Of a stretch of DNA of 44,576 nt, positions 1 through 44,576 are shown one piece after another (positions within the stretch are counted from its first letter, which is position 1; each line of letters opens with the position of its first letter). The stretch comes from a virus. Under the pieces are notes generated by a model. The model did no database searches. It was not told the origin of the DNA and was given only the letters and a program-made list of their open reading frames with translations. The DNA lies in the IMG/VR virus record IMGVR_UViG_3300007263_000130, positions 16,909 through 61,484 of that record; one strand, given 5' to 3'. A program made the position numbers and the translations under genes.

Positions 1-1349
1 GACTTTTTCTTGAATAATCTAAGTTTTGCTTGTTTTTGTGCTTTTCTGAGAAGTTGGTCTTTGTTTTTCATTCTCTTTTGAGTAATCTTTTTTCTCAATG
101 CAATTTTCTTTGCAAGTCTCTTCATTCTCATACCTGCTTTTCTTCTTCTAGATGCAGACCAAACCTCTAAAGTGAGTTGTCTTTGTAGTTCAGAATCGAA
201 TCTACCTTCTGCAATCTTATGATGTTTCTTTGCTTGATTCATTGCAGTTCCATGCATTATTTCATCTGCTTTGTCCTTACCATATTCTTTTTCAAAGTAA
301 TCTCTTTTCTTTTTAAGGTCTTTGTAAATCTTTTCTTTAGTCTTCATGACTTCTGGAGACACACCCTCAGATGAACAATGTGATGCATTTATCTTCTTAC
401 CATCTTTATCATACTTACCAGATTTTTTCTTTGCAATTGCAATTGCAGCTTGTTGTGCTCGATTTTCGTTTTGTTGACCTGTTTCAACATTCTTGAGTCT
501 GGTTAATCTGAGTCTATCTCTATCTTTTTCTGTATCGTGTTTTTTCTTAAGTTGTTCTCTTTCTCTACTTTGTTTAACTTTTAGTGCATCTGAAACTCTA
601 TCCTCTGAAAATACTCTTCTATCAAATTCTGCTGGATGTTCGTATTCAGCTGCAAGTGCAACATTTTTCATAGGTTTCATGGTCAATGCAGATTTCCATG
701 CAGTTGCCATTTTGTTTGTAGGGAAGGATTTTACAAAACTTTTTAATCTAGGAAACACTTTAGTTGTATTCTTTTCTAAATCTTTTGTGTCTCCATCGTT
801 ATCTATGATGAAGAAATTTGCTCTACCGAATGCATTCTGTAGTTTACCCATGTTTGCACGAACTACTTTATGATTGTCTTTTACGATTTTATCTGGAATA
901 CTTCTGTCTCTTGTTCTATTTCTATCTAATGCAGTTTCTAAAGAAGTATTTACGAATACCATTGCAGTTTCGTAACCAAGTTGTTCTAGTAGGACTTTTT
1001 GTTTTAAAACTTTTTTGACATCTCTTGCAGTAGAATCGATAACCAGACCTAACCTACCTTTGACATACATATCTTGTCGTTTTGCAGTGATAGATTTTGC
1101 ATGAACTCTAACTGCATCTCTTTTTTCTTCTTCATCTTCTGGCATCTTAAGTGAAAGACCTGCTTGTTTAAGTCCTTTCTCAAATGCCATATCTGAGTTT
1201 ACATCTCGTAAACCCATAGATGCAAATCCTAATTTTTTAGCTGCAAGGGATTTTCCAGAACCTGGCCCACCTGCCATAAAGACAGCTTTAAAAACGCCAG
1301 GGTCATTTATTCCCTCAAGTAACGATGCGTATGTCTCTTCCAATGTCAT
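1..1349 (-). CDS. P-loop kinase-like protein with basic C-terminal region (partial)
   Basis: The reading frame is open from an ATG at 1349 to the left edge (449 codons), so the C-terminus is missing. A Walker A motif GGPGSGKS lies at residues 27-34, followed by a nucleotide-kinase-like region of about 150 residues. The rest is highly charged, with helical Lys/Arg-rich stretches and a run such as RRRKAGMRMKRLAKK near the edge. The start overlaps the preceding NadM-like gene by 35 nt, so the two are probably co-translated. No strong Shine-Dalgarno is visible. It is probably an ATP-binding phage protein, perhaps virion-associated given its neighbours. The substrate cannot be told from the sequence. 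Confidence 0.75.
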   Translation of the reverse strand, partial: MTLEETYASLLEGINDPGVFKAVFMAGGPGSGKSLAAKKLGFASMGLRDVNSDMAFEKGLKQAGLSLKMPEDEEEKRDAVRVHAKSITAKRQDMYVKGRLGLVIDSTARDVKKVLKQKVLLEQLGYETAMVFVNTSLETALDRNRTRDRSIPDKIVKDNHKVVRANMGKLQNAFGRANFFIIDNDGDTKDLEKNTTKVFPRLKSFVKSFPTNKMATAWKSALTMKPMKNVALAAEYEHPAEFDRRVFSEDRVSDALKVKQSREREQLKKKHDTEKDRDRLRLTRLKNVETGQQNENRAQQAAIAIAKKKSGKYDKDGKKINASHCSSEGVSPEVMKTKEKIYKDLKKKRDYFEKEYGKDKADEIMHGTAMNQAKKHHKIAEGRFDSELQRQLTLEVWSASRRRKAGMRMKRLAKKIALRKKITQKRMKNKDQLLRKAQKQAKLRLFKKK

Positions 1350-1974
1350 TTCTTATGTACTCTGGTATATGATGGAACTCCTCTGAGAGTCCCATTCCCT
1401 TTCTTACTGCTTTATACAGTTGTTTTCCTTGTCTAAAAGTTCTTGGTAATGCAGAAGTAAATCCCTTCTCATCACCATCGAAAGCAATTGCTCTCATCTT
1501 AGATGCAGACATACCAGATATGTCATCTGCATCTGGGTCTCTTTCACCTGCTGATACCACTTGAATATCAGTAAAGTTGTAGAAACCATGTCTTCCTTTC
1601 ACATTGTTGTACTTTGCAAGTAAAGACTCAAACTCTCTTATTCTATCAGAACCAGCAACCATCTTAATTTCTCTATATCCTTGATTATATAAATCAACAA
1701 CCACATCAAACACTGTTCTAGAATTAGATGTAGAAACTATTACTTTTGCTGGTCTAAACAAGAGTTTCATAAACTTTGTTTTGGTTCTATAATCTAATGG
1801 ATTTTTCTTTGGGTCTTGACTATGACTTGTATAGATAAATCCATCGTTAGAACCTGCGACCTGTTTTACTTTCATTGCAAGTTTAAGGTGACCAGCAGTT
1901 GGTGGATTGAACCGACCAAATGCAAAGACTGCTGTCTTAGATTTCACCTCAACTATGTCTTTGAAAGATTTCAT
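1315..1974 (-). CDS. NadM-like / cytidylyltransferase-family nucleotidyltransferase
   Basis: This 219-residue protein has the nucleotidyltransferase signature GRFNPPTAGH (residues 20-29; the HxGH-type motif binds the nucleotide) and a C-terminal GMSASKMR that matches the (I/M)S(A/S)(S/T)xxR motif. The family joins a nucleotide to nicotinamide mononucleotide or a similar phosphate. Phage members are often linked to NAD synthesis. The N-terminus MKSFKDIVE resembles the T4 capsid-targeting sequence (MKTYQEFIAE), with a possible gp21-type cleavage after IVE. No Shine-Dalgarno is present; a late-type ATAAATA box sits 5 nt before the ATG. The exact substrate is not certain. Confidence 0.8.
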   Translation of the reverse strand: MKSFKDIVEVKSKTAVFAFGRFNPPTAGHLKLAMKVKQVAGSNDGFIYTSHSQDPKKNPLDYRTKTKFMKLLFRPAKVIVSTSNSRTVFDVVVDLYNQGYREIKMVAGSDRIREFESLLAKYNNVKGRHGFYNFTDIQVVSAGERDPDADDISGMSASKMRAIAFDGDEKGFTSALPRTFRQGKQLYKAVRKGMGLSEEFHHIPEYIRNDIGRDIRIVT

Positions 1975-1979
1975 ATAGG

Positions 1980-1986
1980 TATTTAT
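1980..1986 (-). promoter_or_regulatory. Late-type promoter box ATAAATA, leaderless placement
   Basis: ATAAATA lies 5 nt upstream of the ATG at 1974. With the T4 late rule (the box ends at -6), transcription would begin on the A of that ATG. No ribosome-binding site exists between box and start. Confidence 0.55.
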
Positions 1987-1991
1987 GTATT

Positions 1992-3131
1992 TTAAAACTT
2001 CTGTTGGTTATTTTTGATTGAATCAGTATCCCAGTCAACAATCTCACGACACCTTTCCCACCACTCTTTTAAGTCTTCATCTTCTTGTAATTCATCAATA
2101 ACCTGTTGTCTTAGAGTTGGTGTAATGTTTAAATGAGTCGTTTGATTTAGTTGCCCTGCATTTTTAGAAAATGCAACTGCAACTTCCATACCTATGAACT
2201 CTAATCTTTCTAATTCTTCAATAACACCACGAGTCTCTAACAAAGATTCAGTTGTTGGATTTAATCGACCATCATTATCTGCAATATAATCGATATCATG
2301 TTTGTAAGGGACAAGTTTATCATAAGTATCAAACATTGTTTTTCCATCCCACATTGGTCTAGATAATGCAAAAGTATGATTCATCTGTATACCATCCATT
2401 CCACCTAACAGTAGATGTTCTGGATGTGTAAAATACAACATTCGTTTTGCACTATTATAGTATTTTTCCCACCCTTCTTTTGTATGTGCAATAGCATCAT
2501 ATAACCAAGGGCATGTCATTCCATTGTCCATTTCAGTAATAAGACCAGATATGAATCTATCCATTGGGTTTCTAACTACTAGATATGATGTCCAATCATC
2601 AAAGAATGGTAATGTTTGTAATGGTGGAGTCATGTCAAATTCACGATTTTTCATCCAATCTGGTGCAAACTCACTTGCCCAATCCCATCTATTATATTCA
2701 CCAAAGAACTTTTTACATTCTTCTGAACCGATAGTCATAATCTCTGCTGTTTTAGAATGGAGATTATTTTCATCATGATGTGGAAGTTTAGATGTACATA
2801 CTATCTTACGAACATCCTGTTGATACATCTGGGTTACAAGTTCGTGATACTCATCTGGTTCTAACCATGATTTAGGGTTTCTATTACTATCTTCAATCCA
2901 AATCCAGTCATCATCATTTATTTCATTTTGTGCATGAAGGTAAAATCTAATTGAAGAATGACCAACCTTACGAGGGGTTGTAAGAATTACTTTTCTTTTC
3001 TTTGATATGAATGTGGGATGATTTCTTTCCCAACATGATTCCCCTTGAAACTGGGGATGAACTTCACCTATGTCTGTTAGGTTAACTGTATCTACATTGT
3101 TGTGTTCTGCAAACTTCTGCAACGAATCCAT
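1992..3131 (-). CDS. Sulfotransferase-like protein
   Basis: This is a 379-residue protein. Two features recall PAPS-dependent sulfotransferases: an N-terminal strand-loop VILTTPRKVGHSSIRF (about residues 48-63, in the place of the 5'-phosphosulfate loop) and YLVVRNPMDRFISG (about 183-196, the 3'-phosphate motif RxPxxRxxS). The start has a good Shine-Dalgarno (GGAGA, 8 nt upstream). It sits in the late cluster after the ligase-like gene. The acceptor is unknown: it may be a glycan, a lipid or a protein. The P-loop is degenerate, with KVGHSS where KxGxT/S is usual. The fold assignment is likely, the activity only inferred. Confidence 0.65.
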   Translation of the reverse strand: MDSLQKFAEHNNVDTVNLTDIGEVHPQFQGESCWERNHPTFISKKRKVILTTPRKVGHSSIRFYLHAQNEINDDDWIWIEDSNRNPKSWLEPDEYHELVTQMYQQDVRKIVCTSKLPHHDENNLHSKTAEIMTIGSEECKKFFGEYNRWDWASEFAPDWMKNREFDMTPPLQTLPFFDDWTSYLVVRNPMDRFISGLITEMDNGMTCPWLYDAIAHTKEGWEKYYNSAKRMLYFTHPEHLLLGGMDGIQMNHTFALSRPMWDGKTMFDTYDKLVPYKHDIDYIADNDGRLNPTTESLLETRGVIEELERLEFIGMEVAVAFSKNAGQLNQTTHLNITPTLRQQVIDELQEDEDLKEWWERCREIVDWDTDSIKNNQQKF

Positions 3132-3147
3132 AATATATCTCCATAAT

Positions 3148-4359
3148 TTATTTGTCCCAATCTTTTTGGACTGTAAAGTTATTTAGTGAGAACTCCATCC
3201 TGTCTACTAACTTTACTGCACCACCTAAGTTGTCATCAATTGCAACGAACCCTTCTGGTGCAACCACATCATAACCATTACCTTTTTTAACAAACATACT
3301 GGTTAATTGACTTGCTTGGTTTAACTTATATAGTATTTTAGTTTTACCATAATTTATAAGTGCTTGAAACTCTACCAACTTAACAAGGTCTGGTAAAGAC
3401 TTTCGTATTTCTGATAAAAACATATCTTTGTTTTTTGTTTTTGCCTCTTTACCTTTTACAGACTTTAACTTGTCTATTTCTTTTTGTAATCTTTCTTCTG
3501 CAAATTTAAAGTATCCATCTGCATGTTTCTTGTAGTTTAGTTTGAGTAAGTTGTCACCAGCTCTAACTCTACTGTTGTGATATGTTTTATAAGTTGCACC
3601 AGCAATCATACTATCTTGCATTTTAAGAAACTTATTAAGTTGAGGTGATGATATTGATTGAAAAACTTTTCCTGCTCTGGACATAAGTCTTCTCATTTCT
3701 GTTGTATCTTTAAAGTTGAATGTTGCAGTTCCAGAAACATCGTTGTATTCTGCATTATCCATCCAGACTTTGGATGACTTTTTAAGACCAGAAATATCTG
3801 CACCAAAAGATGCACTCATATCTGACAAAGATGACCCTTTATATGTTGTATGCCAAACTACTCCTACATTTGCTTTTCTCATAGTAGATGCAAGTTTAGA
3901 TGTAGAAGGTACTGCATAGGTGATTGTATTGGGGCCAAAGGTAAGATAGGATTCACCATTAATTTTTTTCTTTTCTAGGTCTCCTTTGGTAAACATCAAG
4001 TCTCCCTGTAGGATTCCTTTAATACCTAAATCTTTAAAGTTGTCTAGACATATATGAAACTTCTTTGCAAGGTCTCCAGAAAGTTTTTCATCTATCTCTG
4101 CATGAGTCGTGTAGTATTCTTGTTTCTTTGCAAAGATACCTTTCTTTGCAACCAGAAATTCACCTGTTTCTGGATGTTCACCTACAAATACTGCTGGAGC
4201 TCCATCCCATTTAACAGTGACATTCTTTACACCTTTACTACCAGATGATAGCATTTTAGTCAATGATAGTAGGAACAAAATAGATTGTCTTGCACCATCA
4301 ACTCCAGAGTTAAAGATTTCATCTTCGATATGTTCTAAATGTAAATTTGCTTTTGCCAT
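3148..4359 (-). CDS. Nucleotidyltransferase/ligase-superfamily-like protein (KWDG motif)
   Basis: The 403-residue protein carries KWDGAPAVF at residues 50-58. This matches motif I (KxDG) of the DNA/RNA ligase and capping-enzyme superfamily, where the lysine takes the nucleotide. Possible later motifs are ILQGDLMF (motif III-like) and VGVVWHTTYKG (motif IV-like). I recognise related proteins in T4-like marine phages, but their function is not established to my knowledge. Its ATG follows the stop of the PAP2 gene by one base, so translational coupling is likely. It may be an RNA or DNA ligase, or a protein that keeps only the fold. Confidence 0.6.
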   Translation of the reverse strand: MAKANLHLEHIEDEIFNSGVDGARQSILFLLSLTKMLSSGSKGVKNVTVKWDGAPAVFVGEHPETGEFLVAKKGIFAKKQEYYTTHAEIDEKLSGDLAKKFHICLDNFKDLGIKGILQGDLMFTKGDLEKKKINGESYLTFGPNTITYAVPSTSKLASTMRKANVGVVWHTTYKGSSLSDMSASFGADISGLKKSSKVWMDNAEYNDVSGTATFNFKDTTEMRRLMSRAGKVFQSISSPQLNKFLKMQDSMIAGATYKTYHNSRVRAGDNLLKLNYKKHADGYFKFAEERLQKEIDKLKSVKGKEAKTKNKDMFLSEIRKSLPDLVKLVEFQALINYGKTKILYKLNQASQLTSMFVKKGNGYDVVAPEGFVAIDDNLGGAVKLVDRMEFSLNNFTVQKDWDK

Positions 4360-4360
4360 A

Positions 4361-6571
4361 TTATTCTGTAAAGAGTTCTACACCACCTCTTAATCCTGCT
4401 GTAGTTACTTGAATACCAAAGAACTTCATCAACATACTTATCATCTTTTCACCTTGTTTTTTAATCCATTCAAATGCCATATTAAGTTTTTCTTTTATCC
4501 AGTTCCACATTTGTATAAACTTATCTCTAATTTTTTTGTCGATATTAGAAACACCTTTTTTAATTTTATCTAATAGTGCAAACTCATCTAGTTGTTCTAT
4601 TGTGTTTTCATGTAGTACTTTCCTACCTTGTTCATTCATAGTAAGTGCTTCATTCATGATACCACTAAATGTCATCATTTCTTCTTTTGCAAGTATCTTC
4701 TTAGTAAAGTTTAAAACTTTCTGAGGTGTTGCTTCAATATTACCACGAATTGACATATAAGGTGAACTACTTCCAGATGATTTGAATGATGCATAAAATT
4801 TATAAAGATTAGATAGTTTTTGAACATCACCCTCGTTAACTGTTTTTAAAGAATAGTTGTGAGTAATTTTACCCTTCTTATCATCAAACTCAACCATAGT
4901 ATCTGCACGAGATATTGATTTATCTCCAAACTTTATTTGTCCTGTTGCAGCTTCAAACACAAAGTGTTTTTTAAATGTAGGATTACTATTGAAAAGACTG
5001 ACCATTTGTTTTGTTAAGACTGCACCATTTTTTCTAACAGACTTTAATTCATCTTGGAATGGTTTTAATTTTTTCATTTGACTAGGACTTGCATTTTCCA
5101 AATCTTTTTCTAGGTCTGTAACTGTTCCTCTGTATCCAGAACCAGATAAATCTAAGGTACTTTTCTGCATAAAATCTACAATCTTTCTTGCATCATTAGG
5201 TGCATCTTTACCCATTGTCATTGATGCAGCGTTAAAGGTTGCAATACCTTCTTCTTTCTTTGCACTCATAACTTGAGAACCACCTACTTTTTTAAGTGAT
5301 ACTCTTTTCTTTCCAGACATGATATCTGTTTTTGGAGTTGCATTTTTACCACCCCATTTAGACCATTCTTTGGATATTGAACCACCACCTTTACCACTAC
5401 CTGTTTGTGTTAGATTTGGTAATCCATTCTTATCGAATGTGTCTGCAAGTTTCTCTGCTTGTTTTACCAATGAACCAGACCATAAACCTTTTGTTGATAC
5501 TCTTTCCCATTCATCTGGAGTTTCTTTTGATGGGTCTTTACCTTTTCTTGTTCTTTGTGCAACTGTAATCATTGCTTCCCAGTCTTCTCCAGATGGTGAT
5601 GGTTCTTTACCTATACTACCACTTCCGAATGATACTTTAACATTTGTATTATCTTTTACCCATTGTTTTGTTTCTGCATCTTTTAGTCTTACTTTGATAC
5701 CACCCTCATTACCACCAGCAAGAGGAACTACTTCTGTTTGTGATTTAACATATTTGAGTATCTTTTTTAGTTCATTTTTATCTAACTTGGTAGGAAAAGA
5801 ATCAATATCCTCTGGTGTTTCTAGTGGAATGTTAAATGCTTCCTCTGATAAAATTAGATTTTGGAATAATACACTTTCTTTCTTCTGACCTTTTTTATTT
5901 TTATAATGACTATACAATGCATTAGCAAGTTGATGACCGAACTCTGTATCAGATGGATAGTGAACACCACCTATTTGTCTAGACATTCCTATGTCTTCAC
6001 CTATCTTTTGAATATCTGCTTTATGTTGAAATGGTATTCTATCTGCAAGAAACAAACTTATAAATCTACCCTCTGTTGCATGTCCAGATGGATATGATGG
6101 TGTTTCTGCTGTCTTAAGTGTATGAACAGTAAAGTTAGTTTGGAACATGAACTGCAATGCATTTGCAAGTTTAGATGGTCTTGGTCTATTATAATGCACT
6201 TTAAGTTGTAGTACAATAGGTTGAATGTTGTTTTTTAATTCCTTAACTTCATCTAAAAGTTTTGTATCTAATCCATGTTTCTTGAAATAGTCTCGATATG
6301 GTTTCATAACTTTAGTATCAACCATATCCATAAATTCTAACTTCTTACCCTGTCTGTATTGTTCGTAAGATTGAAGTTGTTTTAATTCTCTTTTAGTTTG
6401 TTCTGATGAGTTTGGAAATGGTGTGTAATCTAACCATTGGGAAGATGGAAAATCCTCAAATACACCTCTGTCCGATTCAAGTTGATTCTTTCTTTTAGGT
6501 GACATTGGCATGTCATGACCGATTGCATCAAGAGTAGGATTTTCAATAATTTGTTCTTTAAATCGTTTCAT
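4361..6571 (-). CDS. PAP2-type phosphatase fused to a long C-terminal region, probable virion protein
   Basis: This is a 736-residue protein. Residues 120-215 hold all three PAP2 acid-phosphatase motifs: KVHYNRPRP (124-132), PSGH (161-164) and SRQIGGVHYPSD (197-208, with His204 and Asp208). The remaining ~500 residues have no domain I recognise; they include Gly/Ser-rich and Lys-rich segments and an amphipathic C-terminus rich in Trp and Met. The N-terminus MKRFKEQIIE looks like a T4 capsid-targeting sequence with a cleavable IIE. A late box precedes the ATG directly and a terminator lies just upstream, so it heads the late cluster. It may be packaged and ejected with DNA (inference). Confidence 0.7.
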   Translation of the reverse strand: MKRFKEQIIENPTLDAIGHDMPMSPKRKNQLESDRGVFEDFPSSQWLDYTPFPNSSEQTKRELKQLQSYEQYRQGKKLEFMDMVDTKVMKPYRDYFKKHGLDTKLLDEVKELKNNIQPIVLQLKVHYNRPRPSKLANALQFMFQTNFTVHTLKTAETPSYPSGHATEGRFISLFLADRIPFQHKADIQKIGEDIGMSRQIGGVHYPSDTEFGHQLANALYSHYKNKKGQKKESVLFQNLILSEEAFNIPLETPEDIDSFPTKLDKNELKKILKYVKSQTEVVPLAGGNEGGIKVRLKDAETKQWVKDNTNVKVSFGSGSIGKEPSPSGEDWEAMITVAQRTRKGKDPSKETPDEWERVSTKGLWSGSLVKQAEKLADTFDKNGLPNLTQTGSGKGGGSISKEWSKWGGKNATPKTDIMSGKKRVSLKKVGGSQVMSAKKEEGIATFNAASMTMGKDAPNDARKIVDFMQKSTLDLSGSGYRGTVTDLEKDLENASPSQMKKLKPFQDELKSVRKNGAVLTKQMVSLFNSNPTFKKHFVFEAATGQIKFGDKSISRADTMVEFDDKKGKITHNYSLKTVNEGDVQKLSNLYKFYASFKSSGSSSPYMSIRGNIEATPQKVLNFTKKILAKEEMMTFSGIMNEALTMNEQGRKVLHENTIEQLDEFALLDKIKKGVSNIDKKIRDKFIQMWNWIKEKLNMAFEWIKKQGEKMISMLMKFFGIQVTTAGLRGGVELFTE

Positions 6572-6576
6572 AATAC

Positions 6577-6583
6577 TATTTAT
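6577..6583 (-). promoter_or_regulatory. Late-type promoter box ATAAATA, leaderless placement
   Basis: ATAAATA lies 5 nt before the ATG at 6571, in the same arrangement as at 1974. The predicted +1 is the A of the start codon. No Shine-Dalgarno is present. It lies just after the terminator at 6588-6617. Confidence 0.6.
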
Positions 6584-6587
6584 GCAA

Positions 6588-6617
6588 ATAAAAAAGGGAA
6601 CAATGCATTGTTCCCTT
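6588..6617 (-). terminator. Rho-independent terminator
   Basis: On the minus strand a perfect 20-nt palindrome (6615-6596; arms GGGAACAAT and ATTGTTCCC) is followed by a run of six T and then ATTT. It ends the transcript coming from 6917 and insulates the late cluster that starts at 6571. Confidence 0.85.
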
Positions 6618-6719
6618 AGTGGTAATTTACTCTGTTAGTTATTTGTGAAATTTTTCCTAACTTTATCCGAGCGGAAGGACACCAATCGACTCTATCTTTT
6701 ACCCTACGATTTCACTGGG
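6618..6719 (-). other. Non-coding 3' region with possible RNA structure
   Basis: No reading frame is visible. The region is somewhat richer in G and C than its surroundings. GTGAAAT near 6710 can pair with ATTTCAC near 6650, and GTTAG with CTAAC around 6640-6660. It may be the structured 3' end of the transcript that stops at the adjacent terminator. Confidence 0.3.
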
Positions 6720-6917
6720 TTATTTTTTTAATCTATGTTGTTTGAGTACATTATCGTACTCTTCGATTTGATTCTGTAATTGAACCTGTCTGTCTTCTTG
6801 TATTTTAAGTTTTCTAAGATGAATGAGTTCCTTCTTCAAAGTAACTTTTCTTTGAAGTATATCAACTGTTGCATTGCCTGTTAAAGTACCAGACTTATTC
6901 CCATTATCATTAGACAT
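6720..6917 (-). CDS. Small coiled-coil protein of unknown function
   Basis: The 65-residue protein has a polar N-terminus (about 15 residues rich in Asn, Gly and Ser) followed by a charged helix of about 45 residues with leucines and isoleucines at heptad-like spacing. It has no catalytic motif and I do not recognise it. The start has a weak Shine-Dalgarno (GGAAT). It overlaps the end of the 51-codon frame at 6881-7036 and is the last gene before the terminator. Confidence 0.6.
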   Translation of the reverse strand: MSNDNGNKSGTLTGNATVDILQRKVTLKKELIHLRKLKIQEDRQVQLQNQIEEYDNVLKQHRLKK

Positions 6918-7036
6918 GTTATAATTCCAATTTTCAAAATATATCGATTTCTTTTAACTCTTTTCCGATATATCAGCCATGGTAAAGCATCTTCACCAAT
7001 TTTAGGATAATAATCCTTATTATAGTATTTATGCAT
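6881..7036 (-). CDS. Predicted small membrane protein, 51 residues
   Basis: The frame starts at ATG 7036, inside the last codons of the HAD nucleotidase gene, and ends 37 nt inside the next gene. It encodes a Tyr/Lys/Arg-rich N-terminal half (MHKYYNKDYYPKIGED...) and one hydrophobic segment at the C-terminus (ILKIGIITCLMIMGISLVL), typical of a single-pass membrane protein with a basic flank. It fills what would otherwise be a 110-nt gap in a tightly packed operon, which supports it. No strong Shine-Dalgarno is visible, so translation would depend on coupling. Confidence 0.45.
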   Translation of the reverse strand: MHKYYNKDYYPKIGEDALPWLIYRKRVKRNRYILKIGIITCLMIMGISLVL

Positions 7037-7562
7037 TTTCAACCTCTGATTCAATGACTTTCATACCATTTCTTAACATTTTTAATTCATTAATAGTGTC
7101 TCTTGCATTCTTGTGAAGGATACCAATTCCACCTTCTGACTCCCATGCATCGATATTGTCTTGTCTGTCATCTATCAAAACATTACCTTTCTTAGAGAAA
7201 ACCTTCTTCTGACTACCACTATGAGTGCATGTTACTACCACAAAAGGGTCAACATACTCCTTAATCCATTCGTTTTTATCCCAAACTACAAGTTGTCTGT
7301 TAACTGCACCTGCAGCTGTTAAGATTTCCCAGTTCACACCAGTATGTTTGATGTATCCAATCAACTCATGATAATCAACCATAGGTGGTAATTTTCTGAA
7401 ACATCTTTTATCTGTTAACTCTTTCTTTCTTTTGTCATACTCAGAATGACCATAGTTGTCATTTCCTAGAGGATGACCTATCATTTCACTGATACCTTTT
7501 TCAAAATCGACAAGGACTCCATCCATGTCAACAAAAATATTTTTTACTGCATTATTTTCCAT
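7029..7562 (-). CDS. HAD-family 5'(3')-deoxyribonucleotidase-like protein
   Basis: The 177-residue protein has HAD motif I DMDGVLVDF (residues 12-20: nucleophile Asp and general acid Asp), motif II region ILTAAG, and the motif III/IV region NVLIDDRQDNIDAW near residues 126-139. The size and the late IDDRxDNI motif match the 5'-nucleotidase/NT5C-like branch that removes phosphate from dNMPs. In a phage this would help balance nucleotide pools during replication. The ATG overlaps the upstream gene by 11 nt. Confidence 0.8.
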   Translation of the reverse strand: MENNAVKNIFVDMDGVLVDFEKGISEMIGHPLGNDNYGHSEYDKRKKELTDKRCFRKLPPMVDYHELIGYIKHTGVNWEILTAAGAVNRQLVVWDKNEWIKEYVDPFVVVTCTHSGSQKKVFSKKGNVLIDDRQDNIDAWESEGGIGILHKNARDTINELKMLRNGMKVIESEVENA

Positions 7563-7776
7563 TTTCTTCGAATTGTGCCTCCATCACCTTCCAATCCTCT
7601 GGAGTATATCCAGTTTGAATAAACTCCCTCTCATATACAGTGAGGTTAGGAAATATATCTTGAATCAACCTTGTTCTGTTGGGGTTGAAGAACTCATCGA
7701 TAAGTTCCTTAGTAGTATCTAAAACCATTGTTCCGACCTTACCTGTTAAGGGACTTGTTCTATGTAATTCAATCAT
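7552..7776 (-). CDS. Conserved-looking small phage protein, unknown function
   Basis: This is a 74-residue acidic, soluble protein (MIELHRTSPLTGKVGTMVLD...). Its start has a clear Shine-Dalgarno (GGAGAT). It is the first gene after promoter 7800-7829 and overlaps the nucleotidase gene by 11 nt. It has no motif I can assign. Confidence 0.7.
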   Translation of the reverse strand: MIELHRTSPLTGKVGTMVLDTTKELIDEFFNPNRTRLIQDIFPNLTVYEREFIQTGYTPEDWKVMEAQFEENGK

Positions 7777-7799
7777 TTATATCTCCAATTTATGTAACT

Positions 7800-7829
7800 A
7801 TTATACCAAAATAAGTACCTATGAGTCAA
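7800..7829 (-). promoter_or_regulatory. Sigma70-like promoter with GGTAC spacer element
   Basis: TTGACT (-35), 18-nt spacer containing CATAGGTAC, TATAAT (-10). The predicted start is about 7793, giving a short leader with GGAGAT before the ATG at 7776. Confidence 0.75.
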
Positions 7830-7830
7830 A

Positions 7831-8205
7831 CTATTTGAGATAGTCTGGCCCATAAATTCTCATTCCTTGAACAACATATCTTTGTTCTAAAATATTTCCT
7901 CTTGGTGCATTCAATGCTGGTGCAGACCATCCTGCAGCTTTTAAAACATCACCTTCTTTGAACTTTTTGTTCTTAAGATTAATGAATCCCCAAACAGACC
8001 TTTTTGGATAACTGTTTGAATTTGGGTCTTCAACACTTACAATCTTGATGTAAGAACGACCAACTTCAGCAGTATGATAACTTGCTTTTTCGTTATAATG
8101 TTTCCACTGTTTTTTGTATTCTTTATCAATGTCTTTACAGAGAGTTATCACTGCATTTTCTAGGTCTTCATTACCTAGAGGTTTATTTAAATATTTTGCT
8201 TCCAT
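7831..8205 (-). CDS. Hypothetical phage protein, 124 residues
   Basis: This soluble mixed alpha/beta protein has no recognised motif. The N-terminal half is charged; the second half holds aromatic and glycine residues (SVWGFINLKNKKF, GDVLKAAGWSAPALN). Its ATG shares one base with the stop of the 30-codon gene just upstream (TAATG), so it is translated by coupling from promoter 8322-8351. Confidence 0.65.
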   Translation of the reverse strand: MEAKYLNKPLGNEDLENAVITLCKDIDKEYKKQWKHYNEKASYHTAEVGRSYIKIVSVEDPNSNSYPKRSVWGFINLKNKKFKEGDVLKAAGWSAPALNAPRGNILEQRYVVQGMRIYGPDYLK

Positions 8206-8297
8206 TATAAACTCCCCAAAACTAATAATACTGCAATTGCAACCATTGGTTGAACAAAGTCTGCATCTAATAATCCATGTTTTTTAATAAATTTCAT
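8205..8297 (-). CDS. 30-residue membrane microprotein
   Basis: The frame is short, but it has a strong Shine-Dalgarno (AAGGAGTGAGA) right before ATG 8297, a promoter just upstream, and a TAATG junction with the next gene. The peptide has a basic start (MKFIKKHG) and a hydrophobic end (PMVAIAVLLVLGSL), so it could insert in the inner membrane. Its function is unknown. Confidence 0.65.
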   Translation of the reverse strand: MKFIKKHGLLDADFVQPMVAIAVLLVLGSL

Positions 8298-8321
8298 TCT
8301 CACTCCTTAATTTATACATAT

Positions 8322-8351
8322 AGTATACCAAAAAATGTACCCTAGTGTAAA
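8322..8351 (-). promoter_or_regulatory. Sigma70-like promoter with GGTAC spacer element
   Basis: TTTACA (-35), 18-nt spacer with GGTAC at the same place as in the sister promoters, TATACT (-10). It drives the 30-codon gene at 8297 and its partner. Confidence 0.65.
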
Positions 8352-8563
8352 GGTCTTTTATCACCATTTACAAAGATGTATTTTAAGTCGTAATTACCTA
8401 TAATCCATATACCATACATTTGGTTTATTGAATCACATAGTAGTTTCCAACTTGCATCAATATTGGATTTATCCAATGCAAGTTGCATCTGTTTTGAGTT
8501 TAGAGGTAAATCGATGTCTCGAAAGTCACCACCTCTTTGTTGTATTCTAATACCATTAATCAT
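8342..8563 (-). CDS. Hypothetical phage protein, 73 residues
   Basis: This small soluble protein starts MINGIRIQQRGGDFRDID. A good Shine-Dalgarno (AGGAGA) precedes the ATG and a sigma70-like promoter lies at 8586-8615. The 3' end overlaps the -35 region of the next promoter. It has no recognised domain. Confidence 0.65.
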   Translation of the reverse strand: MINGIRIQQRGGDFRDIDLPLNSKQMQLALDKSNIDASWKLLCDSINQMYGIWIIGNYDLKYIFVNGDKRPLH

Positions 8564-8585
8564 AAGTTACTCTCCTAGTATTAAC

Positions 8586-8615
8586 ATTATACTAAAAGAT
8601 GTACCTATGGGTCAA
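8586..8615 (-). promoter_or_regulatory. Sigma70-like promoter with GGTAC spacer element
   Basis: TTGACC (-35), 18-nt spacer with CATAGGTAC, TATAAT (-10). It lies over the 3' end of the 2OG oxygenase gene and drives the gene at 8563 with a short leader holding AGGAGA. Confidence 0.75.
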
Positions 8616-9268
8616 GTATTATATGAGGTTGCGTTCTCGAAATCGTGGTGGACATTACCAGCAATACAGTATCTATCACATTTTGTGATTACTGGTTTGA
8701 CTTGGTGGTAACAATATGCTGGAAAGATAACTAACTGACCAGAATGAGGTTTAATTTCTAATAGGGTTTCTCCCCATTGTTTTGATTTATCTTGAACATG
8801 GTCTGCACACTTTGATAAATCTAATTCTATACTACCATCTGGAACAGTGCATATTTCTAGTGGTCTTGCAATTGCTGGGTTTTGAACTAGTGGATAATAA
8901 GTCCAACTTATACCTGCTGGGTCATGATTATGTGCTGGTGTAACATCATTGACTTCATATCCCATTCCCCATACTTGAGTAAACACTGGTAAGTAATCTG
9001 TAATGTTTGAGTTGTATCCTACAATTACTGAACCTATCCAATCTAAAAGTTTACACATGTATGGACTATCGAATGATTTCCAACCTGTAAAAAGTGAAAC
9101 ACCAGCATTAATTGTATCATGAACACCTTCACCTTTTCCATTTTTTTCGTGGATGTATTCTACAAGATGGTGGTTAATCTCATGTATATCTGGTGGTGCA
9201 TCTATAGTAAATACTTTTGTATTTACACTTTTATCTGGAATGTCGTGATACTTATATCTGCCATCCAT
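8612..9268 (-). CDS. 2OG-Fe(II) oxygenase-family protein
   Basis: From ATG 9268 the protein has 218 residues. This start has GGAG 8 nt upstream; the frame is open further upstream but inside the helicase gene. The core pattern of a phage 2-oxoglutarate/iron oxygenase is present: HNHDPAGISW (His and Asp iron ligands), then HSGQLVIFPAYCYHQVKP with the distal His and a following basic residue. The substrate is unknown. It overlaps the end of the helicase gene by 17 nt and belongs to the replication operon. Confidence 0.7.
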   Translation of the reverse strand: MDGRYKYHDIPDKSVNTKVFTIDAPPDIHEINHHLVEYIHEKNGKGEGVHDTINAGVSLFTGWKSFDSPYMCKLLDWIGSVIVGYNSNITDYLPVFTQVWGMGYEVNDVTPAHNHDPAGISWTYYPLVQNPAIARPLEICTVPDGSIELDLSKCADHVQDKSKQWGETLLEIKPHSGQLVIFPAYCYHQVKPVITKCDRYCIAGNVHHDFENATSYNT

Positions 9269-10637
9269 CTGTTTTTTCTCCACTGATTCTTTTTCCAGAA
9301 TCACTATTATCAAATGCAGGGCCTGAGTCATGTAATTCTTCTGTTGCAGATTGTTCACAATCATACAACTTCATACGACTTCTATCTACACCTATGATGA
9401 ATCTTCTGAAATAAGTTGGGTCATTATATCTATTCTTCAACTGTTTAACCATGATTTGGTCAAGTTCTTCTAGTTCTTCTGTAGATATCAATGCAACCAT
9501 CAAGTCTGCTGTTGCTGGTAGACCGAATGATTCAGATGTATCTTCTAGACCTACATCTGTTGATGTAAATCCTTGTCTATTAGTTTGTGTTGCAGTAACG
9601 ATTGGTAGTTTAAATTCAACTGCAAGTCCTCTCATTTCTTCTGCAATACTTTTAACCATTGTATAAGAATTTACACTTGCACCAGCTCTCATTCTTGCAG
9701 ATGCACAAATGTTTAGATAATCAACATAGATTATATCTGGAAGGAAGTCTTTCTTAAGATTAAGTTCTTGAAGTAGATGTCTAAAGTGTCCTGTATGTGC
9801 AGATGCAGTTGGATACTCTTTGACAATTAGTTTACCTGTTGTCTTATCACGAATGGATTTAACTTTCTTATCATACATATCTTTTGGTAGATTTGAAAGT
9901 TCTTGAATAGGTAAGTTCATAAGATTTGCATCGATTCTTTCTGCAATCTTTTCTTCACTCATTTCCATTGAAATGTAAAGTACATTCTTACCCATCATGA
10001 GATTGTTGGCTGCACAATGACACATGAATAGTGATTTACCAACACCTGTTCCTGCCATGATAACATTCAAGGTTTTATTTGGTAAACCACCCTTCGTGAT
10101 TTTGTTCATCATTTCAAGGTCAAATGGTAGTTTATCTTCCACTGTATTGTAGGATATAAATCTATCATCTGAGTCTTCGATAAAGTCATGACCAATGTGT
10201 TGGTCAAAAGAAACAGACAATGCATCTTTTAGAATATCTGGAATCTCACCCTTTTCTCTGGTGGATGACTTATCAATAATCTGAATACTTTCCATGACTG
10301 CATTATAGATTGCTCTATCTTTACACCACTTCTCAGTTTCATCTACAAGAAATTCATGTGGTGTTTCCTCAGTACTTTGTTTGCACTGATTGACAACAGT
10401 CATTGCATTCTTTACTTCTTCATCATTATATCCAGATAAATCATTGAGTTGAATACTAAGTGCTTCATGAGTAGGACACTCATTGTACTTCATAAAGTAT
10501 TCACTGATTTGTTTATAGACTAATCGTTCAGACCTATCCGAAAAGTAATCTTCCTCAAGATATGGAATTACTTTTCTTGTAAATGTATCTGAAACGAATA
10601 GATTTTTTAAGATTGATTCTTCTATTCTATTCTGCAT
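9252..10637 (-). CDS. 41: Replicative DNA helicase, T4 gp41 type (DnaB-like)
   Basis: The 461-residue protein has Walker A GTGVGKS at residues 196-202, followed by the RecA-fold helicase core ([17 protein letters not shown]; Walker B-like [16 protein letters not shown]). The N-terminal ~150 residues are helical, as in DnaB/gp41. It unwinds the fork 5' to 3' on the lagging strand together with primase and gp43. The start overlaps the UvsX stop by 11 nt. The T4 homologue is of similar length. Confidence 0.93.
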
Positions 10638-11676
10638 CTATCTCACTTTCTTCTTCGATAATATCACTATTACCATATTTAAATTCTTTCTTACAACATT
10701 CATTTAGTTGGTCTAAAATCTCTGGTGTAAAGTATGTCTCTGGATTGTTGTTAATGGTTTTACCAAATTGTGTTTTACCATCTGGTAATTCAATCCTTGT
10801 AGACACCTGTTTAAATATACCATACTTTAGTGCTAGGTCAAGTAGACCATAATATCTATCTAGACCTTTATCATATGTTAGTCGAACATCGACCATTTTG
10901 TTTTCAACTGTAAGTCTTGACTTTTGATTTTTACAATGGATAATATTACCAATAACTTCTGTTCCATCTTTTTCTTTTTTCTTGGATAGATAAACAATAG
11001 ATGAAGCTGCATACTTCAATCCACTTCCACCACCCATTTCTTTTTGTGGGAACATAGAACCAATAACATCATAGGTATGGTTCGTTACTATCATCGGTAT
11101 TCCTACCTTACCAAGTTTCAAAGTTAACACTCTGAATGTACCTTTGATAACTTGTGCTTTAGTCATGTCTCTGACATTTTTACCAGCACCAACATCTTCT
11201 GTTTCTTTGATTGTAGATAACATACCAAGTGAATCAAGAACGAAGAAAAGTTTTTCATCACCCTTTCTTTGTTTCTCAAATCCATCGATGATGTTTACTG
11301 CTTGAGTTCTAAACTCTTCAATAGTTGTAACTGGGACTAGAAGAATACGACTTGTGTCGATACCTCTTTCTTCTAACATTTCTTGAGTCAATGCAGATTC
11401 AGATTCAAAGTAAACGACATTACCCTCTGGGTTATCTTCTAAAAACTTTTGAACCATTCCTAGTGCAAAGAATGTTTTACCTGTTGCACTTTCACCTGCG
11501 AGTGCAGTAATCTTATTAGATGGGATACCTCGATAGATATCACCACTCACTAGTGCATTAAAAATATAAGAACCTGTATCGATATAACCATCAACATCAC
11601 CTGCTACGATTCCATCAGATACAACTCCTGCTAACTCATTACCACTTGCTTTTGCAAGGTCTTTCAATAAATCCAT
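10627..11676 (-). CDS. uvsX: UvsX recombinase (RecA-like)
   Basis: The 349-residue protein has Walker A GESATGKT at residues 61-68, Walker B (LFFVLDSLG) and the RecA-type loop region ([17 protein letters not shown]). It forms filaments on single-stranded DNA and starts the recombination-dependent replication typical of T4-like phages. A Shine-Dalgarno (GAGGAA) and a sigma70-like promoter at 11701-11728 precede it. The neighbours gp41 and gp43 are its functional partners. Confidence 0.93.
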
Positions 11677-11700
11677 AATATATTCCTCAACTGTTATTCT

Positions 11701-11728
11701 ATTATACTACCAATCCCTGTTCTGTCAA
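11701..11728 (-). promoter_or_regulatory. Sigma70-like promoter of uvsX
   Basis: TTGACA, 16-nt spacer without GGTAC, TATAAT. It lies over the last codons of the thermonuclease-like gene. The predicted start is about 18 nt before the uvsX ATG, leaving room for its GAGGAA site. Confidence 0.7.
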
Positions 11729-12118
11729 CCATTTCCTGTTTTGAAGGTGTTGGTGTTCAACCAATTCTTTGTTTTCACCATTATATGGTACTGCATGATG
11801 GTCTTTAATACTTTTATCATTATAACATTCTGTCATGTCTGGGTTGTAAATTCTTCCAAGTATTCTACCAAACTTTCCTTTCTCAGTAGATTCTACTAAT
11901 ACTGAATCATATTTTGCAACCCAATCTTTGAAGTATTGTTTTGATGCAAGACCAAATTTCTTTTCTTCTAAATCTCTGGTTCTAGATTCTGGTGTATCAA
12001 TTCCTGTTAAACGCACTCTACCTTTATATAAAATATCAAATCCTAAATGTAAAGTTACATCACATGTATCACCATCAACCACTCGTGTAATATCTGCCCT
12101 GTAAATATGTGGGTTCAT
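11702..12118 (-). CDS. Thermonuclease (SNase)-like protein
   Basis: From ATG 12118 it has 138 residues. That start is chosen because AAGGAGAG lies directly upstream; the frame is open 7 codons further. SNase-fold motifs are visible: [22 protein letters not shown] and [12 protein letters not shown], which supply the calcium-binding Asp residues and the catalytic Arg pair. It has no signal peptide, so it would act in the cytoplasm, for example on host DNA or in repair. The ribosome-binding site can be hidden in a small hairpin (see findings). Confidence 0.85.
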
Positions 12119-12144
12119 TTTCTCTCCTTTAGGAGACAAAATCC
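12119..12144 (-). promoter_or_regulatory. Possible translation switch at the SNase start
   Basis: On the minus strand AGGGGA, TCTCCT and AGGAGA follow each other before ATG 12118. TCTCC can pair with the ribosome-binding GGAGA (loop TAAA) or with the upstream AGGGGA (loop TTTTG). The two pairings exclude each other. Confidence 0.4.
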
Positions 12145-12152
12145 CCTAATAA

Positions 12153-14633
12153 TTAATTAAAAAAATCTTCTAGACTCGACTGTGGTTCAGTCGACCAACC
12201 TATTTTTTCAAGTATTAATTTGAGAGGTTCAATGAATGACTTATCAAATTGTAAATCATAATCTATGTAGGAATGGAGATTAAACTCTCTAGGTAAAGTA
12301 TTTATAAAACCAATGACATTCTCTTTGATTGGATTAGGTACTTTTAGATACAAGAATCTAATATTCTCACCACTTTGAATTGGTTCGAATTGCATATCTA
12401 ATCCTTTCTGAACTATTAGATTATTAAACAACAAGGAAGCACGAACATGCATAGGTGTTCCTTTCTTATAAACTGTAACTGCATTTTCATATTCAACCAG
12501 ATTATTTACTCTTCTGGGAAATGCAATATCATATGGTTCTAACTCTTTAAATTCTTTTCTTGCATTGTCGACAAACTCATGAACAAGTTTCTCATCACCC
12601 TTCATGACAACCTTTAATGCATCTTCTAACTTACTACGAACCCATGCTGGTGTGGATGACTTTGCAGTTTCGATACCCATCATTTTTAGTTTAGGTTCAT
12701 TTAGTCTAACACCCTCGTTGTCATATACATTGAGGATGTATCTTTTCTTTGCAGTCCAAATACCTTTGTCTGCAATTACCTCTCGACCCATAACCATCTT
12801 GTTTTGATATGCACTGGAGTAATCTGCAAGGTCTTCATAACATGTATTAATAACATCTTGTATTTTAACATTTGCAACTTGGTCAAGAAAGTCAATAGGA
12901 TTTTTTGGGTTAACCCTTTTGATTAGTTCATCGAATCTTACATAGATTGAATCAGTATCAATTGCAACAACATAATCATCTTCTGTATCTAAAATGGTAT
13001 TTAAGTACTCGTTAACTGCATTTTCGACCCATTTAATTGCAAGTTGACCACTACTTGTTACAGCCTCTGCAAGACCAATCTCAAAATATCTAAACCACTC
13101 ATTACCGATTGCACCATAAGCACTGTTCAAAGAAATCTTACGAACCATTTGGTTGTTGTATGCAATTGCAATATCACGATTGAGGTCTTGTTTCTTTCTA
13201 GGGTCATCTGTTTTTTCGTATTCCTTCTGATACTCAATCATCTTATTCTTCCATAAGACTCTCTCATCATACAAGTTTTCTAGAATCTCTGGAAGGAAAC
13301 CTTGTTTTCTTTTACTGAACTTTGCACCATTTGGTGTTTGTGCAAATAGTTTATTTGTTTTAACTTCCTTCCTTAACATCATATCAACATTAGTTGTATC
13401 ACTTGTCATTCCAGTAAATGTTTCTGGACTAATGTTGTATTGCATAATCAAATGTGGATACAGTGAGTTCAAGTCAAACGACATAACCCACTCATGCATT
13501 CCAACTTGTGGGTCTTTCACATATGCACCCATGAATTGTTGTTTCTTGGGAGCACCACTTCGTGCTGGTGGAACAATAATGTTTTGTTGTCTAAGTCGAT
13601 TGAATATTAGAATATCCCAGTATCTTACTTGTCTGAATGCATCAAGATAGTTACACTTTGCAGTATATGCCATCTGAATCATAAGACCCATCAATCCTAG
13701 TTTGTCATCTAGTTCTTCAACCAAAGTCACATCACGAACATTATATTCTAGGAACTTCTGATAATCTTTCTTATAGAAAAGATGCATTGCACCAAACTCT
13801 TCATAATTGATTTTACCTTTACCAAGTTCAATTTGTGATATGTTTTCTAGTTTGTAACTGTCTCTTCTTTTGAATGTAAACTTTTGATAAAGTTGCAAGT
13901 AATCTACAACCTCAACACCAGTTAATGTATATGCTTGTTGTTTCTTACCAAATGTATCCCACTCTCGAACTGTTGTTATGTTCCATGGCGATAGTTGGTC
14001 TGCAATAGTATTACTGAATAGTTTACTAAGTCTATTATAAAGATAGGTGATATCAAACTGGTCAACATTCCAACCAGTGATAATATCTGGATATATCTTT
14101 TTGTATTCTTCTAGGAAAGTCTTGAGAAGTTGTTTCTCATTTTGACAATGGAAGTATTTAATTGTTGGGTCACCATGTTCCCATGCCTGAGTACCAAAGA
14201 CATATTTGGTATCATGTCCAAACATCTTAAATGTGATTGCATTGATTTCTTCTGCAGCTTCTGTTGGTTCTGGGAATCCATTCTCACACTCACACTCGAT
14301 ATCAAGATTCATGATACGAACATGTCTCATCATCCACTCAATATCTTGAGGGAAATATTCTGCAATGTATGCGTATGGATGTCGTTCTATTCCATGAACA
14401 TCAAAACCTTCTACATCCTTCCACTTCTCACGAAACTGTCGTGCTTGTGCAATAGAGTTGAACTTTTTAGGTTCTAGGTTTTGTCCTTTTACAGAACGAA
14501 AGGATGAATCTTTGTTCGTTGGAACATAGAATGTAGGTTTGTATTGAACCTGTTTTTGGATATACTCCCCATCCTTGAACTCTCGAACAAGGATTAGGTT
14601 TCTATGCTGATAGACATTTGTATAAAAGTGCAT
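12153..14633 (-). CDS. 43: DNA polymerase, family B, T4 gp43 type
   Basis: The protein has 826 residues (T4: 898). The 3'-5' exonuclease signature NLDIECE (Asp111, Glu113) is followed by the polymerase motifs: A, FDLNSLYPHLI; B, KISLNSAYGAIGN; C, AIDTDSIYV. The C-terminus ends SSLEDFFN, a clamp-binding-like tail as in gp43 and other clamp partners. It is the replicative polymerase and works with gp45/gp44/gp62. No Shine-Dalgarno precedes the ATG. A sigma70-like promoter has its -10 box 6 nt upstream, so the transcript is predicted to be leaderless. Confidence 0.96.
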   Translation of the reverse strand: MHFYTNVYQHRNLILVREFKDGEYIQKQVQYKPTFYVPTNKDSSFRSVKGQNLEPKKFNSIAQARQFREKWKDVEGFDVHGIERHPYAYIAEYFPQDIEWMMRHVRIMNLDIECECENGFPEPTEAAEEINAITFKMFGHDTKYVFGTQAWEHGDPTIKYFHCQNEKQLLKTFLEEYKKIYPDIITGWNVDQFDITYLYNRLSKLFSNTIADQLSPWNITTVREWDTFGKKQQAYTLTGVEVVDYLQLYQKFTFKRRDSYKLENISQIELGKGKINYEEFGAMHLFYKKDYQKFLEYNVRDVTLVEELDDKLGLMGLMIQMAYTAKCNYLDAFRQVRYWDILIFNRLRQQNIIVPPARSGAPKKQQFMGAYVKDPQVGMHEWVMSFDLNSLYPHLIMQYNISPETFTGMTSDTTNVDMMLRKEVKTNKLFAQTPNGAKFSKRKQGFLPEILENLYDERVLWKNKMIEYQKEYEKTDDPRKKQDLNRDIAIAYNNQMVRKISLNSAYGAIGNEWFRYFEIGLAEAVTSSGQLAIKWVENAVNEYLNTILDTEDDYVVAIDTDSIYVRFDELIKRVNPKNPIDFLDQVANVKIQDVINTCYEDLADYSSAYQNKMVMGREVIADKGIWTAKKRYILNVYDNEGVRLNEPKLKMMGIETAKSSTPAWVRSKLEDALKVVMKGDEKLVHEFVDNARKEFKELEPYDIAFPRRVNNLVEYENAVTVYKKGTPMHVRASLLFNNLIVQKGLDMQFEPIQSGENIRFLYLKVPNPIKENVIGFINTLPREFNLHSYIDYDLQFDKSFIEPLKLILEKIGWSTEPQSSLEDFFN

Positions 14634-14639
14634 GTAGTT

Positions 14640-14668
14640 ATTATACTACTAGATTACTTTTTGGTCAA
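14640..14668 (-). promoter_or_regulatory. Sigma70-like promoter of gene 43, leaderless placement
   Basis: TTGACC, 17-nt spacer, TATAAT. Only 6 nt separate the -10 box from the ATG at 14633, so +1 falls on its A. Confidence 0.75.
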
Positions 14669-14864
14669 CAAAATGTTTTTTTAGATTTGATATCTTATCT
14701 TCTGCCTCTGCAATCTTAGCAAGTTGCAAGTCGATAGACTCAAGTATCTCTGGATGTTCTCCAATACCTGCTGGTTTTTCTAGATAGATATCAATATTCA
14801 TCTTTGCTTCTGCAATGATGCCTTCATACTTTAGAAGGAGTGCTTTCACGATTCTTGTTTTCAT
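14649..14864 (-). CDS. Small helical phage protein, unknown function
   Basis: This 71-residue protein has two charged helices with a GIGEHPEILESIDLQL segment between them. It has no enzyme motif. It sits directly before gene 43, overlaps the upstream gene by one base, and its 3' end carries the gene 43 promoter. I have an impression of similar proteins in marine T4-like phages, but cannot name it. Confidence 0.65.
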   Translation of the reverse strand: MKTRIVKALLLKYEGIIAEAKMNIDIYLEKPAGIGEHPEILESIDLQLAKIAEAEDKISNLKKHFVDQKVI

Positions 14865-15157
14865 TATGTAATAATAGATGGTTGTGGTGGAGTAATTACT
14901 TGTCCAGTGATTGATTCGTATTGATTACGAAGTTTCTGTTCTGGTTCTGCTGTAAATACTATATTCTTGTGGTTGACTAAGATTGTTTCATCTTTTGCCA
15001 TTGACCCATAAGGAACTAACTGGATGTTAAATCCTTTTTCAGTTTGACTCATCAAAATACCAAGAGGATTTTTCAATGTTACTGTTGATTCACCTTCATC
15101 TTTATATTCTGTTACGAGTTCTTCACCTGTAACTAATTTCAAATATTTTATATTCAT
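14864..15157 (-). CDS. Putative Sm/Hfq-like small beta protein
   Basis: The 97-residue protein begins MNIKYLKLVTGEELVTEY and continues with VTLKNPLGILM, IQLVPYGSM and ETILVNHKNIVF. The 'LxxGEELxxEY ... LKNPL' opening and alternating strands resemble an Sm fold that binds RNA, but this is a visual match only. A Tyr- and Pro-rich tail follows. It overlaps the lysozyme gene stop by 4 nt and the next gene by one base. Confidence 0.6.
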   Translation of the reverse strand: MNIKYLKLVTGEELVTEYKDEGESTVTLKNPLGILMSQTEKGFNIQLVPYGSMAKDETILVNHKNIVFTAEPEQKLRNQYESITGQVITPPQPSIIT

Positions 15158-15603
15158 ACTTCCTCTAACATTGTCATTAATCGTTCAGCACGATTAGTAA
15201 CTTGGTTATACCATCTAGAATCTCTTCCTTCAACTGCAGCTTGTTTCCAATCATTTCTTTCGATTGCAGCTTTAAAGTTTTTGAATTTAGATAGTCTTGT
15301 CATACCCATGTTAAAGGTCATGTTAACTAAAACTCTTTGAACTTCATCTGGATAAGATTCTAAATCTGGATAAAGTTTTCCACATTCCTCTACATGTTCT
15401 GCATAGTCATGTTCCCACACTTCATCCACTCTTTCTTCTGATACTGGTGTATCAACTGGTTGACCAAACTCTGGGTCTGAGTCTTTTACTAGGTGTCCAA
15501 TCCCAAAGGTAGGATAACCTAAGTGGTCTTTGTAGATTGCATAAACGACACCTTCATCCCTTATGATTTCTTCTTTTAACTTACTTGGATTCTTGATTTT
15601 CAT
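15154..15603 (-). CDS. T4-type lysozyme (GH24 muramidase)
   Basis: From ATG 15603 it has 149 residues (T4 lysozyme: 164). The catalytic region IRDEGVVYAIYKDHLGYPTFGIGH gives the T4 triad in order: Glu of RDEG, Asp of YKD and Thr of PTFG. Later segments RVLVNMTFNMG and RWYNQVTNRAERL match the C-terminal lobe. It cuts the glycan strands of peptidoglycan. No signal peptide exists at this start, so a holin would be needed if it is the endolysin; it could also be a tail lysozyme. The longer frame to 15690 lies in the upstream gene. Confidence 0.88.
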   Translation of the reverse strand: MKIKNPSKLKEEIIRDEGVVYAIYKDHLGYPTFGIGHLVKDSDPEFGQPVDTPVSEERVDEVWEHDYAEHVEECGKLYPDLESYPDEVQRVLVNMTFNMGMTRLSKFKNFKAAIERNDWKQAAVEGRDSRWYNQVTNRAERLMTMLEEV

Positions 15604-15895
15604 CTTTGAGTAACTCCACGGCTTTATCACCTTGTTCTTGTAACATTTCGATAAGGATGTCACCCATGATTTGATTGAACTCTTTATCATCTGATATAGT
15701 TTCTTTCATCGAGTCTGGACACTTACGAACTGCTCTAGTAAAATTTATGGTTGGTGGTGTATCATCATCTTCTACTGGTAGAAACTGAACTTCACCATAG
15801 GTATATATAACTCCTTCATATTTACCCTCAGTGATTTCTACACCATTCTCACCATCGTTTGCATTGACAACGATTTTATAATTTGGAAGGGACAT
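15581..15895 (-). CDS. Hypothetical phage protein, 104 residues
   Basis: This acidic soluble protein has a beta-rich N-terminal half (YKIVVNANDGENGVEITEGKY) and a helical C-terminal half ending QGDKAVELLKDENQESK. No motif is recognised. Its ATG shares one base with the stop of the upstream gene, and its end overlaps the lysozyme start by 23 nt. Confidence 0.65.
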   Translation of the reverse strand: MSLPNYKIVVNANDGENGVEITEGKYEGVIYTYGEVQFLPVEDDDTPPTINFTRAVRKCPDSMKETISDDKEFNQIMGDILIEMLQEQGDKAVELLKDENQESK

Positions 15896-16143
15896 TACTG
15901 TGCCTTAAATACTTCGTTGACAATATCTTTCTTGAGTTTTTTGGTATCAACATCAACTCCTAGTTGTTTACCCTTTTCAGCAAGTTGTGCTTTAGTGAGT
16001 TTACTAAGATTTGGTCTTGATATCTTTGTAGTTTTCTTTGGAGTAGATTTAGGTGTAGGTTTAACTACTGGTGGAGTCTTAGACTCTTGATATGCCCAAA
16101 ATCCTATTCCAAGAATTACAACTGCAATAATAACATATTCCAT
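15895..16143 (-). CDS. Membrane-anchored protein with HeH/SAP-like domain
   Basis: From ATG 16143 (GAGGAG upstream) it has 82 residues. One N-terminal transmembrane helix (YVIIAVVILGIGFWAY) is followed by a Pro/Lys/Thr-rich linker and a short helix-extended-helix-like motif (LSKLTKAQLAEKGKQLGV). Such motifs bind nucleic acid in Rho and SAP-type proteins. This suggests a membrane-tethered nucleic-acid-binding protein, but the function is unknown. Confidence 0.6.
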   Translation of the reverse strand: MEYVIIAVVILGIGFWAYQESKTPPVVKPTPKSTPKKTTKISRPNLSKLTKAQLAEKGKQLGVDVDTKKLKKDIVNEVFKAQ

Positions 16144-16144
16144 A

Positions 16145-16735
16145 CTATACATTCTCCTCAGTAGAATCTAAATCCACACTAGGGACTTCTTCCACTGAAT
16201 TTTCATCAAGTCCAAGTTGTCTCAATGTAACTTGAACTTCGGTTAACATTTCTGCTGGTGATGAGTTCCCATAAGGGTCTTCTTGTGCATTATCAGTAAG
16301 ATTTGGTTCTGGGCAGAATAATTCTACAGTACCATTTACAACTAACATTGCATATCTCCAAGACCTTAGTCCAAAACCTAGATTGTCTTTTTTAACTAAC
16401 ATACCTAAACTTCGTGCAAGGTCTCCGCATCCATCTGCAAGTGGTTTGACTTTCTCAATACCTTGACTTTCGAACCATGCATTCATTACGAATGTATCGT
16501 TTACAGATGTACAGTAGATTTCATCTACTCCAGATTCAATGAACTGGTCGTACATTTCTTCAAAGCCAGGTAATTGTTGAGTCGAACAAGTTGGAGTGAA
16601 TGCCCCAGGCAGTCCAAAGATAACAATTTTCTTGTCATCCATTAATTGGTCTAAGTGAACAACTTTCCAGTCATCGTTTTCACGAACATGAAATATGACA
16701 TTGGAAAGGTCGTTTAAATTTCCTTTGTTTAACAT
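16145..16735 (-). CDS. Peroxiredoxin, Prx5/AhpE-like
   Basis: The 196-residue protein carries the peroxidatic motif PGAFTPTCS (about residues 43-51; Cys50 is the peroxidatic Cys), then a typical Prx5 pattern (DEIYCTSVNDTFVMNAW; GLRSWRYAMLVVNGTV). It reduces peroxides with thiols from the host. In a phage it could protect the infected cell in lit, oxidising surface water. A sigma70-like promoter lies at 16771-16798 and an AAGG site before the ATG. Confidence 0.88.
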   Translation of the reverse strand: MLNKGNLNDLSNVIFHVRENDDWKVVHLDQLMDDKKIVIFGLPGAFTPTCSTQQLPGFEEMYDQFIESGVDEIYCTSVNDTFVMNAWFESQGIEKVKPLADGCGDLARSLGMLVKKDNLGFGLRSWRYAMLVVNGTVELFCPEPNLTDNAQEDPYGNSSPAEMLTEVQVTLRQLGLDENSVEEVPSVDLDSTEENV

Positions 16736-16770
16736 AATAAAATACCTTTATAATTTTTATAACTATATTT

Positions 16771-16798
16771 AGTATACCACGAGACTGGATGTTGTCAA
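16771..16798 (-). promoter_or_regulatory. Sigma70-like promoter of the peroxiredoxin gene
   Basis: TTGACA, 16-nt spacer, TATACT. The predicted start is near 16764, about 29 nt before the ATG. Confidence 0.7.
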
Positions 16799-16805
16799 CT
16801 CTTTT

Positions 16806-17285
16806 TTATCCCACTAAAAATTCTTTAGATAACTTTTTAGTTCCTATAGAGATTTTCTTAGGTTTCTTTTCCTCTGGAATAATTTTAGTAAGTGGAACAG
16901 ATAAAATACCATCTTCTATAGATGCAGAACCGACTTCAATGTCATCTGCAAGAACAAAGTTTCTTTTCCATTTACGAGATGCAATACCAGTGTGAATTGC
17001 ACTTGAGTTTGCTACTCTATCTGGATTTGGGTCTGACTTATCACCAATGACTCTTAGTTCATTTTCTTGAACTTCGATATCAATGTGGTCTTTTCCGAAA
17101 CCAGCACATGCAATTTCGATAACAAAGTGTTCATCATCGACTTTTGTGATATTGTAAGGGGGGTATGATTGACTGTTGTTTCTTGAAACATTATCGATTC
17201 TTCGAAAGAAGTCATCAATACCAACTGAGAATGGACTTGTTAGGTTTAACATTTCCTGTAAGTCCAGCGTGCTTAATTTTACCAT
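16806..17285 (-). CDS. hsp20: Hsp20 / alpha-crystallin small heat-shock protein
   Basis: From ATG 17285 it has 159 residues. GGAGG lies 5 nt upstream, which fixes the start 4 codons inside the longest frame. The alpha-crystallin domain is clear: PPYNITKVDDEHFVIEIACAG, then ELRVIGDK, HTGIASRKWKRNFVLAD and the LxVPLTK end motif. It holds unfolding proteins. Hsp20 is common in marine T4-like phages and may help capsid assembly or host proteostasis. Confidence 0.92.
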   Translation of the reverse strand: MVKLSTLDLQEMLNLTSPFSVGIDDFFRRIDNVSRNNSQSYPPYNITKVDDEHFVIEIACAGFGKDHIDIEVQENELRVIGDKSDPNPDRVANSSAIHTGIASRKWKRNFVLADDIEVGSASIEDGILSVPLTKIIPEEKKPKKISIGTKKLSKEFLVG

Positions 17286-17345
17286 TTTTGCCTCCATTAT
17301 TATGCAAGGTTAAATTATGTGACCACTAAATGTGCATCACTATAG

Positions 17346-17375
17346 TATATATAAGGATTAATCTTTAGATTTCAA
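17346..17375 (-). promoter_or_regulatory. Possible promoter of hsp20
   Basis: TTGAAA, 18-nt spacer, TATATA (a TATACT two bases further on would give a spacer of 20). It overlaps the 3' end of the 57-codon gene. A leader of about 55 nt then ends in GGAGG. Confidence 0.4.
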
Positions 17376-17531
17376 GTCTTTTTCAACAAATTCTTTAATT
17401 TGTTCAAGTTTATACCATAATCCAGAATAGATTCTAGTACTATCTTTAGTTTCTACGATATATCTCTTATATCCATAGGGTCGTTCAGAAAAGATTCTGA
17501 CATCCCCATAAGATTCTTCAAGTAATCTCAT
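17358..17531 (-). CDS. 57-residue hypothetical protein
   Basis: A complete frame runs from ATG 17531 to TAA 17358. It encodes a soluble, charged protein with many Tyr and Arg residues in the middle (RIFSERPYGYKRYIVETK, then YSGLWYKLEQIKEFV). A well-formed sigma70-like promoter (17538-17565) is set so that +1 is the A of the ATG. No Shine-Dalgarno is present. It has no known domain. Confidence 0.6.
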   Translation of the reverse strand: MRLLEESYGDVRIFSERPYGYKRYIVETKDSTRIYSGLWYKLEQIKEFVEKDLKSKD

Positions 17532-17537
17532 ATATTA

Positions 17538-17565
17538 ATTATCTCACTAATTCTTTATTTGTCAA
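17538..17565 (-). promoter_or_regulatory. Sigma70-like promoter, leaderless placement
   Basis: TTGACA, 16-nt spacer, GATAAT, then 6 nt to the ATG at 17531. The -35 box includes the TGA stop of the preceding gene. Confidence 0.7.
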
Positions 17566-17750
17566 GTAAATAAACTAATTATTTTGAATGCAAGTAGCAT
17601 GAAACCAAACATACAAACTTGCACAATTGATGCATATGTTATTTGCCTCATAGGATGCATCTCAGTAAGTTTTTCTATGATAGATTCGTTTGGTGATAAG
17701 TTTACGACTCGTAAGACTTTTTCTGGTTTAGAAAAGAAGGGAACATACAT
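17562..17750 (-). CDS. Small membrane protein, 62 residues
   Basis: The N-terminal 35 residues are polar and the C-terminal ~25 form a transmembrane helix (ASIVQVCMFGFMLLAFKII). AGGAT precedes the ATG. It starts one base after the stop of the 28-codon gene, so the two look like a pair at the end of the curli transcript. Function unknown. Confidence 0.6.
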   Translation of the reverse strand: MYVPFFSKPEKVLRVVNLSPNESIIEKLTEMHPMRQITYASIVQVCMFGFMLLAFKIISLFT

Positions 17751-17751
17751 T

Positions 17752-17838
17752 TTATAATCCTGTAATAGAGAAAACAGACACTAAAAAGAACGATATTAGT
17801 GTCCCAAGTTCAAGCGTATCTCTGAGTTTCTCTTTCAT
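17752..17838 (-). CDS. 28-residue membrane microprotein
   Basis: The short frame MKEKLRDTLELG... has a C-terminal hydrophobic stretch (LISFFLVSVFSITGL). It fits exactly between the end of the DUF5658-like gene and the next small membrane gene. An AT-rich -10-like TATATA lies 6 nt upstream without a good -35. Support is moderate. Confidence 0.4.
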   Translation of the reverse strand: MKEKLRDTLELGTLISFFLVSVFSITGL

Positions 17839-17870
17839 ACATAGTATATATAATATGTTATAACTAGAGA

Positions 17871-18497
17871 TTATATTAGTTTTTTACAAGTTCTTTTTGC
17901 TCTGTGAGTCACATTTAAGTTATTACCAATAACAATTGCCATGAAAGCATTTGTTGACCTTATGGTTCTTTTGTTTAGATTACCATTTTTTCTATCGTAT
18001 TGAATTGCTGGTGTTAATACTGCAAACTTAGTAAAGAACATATCGTTGACTGTTGGTCTTTTACCGAACAATGGATTTGCTTCTTCTATACATTCGTATT
18101 TAAGACCACGATAGGTTGTATAGATATCTGCAAGTTGTAATGTGACAAACAATGTCCAATCAAACTTAGTAGGATGGTCAATCAGTTCCCAGTGGTGTGT
18201 ATATTCGAACCTTTTCGGATTTACCTTTAACAAGTATCCTGTCGACTTCTCTAAATGCTCTTGATGGACATAATCGATAAGTTCTTTCCGATAACAACAA
18301 GTCCACCCCATCATAATTTCTTGTTTGTCCCTCAAGTCGAGCTCCCAAGTTAACGGCATCTCCGATGACTGAATAGTCAAATCTAATTTCTGACCCCATG
18401 TTTCCGACAATACATTCTCCTGTGCTGATGCCAATGCCGACATTAATAGGAGGCAAGTTGAGAGGAGAAAGCTCTTGATTAAGTTTCTTTGTTGCAT
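17871..18497 (-). CDS. DUF5658-like membrane protein, start uncertain
   Basis: The C-terminal ~100 residues look like a small membrane-protein family with the pattern LADIYTTYRGLKYECIEEANPLFG (compare 'D..tTyiGL....EaNPl'). The frame is open for 320 nt into the cyclase gene. Its first ATG (18497) has GGAAG upstream and encodes a signal-peptide-like start (FLLSTCLLLMSALASA, cleavage after ASA). Either the protein has a signal peptide overprinted on the cyclase domain, or it starts at a rarer codon near 18180 just after the cyclase stop. The C-terminal part is the safe part. Confidence 0.55.
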   Translation of the reverse strand: MQQRNLIKSFLLSTCLLLMSALASAQENVLSETWGQKLDLTIQSSEMPLTWELDLRDKQEIMMGWTCCYRKELIDYVHQEHLEKSTGYLLKVNPKRFEYTHHWELIDHPTKFDWTLFVTLQLADIYTTYRGLKYECIEEANPLFGKRPTVNDMFFTKFAVLTPAIQYDRKNGNLNKRTIRSTNAFMAIVIGNNLNVTHRAKRTCKKLI

Positions 18498-20025
18498 CTA
18501 ATACTTCCAATGCAGATTTAACTGCTAATTCAGCATGGTCTTTGCAATCAAGAGGTGCATTCCAGAATGCCATGATGCAATCACCCATGTATTTGTCTAT
18601 TGTTCCTTTATTATTTATGATTATCTTAGTCTGAATGTCAAGAAACTTATTGATTAGTTCTACTAATCCCTCTGGGTCATCATCGTTCTTATACTTTTCA
18701 CTGATAGGTGTGAACCCACATATGTCCATGAACATGAAGGTCATCTCTTTTCTCTCTCCACCGAGTTTTAAAAGTTCTGGATTCTTTGCAAGTTCATCTA
18801 CCATCTCTGGTGATAAGTACTTTTTAAATTGTCCTTTGATTTGTTCTTTTAACTTGTAGGTTACAAAGTACTTGTTGAAGGATGCATGTCCGAATACCAG
18901 TAAACCTGTTAAGGATGCATAAAGTGAATCAAACAGTATTAAGTTTTCTATCCATATCCAATAAGATACTGCAACTGAAAAACCAATTACAGTTATTGAT
19001 GCAATACCAGATAGGTATGTTGGGAATTGATATACCATGAATAAAACTAAAAGTCCCAGACCGATGACCAGAACTATTTCTGCAAAATCCAGAAGAAAAT
19101 TATTCTGGATTCTGTCACCAGAAAGTACAGTTTGGAGTAAGTTTGCTTGTACTTCATGAGGATACATAACACCATATGGAGTAGAAACTGGATTATTAAA
19201 TCCCTCTGCTGTCATTCCCCAGATAAGTATTTTGTTCTGGTATGATTCATCCAGTTCTGATGCACTTACTCTTTGAAACTTGTTCCAGTATGTTATCATA
19301 ACATCTGATGTAGATGTAGTTTCTATAGGTTGTTGTCGACCCATTCGTATCCATTCGATACCTACTTCTGGTGTCACTCTGGTTTGATAGTTTGGTTGGT
19401 CGTAATATGCACGAAGAGTTTCAAGTGCAACCGATGGATATATCTGGTCATTTGCAGAAACGATAAGTGGTGCAGACCGAACAGTTCCATCAAAGTTTGG
19501 TGTATCTGGTAAAGGTGGAGTAGAAACTGTTACTCCTACACCATAAGTGTTATCTTGTAGTACTTTGATAGGTGCAGAGATACCAGAAAAGTTCCAGATA
19601 GAATCTTTAATATCTCCACCACCGAATACCGAAGTCTTTACATATGGTGCAGAACCAGTATCTTTTTGACTTGTTGGAGCTGCAGATAAGACACTCAATC
19701 TATTTACAAGACCTTCTGCAAACTGATTATCTCCACCGAATCTATCTGGTTGATTGAATACTTGAGTAAATACATGAGTATTGGTGTAATGTGATTCTAA
19801 CATAATATCTGCATAGATATTACGAGGCCATGGGTATTGACCATACTTGTCTAATGATTTTTCATCAATATCTACAAGTACAATGTCTTTTATGTGTTGA
19901 GATTCTTTTTGTTGATGTAATACATCACAGTAAGACCACTTGATATTCTCTACAAGATAAGGTGACCATATCTTTAAACCTACCAACACTCCAAGTGTAA
20001 GTAGAACTGTTTTCCAATTATACAT
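18178..20025 (-). CDS. CHASE2-domain class III adenylate cyclase
   Basis: This is a 615-residue protein. It has an N-terminal membrane helix (about 5-22), a CHASE2 extracytoplasmic sensor domain (about 45-300), three further membrane helices (about 310-383) and a cytoplasmic class III cyclase domain (about 425-612). Metal-binding Asp434 (FMDICGF) and Asp482 (KYMGD), purine-specifying Lys478 and Asp550, and catalytic Asn559 and Arg563 (DAVNLGARLEG) are all in place, so it should make cAMP. The sensed signal is periplasmic and unknown. It lies in the curli transcript directly downstream of the curlin genes. A phage-encoded sensor cyclase is very unusual. Confidence 0.9.
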   Translation of the reverse strand: MYNWKTVLLTLGVLVGLKIWSPYLVENIKWSYCDVLHQQKESQHIKDIVLVDIDEKSLDKYGQYPWPRNIYADIMLESHYTNTHVFTQVFNQPDRFGGDNQFAEGLVNRLSVLSAAPTSQKDTGSAPYVKTSVFGGGDIKDSIWNFSGISAPIKVLQDNTYGVGVTVSTPPLPDTPNFDGTVRSAPLIVSANDQIYPSVALETLRAYYDQPNYQTRVTPEVGIEWIRMGRQQPIETTSTSDVMITYWNKFQRVSASELDESYQNKILIWGMTAEGFNNPVSTPYGVMYPHEVQANLLQTVLSGDRIQNNFLLDFAEIVLVIGLGLLVLFMVYQFPTYLSGIASITVIGFSVAVSYWIWIENLILFDSLYASLTGLLVFGHASFNKYFVTYKLKEQIKGQFKKYLSPEMVDELAKNPELLKLGGERKEMTFMFMDICGFTPISEKYKNDDDPEGLVELINKFLDIQTKIIINNKGTIDKYMGDCIMAFWNAPLDCKDHAELAVKSALEVLDATKKLNQELSPLNLPPINVGIGISTGECIVGNMGSEIRFDYSVIGDAVNLGARLEGQTRNYDGVDLLLSERTYRLCPSRAFREVDRILVKGKSEKVRIYTPLGTD

Positions 20026-20233
20026 TTAATTCTTCTTCTAGTTCTATTATATAGTCTTTCATATCAATCATCCACTCTTTGAGTCTCCGATGTTGTTTGT
20101 TGTGAAATTCTTTGTAGTACTTATCTGTTGATTGGATTGCCATTGCTTGATGATAATCCATAGTTTTTAATACAAGTGCAATTGCATCTTGATATGGCAT
20201 TCTCACTAAGGTTGAAAACTCTCTCTTTGTCAC
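20018..20233 (-). CDS. Small helical protein, GTG start
   Basis: This 71-residue charged helical protein (MDYHQAMAIQSTDKYYKEFHNKQHRRLKEW...) starts at GTG 20233 with AGGAG 9 nt upstream. It overlaps the cyclase start by 8 nt. It has no known domain. Its position between a curlin gene and the cyclase makes it part of the same operon. Confidence 0.6.
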   Translation of the reverse strand: MTKREFSTLVRMPYQDAIALVLKTMDYHQAMAIQSTDKYYKEFHNKQHRRLKEWMIDMKDYIIELEEELNV

Positions 20234-20245
20234 TCAAAATAACTC

Positions 20246-20914
20246 CTAGTTTCCTTGAGTCACATTAACAGTACAACCACCAGATGTATAACAATTCTGA
20301 GTCAATGAATATGTCTGATTTGTTCCACCTTGTTGTAAGAGATTTAATGTTGTAGGTTGGTTACCTTGTATTCTAATTTGTGCATTGTGATTACCACTTC
20401 CCTTTTGAGTCATGTCTGTTATAGAACCATCTGAATTACCATAAAAATATGCATGACTGTAATGAGTACCACTACCTTCTTGCCATGATTCATGGACTAC
20501 ATCATCTGCATGAATATCTAAGTTATGTGTATGGTCTCCACTCTGATAGATGTCTACAGTGTTTTCATCACCCCATATATGTCTACCATATGTTGCACCA
20601 TCATATTGTATTACTGATTCAGTATTGTTTGAACCATCAACATCACCACCCCAGTTCTTACCAGAACCCCAGTATGAAACCCATGAGATTGAGTTTCCAG
20701 TACCTACTTGCAAGAAATCAAATGTATTGTTTGAATGTGCAAATGAAAAGTTAATTGTATTTCCATATCCCTGTTGAGTTGCAGTGATTGATAAGTCATC
20801 ACCAGCACCACCCACTTGTTCTATATGAATATGGTTGTCATCACTAGGCCCTGCATATACTGGTAACCCAATACTAATTAGACTGATTAATAATAATTGT
20901 CGAATCATCTCCAT
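20246..20914 (-). CDS. Curlin-repeat protein (CsgA/CsgB-like), secreted
   Basis: The 222-residue protein has a signal peptide (RQLLLISLISIGLPVYAG, cut near AG). Curlin-like repeats follow, with the recurring Q-G-N spacing: IEQVGGAGDDL, TQQGYGNTI, LQVGTGNSI, IYQSGDHTH, MTQKGSGNHN and LLQQGGTNQ. Such repeats stack into cross-beta amyloid fibres outside the cell. Two cysteines near the end (NCYTSGGC) are unusual for CsgA. The start overlaps the FecR gene by 41 nt. It is probably exported through the CsgG encoded upstream. Confidence 0.82.
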   Translation of the reverse strand: MEMIRQLLLISLISIGLPVYAGPSDDNHIHIEQVGGAGDDLSITATQQGYGNTINFSFAHSNNTFDFLQVGTGNSISWVSYWGSGKNWGGDVDGSNNTESVIQYDGATYGRHIWGDENTVDIYQSGDHTHNLDIHADDVVHESWQEGSGTHYSHAYFYGNSDGSITDMTQKGSGNHNAQIRIQGNQPTTLNLLQQGGTNQTYSLTQNCYTSGGCTVNVTQGN

Positions 20915-22016
20915 CCCCTATGAGGATTATACCCTCATATCCTTCTACTATTGTTTCTAGATATACATTTGAACCACTTCCAAATGCAATCTCTATAACT
21001 CCATTTACATCTCTAAAGAAGATTAACTTTTCATCTTCAATAAAGACATTGTATTGTGAGTCTTGGTTCAATCCTAATACTGCACCTTCGACTCTAAAAG
21101 TTCCGATACTACCACCAGTACTATCTGATGATGCACCTCTTATTTTCTTATCCAGTTCTTCTATAACATCAAGAACATCTACAAGTAAGTCTACATTCAA
21201 TGCATCTATATCTAATGCAGTGAAATCATCTTCCATTGTTTCTTCGAGTTCATCTTTTTCCAACTCATTAAATTCTAGGAAATCTACATCTAGAATGCCT
21301 TGGTCTTGGTCGAGGTCATCTGCAGCTTGTTCTTCTATTGCAATTTTAACCTCTTGTGGTGGATTGACAATAAACATGTTATCAATCATTGAAGGTGTAA
21401 TGTTCTGAATCGTTACTGCAACTGTTGGTGGTGTCTCGAAAGAAGATACCATTGTTGCTTGATAAGGTTGGTTCAATAACATTTCACCACCTTCATTACT
21501 CACCACTATTTCTCCAGATGCAAAACCATCATCATCTGGAAGCAAAACTACAAGTGACCTACCAAGTTCATCAATTGTAGTTGTAAAATCTGTTCCATTT
21601 ATAGCAATCTGTGCCGTAGGTGTGGAGACCTGTATGTTTGCTTTCTTAATTTTCTTCCCACTTCCACTAGCAAACCTTGCAGTACCCTGTGCCATTCTAA
21701 TTGACATCTTGGATAAAGATGGATTAGGGTCATAATAAACTTCATCAATGTACACTCTAGTATGTTCAGTTAATGCAAGTTCTTCTTCATCTAAGAACTC
21801 AATCAACATACGACCATTTACTGTTTGTGCTTCATCATATAAAACGATATCTGAACCTACATTACTAGGTAGTCTTTCGTTATTTCTAACTATACCACCT
21901 ACACCTGTAGACTCTACAATATCTCCTATGGGGTCTTGTGCATAGACAGACCCCATAAGTAGAAATGCACTAACTATCGTTAGCTGAATCTTTTTGATTA
22001 ATTTGAATTGTTGCAT
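20874..22016 (-). CDS. FecR-domain exported protein with acidic region
   Basis: This 380-residue protein has a signal peptide (IQLTIVSAFLLMGSVYA), then a FecR domain at about residues 35-160 (TGVGGIVRNNERL, EFLDEEELALTEHTRVYIDE, VSTPTAQIAINGTDF). A very acidic middle (about 230-290, rich in Asp and Glu) follows. The C-terminal ~90 residues are rich in beta strands. FecR domains in bacteria sense or scaffold in the periplasm and often occur near CHASE2 cyclases. It may anchor or nucleate the curlin proteins on either side (inference). Confidence 0.82.
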   Translation of the reverse strand: MQQFKLIKKIQLTIVSAFLLMGSVYAQDPIGDIVESTGVGGIVRNNERLPSNVGSDIVLYDEAQTVNGRMLIEFLDEEELALTEHTRVYIDEVYYDPNPSLSKMSIRMAQGTARFASGSGKKIKKANIQVSTPTAQIAINGTDFTTTIDELGRSLVVLLPDDDGFASGEIVVSNEGGEMLLNQPYQATMVSSFETPPTVAVTIQNITPSMIDNMFIVNPPQEVKIAIEEQAADDLDQDQGILDVDFLEFNELEKDELEETMEDDFTALDIDALNVDLLVDVLDVIEELDKKIRGASSDSTGGSIGTFRVEGAVLGLNQDSQYNVFIEDEKLIFFRDVNGVIEIAFGSGSNVYLETIVEGYEGIILIGDGDDSTIIINQSN

Positions 22017-22713
22017 TATCAGAATCTATGTCCATGATGATTTTTGCATCTGGAGTTGCACATGAATTACCAGACCCAGAAACACATGTTCCAGATACTT
22101 GGTTAATATCAATGTCACCACTGTCACCTGTATAATCTACAGTCTGAGTATGAGCACCATCTTTCATTAATACATTTAGGTTGTTACTGTCACCAGTAAT
22201 TTCCCAATTAAAAGTGTTATCATCTGATTCAAAGTCTAAGTCAAAAACATTTGAATTACCAATAATGGTCATATCCAAATCTAATCTTTCTGCACTAAAC
22301 TGGTAGCCTTGGTCTAAATCCCAAGTATTCGAATCACCTGTTACTGTAATATCGTATACTGAATCATCAGCAGACCCTTGATAACCAATATTCCAATCTA
22401 AGACATTCGAATCCCCTGTAAATGACAAATCAAAATCCGATGTGTCTGCAATCAAAGGGCCGAATAATTTATTCTGGTTACCTATCTGGTCGATATCAAT
22501 AGTAAGCGTAGTACCTGTTATGACCATCTTTTCATCAGCATCAGAGTTGTTTGCAACTTTGTTACCGAATCCTACTTGGTCAATATAAAGGGTTAAAGTA
22601 TCCCCTTCTTGGTCTATTCTAATCTCATTGTCATCAGTTGCTTGTGCGAAAAGAATGTTAGTCGACATTAGTGCAATTAAGCAAAAACTAATTAGTTTCT
22701 TCATTTTCTTCAA
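21970..22713 (-). CDS. Curlin-like repeat protein, secreted
   Basis: The 247-residue protein has a signal peptide (ISFCLIALMSTNILFAQA). The mature part has repeated strands of about 22 residues with N/Q ladders: IDQEGDTL, IDQVGFGNKV, IDQIGNQNKL, then a run of GDSN/GNSN turns (FTGDSNVLDW, VTGDSNTWDL, IIGNSNVFDL, ITGDSNNLNV). It is much more acidic than CsgA. The two cysteines near the C-terminus recur in the other curlin-like protein. Likely a second amyloid subunit or nucleator. It overlaps CsgG by 26 nt and FecR by 47 nt. Confidence 0.78.
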   Translation of the reverse strand: MKKMKKLISFCLIALMSTNILFAQATDDNEIRIDQEGDTLTLYIDQVGFGNKVANNSDADEKMVITGTTLTIDIDQIGNQNKLFGPLIADTSDFDLSFTGDSNVLDWNIGYQGSADDSVYDITVTGDSNTWDLDQGYQFSAERLDLDMTIIGNSNVFDLDFESDDNTFNWEITGDSNNLNVLMKDGAHTQTVDYTGDSGDIDINQVSGTCVSGSGNSCATPDAKIIMDIDSDNATIQINQKDSANDS

Positions 22714-23710
22714 GCTCCTCGAAAGGTTCTAGTTTCTCACCAGTAATGTTTTCAACTTCATCATACCATGCGTCCACAGCATGTTTATCATTAGTACCAT
22801 CACTCTGATGAGGATGTCTATGACCTTCCTCTATTACCCAATAGCCTCTATCGTGGCCTTGGTATATTAATTCCAACACTCCTGCTTCAATAGCACTTCG
22901 TGTTGCGTATGTCACCGACTCATTATTACCCACTCCATCCTCGATTTCTACTAACTGAGTTCCTTCTTCGATGAATCTAAAAACATCACCACCAGAACCA
23001 TAACTCAATATAGTTTTTCGAGTCTGTACATTTAATAAAACTTCTCCAGTTAAAACAGAGACAGCTCTAATTGAAACTGTTACAGCATCTTGTCGATACT
23101 GTTTAGTAAAACCAATACCAAGTGTTCTAGCACCTTTTCCGCCAGTCTTGATATTAGTATCATAACCTATAACTCCACCTTCAATAATCATGCCTGCAAA
23201 GAGCATAGGTGCAATTCCTTTTGACTCTTCACCTTTTGCATCTGCCCACTCTTTCCTTGCAGAACGAATGATTTGTCTTTCTCTTACTAGGTGGTCTAAT
23301 CCTGTTCTTTCTACAACTCTAAACCATGTTCCACCACCAGCAGTTTTTAGTGCATCTATTAACATTGCATCTGCACCTTGAGTCACTGCTGTCGAGAACG
23401 AAGCATACTGGTCTAATTGTTTTCTTTGACCAGTCAAATCTTGGAATTTATAAACTGCAACAATGGGTTGTTCCTTTGCTGGTGGTAAGTCTAGTAATTC
23501 CAGATATGCTGGAAGTTTTACAACGATAGGACTTTCTACACAAATATATTGTCTAGTCCATGCCTTTGCAACTCCAGTGACTATATCTTTTCTAAATCCT
23601 TCTTCAAACCTTCCTGTTTCATATGCACAATCAGCTGGGTTCTCAGAGAACTTAGGTGTTGATGCACATCCAGTTAGGAATACAAAGGTTAGTAATGCAA
23701 CCCATCTCAT
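22688..23710 (-). CDS. csgG: CsgG-type outer-membrane curli secretion lipoprotein
   Basis: The 340-residue protein has a lipoprotein signal with lipobox LTGC (Cys15). CsgG features follow: IVAVYKFQDLTGQRK, a long amphipathic pore segment with ADAMLIDALKTAGGGTWFRVVERTGLDHLVRERQI, IIEGGVIGYDTN, and RAVSVLTGEVLLNVQTRKTI. CsgG forms a nine-subunit outer-membrane channel that lets unfolded curlins out. The length is slightly above E. coli CsgG (277 residues) because of a C-terminal acidic tail. It shares one base with the csgF stop. Confidence 0.92.
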   Translation of the reverse strand: MRWVALLTFVFLTGCASTPKFSENPADCAYETGRFEEGFRKDIVTGVAKAWTRQYICVESPIVVKLPAYLELLDLPPAKEQPIVAVYKFQDLTGQRKQLDQYASFSTAVTQGADAMLIDALKTAGGGTWFRVVERTGLDHLVRERQIIRSARKEWADAKGEESKGIAPMLFAGMIIEGGVIGYDTNIKTGGKGARTLGIGFTKQYRQDAVTVSIRAVSVLTGEVLLNVQTRKTILSYGSGGDVFRFIEEGTQLVEIEDGVGNNESVTYATRSAIEAGVLELIYQGHDRGYWVIEEGHRHPHQSDGTNDKHAVDAWYDEVENITGEKLEPFEELEENEETN

Positions 23711-24231
23711 TAACCGCCCCCATCACCATCACCAGAACCATCATCACCAAAGTATCCTGTTCCGATTGGTATTTCAATAACTGTTGATGAACCTTCTTGG
23801 TCAACAATAGTCATTCTGATGAACTCTGTACCATCTTCGTTTGTAATAACTTCATATGTAACTGTAGAACCTTCTAAAACAAATGACCCAAATCTTACTG
23901 GGTTGTCATTTGAAAACATAGATTCGACTAATTGTTTTGCCATCTGAGCATAAATTCTGCTCTCTAAATTTCTAATAAATTTTGCAAGAGTTGTATTATC
24001 TGCTTCTCTTTCTGCAGCTTTCCTTGCAGCCTCAAGTGCATCTTCGATTGCCTTCTTTCTGCTGAACTCTTGGTTCTCGATTGTAAGATAATGTGCGCCA
24101 GTCCCTATTCCACTGAACGATGGATTCTTAAACTGGTGTTTAATTTCATCTGCTTTTACACTTGATGCACCAAATACTAAAAGTATTATCCATCCAAGAA
24201 CTAGTAATTCTTTATCCTTCTTTAGTTTCAT
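23710..24231 (-). CDS. csgF: CsgF-type curli assembly protein
   Basis: The start at ATG 24231 (AAAGGAAAAGG upstream) gives 173 residues; the longest frame adds 13 Lys/Arg-rich residues. A signal peptide (LLVLGWIILLVFGASSVKA) is followed by the CsgF hallmark KNPSFSGIGTGAHYL, the segment that plugs into the CsgG pore. A helical stretch and a beta-rich end with a Gly/Asp-rich tail come next. CsgF couples secretion to nucleation at the cell surface. It overlaps the upstream membrane gene by 20 nt. Confidence 0.88.
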   Translation of the reverse strand: MKLKKDKELLVLGWIILLVFGASSVKADEIKHQFKNPSFSGIGTGAHYLTIENQEFSRKKAIEDALEAARKAAEREADNTTLAKFIRNLESRIYAQMAKQLVESMFSNDNPVRFGSFVLEGSTVTYEVITNEDGTEFIRMTIVDQEGSSTVIEIPIGTGYFGDDGSGDGDGGG

Positions 24232-24496
24232 CCTTTTCCTTTTCCTCTTCCAAGTATTTCTGTCTTTCACGATATTCTAAGACAACATTAATCTTTTGCT
24301 GAAGTCTTATCATGTCTTGGTCTAACATTCTGAGTTGGTCTGTTAACTTGATTGCACTTGCAAACATTCGACCTAATGAGGGTTTAATCTCTTGAGTTAC
24401 AAATTTCCATGTAAAATAGATAAAGTAACCCATTCCCAATGCCATTGCGACTGGAAATCCGAACTCTGCAATTACTTGTGCTATCTTTTCCATCAA
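24212..24496 (-). CDS. Membrane protein with coiled-coil tail (first of a pair in reverse order)
   Basis: In this 94-residue protein one transmembrane helix (FPVAMALGMGYFIYFTW) is followed by a long charged helix ending in a Glu/Lys run. The order (N-terminal 'EFGFPVAMALGMGYFI', then helix) is the same as in the gene just upstream (SEVGVPIFGAVVMAFFIF), so they look like diverged duplicates. It overlaps the upstream gene by 4 nt (ATGA). Possible roles are a holin-like or inner-membrane helper for curlin export; neither is proved. Confidence 0.65.
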   Translation of the reverse strand: MMEKIAQVIAEFGFPVAMALGMGYFIYFTWKFVTQEIKPSLGRMFASAIKLTDQLRMLDQDMIRLQQKINVVLEYRERQKYLEEEKEKDETKEG

Positions 24497-24786
24497 TCTC
24501 TTCTTGCATCGATTGTCCCATCCTCTACAAAGTTCTCTGCCCTAGCAACCCTATCTATAGGTGGTGTTAGTTCTAATGCACTACTCACCAGTAAATCGAT
24601 TCTTAAAATGTCATTATTCATGACTTTTGCACGAGTTTCTAACATATTAATGATATTTTCTGTGCTTTTTATTTGTCCAATTACAGAGTCAAAGATATAT
24701 TTCATACTTAAAAATATGAAAAATGCCATAACGACTGCACCAAATATAGGCACACCCACTTCACTCATAAAGTTTAATAAAGACAT
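24493..24786 (-). CDS. Membrane protein with helical tail (paralogue-like)
   Basis: The 97-residue protein has an N-terminal transmembrane segment (VPIFGAVVMAFFIFLSMKYIF) and then an amphipathic helix (IKSTENIINMLETRAKVMNNDILRI without enzyme motifs). It is the first gene after the late promoter at 24806-24813 and has a strong Shine-Dalgarno (AGGAGAG). It forms a pair with 24212-24496. Confidence 0.65.
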   Translation of the reverse strand: MSLLNFMSEVGVPIFGAVVMAFFIFLSMKYIFDSVIGQIKSTENIINMLETRAKVMNNDILRIDLLVSSALELTPPIDRVARAENFVEDGTIDARRD

Positions 24787-24805
24787 AATCTCTCCTGTTC
24801 GTAAG

Positions 24806-24813
24806 TATTTATA
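24806..24813 (-). promoter_or_regulatory. T4-type late promoter TATAAATA of the curli operon
   Basis: A perfect TATAAATA lies on the minus strand. The predicted +1 is 24800 and the 14-nt leader contains AGGAGAG before the ATG at 24786. It drives the genes from 24786 down to about 17752. Confidence 0.8.
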
Positions 24814-24847
24814 ACTTGAAAGGTCTTAAAATGGTAAAAATACCAAT

Positions 24848-25198
24848 TTAGAAAGTCATGGAAACACCACAACCACAAGATGCAGTAACATTTGGGTTTT
24901 CGAAAGTAAATTCTTCTTGGATTCCATTCTTTACATAATCTAAAACTAGATTATTAACATAAGGTATTGACATTGCATCAATATGAATGGTGAATTTACC
25001 AAAGTCTAAAACTTGGTCTGAGGGTTCAGAGGTGGTGTTGTAGTCAAATATATATTCATATCCACCACAACCACCACCAGTGATTCCTAATCTAATCTCA
25101 GAGACACCTTTATCCTCTGTCCTTTTCAACAATTGTAAAATTGCAGAATCAGTCAGTTCGATATTAACTGTCGGCTTTGAGTATACGATAGGCTCCAT
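24848..25198 (-). CDS. iscA: IscA/HesB-type iron-sulfur carrier
   Basis: From ATG 25198 (AGGAC upstream) it has 116 residues. It has the A-type carrier pattern: LTDSAILQLLKR, IRLGITGGGCGGYEY (first Cys) and the C-terminal SCGCG (the two further Cys). These three cysteines hold an iron-sulfur cluster for delivery to target enzymes. It could support the phage's own metalloenzymes. The gene overlaps the 53-codon membrane gene by 35 nt. Marine T4-like phages often carry such a gene. Confidence 0.88.
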   Translation of the reverse strand: MEPIVYSKPTVNIELTDSAILQLLKRTEDKGVSEIRLGITGGGCGGYEYIFDYNTTSEPSDQVLDFGKFTIHIDAMSIPYVNNLVLDYVKNGIQEEFTFENPNVTASCGCGVSMTF

Positions 25199-25325
25199 AG
25201 ACAAGTCCTGCCCATGCCAACCATTTGACCACTGGGCCAAGTATTAGTACTCCGAGAGAGATTCCGACTATAACAGCACCATCTAAAGTAGATAGTTCTT
25301 TAAGTCTTCCTTTGATAAAATCCAT
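25164..25325 (-). CDS. Small membrane protein, 53 residues
   Basis: A complete frame starts at ATG 25325 with a good Shine-Dalgarno (GAGGAAAA) and ends at TAA 25164. A short charged start (MDFIKGRLKELS) is followed by a long hydrophobic region (AVIVGISLGVLILGPVVKW, then LAWAGLVYGAYRIL), most likely two membrane helices. It lies between the 79-residue gene and iscA on the same transcript. Function unknown. Confidence 0.65.
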   Translation of the reverse strand: MDFIKGRLKELSTLDGAVIVGISLGVLILGPVVKWLAWAGLVYGAYRILKADS

Positions 25326-25336
25326 AAGATTTTCCT

Positions 25337-25576
25337 CTATTTGAACTCAGATACATTACCAGCTTCATCCCTAGTTATGATATTAACTAGTCCCAGTCCC
25401 TTTCTTCTAATCAACTCGTTTTTTACTTTTTGTCTGAGTTTTGGTTTCGTTGAAGCATTATTATAACATTCTAATAATTCTTTCACCGACTGATTTTTCA
25501 TATAGTGATGAATCACTTGGGACTTTTTAGAACCCCTAGTGACTTGCACATGAGACTGTTTATACTTAACTGGCAT
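25337..25576 (-). CDS. Small basic protein, unknown function
   Basis: This 79-residue basic protein (VKYKQSHVQVTRGSKKSQV...) has a helical Lys/Arg-rich middle (KPKLRQKVKNELIRRKGLG). A perfect TATAAATA late box stands just upstream and the predicted leader is only 3 nt, without Shine-Dalgarno. It may bind nucleic acid because of its charge. No domain is recognised. Confidence 0.65.
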   Translation of the reverse strand: MPVKYKQSHVQVTRGSKKSQVIHHYMKNQSVKELLECYNNASTKPKLRQKVKNELIRRKGLGLVNIITRDEAGNVSEFK

Positions 25577-25584
25577 AGTTATAG

Positions 25585-25592
25585 TATTTATA
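25585..25592 (-). promoter_or_regulatory. T4-type late promoter TATAAATA
   Basis: A perfect box on the minus strand; predicted +1 is 25579, 3 nt before the ATG at 25576. It faces away from the plus-strand late box at 25649. Confidence 0.75.
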
Positions 25593-25603
25593 AGAATAAG
25601 AAC

Positions 25604-25650
25604 TTATAAATTGTCACAAAATTGTGTCAAATGTGACAATTATGTGACAT
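25604..25650. promoter_or_regulatory. Inverted and direct TGTGACA repeats between divergent late promoters
   Basis: AATTGTCACA and TGTGACAATT form a perfect 10-bp inverted repeat separated by 13 nt. One more TGTGACA and one TGTGTCA lie in the same stretch. It could be an operator for both promoters. It is not a canonical CRP site, because the half-sites point the other way and the spacing differs. Confidence 0.45.
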
Positions 25651-25655
25651 AAATA
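25649..25655 (+). promoter_or_regulatory. Late-type ATAAATA box on the plus strand
   Basis: ATAAATA followed by 5 nt and ATG 25661, the same spacing as at 1974 and 6571 on the other strand. The predicted +1 is the A of the ATG. Confidence 0.45.
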
Positions 25656-25660
25656 TACCT

Positions 25661-25756
25661 ATGATAAGTAATATATTTAAAAGATTCCATAAGTTTATGA
25701 AATGTGGAAGGATGCATAAAGTAGTAAAAGCTGCAGGTATACCTAAGATTTCTTAA
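25661..25756 (+). CDS. 31-residue basic peptide on the plus strand
   Basis: A short frame from ATG 25661 to TAA 25756 encodes an amphipathic, cationic peptide (starts MISNIFKRFHKFMK; many Lys, Arg and His, one Cys). It would be the only plus-strand gene in the window. It converges on the minus-strand gene 25743-25997 and overlaps its 3' end by 14 nt. The evidence is the late box at the exact leaderless distance; there is no Shine-Dalgarno. Confidence 0.4.
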   Translation: MISNIFKRFHKFMKCGRMHKVVKAAGIPKIS

Positions 25757-25997
25757 GATTTTCTAATTCTTTCTCAATTGAATCTATCCTCTGGGATAGT
25801 AATGGATAATCTTGTCTCCATTTTGCCTCTTTCTTTGCAACTTCGATATCATATCGATTTGCAATCCATGCCATCAATCCATTTACATAGTTCTGAAACC
25901 AGATACCGAGTTTAGTTGATTGAAACCATTTATAGAAAGAACTTCCTATAATAGAAGACAAAATTGATTTAAGTGTAAGAGTTATTAGGAAACTCAT
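25743..25997 (-). CDS. Small membrane-associated protein with coiled-coil tail
   Basis: The 84-residue protein has a hydrophobic N-terminal helix (FLITLTLKSILSSIIGSSF), a Trp-rich amphipathic section (WFQNYVNGLMAWIANRY) and a charged coiled-coil end (QRIDSIEKELENLKKS). Its start overlaps the lipase stop by 4 nt. A holin-like role is possible, because it follows a lipase, but that is only a guess. Confidence 0.6.
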   Translation of the reverse strand: MSFLITLTLKSILSSIIGSSFYKWFQSTKLGIWFQNYVNGLMAWIANRYDIEVAKKEAKWRQDYPLLSQRIDSIEKELENLKKS

Positions 25998-26761
25998 TTG
26001 GATGCATTCGATAGATGTTTTATATAATCATCTATGTTATGGTCTGCAACAAAGTCTATCCGACCTTTGATGATAGTAGATAGCAATCCCCAACCTTTAT
26101 CTCTGATTCTTTCCCAAGACCATCGACCAAGATTAGTTACTTGTCCATTTGATTTTATATAAACACAACTACCATTGTGTCTCCATCTGAATACTGTAGG
26201 TACACAAGGTACAACATCGTTGTTGTTTACATGTCTTTGATGTTTTAAATGTTTATCACACCACTTAGAAAACTGAGGGCCTCCTGCTCTTGGAGAACCA
26301 TATGTGAACAAAGTATCAACATCAGTCTTTTCAACATATTCTAATCTAGATGCAATCAATGTTGCCATTGCACCACCAAGTGAATGTCCACAAACCCATA
26401 TCTTTTTATTGAGTCCATATCTTTCGACTCTTGCAAGAACATGTTCCCAGACTTTATCTACTTCACCTCTAAATCCTTGATGGATTTGACCGACTCCTGT
26501 AAAAGAATCTTCTTTGAATATCTCTAAGTCTGCATAGATATCATTCATTTGAGTAGGTTCAGTACCTCTGGCTGCAATAACTAAATCAGTATTGTTATGC
26601 CATACATGAACTTGAGCACCATCTATATCAAATAGTTTATGTGCTTTCATACCTTTTCCTTTACCAAACATTTTTCCATCTGCTTGATTCATGTATGCAG
26701 CTTTAGAATACTCTGCAAAGAGTAATCTTTGTTGTGGTAGGGTTAGGTTGTCCATGTTCAT
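25994..26761 (-). CDS. Class 3 lipase (alpha/beta hydrolase)
   Basis: The 255-residue protein has the full triad of a class 3 lipase: Ser127 in GHSLGG (125-130), Asp182 in NNDVVPCVP and His241 in VADHNIDDY. The lid/oxyanion strand VIAARGTEP is also typical. It has no signal peptide, so it would act in the cytoplasm or at the inner membrane, possibly on membrane lipids around lysis or on an ester in storage material. It follows regA directly (TAA then ATG). Confidence 0.88.
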   Translation of the reverse strand: MNMDNLTLPQQRLLFAEYSKAAYMNQADGKMFGKGKGMKAHKLFDIDGAQVHVWHNNTDLVIAARGTEPTQMNDIYADLEIFKEDSFTGVGQIHQGFRGEVDKVWEHVLARVERYGLNKKIWVCGHSLGGAMATLIASRLEYVEKTDVDTLFTYGSPRAGGPQFSKWCDKHLKHQRHVNNNDVVPCVPTVFRWRHNGSCVYIKSNGQVTNLGRWSWERIRDKGWGLLSTIIKGRIDFVADHNIDDYIKHLSNASK

Positions 26762-27160
26762 TTACTTGTTTACTACACCTATGTTGTACTTTGGTATAAG
26801 TTCCCACTCATGTTTTTCTTTATGAGGAAGAACTTTAATCTGACTCATTGGTGCAATTGGGTCTGTATGATTATTAGAAATGACTTTCAATAATCCCCAT
26901 TCCTCTAAAAGTCTAGCAATAGAGTTTCTTCTACCGATATCAGATTCGATTAGAGAACTATCCTTACCATCTAGTAAGAACAATTCCTTAAAATGCACGA
27001 GGAAGTATCTACCTCGTTTATGTAGTATGTGGCAAGATTGGTAAAGTATTTTTTCCTTTCTGGATGCAACACCGATTCGTGTTAATGTTTCTTTAACCTT
27101 TAGAAAATCATCCTGTTGTTTTAACTCTACCTCTACCATGTTGGAGAGGTCATAACTCAT
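26762..27160 (-). CDS. regA: RegA translational repressor
   Basis: The 132-residue protein is close in size and pattern to T4 RegA (122 residues): VELKQQDDFLKVKETLTRIG, EKILYQSCHILHKRGRYFLV, RRNSIARLLEEWGLLKV and a KHEWELIPKYNIG tail. RegA binds the start regions of early mRNAs, among them gp44/45 messages in T4, and blocks ribosomes. The gene follows gp62 with a one-base overlap, as in T4. Confidence 0.94.
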   Translation of the reverse strand: MSYDLSNMVEVELKQQDDFLKVKETLTRIGVASRKEKILYQSCHILHKRGRYFLVHFKELFLLDGKDSSLIESDIGRRNSIARLLEEWGLLKVISNNHTDPIAPMSQIKVLPHKEKHEWELIPKYNIGVVNK

Positions 27161-27537
27161 TACTGTCTCCCACCTTTTTTCATTCTCTCTTTCATTATCT
27201 TTATTTCCTTTGCAGATAGAACCTTATGGTATTCCTCTGCTTTGGTCATTGAACAATCATAATATTTTGCAATGACTTTCATATCTTCCAATACTCTAGG
27301 TTTACTCCATTTGGAGAACCTTTTTCTTTTCCTTAAAGTATTTAGGAAATAATGAAATTGAAGAGTCGAATCTAGGTGAGATTTCGAGTTCATTTCGTTG
27401 GCATATAGAATGCAGTCTTGATGATAACTAAGACTTTTGTTGGTAAGAAAAGGTGAATATGATTTGCGTGACACATCATCTACCATGATATCTTTCTTGG
27501 TAAATGTTATTGCAGTAACGAAATCAAATGGATTCAT
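27160..27537 (-). CDS. 62: Clamp loader small subunit, gp62 type
   Basis: The 125-residue helical protein starts MNPFDFVTAITFTKKDIMVD and has the gp62-like segment FHYFLNTLRKRKRFSKW. It is shorter than T4 gp62 (187). Identity rests on this pattern and on its place directly before regA, as in T4. It joins gp44 in loading the gp45 clamp. It is separated from gp44 by about 6 kb of inserted genes, which is unusual. Confidence 0.82.
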   Translation of the reverse strand: MNPFDFVTAITFTKKDIMVDDVSRKSYSPFLTNKSLSYHQDCILYANEMNSKSHLDSTLQFHYFLNTLRKRKRFSKWSKPRVLEDMKVIAKYYDCSMTKAEEYHKVLSAKEIKIMKERMKKGGRQ

Positions 27538-27932
27538 TTTTGGGATATCACTTTTTCTTTGAGGTTAGTAGTTGAAAAGGAATGTTCTCTACTAGTGTAG
27601 TAGATTTCATGAAGTCCTTTCCCTGTAAATTCTTTGTTTGCCCAGTCCTCTCCTATAAATCTTAAGTGGATGGGTTTTGTTGCTTCTAGTAAATCAAGTA
27701 AACTTTGTTCAGTGTCATAAGGTATAATCTCATCAACATACTTGATTGCATCCAATTGTATAAATCTTTCATATACAGATTGAATAGGTTGACTTTTTTC
27801 TTGTCTATCAATCGATGGGTCTGTTTGTAATCCTACAATCAGATAATCACAATTCTCTTTTGCTTCTTTCATCATTACTACATGTCCAGAATGTAATAAG
27901 TCGAATGCACCACATGTAAATCCTACTTTCAT
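27534..27932 (-). CDS. TagD/RfaE-like cytidylyltransferase
   Basis: The 132-residue protein has the family's TCGAFDLLHSGHVVMMKEAK-like opening with HSGH (residues 15-18), a central Arg/Asp region (ERFIQLDAIKYVDEIIPY), and a C-terminal TSREHSFSTT that replaces the usual RTxGISTT. It would charge a small phosphate compound (for example glycerol phosphate) with a nucleotide. Placed after two glycosyltransferases and a TET-type gene, it may supply an activated group for DNA-base decoration (inference). It overlaps both neighbours by 4 nt. Confidence 0.8.
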   Translation of the reverse strand: MKVGFTCGAFDLLHSGHVVMMKEAKENCDYLIVGLQTDPSIDRQEKSQPIQSVYERFIQLDAIKYVDEIIPYDTEQSLLDLLEATKPIHLRFIGEDWANKEFTGKGLHEIYYTSREHSFSTTNLKEKVISQK

Positions 27933-29098
27933 AATACTATATCCATCATATCTTTAAAAACAAAATCAGAATCATAATAAGAATAAAAGTCTAAAGCATT
28001 CTTTCTATATTCATTTCTCATATCATTATCATTTGTAAGTTCTACTATTAGGTTTTTACATTCTTCCATATTATTTTCCGATAACCATATTGTCCCACTG
28101 TTATCGATATCTGTCAAGGGTTTATCGTAGTATCGATGAATACAAAGGTCTCCATATTCTTTTCTAAAAACTGGAACTGCCCCAACTGCAACTGGTTCTA
28201 AATGTGTAAACTCTAAAGACTTTGCCATATACTTTTCTCCTAGAAGACTCAACTGATATCCATAAGAAGATAAAGATAATCTTTCTAGTAACTCATCATT
28301 TACATATTGACCAAACACTGTAACTTTATCACCATATCTTTCTAGTAAATCTACTTCATCTACATCTGAGTTTATTTCATTGTAAAAGTCATATTGGTTT
28401 TTAAACTCTATAAAGACTGGACTTCGTTCTATCCCTTCTAATGTAGTTAGATGACCAGCACCTTTTAAATACTCATCATGGAATCTAATCATCAAGTCAT
28501 AACCTTTCCATCTTGAAGTTCTACCTATCCATTTATGATGATGTGCATCTTGTTCCTCAATTCCTTTCCAATACTTTTTGTAATTTGAAAATGATATTGC
28601 AGGCTGCATTAAGTGAATCGTTCTGTCTGCATCCAAATCAAAAAGATTTGGTGTGTTCACCATTTCTGCAAAATCACCAGTTTGAGAATGTGCAAAGATA
28701 TAGTCTACCTTTTCATATGATTCTTGTAATAAAACATTTCTTCTAAGTGATGATATGTTATGGTCATGTTGTATGGAAACCTTTTTAGTTTTTAAATCAA
28801 ATAGTTTAGAAAAGTTTTCAATACATTCTTTACTATGACTAACAGATGGAAGAGAATTAAAAATTATTATATCTGATTCTTTGCATCCTTCATAAACCTC
28901 ATCAAAATCATCACGACCAAAATGGACATGAACTAAATTGTGAAAAGTATGTGAATCATTTCTTGACCACTTTTTATCTTTAGATGCATAGACAGTTGTA
29001 TCATAAGAGTTTTTAATTAACCAATCTTCTAACTCAACGCAGTACTTGGTTACACCACAACCCTCAACTCCTCTGCCCATTACTATTGCAATTTTCAT
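27929..29098 (-). CDS. GT-B fold glycosyltransferase
   Basis: The 389-residue protein has a Rossmann opening KIAIVMGRGVEGCGVTKYC (the donor-side G-rich loop appears in the N-domain) and a second domain with KWIGRTSRWKGYDLMIRF (GT4-like 'GRxxxxKG'), then EFTHLEPVAVGAVPVF, which matches the ExPVAxGxxPV donor-binding motif. It transfers a sugar from a nucleotide donor. Its 4-nt overlaps on both sides tie it to the TAGT-like and TagD-like genes. The likely acceptor is a modified cytosine or a sugar already on it (inference). Confidence 0.82.
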   Translation of the reverse strand: MKIAIVMGRGVEGCGVTKYCVELEDWLIKNSYDTTVYASKDKKWSRNDSHTFHNLVHVHFGRDDFDEVYEGCKESDIIIFNSLPSVSHSKECIENFSKLFDLKTKKVSIQHDHNISSLRRNVLLQESYEKVDYIFAHSQTGDFAEMVNTPNLFDLDADRTIHLMQPAISFSNYKKYWKGIEEQDAHHHKWIGRTSRWKGYDLMIRFHDEYLKGAGHLTTLEGIERSPVFIEFKNQYDFYNEINSDVDEVDLLERYGDKVTVFGQYVNDELLERLSLSSYGYQLSLLGEKYMAKSLEFTHLEPVAVGAVPVFRKEYGDLCIHRYYDKPLTDIDNSGTIWLSENNMEECKNLIVELTNDNDMRNEYRKNALDFYSYYDSDFVFKDMMDIVL

Positions 29099-29889
29099 TC
29101 GAAGTTTAACCTTCCTACACTTGCACTTTTATGTGCATTATTATACAAAACTTTTATTCTTTTAAATCCATTAAACTGAGAATGTTCTGCAAGTCTAATC
29201 TTCCCATCTTTTGTTGCATACTTAACAAAGTCTGGATATAACTCTATAAGTCTTTCATGACTTTTATTGATTAGGTCAATTGTTCTTGGATTATCTCCAG
29301 CTTGACAACCACCTTCTTGACCCCACTTACCAACATATCCAAACTTACACCAGACTCTATTTTTATGACCTTGAAGTAATAATTGTAAATGTAAATTTAC
29401 ATCCTCACTAATTAAATCATGATTCCAAATTAACGAATCCAAATCTGGAAGTTTAGAACCATTGTAAAATGTTGCAACAATACTTTCTGTATTTTCCATT
29501 GTATCTTTTCCATTTGGTGGTAAGTTTCCTCTTCGAATCCCAGCAAAAGTACAATCAGTATTTAACCATTCAATAGTTGTATCATAGAACTCATGCCAAT
29601 CTTCTTCTGTTAAAGGTCTTTTAGTTGGTGATTCAGAATATCTTTTTCGTAATTCAATATCATCATCTAACATTCCAAATAGAGAATCATCAGCATGTTC
29701 CATAATTATTTTTCTAGTTCTAGATATTCCTATCCAGTCTTCTGGAAGGACTAAAATTGGATAACCATTATATAAATGTTCTTCGTGTGGTTGAACAACT
29801 AATGTAGTTTTATCTTGTAGGAACTTTGGAAGATTATCAAATGTAATTTGTTTATCTGACCTACCTAATGTTGGAATGTATAGTCTCAT
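29095..29889 (-). CDS. TET-associated-type glycosyltransferase (GT-A)
   Basis: This 264-residue protein has the GT-A opening RLYIPTLGRSDKQ and the metal-binding LDDDIEL motif (Asp75-77). A late EDVNLHLQLLLQG and GGCQAG region follows. Proteins of this kind (TET-associated glycosyltransferase) occur next to phage TET/JBP dioxygenases and are thought to glycosylate hydroxymethyl bases. Here the TET-type gene is directly upstream with a 4-nt overlap. The donor sugar is unknown. Confidence 0.8.
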   Translation of the reverse strand: MRLYIPTLGRSDKQITFDNLPKFLQDKTTLVVQPHEEHLYNGYPILVLPEDWIGISRTRKIIMEHADDSLFGMLDDDIELRKRYSESPTKRPLTEEDWHEFYDTTIEWLNTDCTFAGIRRGNLPPNGKDTMENTESIVATFYNGSKLPDLDSLIWNHDLISEDVNLHLQLLLQGHKNRVWCKFGYVGKWGQEGGCQAGDNPRTIDLINKSHERLIELYPDFVKYATKDGKIRLAEHSQFNGFKRIKVLYNNAHKSASVGRLNFE

Positions 29890-30935
29890 AAAAATGCTTC
29901 TAAACTACCTTTCTCTTCATACTTACTTGCATGTTGACCAATAGGTTTTTCTGATTTACCACCTTGACCTTTTGTTGCAACATCTGTTGAACAATATGCA
30001 ACACATGATAATCTTATTCCATCACCTTCAATCTTGGTAACTCCATGTATCTCATTTGAATCTGCAATCAATACATCACCATCATCTGCTTCAATGGCAA
30101 CTCCATATCTTGGGAATACCAAGTATGCACCACCAAAGTCACCTATTCTAAATACGCACATAGTAGTCATACCAAACTCCAAATCTTTACCATCTACATG
30201 TGCAGACATCTTTGCAGTTCCTTCACTTGAATATCTATTTGCAGATAGAGTTGTTATAGGAGCTCCACCCAAGTGATACTTCTCTTCAATACATTCATCT
30301 GCATATGTTCTTTGTAGTTTCCAGATATCTGGACATCCTTTCTTAAGTGCTTGTTCATTGATAGTTGCAATCTGTTGCATCTTCTCCCACTTTTCTACAT
30401 TAGATTTCTTTTCACACCAGTTTGATAATCCTATCATACCAGTAAATCTACCTCTCTTGTATCCAGCAAAAACAGAATGAATTGCATTTGCTTCTGCAAT
30501 ACGATTGAACTTACCATTCTTTTTAAGTGGATAATAAGAGTTTGGAGTTCTTAAAACATAATCTTTACCTTCTATCAATCCTTTCTTTTTCATTTCTTCG
30601 TGGTCGATAGGGCCTGCTGCATTTGCTCTCATGGTTGATACATCATCTATAGAATACAATGTATCTTTTACTTCGTTGTAGGTATCACCTGTATATGCAT
30701 TCTTAACGATACATGCAAGTAATGGTTTATCAAATAATGAACCACTTGGTTTATATATTTTTATGATATCATCTTCGACACCAATCGATGATACTACATC
30801 ATCGTAGGATGTTTCATCCAACCACTTACCATTGAACTGGTCGTGGGTTTCTTTTTTTCCTAAGTCTTTTCTTGCAGTAAATTCCATGGCTCTAGTACCT
30901 GTTCTTTTATTTGTTGGACAAGATAGTACAAACAT
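29886..30935 (-). CDS. TET/JBP-type 2OG-Fe(II) dioxygenase
   Basis: The frame has 349 residues. The catalytic core is complete: His246 and Asp248 (SAHVDGK), a GGAYLVFPRYGVAIEADDGDVLI strand pair, distal His297 (NEIHGV) and 2-oxoglutarate-binding Arg308 (GDGIRLSCVAY). This order and spacing match TET/JBP enzymes, which oxidise 5-methylpyrimidines in DNA. The start is uncertain: Met17 (30887) is an alternative and would cut the overlap with the methyltransferase from 76 to 28 nt. The gene lies directly after a cytosine-C5 methyltransferase and before two glycosyltransferases. Confidence 0.87.
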   Translation of the reverse strand: MFVLSCPTNKRTGTRAMEFTARKDLGKKETHDQFNGKWLDETSYDDVVSSIGVEDDIIKIYKPSGSLFDKPLLACIVKNAYTGDTYNEVKDTLYSIDDVSTMRANAAGPIDHEEMKKKGLIEGKDYVLRTPNSYYPLKKNGKFNRIAEANAIHSVFAGYKRGRFTGMIGLSNWCEKKSNVEKWEKMQQIATINEQALKKGCPDIWKLQRTYADECIEEKYHLGGAPITTLSANRYSSEGTAKMSAHVDGKDLEFGMTTMCVFRIGDFGGAYLVFPRYGVAIEADDGDVLIADSNEIHGVTKIEGDGIRLSCVAYCSTDVATKGQGGKSEKPIGQHASKYEEKGSLEAFL

Positions 30936-32125
30936 AATGGTGCAACCATTAATCCTATCCTTGCACCTTTATCATTGTAGTCTCCAGTCATTTTATAGTC
31001 GTTTGGTAAAGTCATAAGTCTTACCATTTCTTTTGGTGTGTATATTCTCTTACCACTATAGTGGAAGTGATTACCACCCATAAACTTTGGTTGACATCCT
31101 TGTTCTGTTAAGGAATGTGCTGGTAAATGTTTTGGAACAATCCTTGACATATAATAAGAATGTTTTTCATCCTCTGGTTTTAAGTGACCATTTTTAATTT
31201 GTTCTAAAAACCAAGGCTTAACAATATCATCACCTATAGATATATAGGCAGAATTAGATTTCCTTTTTAACACTGGTTCTAATCCTTCACATGGGCCACA
31301 ATGTACATAGTCTGGGTCTGGATGTTTATCAAACCCATTTATCCAGTGTGACTTAGATGATTCATTCATAGAATCTACAAGGTATTCTGCATCCTTGATG
31401 TTCTCTTCATCATCTATTAGGTCATCTATTGCTTCTGCAATTGATGTTCTACCTTCTGTTGTGTCTGGAAACAAACCACTTAGACACATAAAGGGCATTC
31501 CAATTGCATCTAATACATCATCCCTAACTGCAACTATGAACACTCGTTCTCTCTTTTGTGGAACTCCATGTTCATGACCTTTCATGATTTTCCATGTAAC
31601 TGAATATCCTATCTTCTCAAAATCTACAATCATCTTGTTCAGATGGTCTCTTGCATAATCCATTGATAGACCTTTTACATTTTCACATACGATAACTTTA
31701 GGCATTACTTCTTCTGCAATCCTAATCATTTCCCATGTAAGGTCTTCGATGTTTGTTTGTTTCATTCCATATGCAACCTTTTCCTTGTTCCACCCTTCTC
31801 TTTTAGAACCAGCCATAGAGAAAGGTGGACAAGGTGGTGAACCATCCATAATGTCTAGTTCACCTTTTTGTAAACCAGTCATTTCTAAAATGTCTTTACC
31901 TGTAACTTCTTTAATATCTTTACACTCATGAACTGTATTAGGAAAGTTTGCAAGGTAAGTATCAACATGAATCTGTTGGAACTCATTCATATACTTTACA
32001 TCACCACCAGCAAGTTTATATGCACAAGAACTTCCACCACCACCAGCAAAGAAGGTAATGTAATCAAACTCTTTTCTTGCAGAGTTCTTGTATAAATCAT
32101 CTAGTGTGTATTGAAAGTATTTCAT
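30860..32125 (-). CDS. DNA cytosine-C5 methyltransferase
   Basis: The 421-residue protein has ordered C5-methyltransferase motifs: I, TFFAGGGGSS (24-33, SAM binding); IV, GSPPCPPFS (catalytic Cys99); VI, ENVKGL (148-153); VIII, QKRERVFIVAVR (190-201). A variable target-recognition region of about 120 residues follows, with motifs IX and X at the end. No cognate type II restriction enzyme is obvious. The operon instead gives it a TET-type partner, so it more likely makes 5mC as a substrate for oxidation. It overlaps the upstream oxygenase by 4 nt. Confidence 0.92.
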   Translation of the reverse strand: MKYFQYTLDDLYKNSARKEFDYITFFAGGGGSSCAYKLAGGDVKYMNEFQQIHVDTYLANFPNTVHECKDIKEVTGKDILEMTGLQKGELDIMDGSPPCPPFSMAGSKREGWNKEKVAYGMKQTNIEDLTWEMIRIAEEVMPKVIVCENVKGLSMDYARDHLNKMIVDFEKIGYSVTWKIMKGHEHGVPQKRERVFIVAVRDDVLDAIGMPFMCLSGLFPDTTEGRTSIAEAIDDLIDDEENIKDAEYLVDSMNESSKSHWINGFDKHPDPDYVHCGPCEGLEPVLKRKSNSAYISIGDDIVKPWFLEQIKNGHLKPEDEKHSYYMSRIVPKHLPAHSLTEQGCQPKFMGGNHFHYSGKRIYTPKEMVRLMTLPNDYKMTGDYNDKGARIGLMVAPLCLYYLVQQIKEQVLEPWNLLQEKT

Positions 32126-32886
32126 CTATCCTCTACCCATAAATCTGGAAATGGTATTGCTTGATACATCCTACCATCTAAACTCCAATCATATTGTGTT
32201 TCTGTTTCTCCAAAGTAAATAGACTCTGGAAAAATATCGAATGCAACTGTAACTCTTGGTTTGTCTCCAAGCCATGGAGAAGATGCATGTTCGAATCCAC
32301 TTGCAGAGTATATTAACATATCATCATAATCTTTATGCACCACCCATTCACTCTCTGGTTGTTTTGGCCCTATTCTATAAGTTGTTGTAGATGGTTCTAC
32401 ATTTGCACAATAAAAACCATGATAGATATGTGGATGCATTTCTTCAATGTGTTTATGAAATGGTATATGGTCATATCCTTTATCATTTTCTTTTTTACGA
32501 TATACATTAAACCATCCATGTATGTAATAAGATTCTTCTGCTTCTCTTACTTGAGGATTATCATAGAACATTCTATTCAATGTCCAGTAGATATCTGCAA
32601 AAGGTCTTAACCCAAATGTAAATGGATTATATGTATAAAAATCTTGTGTATGTTTTGTGTCATATTCATGTTGGTGTTCATGTTCCATTTCAGACATGTC
32701 TACACCATCTTTAGATGCACGAACATATGCACGAAGATTATCACTGAATTGATTTGGTGTTGAAGTACCATCTTCATCATGTGCAAAGAAAGGATGGTCT
32801 TCGTGTTTAATGCACCAATCAGTTATAAACTCATGGTCTATTCCACAATCTTTCTTTATAAAAAAATCAGAACTCTTTAGTTCCAC
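32122..32886 (-). CDS. 2OG-Fe(II) oxygenase-like protein in the DNA-modification block
   Basis: The 254-residue protein has HIPFHKHIEEMHPH in the middle and GFEHASSPWLGDKPRVTVAFDI near the end. His and Arg sit where the distal iron ligand and the 2-oxoglutarate arginine are expected, so a double-stranded beta-helix oxygenase is likely. It is not a TET/JBP-type sequence. It may modify the base or sugar further, or an unrelated phage protein. It overlaps the methyltransferase (4 nt) and the small membrane gene (20 nt). Confidence 0.62.
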   Translation of the reverse strand: MELKSSDFFIKKDCGIDHEFITDWCIKHEDHPFFAHDEDGTSTPNQFSDNLRAYVRASKDGVDMSEMEHEHQHEYDTKHTQDFYTYNPFTFGLRPFADIYWTLNRMFYDNPQVREAEESYYIHGWFNVYRKKENDKGYDHIPFHKHIEEMHPHIYHGFYCANVEPSTTTYRIGPKQPESEWVVHKDYDDMLIYSASGFEHASSPWLGDKPRVTVAFDIFPESIYFGETETQYDWSLDGRMYQAIPFPDLWVEDR

Positions 32887-33061
32887 TTCTATCCTCGTAT
32901 TCTAAACAGACAATTACTTTGTCGTTTTTTCTAGTTCCATTTCGATACAGATGGTCATACATTGTGTCTGCACCAGTTCTAATCCCAGTTTTGTATCCAT
33001 GCCAGTATGCAACTCCAACTACAATCGATACCATAATATATAGGGCAATACTTATATCCAT
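32867..33061 (-). CDS. Small single-pass membrane protein
   Basis: This 64-residue protein has an N-terminal membrane helix (IALYIMVSIVVGVAYWHGY) and a polar C-terminal half (RTGADTMYDHLYRNGTR). It overlaps the nuclease-like gene by 10 nt and the oxygenase by 20 nt. No known family. Confidence 0.6.
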   Translation of the reverse strand: MDISIALYIMVSIVVGVAYWHGYKTGIRTGADTMYDHLYRNGTRKNDKVIVCLEYEDRSGTKEF

Positions 33062-33597
33062 TTTTCCACACCCATTGGTTTTACTTCTTTATTAAATTCT
33101 GTAATTCTATATCCATTTAAATCAAATCGTTGTAAATCTTTTTCTGTAATATCAATAGAACCTTTCTCTGGACTACTTGGCATAACTCTTATGCACTTAT
33201 CACTACTTGGTACTTTGTATAATCTATATTCATGTGGAAATATAAGATACAAGAAATACCAATCTGGATTATCACTTTCAGATGCACCACCTGTAAACTT
33301 TGTTCTTTTCTCTGCACGAGTTAAAGTTTTAATATCTGCTTTTAATTCTTTTATATCTAATCCAGTTGGGTCTGACTTGATTCCGAATTGTTCTTCGAAC
33401 ATCATTTCACCCCATCTTCCTATATCAGAACCACTCATCTTTTTAAACACTCCAAAAGAGTATTCATCTATTAGTGATAAAATATAATTATCTAAATTAG
33501 GCCAATCGTTTCCTATTAAAGTTTTAGATTGGTTTTTAGGATTTATACTTTTAGTCTTGAAAAGTTTCTCTAATATAAGTCTAGATTGAGTATCCAT
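33052..33597 (-). CDS. Possible PD-(D/E)XK-type nuclease
   Basis: The 181-residue protein contains a helix Glu (RWGEMMFEEQFG) followed by TGLDIKELKADIKT, a 'G-x-D ... D-x-K' arrangement like that of restriction-type nucleases, then a strand DWYFLYLIF. This is motif-level evidence only. The gene begins right after gp44 (TAA then ATG). If it is a nuclease it could cut host DNA that lacks the phage base modification (inference). I first took it for gp62 because of its position, but the gp62-like gene is at 27160. Confidence 0.5.
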   Translation of the reverse strand: MDTQSRLILEKLFKTKSINPKNQSKTLIGNDWPNLDNYILSLIDEYSFGVFKKMSGSDIGRWGEMMFEEQFGIKSDPTGLDIKELKADIKTLTRAEKRTKFTGGASESDNPDWYFLYLIFPHEYRLYKVPSSDKCIRVMPSSPEKGSIDITEKDLQRFDLNGYRITEFNKEVKPMGVEKWI

Positions 33598-34530
33598 TTA
33601 TTTCCATCTACATTCCATCATTAGTTCAGTTAAACATGCAACTGTATTGACTTCTTGGTCAACTACAAATGCAGACTTGTAACTATAGTCTGCAATAATG
33701 ATAACTGCTTGTGGAATACTTTGTGGTTCTAGAACCTCATAAAGTTTATCATAAATGTTTCTGAATAATCTCACTGGGTCATTATCAACATTTTGTGCAA
33801 TCCATTTTCTCATATCAGTGAATCGTTTTGTTTTGATATGACCTAGTAGTTCATTGATACTTTCATCTGCAATGTTAGATAGAATACCTACATCGATACT
33901 ACCACTTACTGCATATCTTTGGAGTTCATTGATAGTTCTACGAAAGTCTGGGAAATGTTTCATTACCAATTCTTGTAAAACTTCTGTATTAAATTTAACA
34001 CCTTCCTCAGTAAGAATAGTCATGAGTCTTGCCATGAATACAGATGCAAGTCTTGGTCTTTCACTTGGTGGTATTTTGAAATCAATAACAGTACATCTTG
34101 AATGTAAAGGTTCAATCAATCTGTTTTTGTAATTACATGTAAAGATGAATCTACAATTTTTATGAAACTCTTCTATGAATCCACGAAGTGCTGGTTGAGT
34201 TGATTGTGCATTTAGATAGTCTGCCTCATCAAGGATTACTACCTTATTACCACCACCCAGTGAAACTGTAGATGCAAAGTTTTTGATTTTAGTTCTAAGA
34301 ACATCGATTCCAGATTCTTCTGAACCATTGATTAAGATATAATCACAACCATGCATTTCACATAATGCTTTTGCAATAGTTGTTTTACCAGTACCAGCAG
34401 TACCAGTAAGAATCATGTTTGGTATTTCATCTTTGATATCAAAGAATGTTTTCTTGATATCTGCTGGAAGGACACAATCCTCTATATTTTTAGGTCTATA
34501 CTTTTCTACCCATAAAAATTCATCACTCAT
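33598..34530 (-). CDS. 44: Clamp loader large subunit, gp44 type
   Basis: The 310-residue AAA+ protein has the clamp-loader opening VEKYRPKNIEDCVLP, Walker A GTAGTGKT (43-50), Walker B with VILDEADYL, the SRC motif (HSRCTVIDF) and a C-terminal collar. It opens and loads the gp45 clamp with ATP. It is of similar length to T4 gp44 (319). Upstream lies a 125-nt region with two hairpins. RegA is encoded downstream on the same transcript and could control it. Confidence 0.94.
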   Translation of the reverse strand: MSDEFLWVEKYRPKNIEDCVLPADIKKTFFDIKDEIPNMILTGTAGTGKTTIAKALCEMHGCDYILINGSEESGIDVLRTKIKNFASTVSLGGGNKVVILDEADYLNAQSTQPALRGFIEEFHKNCRFIFTCNYKNRLIEPLHSRCTVIDFKIPPSERPRLASVFMARLMTILTEEGVKFNTEVLQELVMKHFPDFRRTINELQRYAVSGSIDVGILSNIADESINELLGHIKTKRFTDMRKWIAQNVDNDPVRLFRNIYDKLYEVLEPQSIPQAVIIIADYSYKSAFVVDQEVNTVACLTELMMECRWK

Positions 34531-34655
34531 ATATTCACCACTTCATTATAAATCGAGAGTTCATAATCCCACCATCATGAACCGAGTCAATCCCCAAGAG
34601 AGAGAACAGATTGACACCCTTGAATACCAATGTCTGATATCTACAAAAGTATTTA
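34531..34655 (-). promoter_or_regulatory. Structured leader between genes 45 and 44
   Basis: On the minus strand a late-type ATAAATA (34656-34650) is followed by two neighbouring hairpins. The first has arms GTCAATC and GATTGAC (34615-34586). The second has arms GTTCAT and ATGAAC (34582-34559). No reading frame is present. The hairpins may control gp44 translation or process the message. Confidence 0.5.
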
Positions 34656-35327
34656 TTAAGAACCAAAGGTTGAATCTGGTTCTAATGCAATAAAATACTC
34701 AAGTCCTTTGTTTTTTGCAACAAAATGTGAAAGACCTTTTGAAGATACATAAACTGTATATTCATCCTTCACGACTTTGATGTTTTCCATCTTAAAGTTC
34801 ATTGAGTAAGTTTGCCCATCACCATCCATGATAACTTCACTAAAGTTATTGGTGGTTGGATTCTTTTTATCTCTAACAGTCAATGTAACAACTGTTCCAT
34901 TACTTTCCAATACCAAGTCTGGAAGAGATAACACTGAACTTGCTTTCTGTAATTTAGATAACAACTCAGTTGATATATCAAACACAATCTCTGGGTTAGG
35001 CATTGTGATATCTTTCTCTGGTGGTGCAATAATCATTGATGATTCTGCATAGTTATATGTTGCACTTGCACCATTACCACTGATGTTCACTGAGTTTTCA
35101 CCAAACTCAAATTCTGCATCATTACCCAACAACGAAATCGTTGCAAGAAACTCTGGTAAATCATAAACAGAAAACTCACTTGTAAAGTTGTCTTCTACTG
35201 TTGCTTTACCAAAGATATTTTTCATAGGAGAAATCGTTTTGATTTCATTACCTACATTTACTGTAATACCATTATTGATACTACTAAAGTTCTGTAGAAC
35301 TTCAAGTGTACTTCCACTTATTTTCAT
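34656..35327 (-). CDS. 45: Sliding clamp, gp45 type
   Basis: The 223-residue protein (T4 gp45: 228) has the clamp pattern of two similar halves: MKISGSTLEVLQNFSSINNGI, SVYDLPEFLATISLL, then VFDISTELLSKLQKASSVLSLPDL and a C-terminal GLSHFVAKNKGLEYFIAL. It holds gp43 on DNA and in T4 also activates late transcription, which fits the late promoters in this window. AGAGGT precedes the ATG. Confidence 0.93.
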   Translation of the reverse strand: MKISGSTLEVLQNFSSINNGITVNVGNEIKTISPMKNIFGKATVEDNFTSEFSVYDLPEFLATISLLGNDAEFEFGENSVNISGNGASATYNYAESSMIIAPPEKDITMPNPEIVFDISTELLSKLQKASSVLSLPDLVLESNGTVVTLTVRDKKNPTTNNFSEVIMDGDGQTYSMNFKMENIKVVKDEYTVYVSSKGLSHFVAKNKGLEYFIALEPDSTFGS

Positions 35328-35342
35328 AATATACCTCTATTA

Positions 35343-35630
35343 TTAACTCTCATTCTTGTCCACTGTATCATGCACATAGAGAGCCATTAGTGCATAGTGT
35401 AAAACTTTCATCAAGTCTGCACGATTGTATCCATTCTTTTTACCATACCTTTGTGCATACTTTAAGATGTTACCCATGCAGAAACCTTCTCCATGACCAC
35501 CATCTATAATAAATTCTGTTGCTTGATATTTGTTTTGTGAGTAATGTTGTTCGTATGTATTATCAACATACTCTTTAAATTGTTTGATTAACTCGTTCTC
35601 GTTATATTTGTATTCTATTTTTCCAGACAT
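35343..35630 (-). CDS. DUF3310-like protein
   Basis: This is a 95-residue protein. The second half, GFCMGNILKYAQRYGKKNGYNRADLMKVLHYALMAL with its G-N-x-x-K-Y and helix, matches the short phage family DUF3310, sometimes linked to nucleotide kinases. The predicted transcript starts exactly at its ATG (promoter 35637-35664) and there is no Shine-Dalgarno. It heads the replication operon. Confidence 0.75.
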   Translation of the reverse strand: MSGKIEYKYNENELIKQFKEYVDNTYEQHYSQNKYQATEFIIDGGHGEGFCMGNILKYAQRYGKKNGYNRADLMKVLHYALMALYVHDTVDKNES

Positions 35631-35636
35631 ATAATT

Positions 35637-35664
35637 ATTTTACCACTGAATTGATATCTGTCAA
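35637..35664 (-). promoter_or_regulatory. Sigma70-like promoter of the replication operon, leaderless placement
   Basis: TTGACA, 16-nt spacer, TAAAAT, then 6 nt to ATG 35630. The +1 falls on the A of the ATG. It drives the DUF3310-like gene, genes 45 and 44 and probably the modification block. Confidence 0.7.
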
Positions 35665-35665
35665 C

Positions 35666-36172
35666 TTATTTGTAGAAGATGTGTTCATTAATTCTTACAG
35701 TTTCATTTAAGGAATCTGCCCAATAAGGATTTACATATACATTGTGATAATGAGTTGCACCCTCAGTGATATCTCCATACTCACCTTGTAGTATATTCCT
35801 TGCAAGTGTCAAACATTGTATCCATGTTTTTGAATCCTCTGGGTCATCTGACTTACCATCACAAAACCAAGAGAACTGACATTGATGTCTGATTGGAACA
35901 AAATTACCTTTCCAGTTTTCTCTATACTTTGCATCATAAACTACACCACAAATGGTGGATGGGTAGTTCATGTGGTTTGTTCTGTTAATTACTACTTGGG
36001 AAACTGCAATCTTACCAGCAACTGGTTGATTACCTGCCTCAAAGTACATGTTTTGTGCAAGACAATATGCTTCATTGTTTTCATCATATGCATTTGCTTT
36101 ATCTGAAATTAACATTGCAAACATTACAATCAATGCAAGATACAATGGTGAAAAGTTTTTGTGAAAGTTCAT
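35666..36172 (-). CDS. SleB-type cell wall hydrolase with signal peptide
   Basis: From ATG 36172 (4-nt ATGA overlap with the upstream stop) it has 168 residues; ATG 36178 or 36190 is also possible. The signal peptide (FSPLYLALIVMFAMLISDKANA) is followed by a SleB/Hydrolase_2 domain: CLAQNMYFEAGNQPVAGKIAV (catalytic Glu), VINR, CQFSWFCDG and GATHYHN. It would cleave peptidoglycan after export and could be the phage endolysin. The small hydrophobic gene two places upstream may be its holin-like partner (inference). Confidence 0.87.
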   Translation of the reverse strand: MNFHKNFSPLYLALIVMFAMLISDKANAYDENNEAYCLAQNMYFEAGNQPVAGKIAVSQVVINRTNHMNYPSTICGVVYDAKYRENWKGNFVPIRHQCQFSWFCDGKSDDPEDSKTWIQCLTLARNILQGEYGDITEGATHYHNVYVNPYWADSLNETVRINEHIFYK

Positions 36173-36372
36173 ATCCATGTATAACCCCATTTCAACAAGT
36201 CTCTTTGTTTCTCTATTGCTCTATCAATACTAATGTGAGTTGTTGTTGATTTTTTATCATTAGTATCCATTACAGTTACATCATCATCATTAATTTTAAA
36301 TGATACTGAATGACCTTCATAATGTAGAGTACCCTTAAACACCATTCTAGGATGGTCTATGCATTTATTCAT
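36169..36372 (-). CDS. Hypothetical protein, 67 residues, lysis group
   Basis: This soluble basic protein has a small beta section (MVFKGTLHYEGHSVSFKIND) and a charged C-terminal helix. It shares ATGA junctions with both neighbours, so translation is coupled through the 29-codon peptide, this gene and the hydrolase. Function unknown. Confidence 0.6.
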   Translation of the reverse strand: MNKCIDHPRMVFKGTLHYEGHSVSFKINDDDVTVMDTNDKKSTTTHISIDRAIEKQRDLLKWGYTWI

Positions 36373-36458
36373 AGTAACCCCATTGCAATCAATCCAAGAA
36401 TAACAAACTCATCGATTATCATTATTCCTAGAAATATTTTTATCAATAATAATTTCAT
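36369..36458 (-). CDS. 29-residue hydrophobic peptide, possibly holin-like
   Basis: This complete frame has GGAGTG before ATG 36458 and ends in an ATGA overlap with the next gene. The peptide is almost entirely hydrophobic (KLLLIKIFLGIMIIDEFVI, then LGLIAMGLL), as expected of one membrane helix. It is just upstream of a peptidoglycan hydrolase, so a role in membrane permeabilisation is a reasonable guess. Confidence 0.55.
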   Translation of the reverse strand: MKLLLIKIFLGIMIIDEFVILGLIAMGLL

Positions 36459-36468
36459 ATTGCACTCC

Positions 36469-36555
36469 AAAAAAACTGGTGGGATGGGAAACAGTTATAC
36501 AAACAAAAGCTGTAATATAAGTGTTCTTTTTTGTAATGGTCGTTTCCCTGTCCCA
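36469..36555 (-). terminator. Long hairpin with U-run before the lysis-like genes
   Basis: On the minus strand TGGGA and GGGAAAC (36555-36542) pair with GTTTCCC and TCCCA (36492-36480). An inner stem TACAAAAAAG / CTTTTGTTTGTA (36535-36498) continues it. Seven T follow (36475-36469), directly ahead of the GGAGTG of the 29-codon gene. It could be an attenuator or a riboregulator for these genes. Confidence 0.6.
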
Positions 36556-36578
36556 TACCCGAGCAACCGCCCCTATTA

Positions 36579-36854
36579 TTATTCTCCACCTCGTACATAT
36601 GCACGAATTAATTCATCACCAGTAATCTCTTTACCAAATGTGTAAACAGTCTTACCACCTTGTTGTCTAATGGTAGTTCCATTGTGATATGAGATATCAA
36701 CAACATTACCATTTTCCAAAAACTTTTTAGACTCCTCATTTTCATAATACATAGAATCTAATCTATGAATATGAACTGACTTGGGAATCTTTGCCCATTC
36801 TTCTGCTTTTAAAAGTAACCTTTGTCTTTCTACTTTATCATCAAACTCAGTCAT
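36579..36854 (-). CDS. Hypothetical protein, 91 residues
   Basis: The ATG at 36854 has AAGGAG 8 nt upstream; a TTG two codons earlier is too close to that site. The protein is charged, with helices at the start and a beta section near the end (GNVVDISYHNGTTIRQQGGK). It overlaps the zinc-ribbon gene by 8 nt. It is the last gene before the hairpin at 36469-36555. Confidence 0.6.
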   Translation of the reverse strand: MTEFDDKVERQRLLLKAEEWAKIPKSVHIHRLDSMYYENEESKKFLENGNVVDISYHNGTTIRQQGGKTVYTFGKEITGDELIRAYVRGGE

Positions 36855-37038
36855 TTTCAAAACTCCTTATCCTTGCTGGGATAACTATATTCCAATTACA
36901 ATCATCACAAACTCTGTCCTCATAATTTTCAAGAACTGGTTGTGGATTATTTCCAAATCCAGTAAAAGACCCTGTACACAAGGCACAGGGTCGAGGAGAA
37001 GTAGACTCTAGTGAGGTCTTACTATATGTTGAGTCCAT
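36847..37038 (-). CDS. Small zinc-ribbon-like protein
   Basis: From ATG 37038 (GAGG upstream) it has 63 residues. CALC and CDDC, about 27 residues apart, form a four-cysteine zinc-binding pattern. The longest frame begins at 37062 inside the CobS-like gene. It may bind nucleic acid or protein. No family is assigned. Confidence 0.6.
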   Translation of the reverse strand: MDSTYSKTSLESTSPRPCALCTGSFTGFGNNPQPVLENYEDRVCDDCNWNIVIPARIRSFEND

Positions 37039-38191
37039 CTTCATCCTCATTAACTGTATCATCTTGACCTAAGATGTTTTCATCAACCTTTGTGTAAAGG
37101 TCAAGGAAGGTTGCTTTGGTATCTTCATCGAACCTTGCAAGACATACCTCGATTGATTTCATTTTATCATTGAACATTGAGAATGCCTTTGCAATGTGAA
37201 CCAACCTTCTAGTTGAAATCACTTCATCAACAGCACCCTCGTAAAAAGACTTTCTGATAACATCTGCCCAGTCGACAAGTTTATCTGCAAACTCATCATC
37301 GTTGACACCAAGAATTGCAAAGTCACCTTTGACAATTTTCTTCTCAGTTGCAACTGGTGGATATTCTTGTTCAAGACAGATTGCAAACCTTTCAAGGAAT
37401 GCTTCGTTCAAGATGTTAGTTCCTATGAACCTTCCATCCTCAGAACCTTTACCTTTAGTATTTGCAGTTGCAACCACTGTAAACCCAGGCTCTGGTTTTA
37501 CAAACTCACCAGTCTTCTTGATTAAGTAACCACCACCTTCTAGGATGGATTGTAGACACATAATCTTGTTAGATGCAAGGTCGACTTCATCAAGAAGAAG
37601 AACAGCACCTTTTCTCATTGCTTTGAGGACAGGGCCCTCTTTGAAAACAATGTTACCATTGATTAGAGTATTTGAACCAATCAAATCATCTTCATCAGTC
37701 TCAATTGTAATGTTGACTCTGAAAAGTTCCTTCTTGAGTTTGGCACATATTTGTTCAACCATCAAGGTTTTACCATTACCACTCAAACCAGTAATAAACA
37801 CTGGGAAGAAAACTCCAGACTTAAGAATTGACTTAAGGTCTTTGAAGTGACCAAAAGGAACATAGTTGTCCATCACTGTAGGAACAACTGAAATGTTTTC
37901 ATCAAGAACATTCATACCAACATTTGCAACTGGAACTGGAACTGATTCAACAGTTTGAACATTTGCAATAGTTGGTGCAACTGGTTCTGAATAATTACTA
38001 GGAACAACAGATTCAATGGAATAAGTTCCATAACCTGCCTTGAATTGTGGTTTTCTAATCAACCACGAAGGAAAAGGGATACCTGCCGTATCACAAATTT
38101 TCCTAACAGTGGATTTAGAAAACTCCACTTGACTTGGATATTGTTCTGCACAGGCATCCAAGAACCTGTAATGATTTGCATTCAAATTCAT
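37022..38191 (-). CDS. cobS: CobS/MoxR-type AAA ATPase
   Basis: From ATG 38191 (GTGAGG upstream) it has 389 residues; ATG 38224, the exact predicted transcript start, would add 11 residues. It has a short N-terminal region with SNYSEPVAP-type linker, Walker A TGLSGNGKT, Walker B LLLDEVDLA, the sensor TVVATANTKG and the CobS-like NEAFLERFA. CobS helps insert cobalt in B12 synthesis, and MoxR-like ATPases work with VWA partners. No CobN is seen here, so a chaperone role with the neighbour is also possible. Confidence 0.86.
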   Translation of the reverse strand: MNLNANHYRFLDACAEQYPSQVEFSKSTVRKICDTAGIPFPSWLIRKPQFKAGYGTYSIESVVPSNYSEPVAPTIANVQTVESVPVPVANVGMNVLDENISVVPTVMDNYVPFGHFKDLKSILKSGVFFPVFITGLSGNGKTLMVEQICAKLKKELFRVNITIETDEDDLIGSNTLINGNIVFKEGPVLKAMRKGAVLLLDEVDLASNKIMCLQSILEGGGYLIKKTGEFVKPEPGFTVVATANTKGKGSEDGRFIGTNILNEAFLERFAICLEQEYPPVATEKKIVKGDFAILGVNDDEFADKLVDWADVIRKSFYEGAVDEVISTRRLVHIAKAFSMFNDKMKSIEVCLARFDEDTKATFLDLYTKVDENILGQDDTVNEDEDGLNI

Positions 38192-38230
38192 ACTAACCTC
38201 ACTTTTTGAATTATTTTTTACCATATGTGT

Positions 38231-38260
38231 ATTATATCAAAATATGTACCCATCATGCAA
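38231..38260 (-). promoter_or_regulatory. Sigma70-like promoter with GGTAC spacer element (cobS)
   Basis: TTGCAT (weak -35), 18-nt spacer with GGTAC, TATAAT. The +1 coincides with ATG 38224; the second ATG at 38191 has a Shine-Dalgarno and would be served by a 33-nt leader. Confidence 0.65.
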
Positions 38261-40562
38261 CCTTCTTAACGAAGTGCTGAAGTATTTTTCTTTGGGACAT
38301 TTTGTTGTTACCCATTCTTTTCATTGCACCCTTCAATGCTTGTTTACTTGCACCAGCATCTACATCTAAAGTGTCATCTTCTGCAACGATACCCATTTTC
38401 TTTTTGTTTAGAATGTAGAACTCTTTGTATCCACTCTTTTCAGTAGTTGGAACTGAGAATCCACCTTCTCTTCTGAATAACTTGTAACCTTCTGATTTAG
38501 TTTCCCAGTCGAAGTAAGTGCCACCAAACTTGTCAACAGCTGCATCAAACTCTCTGTGCTTGTTAGGACAGATGAAGAATCCAACAGTGTCAACACCAGT
38601 AGTTCTTTCAATCCATTTTAGAAGATTGTTAGTACCATTTCTACCACCATTAGAGTTGTACTCGAAAGTAGTCTTGGTTCTTCTATCGTGAATCATATGG
38701 TCATTTCTCCAACCATTGAAACCATTCATTCTGAAACTATCTCCATCAGTTAGAGTAACGAACTGTAACTTGTCGATTGAGTAGTTATGTTTGAAATCTG
38801 CAATGTAGTCTCTTAAGAACATTAGGGACTCATCAAGAGGTGTACCACCTAATGCATAGTTGTAATCATGAGTATAACCAGCATCGAATCTTGAACCTTT
38901 TCTTGCATTAGAGTAGTAGTAACCACCATCGCACATTGATTCAAGTTGTGCATTCATGACAACACAAGCTTCTTTGAAATCTCTTTTGTTCATTTTATCA
39001 GAGAACAACTCGATAAGTCTTAGACTATCGTTGAAGTTGAATTTACCTTTTTCATCTTCTCTGTAAGTGTCTCTATCAACACCTTCTCTCCATGCATCAG
39101 TAAATGCATATACTCTATGAGGAATACCAACTCTTCTACAGAACATTGTAAGAACTATTGATTGTTCGTAAGTCTCTCTGATTGCATCATACATAGACCC
39201 AGACCAGTCAACCAACATAATCACACCATGATTTTTTCCATCAGGCACGATAGTTGCTCTTTTGAAGATATCATCTTTGATTAGGTACTGGTGGATTTTT
39301 GACATATCCAGTTCACCAGTTTTTGCAGACATTGATTTCTTGTATGCATCTGCAGCCTTTCTCATATCAAATTCTTTTGCCATGTAGTTAATGACATTCT
39401 TGTTGTGGTCTAAGAATTTTTCAGTGTACTCTTTAGAATTTGCAAGGGTATCAGTAGAATGTTCATATTCTCTTTTACCATCTTCCATAGTTCTAGTGAT
39501 ATCTGCAATCATCTTAGTATAAGGAATTGTAATATCAGATGCTTTGTAATCTTTAGAGTTGAACTCCATGTAACATGGTTCTGAATCCCACTCATCTAAT
39601 TCTTTATGAAGTTTGTCTTCATTGTTTCTGAAATTTTTATCAGTGATAGATTCTTTTGCATTATCTGAAACTGGTGCATCACCACTTTGACCACCTTCTT
39701 GACCAAACTCACCACCTTCTAGGTTTTGAGATTTTTCAGACTCACCTTCACCAACTGAATCAGAATCAGATGATTCTTCATCTTCTTCGCTTGGACTCTC
39801 AGTTCCATCGTTTGAGCTTGAACTTTCATCTGATTCTTCATCTGTATCTGATTCTTGATTACCACCTAGTGATTCTTCTGCATTACCCTCACCTTCTTGT
39901 TCATCGAAGTCTTGAGGAATTGTATCACCATCACCTTCCATAGTCTCAACAGTTTGCATTGACTTATCAGTTTGTGGTTCTAGGTCTTCTAGTTTAGATA
40001 ACTCATAAAGATAGTCTGCAACAGTGACTACCTTTTCCCAAGTATCCATTTTAGTGTCTATTTGATTTATGATTTTTTGTTCTTCTTTAGAGAACTCAAC
40101 CATAAGATTGTGACCAATCTTGAAGTAAAGATTGATTCTATCGATAAATGCAAGTTTGTTTACATCGTAACCTTTAACTCCAAAGAAGTCTAAGTCATTG
40201 TGTAATTCAGAATATGCATCATAGAAAACTTTTCTAAGACCAGCATATTTTGATTTGATGTGTTTCTCAATCCTTACATCTTCAAGGACATTTAGATATC
40301 CTTTGTATTTTGCACCCTTTTCTGAAACTGCATCATGCCATCCATCTGCTGGAGTGATAAGTGCATGACCAACCTCATGACCCATGAATAAGTCATAAAG
40401 TTGTGCAGACATATCATCCTTAAGAATAGGACATACTAGTTTCCTTGAATCTACTTCAAAGTATGCAGTAGGGACTTTCTTGTGTTCTATAACTAAATCC
40501 TCAGTTGCAAGTAACCTTGCAAGAGAATCCTTTTGTGTTCTTAATTGATTATTTGACCTCAT
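38253..40562 (-). CDS. CobT-like VWA-domain protein with HEVGH metal motif
   Basis: From ATG 40562 it has 769 residues; the frame is open 13 codons further but only through the promoter. It holds a HEVGH motif (62-66) with a later Glu in NVLEDVRIEKH, like a zinc metalloprotease site. A long acidic Ser/Glu/Asp linker (about 205-300) follows, then a VWA domain with the metal-ion site VDWSGS (451-456), and a C-terminal YALGGTPLDESL metal-site segment. It pairs with the CobS-type ATPase downstream, as MoxR-VWA or CobS-CobT pairs do. Whether it assists chelation or protein remodelling is open. Confidence 0.82.
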   Translation of the reverse strand: MRSNNQLRTQKDSLARLLATEDLVIEHKKVPTAYFEVDSRKLVCPILKDDMSAQLYDLFMGHEVGHALITPADGWHDAVSEKGAKYKGYLNVLEDVRIEKHIKSKYAGLRKVFYDAYSELHNDLDFFGVKGYDVNKLAFIDRINLYFKIGHNLMVEFSKEEQKIINQIDTKMDTWEKVVTVADYLYELSKLEDLEPQTDKSMQTVETMEGDGDTIPQDFDEQEGEGNAEESLGGNQESDTDEESDESSSSNDGTESPSEEDEESSDSDSVGEGESEKSQNLEGGEFGQEGGQSGDAPVSDNAKESITDKNFRNNEDKLHKELDEWDSEPCYMEFNSKDYKASDITIPYTKMIADITRTMEDGKREYEHSTDTLANSKEYTEKFLDHNKNVINYMAKEFDMRKAADAYKKSMSAKTGELDMSKIHQYLIKDDIFKRATIVPDGKNHGVIMLVDWSGSMYDAIRETYEQSIVLTMFCRRVGIPHRVYAFTDAWREGVDRDTYREDEKGKFNFNDSLRLIELFSDKMNKRDFKEACVVMNAQLESMCDGGYYYSNARKGSRFDAGYTHDYNYALGGTPLDESLMFLRDYIADFKHNYSIDKLQFVTLTDGDSFRMNGFNGWRNDHMIHDRRTKTTFEYNSNGGRNGTNNLLKWIERTTGVDTVGFFICPNKHREFDAAVDKFGGTYFDWETKSEGYKLFRREGGFSVPTTEKSGYKEFYILNKKKMGIVAEDDTLDVDAGASKQALKGAMKRMGNNKMSQRKILQHFVKKVA

Positions 40563-40568
40563 GTAAGT

Positions 40569-40598
40569 ATTATATAAAAAAATGTACCTATGTGTCAA
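40569..40598 (-). promoter_or_regulatory. Sigma70-like promoter with GGTAC element, leaderless placement
   Basis: TTGACA, 18-nt spacer with CATAGGTAC, TATAAT, then 6 nt to ATG 40562. The +1 is the A of the ATG and no Shine-Dalgarno exists. Confidence 0.75.
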
Positions 40599-40621
40599 CA
40601 AGATTATCTCATTGACTGAAT

Positions 40622-40698
40622 TGGCGTTCCCAGTAGGATTCGAACCTACAACCTTCGGTTTAGAAGACCGATGCTCTCTCCTGTTGAGCTATGAGAAC
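40622..40698 (-). tRNA. tRNA-Arg (anticodon UCU)
   Basis: A 77-nt cloverleaf reads on the minus strand: acceptor GTTCTCA pairs with TGGGAAC, the D-arm has AGCTC...GAGC, the anticodon loop is CTTCTAA (TCT), the T-arm has GGTTCGAATCC, and the CCA end is encoded. It reads AGA and AGG, codons favoured in AT-rich phage genes. It lies at the end of the structured transcript from 40991. Confidence 0.95.
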
Positions 40699-40991
40699 TT
40701 TGTAGTATTATCTCCATTTGTTCTAGGGTATTTTACCCCATTCTATCACCGAGTCCTTCAAGTCTGGCCTTACCAGAATTTTATCTAGGTCAATAGGCAG
40801 TGACCATAATGTGACTTCGTTTTCACCCAAATCCCACGACTACTACAATCGATTTCTTGGAATCATTTCGAACTATGGGGATATCTGCTGGAGTCTTGTC
40901 ATTTCACAGATTTTAAAACGATATCCTCACTTCGTTCTTTCTCCTCTCAACCTCTTACAACCAACTAAACGAGGAGTTCAATCACACGACA
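40699..40991 (-). ncRNA. Candidate structured RNA upstream of tRNA-Arg
   Basis: No reading frame is visible in these ~290 nt, though they follow a near-consensus promoter. The stretch is richer in G and C than the genes around it. Several stems can be drawn: CTCCTC with GAGGAG (40941-40976), GGATATC with GATATCC (40879-40926), GGTCA/TGACC (40788-40805), TCTGG/CCAGA (40763-40777) and GGGT/ACCC (40726-40738). I do not recognise a known RNA family. It may be a phage regulatory RNA processed off the tRNA. Confidence 0.55.
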
Positions 40992-40997
40992 AGATGT

Positions 40998-41027
40998 ATT
41001 ATATTCTTTTGTGTACCTATGAGTCAA
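40998..41027 (-). promoter_or_regulatory. Sigma70-like promoter with GGTAC element (ncRNA/tRNA)
   Basis: TTGACT, 18-nt spacer with CATAGGTAC, TATAAT. The predicted +1 is 40991. It overlaps the 3' end of the oxygenase gene and heads the non-coding stretch and tRNA-Arg. Confidence 0.75.
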
Positions 41028-41820
41028 TAGTCTTTATATTAAACTCTTTTGCCCACCACTCTCTAACTGGTTCTGAATTGACTCCCACATTGACTGTTTC
41101 TGGGTCTGGATTTCTTATCAAATCTCTCCATCCACCATCTTTGTTAGTACCTTGCGTACCATGAGATTGGAGTTCCATTTCTTCTGCTTGAGTTGTATAC
41201 CATATTGGTGCTGTGTATCTATCTTCACCAGTTCCATCGACATTTGCTGGTCTTACACCATGAAAGTGTTTCATACTTTGGAAGATAACACATGTTCCTG
41301 TTTCTGGTTTACATTCTTGTCCATCTTCAAAATATGTTTCTCCACCTTCAAAGTTGTCATTAAGATACAAGATAGATGCATAATCAGTGTAAGGTACTAC
41401 ATTAATTACTTCATCTTCATCTTCAAGAAACTCCAGTGGAGTTCCTTTTCTGGTTTCTATTGGGACTTCGTATAGTGGTTTTGCCATAACATCAATATGC
41501 ATGTCTTGTCCTTTTCCAGATGGCCACCACATAAGTTCTGATTGTTCTGGGTATGCTCTTTCACCATAGACTTTCCAGATTTCTGATATTGCTTTGTATT
41601 GATATTCTGCAATGATTCTCTTGATTTCAAGATTACGAATATTTACATATGGTATTCTTCTACCATTGTATTGTTCGGCTGCATCATCGTGAGTAACTAA
41701 ATTGAAATTAGCTTGATGATACTTTATCAGTTTCCGACACTGTTCCTTCGTTAGGCAATTTGGGATTTTTGCTACGATATTCTCTGGCAACTGATAACAT
41801 TTGTTCTCTGATTCTTGCAT
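41017..41820 (-). CDS. 2OG-Fe(II) oxygenase, prolyl-4-hydroxylase-like
   Basis: This is a 267-residue protein. It begins with the usual IPNCLTKEQCRKLI opening. It has the iron ligands His and Asp in DMHIDV, then a GGETYFEDG strand, CVIFQSMKHFHGVRP (distal His) and RYTAPIWYT (2-oxoglutarate Arg). This is the P4H-like branch common in marine phages. The target protein or nucleotide is unknown. The N-terminal 113 nt overlap the deformylase gene in another frame. Confidence 0.85.
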   Translation of the reverse strand: MQESENKCYQLPENIVAKIPNCLTKEQCRKLIKYHQANFNLVTHDDAAEQYNGRRIPYVNIRNLEIKRIIAEYQYKAISEIWKVYGERAYPEQSELMWWPSGKGQDMHIDVMAKPLYEVPIETRKGTPLEFLEDEDEVINVVPYTDYASILYLNDNFEGGETYFEDGQECKPETGTCVIFQSMKHFHGVRPANVDGTGEDRYTAPIWYTTQAEEMELQSHGTQGTNKDGGWRDLIRNPDPETVNVGVNSEPVREWWAKEFNIKTIDS

Positions 41821-42319
41821 ACTGTTTTTCTCTTTTCTGTTTTTTCTTCACTGCTCTTTCATATTTCAATCTAGATAAGTGGTCTATAAACAGAATACCA
41901 TTTAAGTGGTCTAACTCATGTTGGAAACATCTTGCAGTCATTCCACTAAATTCCATTTCTCTTATTTCACCAAGTTCATCTTGCCATCTTCCAACAATTC
42001 TTGATGGTCTTTTAACACTTGCAAAGATGCCTTCACACCCACCAGAAAGACAACCTTCTTCCATAAGTTCTGTTTCTTCTGACTTTTCTACAATCTCTGG
42101 GTTTGCAAAGAACATCGATTGTTCTTCATTTTGTCCTTTCATCACAAAGACACGATACTCATAACCGATTTGGTTTGCAGATAAACCTACACCACCTTCC
42201 TCAAACATTCTATCAATCATTTCTTTTTTAAGTTCGATTGGGTCTGTTGGTGGATTATCAAAATCAAAGAAAGGCATTTCTTTTCTTAGGATTGGTTCAT
42301 CTTTATGTAGTAGTGTCAT
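41708..42319 (-). CDS. def: Peptide deformylase with C-terminal extension
   Basis: From ATG 42319 (AGGA upstream, 8 nt after the previous gene) it has 203 residues. All three deformylase motifs are present: GVGLSANQIG, EGCLSG (metal Cys) and QHELDHLNG (two metal His, catalytic Glu). It removes the formyl group from new proteins. Phage deformylases are usually shorter; here a Lys/Arg-rich tail of about 45 residues follows the catalytic domain and overlaps the next gene by 113 nt. Confidence 0.92.
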   Translation of the reverse strand: MTLLHKDEPILRKEMPFFDFDNPPTDPIELKKEMIDRMFEEGGVGLSANQIGYEYRVFVMKGQNEEQSMFFANPEIVEKSEETELMEEGCLSGGCEGIFASVKRPSRIVGRWQDELGEIREMEFSGMTARCFQHELDHLNGILFIDHLSRLKYERAVKKKQKREKQYARIREQMLSVAREYRSKNPKLPNEGTVSETDKVSSS

Positions 42320-42327
42320 TTTTATTC

Positions 42328-42981
42328 CTATGCTGTTTTCATTGGGTCTTGAGAGGGGTCTATAACATGATTGAAATCGACATATTGATACCAACCAGTT
42401 GCAAGATATTTATCTCCACTCAAAGGTGGATTTCCTCTATGTAAATGTGTAAAGTGTGCAGGCCATACAACAAGGTCTCCTCTTCTAGGTTTGTATCTTA
42501 ACCCTTGATGTAAAAACTCTAACTCTCCACCCTCTTCTACATCATTAAGGAATAGTCCCCATGCAAGAACTCTTTTTGATGCAGCTGGGTCTAGTTCACT
42601 ATGCCATACATGATATCCTTCTCCCTTACCTGTTTTTTGCATCTTACCTTCGATTGCAAGTGGTCTACCAAAGCCTGGATATTTTGCATTGTATGTTTCC
42701 AGAATACGATGATTTAGATACTTAAAAAAATCATCAAAGTCTGCATTTAAATGTTTCATTGATGGTTCATATCTAACAACATTTAGACCAACAGACATAT
42801 CTTTCTTTACAAATGGATGTGCATCCTCAGAATCTTGTCTACTTGAAATTACTGGTGGTCTGATTCTTTCTGCAAAATCCCAATACTCAAAAAACTGGTC
42901 AATGTTATCTTCTTTAAACCATCCTTTATAATGTGCTATAAAATCTTTGAACTCAACTTCCATCTTCAATTCTTGACTCAT
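42328..42981 (-). CDS. 2OG-Fe(II) oxygenase
   Basis: The 217-residue protein has the iron-binding WHSELD (His-x-Glu), the GGELEFLHQGLRYKPRRGDLVVWP strand pair, and HFTHLHRGNPPLSGDKYLATGW with the distal His. The last motif probably uses Lys instead of Arg for 2-oxoglutarate. The substrate is unknown. It lies between gp46 and peptide deformylase in the same transcript. Confidence 0.78.
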   Translation of the reverse strand: MSQELKMEVEFKDFIAHYKGWFKEDNIDQFFEYWDFAERIRPPVISSRQDSEDAHPFVKKDMSVGLNVVRYEPSMKHLNADFDDFFKYLNHRILETYNAKYPGFGRPLAIEGKMQKTGKGEGYHVWHSELDPAASKRVLAWGLFLNDVEEGGELEFLHQGLRYKPRRGDLVVWPAHFTHLHRGNPPLSGDKYLATGWYQYVDFNHVIDPSQDPMKTA

Positions 42982-42989
42982 AATATCCT

Positions 42990-44576
42990 CTACTTACTAT
43001 CTACTATTCTACTAAAGTTTTTTACCTTCTCGAATGTCATAGTATGTCTAAACTTCTCTGTCAATACATCACCTTTGTGAGATATAATAAATGTATTTGT
43101 ATCTCCATCTAGAGTATGTAGTATCTTTAAAAACTCCTCTGTTCCACCTTCATCCAATGAACTATCGAATACTTCATCTAATACTAATAAGTTGGTGTTC
43201 ACTGAATTTTTTAACTTTGCAATTGCTCTCCATGTGAAAAGAAGTGCAAGGTCAATCCTCATTTTTTCACCTTCACTAAAGTTTGAATATGAGAATGCAT
43301 CACGATATCTTGATTTGATTGTTTCGTTGAAACCTTCATCAAGTTCAAATTGAACAAAGAAGTCCATCGATGCAAGATACTTGTTAATCAACTTATTCAT
43401 AATAGGTAAATACTGTCTTATGATTTTAGTTTTGATACCACTATCTTGTAATAATAATTGTGCAATCTCAAAGTAAGACCTTTTATCAATCAACTCTTCT
43501 TTAGATTTGTTGTGATGTTTTAATGTTTTCTGTTCTTTGTTTAACTTACTACTATCATCAGTTACATTTTCAGTTCTGAGTTTTTCAATCTCTGCATTTA
43601 TCTTTGAAATGTATTGATTGCTTGCAGATATTTCATTTTGTTTTTGTGCGACTTGTCTGTTGAGAGTGTCGACCTTGCGTTGAATGTCTTCGATTTCTTC
43701 GAGTCTTTTATTGATATCTGAGATGTTTTCTGTAATTTCGTTAATTCCCTTCTCGATTTTTTTGACTTTGGTTGTGGTTGATTGAATCTTCTTTTGTTTA
43801 AACTCGTTCTCCATATCTCGGTGACATGTTGGACATTCCTCGTTATCCTCATAGAATTTTATCTCCTTCTTTCCTCTATTCCTTGCTTGGTCTAATTGTT
43901 TTTGCAATTCAAGAGTCTTGGTTAGTTTCTGTTTTACTGATTCACTATCCGAAGATGCATTCTGTAATACCTCAACTTCACCTAATAGATGATTACATTC
44001 CATCTGTACTTCATCAATATGTTTTTGAGAGTTTTCAACACTTTCATTAAACTCTTCAATCTTTTGCCTACGATTATCACCAAGAGACTGGATGTGTTTT
44101 TTGTAGGTTTCGATTCTGTCTTCTGAAAGTCGGATTTCATAATCCAAGTCATGAAGTTCACTTTTCAATGCAGTCATCCTTGTCTTTAACAAGTTATTCA
44201 TAATAGTAAAGATATTGATATCAAGGATATCCTCAATAATACCTCTTCTATCATTCTGATTCATTTGCATGAATGGTGTGAAAGTTGAACTACCTAAAAT
44301 AACTACTTGAGTGAATGTCTTGTAGTTTAGTTTTAGGATTTGTTTCTCAAGTTGTTCTTGGTAATCTCTCATCTTTGCATCTTGATTGATAAGTCTATCG
44401 TTTAAGAATATCTCAAAGATGTTTGGTTTTGCACCTCGAACAACTCGATACTGCTTTGACCCAATTGCAAACTCAACCTCAACAACCATCCCTCTTTGAT
44501 TGACTGAGTTAATAAGTGAGTTCTTGGGTATCTTACGAAATCCCTTTCCAAATAATCCAAAACATAGTGCATCTAA
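42990..44576 (-). CDS. 46: Recombination endonuclease subunit gp46 (SbcC/Rad50-like), partial
   Basis: The frame is open to the right edge, so the N-terminal Walker A is missing; the ATG at 44489 is internal. The visible part begins with CFGLFGKGFRKIPKNSLINS, as in T4 gp46 after its P-loop. It has long coiled coils, a zinc hook CPTC near the centre, the signature FSEGEKMRIDLALLF and Walker B LLVLDEVFDSSLD. With gp47 it resects DNA ends for recombination-dependent replication. Confidence 0.92.
   Translation of the reverse strand, partial: LDALCFGLFGKGFRKIPKNSLINSVNQRGMVVEVEFAIGSKQYRVVRGAKPNIFEIFLNDRLINQDAKMRDYQEQLEKQILKLNYKTFTQVVILGSSTFTPFMQMNQNDRRGIIEDILDINIFTIMNNLLKTRMTALKSELHDLDYEIRLSEDRIETYKKHIQSLGDNRRQKIEEFNESVENSQKHIDEVQMECNHLLGEVEVLQNASSDSESVKQKLTKTLELQKQLDQARNRGKKEIKFYEDNEECPTCHRDMENEFKQKKIQSTTTKVKKIEKGINEITENISDINKRLEEIEDIQRKVDTLNRQVAQKQNEISASNQYISKINAEIEKLRTENVTDDSSKLNKEQKTLKHHNKSKEELIDKRSYFEIAQLLLQDSGIKTKIIRQYLPIMNKLINKYLASMDFFVQFELDEGFNETIKSRYRDAFSYSNFSEGEKMRIDLALLFTWRAIAKLKNSVNTNLLVLDEVFDSSLDEGGTEEFLKILHTLDGDTNTFIISHKGDVLTEKFRHTMTFEKVKNFSRIVDSK

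What the first reader, a model, noticed from the sequence alone, without database searches (positions are those of the whole stretch)
17752..24813. Curli-type secretion operon under a phage late promoter
CsgG, CsgF, two curlin-repeat proteins and a FecR-domain protein follow a perfect TATAAATA. Late timing suggests that fibres or the CsgG pore act near the end of infection: superinfection exclusion, cell clumping, virion attachment to aggregates, or outer-membrane permeabilisation. A phage with its own amyloid export system is uncommon.
Basis: partly seen in the sequence, partly recalled or inferred. Interest (0 to 1): 0.85.

Follow-up and report, generated by a model that had tools for sequence, protein, structure and literature searches.

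The report
Phage-borne curli fibre export operon
A marine T4-like phage carries a late-promoter operon for building curli-type adhesive amyloid fibres on its host; such phage operons were already published, but this check adds two membrane proteins that always accompany it, a conserved late promoter, and a much wider phage range.

Summary
On the minus strand, a TATAAATA (24806-24813) precedes T1, T2, csgF, csgG, curlin-1, a FecR-domain protein, curlin-2, a 71-aa ORF, a CHASE2 adenylate cyclase and a DUF5658 ORF. The phage is T4-like. The kind is known: phage curli (type VIII secretion) operons were reported in 2020 and 2022 (PMC7029224, PMC9599517, PMC9004378). They are common, not rare. What I add by computation: (1) the late promoter is conserved at the operon head across phages with unrelated upstream DNA; (2) T1/T2, small one-TM coiled-coil proteins, are a constant phage-only partner of the module, and no histidine-kinase ATPase domain exists in the window record or in the complete HTVC008M and Melnitz genomes; (3) the FecR protein is secreted and ends in a curlin strand in 56 of 56 distinct orthologues, so a fibre anchor or cap fits better than an iron regulator; (4) curlin-2 evolves fastest and carries a PA14 domain in HTVC008M; (5) the module reaches gp23-bearing contigs of 245-383 kb. 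Best reading: late secretion of an adhesive curli-type coat on the infected cell. That fibres form is not shown.

The parts
24806..24813 (-). T4-type late promoter TATAAATA, 19 nt upstream of the T1 start codon
   Evidence: position conserved across loci
24493..24786 (-). T1: 97-aa one-TM coiled-coil protein, phrog_18771, C-terminal ARRD
   Evidence: family in 83 of 84 operon loci
24212..24496 (-). T2: 94-aa paralogue of T1, phrog_18771 (listed start TTG)
23710..24270 (-). csgF (listed start GTG; true start uncertain)
   Evidence: Pfam CsgF E 2.3e-14
22688..23710 (-). csgG, outer-membrane pore lipoprotein
21970..22713 (-). curlin-1, secreted curlin-repeat protein
20874..22016 (-). secreted FecR-domain protein ending in a curlin-type strand (IIINQSN)
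20246..20914 (-). curlin-2, faster-evolving secreted curlin-repeat protein
20018..20233 (-). 71-aa ORF, no family; found only in close relatives
18178..20025 (-). CHASE2 domain plus class III adenylate cyclase
17871..18497 (-). DUF5658 ORF overlapping the cyclase 3' end (true start probably further downstream)
17562..17750 (-). 62-aa one-TM ORF; relatives in only four loci; membership in the operon uncertain

Best explanation
This is a phage-borne curli-type (type VIII) secretion operon switched on late in infection. Shown by sequence: a conserved late promoter, OM pore CsgG, partner CsgF, two secreted curlin-repeat proteins, a secreted FecR-domain protein with a terminal curlin strand, a membrane CHASE2 adenylate cyclase, and a constant pair of small inner-membrane-type proteins T1/T2. 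Inferred: after Sec export, CsgG-CsgF passes the curlins and the FecR protein through the outer membrane; the FecR protein anchors, nucleates or caps the fibre through its curlin strand; T1/T2 replace the missing CsgE as an accessory or gate; the cyclase reads the envelope state. The resulting adhesive coat holds neighbouring cells, and so the next hosts, close to the infected cell before it bursts.
For: Gene order T-T-F-G-C-R-C-(p71)-A-D, complete or cut mostly by contig ends, in the 84 sources compared. Promoter conserved at the head with divergent surroundings; in HTVC008M [N]ATAAATA lies within 60 nt of 10 of 32 late genes and 0 of 26 DNA-metabolism genes, Fisher p 0.0013. Genes under purifying selection against close relatives, dN/dS about 0.02-0.30 apart from curlin-2 (0.17-0.47) and the 71-aa ORF (0.10-0.34). 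FecR proteins end in [VILMFT]x[VILMF]xQ in 56 of 56 distinct sequences and curlin-2 in 48 of 50, against 0 of 288 CsgG, CsgF, cyclase, T and DUF5658 proteins. HTVC008M curlin-2 has a PA14 domain, E 2.7e-6, plus curlin repeats; a protein between FecR and cyclase in L140 has a galactose-binding F5/8C domain, E 2.4e-8. CsgG found in only 1 of 81 Pelagibacter-genus genomes, there on a small contig whose CsgG groups with phages.
Against: I found no fibre, Congo red or ThT result for any phage system. The authors of Melnitz saw no clumping by cytometry or TEM in culture (PMC9004378). Curlin repeats are weak by Pfam. CsgE is absent, so export may be inefficient. cNMP-binding domains occur in only 8 of 81 Pelagibacter-genus genomes, each in an 870-aa frame, so a target for the cyclase is unclear. 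The contig's host is assumed SAR11-like, not shown.
Confidence: 0.55

Rival explanations
1. Lysis-timing device: CsgG(F) acts as a pinholin- or secretin-like pore, with T1/T2 as inner-membrane holin-like partners, to time release of progeny.
For: Proposed for Melnitz (PMC9004378). Late promoter. T2 weakly matches a holin PHROG (E 0.0035) and two T members weakly match YvrJ (best E 0.016).
Against: The proposal assumed csgA/B are missing, but Melnitz carries two curlin-repeat proteins and a FecR protein in the same order. A pore needs no curlins, FecR protein or cyclase. T proteins occur in the cultured-phage collection only beside curli genes, which a general holin would not.
Confidence: 0.15
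2. Superinfection exclusion: the fibre coat blocks receptors against competing phages.
For: Proposed in PMC9599517, where curli-driven aggregates are said to limit phage penetration. Fast-evolving curlin-2 would suit competition.
Against: Late promoter, whereas T-even exclusion genes are early (own knowledge).
Confidence: 0.15
3. Virion decoration: curlins are packed on virions as adhesive fibres rather than displayed by cells.
For: Late timing as for structural genes.
Against: Signal-peptide-like N-terminal hydrophobic stretches on curlins and FecR protein, lipobox on CsgG, and a dedicated outer-membrane export pore all point out of the cell.
Confidence: 0.05
4. Nutrient uptake: the CsgG pore without its CsgE gate lets larger solutes in during infection.
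For: CsgE absent; proposed in PMC7029224 and PMC9599517.
Against: Does not explain curlins, FecR protein or late timing.
Confidence: 0.1

Closest known systems
Pelagiphage T8SS/curli module (HTVC008M, pelagimyophage contigs, HTVC023P-type podophages; PMC7029224, PMC9599517)
   Same: csgF-csgG-curlin-FecR-curlin-cyclase order with small upstream genes; absent from the host genus; no CsgE.
   Different: Published as preceded by one or two histidine kinases (podophage genomes, which I could not read); in myophages the genes at that position are T1/T2, and no HATPase_c domain exists in HTVC008M, Melnitz or the window record. I read FecR as a secreted fibre protein, not a regulator. CsgG 44% identical to HTVC008M.
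Melnitz (OM43 methylophage) curli operon (PMC9004378)
   Same: Same gene order T-T-F-G-C-R-C-cyclase.
   Different: That paper reported csgA/B missing and proposed a lysis role; two curlin-repeat proteins are present.
E. coli curli system csgBAC-csgDEFG
   Same: CsgG and CsgF homologous; curlin repeats.
   Different: No CsgE in the genomes searched; CsgC and CsgD not seen among operon matches; FecR protein, cyclase and T1/T2 added.
Hyphomonas sp. TMED17 chromosomal cluster csgF-csgG-curlin-FecR-cyclase (L173)
   Same: Same five genes in order between genes that look bacterial.
   Different: No T1/T2 in that genome; its CsgG falls inside the phage clade, so donor or recipient is open.

Membership tests
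Curli / type VIII secretion system | CsgG outer-membrane lipoprotein pore | tested here: met
   (lipobox)
Curli / type VIII secretion system | CsgF | tested here: met
   E 2.3e-14
Curli / type VIII secretion system | Secreted curlin-repeat subunits (CsgA/CsgB-like) | tested here: met
   curlin-2 over the Pfam cut-off, curlin-1 just under; no PDB sequence match for curlin-1
Curli / type VIII secretion system | CsgE periplasmic gate (in E. coli; reported as stimulating, not essential, PMC7029224) | tested here: not met
   none in 10 genomes or records; control E. coli positive
Curli / type VIII secretion system | Forms extracellular amyloid fibres | not testable with these tools
Published pelagiphage T8SS module | Order csgF-csgG-curlin-FecR-curlin-cyclase in a marine phage | tested here: met
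   phage genes
Published pelagiphage T8SS module | Histidine kinase upstream of csgF | tested here: not met
   T1/T2 are 97 and 94 aa with one TM; no kinase family match; no HATPase_c in window record, HTVC008M or Melnitz. The podophage sequences of PMC9599517 were not read.
FecR iron-signalling regulator | Works with a FecI-type sigma factor and TonB receptor | tested here: inconclusive
   N-terminal signal-like stretch and curlin-type C-terminus; no search for FecI or TonB receptor was made
Class III adenylate cyclase | Catalytic motifs | tested here: met
   DKYMGD in 38 of 39 and [ST]V[IL]GDAVNL in 37 of 39 orthologues
Phage holin (for T1/T2) | Significant match to a holin family and use in phages at large | tested here: not met
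   best E 0.0035, no Pfam holin; only in curli phages among cultured ones
T4-type late promoter | TATAAATA upstream of late, not early, genes | tested here: met
   transcription itself not tested

The most novel reading that the evidence does not exclude
T1/T2 are a previously unnamed, phage-specific subunit pair of a phage-owned branch of type VIII secretion: an inner-membrane gate or chaperone standing in for CsgE. The FecR-domain protein is a secreted fibre cap. This branch forms one old CsgG clade spread over pelagiphages and T4-like jumbo phages.
Probability: 0.4. Interest if true: 0.6.

Novelty: new member of a known kind. Interest (0 to 1): 0.42.

Why it matters
If these operons make fibres, very common marine phages give free-living, streamlined bacteria a sticky surface that they otherwise lack, just before lysis. 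That would change how encounter, aggregation and gene exchange in the open ocean are modelled. The constant T1/T2 pair and the late promoter give concrete handles to test it.

Tried and rejected
A profile of FecR proteins against solved structures gave only weak, unconvincing matches (best E 0.0085), and curlin-1 none below 0.2. T1/T2 as histidine kinase: rejected for the myophages. T1/T2 as a general holin: rejected on distribution. Simple enrichment of TATAAATA in the window: not significant, replaced by the positional test. T1+T2 alignment as a collection query had no conserved stretch; T2 alone worked. In distant phages the exact motif is less frequent (18 of 81 distinct first-T upstreams), so the promoter claim is limited to near relatives and HTVC008M. 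DUF5658 found no relative among cultured phages.

Full report
What is there. The window is bases 16909-61484 of a 61,484-base IMG/VR record and comes from a T4-like phage: gp43 DNA polymerase, UvsX, DnaB-like helicase, SbcC-like nuclease subunit, CobS-type and RegA-type genes. GC is 34.6%, operon 36.2%. On the minus strand, starting at TATAAATA 24806-24813, run T1, T2, csgF, csgG, curlin-1, FecR-domain protein, curlin-2, a 71-aa ORF, a CHASE2 adenylate cyclase and a DUF5658 ORF. As listed, neighbouring ORFs overlap, apart from a 12-base gap between curlin-2 and the 71-aa ORF.

How solid the assignments are. CsgG is certain (profile against solved CsgG; lipobox), CsgF strong, the cyclase strong with most catalytic motifs kept. 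The curlins are weak but consistent: one over and one just under the Pfam cut-off, both weakly matching the CsgA model, enriched for curlin-like motifs over shuffled copies, and with invariant G, N and Q columns across 24 curlin-1 sequences.

Known before. Curli genes in pelagimyophages were reported in 2020 with a 'sibling capture' idea (PMC7029224). The fuller module with FecR, cyclase and 'histidine kinase' was reported in 2022 for podophages and myophages (PMC9599517). A lysis role was proposed for Melnitz (PMC9004378). So the operon as a kind is not new, and it is not uncommon.

Conserved order and promoter. In the 84 sources compared (80 IMG/VR loci, L001 = part of the window's own record, HTVC008M, Melnitz, window) the order is T-T-F-G-C-R-C-A-D, complete or cut mostly by contig ends, with some members lacking the last genes. 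Directly before the first T gene, 23 of 30 distinct upstream sequences carry [TCG]ATAAATA within 45 nt; random windows 0.6%; inner operon starts 2 of 164. In HTVC008M the same motif lies before 10 of 32 late genes and none of 26 DNA-metabolism genes (my assignment of annotated genes to the two classes); there the operon has a copy before the upstream dioxygenase gene and another before csgF. PMC7029224 reported that late promoter prediction failed in pelagimyophages; PMC9004378 listed 15 late promoters in Melnitz. In more distant phages the exact motif is less common.

T1/T2. They are paralogues (phrog_18771) of about 84-135 aa with one TM and a coiled-coil-like tail; T1 ends in (R/K)D in the aligned set. 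Among 50,697 phage records they occur only in HTVC008M and the Melnitz isolates. A search seeded with T2 alone gave 80 loci: 56 have csgG in the flank and 9 more have it elsewhere in the same record; the other 15 carry only part of the module, or none in fragments of about 7.5 kb or less, and no record without csgG was shown to be complete. They are missing from the Hyphomonas genome that has the five-gene cluster. In myophages they sit where PMC9599517 places one or two histidine kinases; the window record, HTVC008M and Melnitz contain no HATPase_c domain. I did not read the podophage sequences of that paper, so the correction is shown for myophages only.

FecR-domain protein. All 56 distinct orthologues in the near set end in a curlin-type strand, as do 48 of 50 curlin-2 proteins, and none of 288 other operon proteins. 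In Alphaproteobacteria the best further FecR-domain matches lie mostly in long open frames of several hundred to thousands of codons; a weak match to a Leptospira surface adhesin model exists. I infer a secreted fibre anchor, nucleator or cap. This is inference from sequence; no structure could be predicted.

Adhesion clues. Curlin-2 evolves faster than the other secreted parts in most comparisons. HTVC008M's curlin-2 carries a PA14 domain and a protein inserted in L140 carries a galactose-binding domain.

Range and origin. All 51 phage-type CsgG sequences plus one chromosomal Hyphomonas sequence form one supported side of the tree (SH-aLRT 99), apart from 41 other bacterial CsgG. Eight of twelve large records tested have a T4-type gp23 capsid gene, at 245-383 kb. 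Two jumbo-phage surveys do not mention curli. The Hyphomonas cluster may be donor or recipient.

Mechanism. Best reading: a late adhesive curli-type coat that keeps neighbouring host cells near the lysing cell (0.55 for the whole chain; export alone more likely, the ecological purpose less). Late timing speaks against superinfection exclusion. Presence of curlins in Melnitz removes a premise of the lysis proposal. The cyclase's target is unexplained: cNMP-binding domains are found in only 8 of 81 Pelagibacter-genus genomes.

Noticed in passing
L084-L086 (HTVC008M) and operon loci: The late motif often ends 5 nt before the ATG, which would place the start codon at the transcription start: late mRNAs of these phages may be leaderless.
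   Followed up: partly
L173 (Hyphomonas sp. TMED17): A chromosomal csgF-csgG-curlin-FecR-cyclase cluster, so FecR and cyclase can sit in a bacterial curli cluster; its CsgG lies within the phage clade.
   Followed up: partly
L123, L129, L136, L142, L144, L149, L151: Large secreted-looking proteins of 499-798 aa, without a Pfam match where tested, are inserted between the FecR/curlin-2 genes and the cyclase.
   Followed up: no
L167-L172, L174-L177: Phage curli contigs binned into bacterial genomes (Planctomycetes, Flavobacteria, a Pelagibacter MAG and others), which could mislead surveys of bacterial curli.
   Followed up: partly
OR851715.1 (hit H7): A 1,499-base 'Salmonella phage' record consists largely of a CsgG-like gene 40% identical to this one; it may be a stray bacterial fragment.
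   Followed up: no
window 24848-25240: ORF just upstream of the operon with a cysteine pattern like Fe-S carrier proteins (by eye; phrog_17776 unknown); related ORFs lie at other places in the module in some relatives.
   Followed up: no
window 25994-26761: Esterase/lipase-like gene (phrog_21992) close to the operon; found in only two of the other loci compared.
   Followed up: no
window 40622-40698: tRNA-Arg (tct) on the minus strand.
   Followed up: no

Follow-up and report, generated by a model that had tools for sequence, protein, structure and literature searches.

The closest described systems are the curli (type VIII secretion, T8SS) gene clusters of pelagiphages. The curli genes themselves have been described in two reports (PMC7029224, PMC9004378), and a 2022 paper (PMC9599517) noted FecR and an adenylate cyclase (AC) in pelagiphage curli clusters, the absence of the gate protein CsgE and of CsgD from pelagiphage operons, and, in a podovirus, a histidine kinase upstream of the curli operon. 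Phage Melnitz is reported to cause no clumping in culture (PMC9004378). Our term search of PMC7029224 and PMC9004378 returned no mention of the cyclase, and the passages searched in PMC9599517, PMC7029224, and PMC9004378 do not mention a CHASE2 domain, active-site residues, a FecR tail, or a missing receptor. A literature search on CHASE2 with FecR in phages returned nothing relevant. Several cellular systems share parts of the arrangement. CsgG, CsgF, and curlin repeats are common to E. coli csgBAC-csgDEFG and the phage operon, but only in the latter are FecR and the cyclase operon members. The FecR and CHASE2 cyclase pairs of Alphaproteobacteria and other bacteria have the same two-domain enzyme architecture and catalytic residues, whereas no curli genes stand in the flanks compared for 80 such loci. 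The class IIIb enzymes CyaB (3r5g) and Spirulina CyaC (1wc0-1wc6) have the same cyclase fold, metal Asp pair, Lys, Asn, and Arg, but possess other N-terminal sensors, and CyaB has Thr where the enzyme described here has Ser at the base-selecting position. Lastly, FecR/PupR cell-surface signalling proteins have the FecR beta domain in common with the phage FecR, which differs by having no cytoplasmic anti-sigma part, by an N-terminal signal-like helix, and by an extra beta domain with a curlin-like end.

The stretch of DNA that we analysed (44,576 nucleotides, hereafter the window) comprises positions 16909-61484 of an IMG/VR virus record of 61,484 bases. Within it, T4-like replication genes flank a cyclase gene with a FecR gene and curli genes beside it (Table 1). 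Using tblastn, we found relatives of the cyclase in Pelagibacter phage HTVC008M (KC465899; 41 percent identity) and in four Melnitz isolates (MZ577097; 35 percent), where the gene is already annotated (as adenylate/guanylyl cyclase in HTVC008M), as well as in hundreds of viral contigs. The preliminary description, made from the sequence of the window, had called such an enzyme in a phage surprising and had proposed a search for similar genes. Since the HTVC008M and Melnitz relatives and the published pelagiphage clusters (PMC9599517) precede it, the observation is not new in kind; what is added here is the near-invariant gene order, a reverse test from CsgG, the FecR tail, a clade with an Asn-to-Ser change, and the receptor gap.

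Table 1. Features of the cyclase and curli operon (window coordinates)
Feature	Position	Strand	Evidence or remark
CHASE2-class III adenylate cyclase (predicted), 615 aa	18178..20025	-	ORF, Pfam, AlphaFold2 mean pLDDT 89, PHROG 35576 E 7e-171
Class III cyclase domain, residues 426-606	18208..18750	-	Guanylate_cyc E 5e-19; Foldseek 3r5g TM (target) 0.89
CHASE2 periplasmic sensor domain (predicted), residues 15-327	19045..19983	-	Pfam PF05226 E 5e-31, model
71-aa ORF between curlin 2 and cyclase	20018..20233	-	in only part of window-type clade (17 loci)
Curlin-like subunit 2	20246..20914	-	Curlin_rpt 21.4 bits, above cut-off; weak CsgA match
FecR-domain protein, secreted (predicted)	20874..22016	-	FecR E 1e-8; AlphaFold model; Foldseek PupR/BDI_1681
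FecR C-terminal strand 372-378, invariant Gln378, curlin-like tail	20883..20903	-	
Curlin-like subunit 1	21970..22713	-	Curlin_rpt 19.1 bits, just below cut-off; weak CsgA match
CsgG outer-membrane curli pore	22688..23710	-	E 1e-52
CsgF	23710..24270	-	E 2e-14
Small single-helix membrane protein, PHROG 18771	24212..24496	-	conserved across the three clades
Second small membrane protein, PHROG 18771	24493..24786	-	

The DNA polymerase of the window phage is at most 47 percent identical to those of database phages, and we place this phage in a T4-like lineage separate from the HTVC008M and Melnitz pelagiphages. A tRNA-Arg (TCT) at 40622-40698 has its closest matches in SAR11-order genomes (86 percent), which is only suggestive of a SAR11-order host. 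Elsewhere the window encodes a C5-cytosine DNA methylase (30860-32125), a class 3 lipase (25994-26761), and a peroxiredoxin-like protein (16145-16735). At 37022-40601, an AAA ATPase with a CbbQ_C domain adjoins a 782-aa protein that has no Pfam match; we take the two to be possibly a cobS/cobT-like pair of marine T4-like phages.

The open frame named in the preliminary description exists and encodes 615 residues, but it is read from the minus strand; stops abound on the other strand of the same interval. Its assignment as a CHASE2 sensor joined to a cyclase held, with both domains scoring above the Pfam gathering cut-offs and PHROG 35576 spanning the whole protein. Likewise, the proposed periplasmic sensor and membrane helices agree with hydropathy and with an AlphaFold2 model based on phage and bacterial relatives: one N-terminal membrane helix (residues 4-20) is followed by a periplasmic domain of ~270 residues, three further helices (310-333, 336-361, and 367-400), and a cytoplasmic cyclase. 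The CHASE2 domain is thus N-terminal, with membrane helices after it. By Foldseek, the modelled cyclase part superposes on Pseudomonas aeruginosa CyaB, Cya2, and CyaC. An ORF at 17871-18497, in a different frame, shares the final 320 bases of the cyclase gene; it has a signal-peptide-like start and a C-terminal DUF5658 match (27 bits). We regard it as lying outside the module, because outside the overlap it has no counterpart in any other phage locus compared.

We next consider the active site. Asp434, Lys478, Asp482, Asn559, and Arg563 all occur at the numbers given in the preliminary description, the two Asp being the metal ligands and Asn559 and Arg563 the transition-state residues. All five are conserved without exception in the covered homologues of window type and HTVC type, as well as in the 80 cellular proteins most closely related to the enzyme (80/80). 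The Lys478/Asp550 pair given in that description, in contrast, is ruled out. More specifically, adenine selection falls to Ser552, located seven residues ahead of Asn559 and matched in the alignment by a Thr of CyaB (3r5g). The same 80 cellular relatives have Ser (63) or Thr (17) at position 552, whereas position 550 varies (Asp, Asn, Ala, or Ser). Because of this residue set, with Ser552 in the place that can hold Asp, Thr, or Ser, we classify the enzyme as K-S/T (IIIb-like) and, as judged from its residues, complete. It should make cAMP from ATP, and the protein is probably a phage-encoded, catalytically active CHASE2 sensor enzyme. Median dN/dS values of 0.07-0.09 for the cyclase domain indicate purifying selection, and within the window-type clade this domain (0.09) is more constrained than CHASE2 (0.17).

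The cyclase is the last gene of an operon ordered csgF-csgG-curlin-FecR-curlin-cyclase on one strand, in which the genes directly upstream mostly overlap. The preliminary description had linked the cyclase to FecR and curlins; their position as same-strand neighbours is confirmed, while co-transcription is deduced from gene order. CsgG, CsgF, and curlin subunits are all present, the curlin repeats being weak. A promoter scan scored below chance. Ahead of csgF stand the two PHROG 18771 proteins (24212-24786), relatives of which occur in loci of all clades; we saw no kinase domain in them, but a holin model matches one copy weakly (E 0.0035).

The same order is found in HTVC008M and Melnitz, and all but a few of the viral contigs with cyclase relatives that were long enough to check have the operon. 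Where the sequence extends 5.5 kb or more upstream of the cyclase gene, the operon genes stand there in 45/45 loci of window type, 22-23/23 of HTVC type, and 50-52/54 of Melnitz type. A search from CsgG alone, chosen to avoid conditioning on the cyclase, recovered the cyclase, FecR, CsgF, and curlins in 77/77 viral loci for which 6.5 kb or more of downstream sequence was available, on contigs as long as 337 kb. These 77 were the top scorers of each scan rather than a random sample, and part of them coincide with contigs already selected by the cyclase. The order csgF-csgG-curlin-FecR-curlin-cyclase is nearly invariant in these phage loci, and the cyclase gene is very probably a working part of the phage curli operon. 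The module also occurs on contigs of 236 kb (L463), 168 kb (L466), and 337 kb (L481), far above pelagimyophage genome size, and so may extend beyond the published pelagiphages.

In cells, the closest homologues are for the most part CHASE2 cyclases of Alphaproteobacteria (31-37 percent identity), and the phage CHASE2 domains form a single clade (SH-aLRT 99) in trees that, for CHASE2 and cyclase domains alike, come from quick searches without bootstraps. FecR is the immediate upstream same-strand neighbour in ~14 of the 80 nearest bacterial loci, and curli genes (CsgG, CsgF, or curlin) accompany the cyclase in 0/80 within the flanks compared. The proposed likeness to bacterial sensor modules therefore extends to the FecR neighbour and not to the curli genes. 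Conversely, bacterial curli loci of one class (three with CsgF above cut-off) had no AC or FecR within ~3.4 kb.

The phage FecR contains the FecR periplasmic domain (PF04773), with fold matches to PupR (6ovk) and BDI_1681, and no further Pfam domain above cut-off. In the AlphaFold model, the protein begins with a signal-like helix (residues 2-25); the FecR beta domain comes next, and an acidic, disordered linker joins it to a second beta domain at the C terminus. The cytoplasmic domain and single membrane helix of an anti-sigma protein are not found. The last strand reads [IVLF]x[IVLF]xQ and resembles the last strand of the neighbouring curlins. We picked this pattern from nine sequences of three phages and then applied it to larger sets: it ends 167/170 and 43/43 phage FecRs (210/213), compared with 7/2242 other ORFs of at least 150 aa, 0/281 CsgG and CsgF proteins, and 0/26 bacterial FecRs near CHASE2 cyclases. 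Gln378, in a protein of 380 residues, is among just 28 invariant columns. Comparing the C-terminal domain with curlins by hhalign gave a weak, end-locked match with a probability of 34 percent at best, against ~1 percent for controls; beyond the last strand, the likeness of FecR to curlins is weak. The tail suggests that the phage FecR is handled by the curli pathway.

Melnitz-type enzymes differ at the active site, in that Asn559 is replaced by Ser and position 552 is Asp in 79/80 covered sequences. At first sight the change can be taken for a loss of the base-selecting Asp; re-registering the motif excludes this and yields Asp552 with Asn559 replaced by Ser. Distant loci keep the pairing (Asp552 with Ser559; Ser or Thr552 with Asn559), and two (L482 and L485) are intermediates with Asp552 and Asn559. 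The Melnitz-type cyclase domains group on one long stem, whereas the CHASE2 domains joined to them are placed in two or more parts of the sensor tree; between HTVC- and Melnitz-type proteins, mean identity is 52 percent for sensors versus 37 percent for cyclase domains. By these trees, the Melnitz-type cyclase domain is exchanged between related CHASE2 sensor lineages. To look for cells from which the N-to-S motif could have come, we scanned 289 genomes of one class (with an alphaproteobacterial centre) with a degenerate DNA pattern; the single match did not exceed the reversed control, and no source was thus found in this class. Mutation of the transition-state Asn lowers activity in mammalian enzymes. 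Decay of the Melnitz-type cyclase is unlikely, because the domain is strongly constrained (dN/dS ~0.07), and the substitution in a large related clade indicates that high cAMP output is not required in every module.

To ask where cAMP could act, we scanned 58 SAR11-order genomes and 17 AC-bearing phage records, two of them complete isolate genomes. Class III cyclases and CsgG were each absent from all 58 genomes, and the cyclic-nucleotide-binding domain PF00027 occurred in four, as one weak match each in an 870-residue frame; the copy examined is acyltransferase-linked. The order is that of a genome (G213) that matches two SAR11 16S probe sequences exactly. PF00027 was likewise absent from the record of the window phage and from the 17 phage records, so that we found no phage-encoded cAMP receptor of this family. 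Among bacterial genomes carrying CHASE2 cyclases, 8/8 have the domain. A literature search for a Pelagibacter cAMP receptor returned nothing relevant. Judging by these genomes, SAR11 cells seem unable to use the usual cAMP-CRP route.

We propose that the enzyme is an inner-membrane sensor, with CHASE2 in the periplasm, three membrane helices after it, and the class III cyclase, presumably a dimer as class III cyclases are, in the cytoplasm; it would report the periplasmic state of FecR and curli and form the signalling arm of the phage-encoded curli (type VIII) secretion operon. We give this reading roughly even chances. CHASE2 would most likely read the partner FecR or the curli subunits while they are in the periplasm, distinguishing, for instance, substrate that awaits export from substrate already passed through CsgG, and the cAMP level would be adjusted to that reading. 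We know of no ligand for CHASE2 domains in general, and the co-occurrence of the CHASE2 cyclase with FecR does not show contact. The domain make-up, the intact catalytic residues, strong purifying selection, the near-invariant operon, and a FecR with a signal-like helix and a curlin-like strand are observed, whereas catalysis, FecR as the CHASE2 ligand, and the link to secretion status are our inference. A more elaborate version appears rather improbable: a self-contained secretion-status circuit in which FecR is a curli substrate or fibre-end protein read by CHASE2, the receptor is of a non-CRP type, and the Asn559-to-Ser/Asp552 branch, swapped between sensors, has a changed output.

Several other explanations were weighed against this sensor. 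That the gene is bacterial contamination, a misassembly, or a recent passenger, as the preliminary description allowed, we consider practically negligible: T4-like replication genes flank it in the window, the same operon recurs with few exceptions in isolated phages and related viral contigs, identity to the nearest bacterial genes is only 31-37 percent, and the phage sensors form a clade of their own, while the dN/dS values and the 77/77 reverse association rule out a passenger. The preliminary description had further suggested that the phage resets host cAMP control and had proposed a check for CRP-family regulators in the host. Phage cAMP would then change transcription during infection through such a regulator, and the intact cyclase, the PF00027 proteins of the CHASE2-cyclase bacteria, the CRP-family receptors of many proteobacteria, and the reported effect of cAMP on curli expression through CsgD in enteric bacteria (PMC9599517) would all fit. 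The check has the opposite outcome for the 58 SAR11-order genomes, which have no class III cyclase and only four weak PF00027 matches, and for the 17 phage records, which include the complete genome of HTVC008M, isolated on SAR11, and have no PF00027; a reset by the CRP route is therefore unlikely if the host is SAR11. Overall, we regard this route as unlikely.

In another explanation, the enzyme is a sensor or scaffold only, mainly a membrane anchor around which FecR and the curli pore are organised and whose catalysis is of minor importance or, in some clades, gone. The Asn559-to-Ser change fixed in most Melnitz-type enzymes, the exchange of cyclase domains under related CHASE2 sensors, and SAR11-type hosts without a known receptor are in its favour, but the window-type clade keeps its catalytic residues, with a cyclase domain under tighter constraint than the sensor, and we hold a pure scaffold to be improbable to a similar degree. 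Very unlikely is an exported signal, in which cAMP leaves through an ungated CsgG-CsgF pore, or is released when the cell lyses, and reaches other cells or phages nearby: this would account both for the missing internal receptor and for the coupling to an outer-membrane pore, and the CsgE gate is among the genes not found in pelagiphage operons (PMC9599517), yet the inner membrane stands between cAMP and the pore, the host community is not known to have a receptor or an uptake route, and the idea is purely inferential. Least probable of the functional explanations is counter-defence, with the cyclic nucleotide as a receptor decoy competing with Pycsar or CBASS second messengers. The cyclase domain does match PADLOC PycC models (best 91 bits), a result to be expected of every class III cyclase; Pycsar pairs a cyclase with a cyclic-nucleotide-binding effector, and neither the record nor the 17 other phage records contain PF00027. 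Moreover, no defence genes neighbour the cyclase among the genes scanned, its catalytic residues are those of ordinary bacterial CHASE2 adenylate cyclases, a large periplasmic sensor would be unnecessary, and the strict curli partnership would go unexplained.

Should the cyclase prove active, phages that are abundant in the ocean would be supplying a second-messenger synthase to cells with, apparently, neither such an enzyme nor its usual receptor. In the CsgG-selected loci, this cyclase is tied without exception to a phage-made amyloid secretion system of puzzling purpose, and the FecR tail, the receptor gap, and the Asn-to-Ser clade make the question of why pelagiphages carry curli specific and testable.
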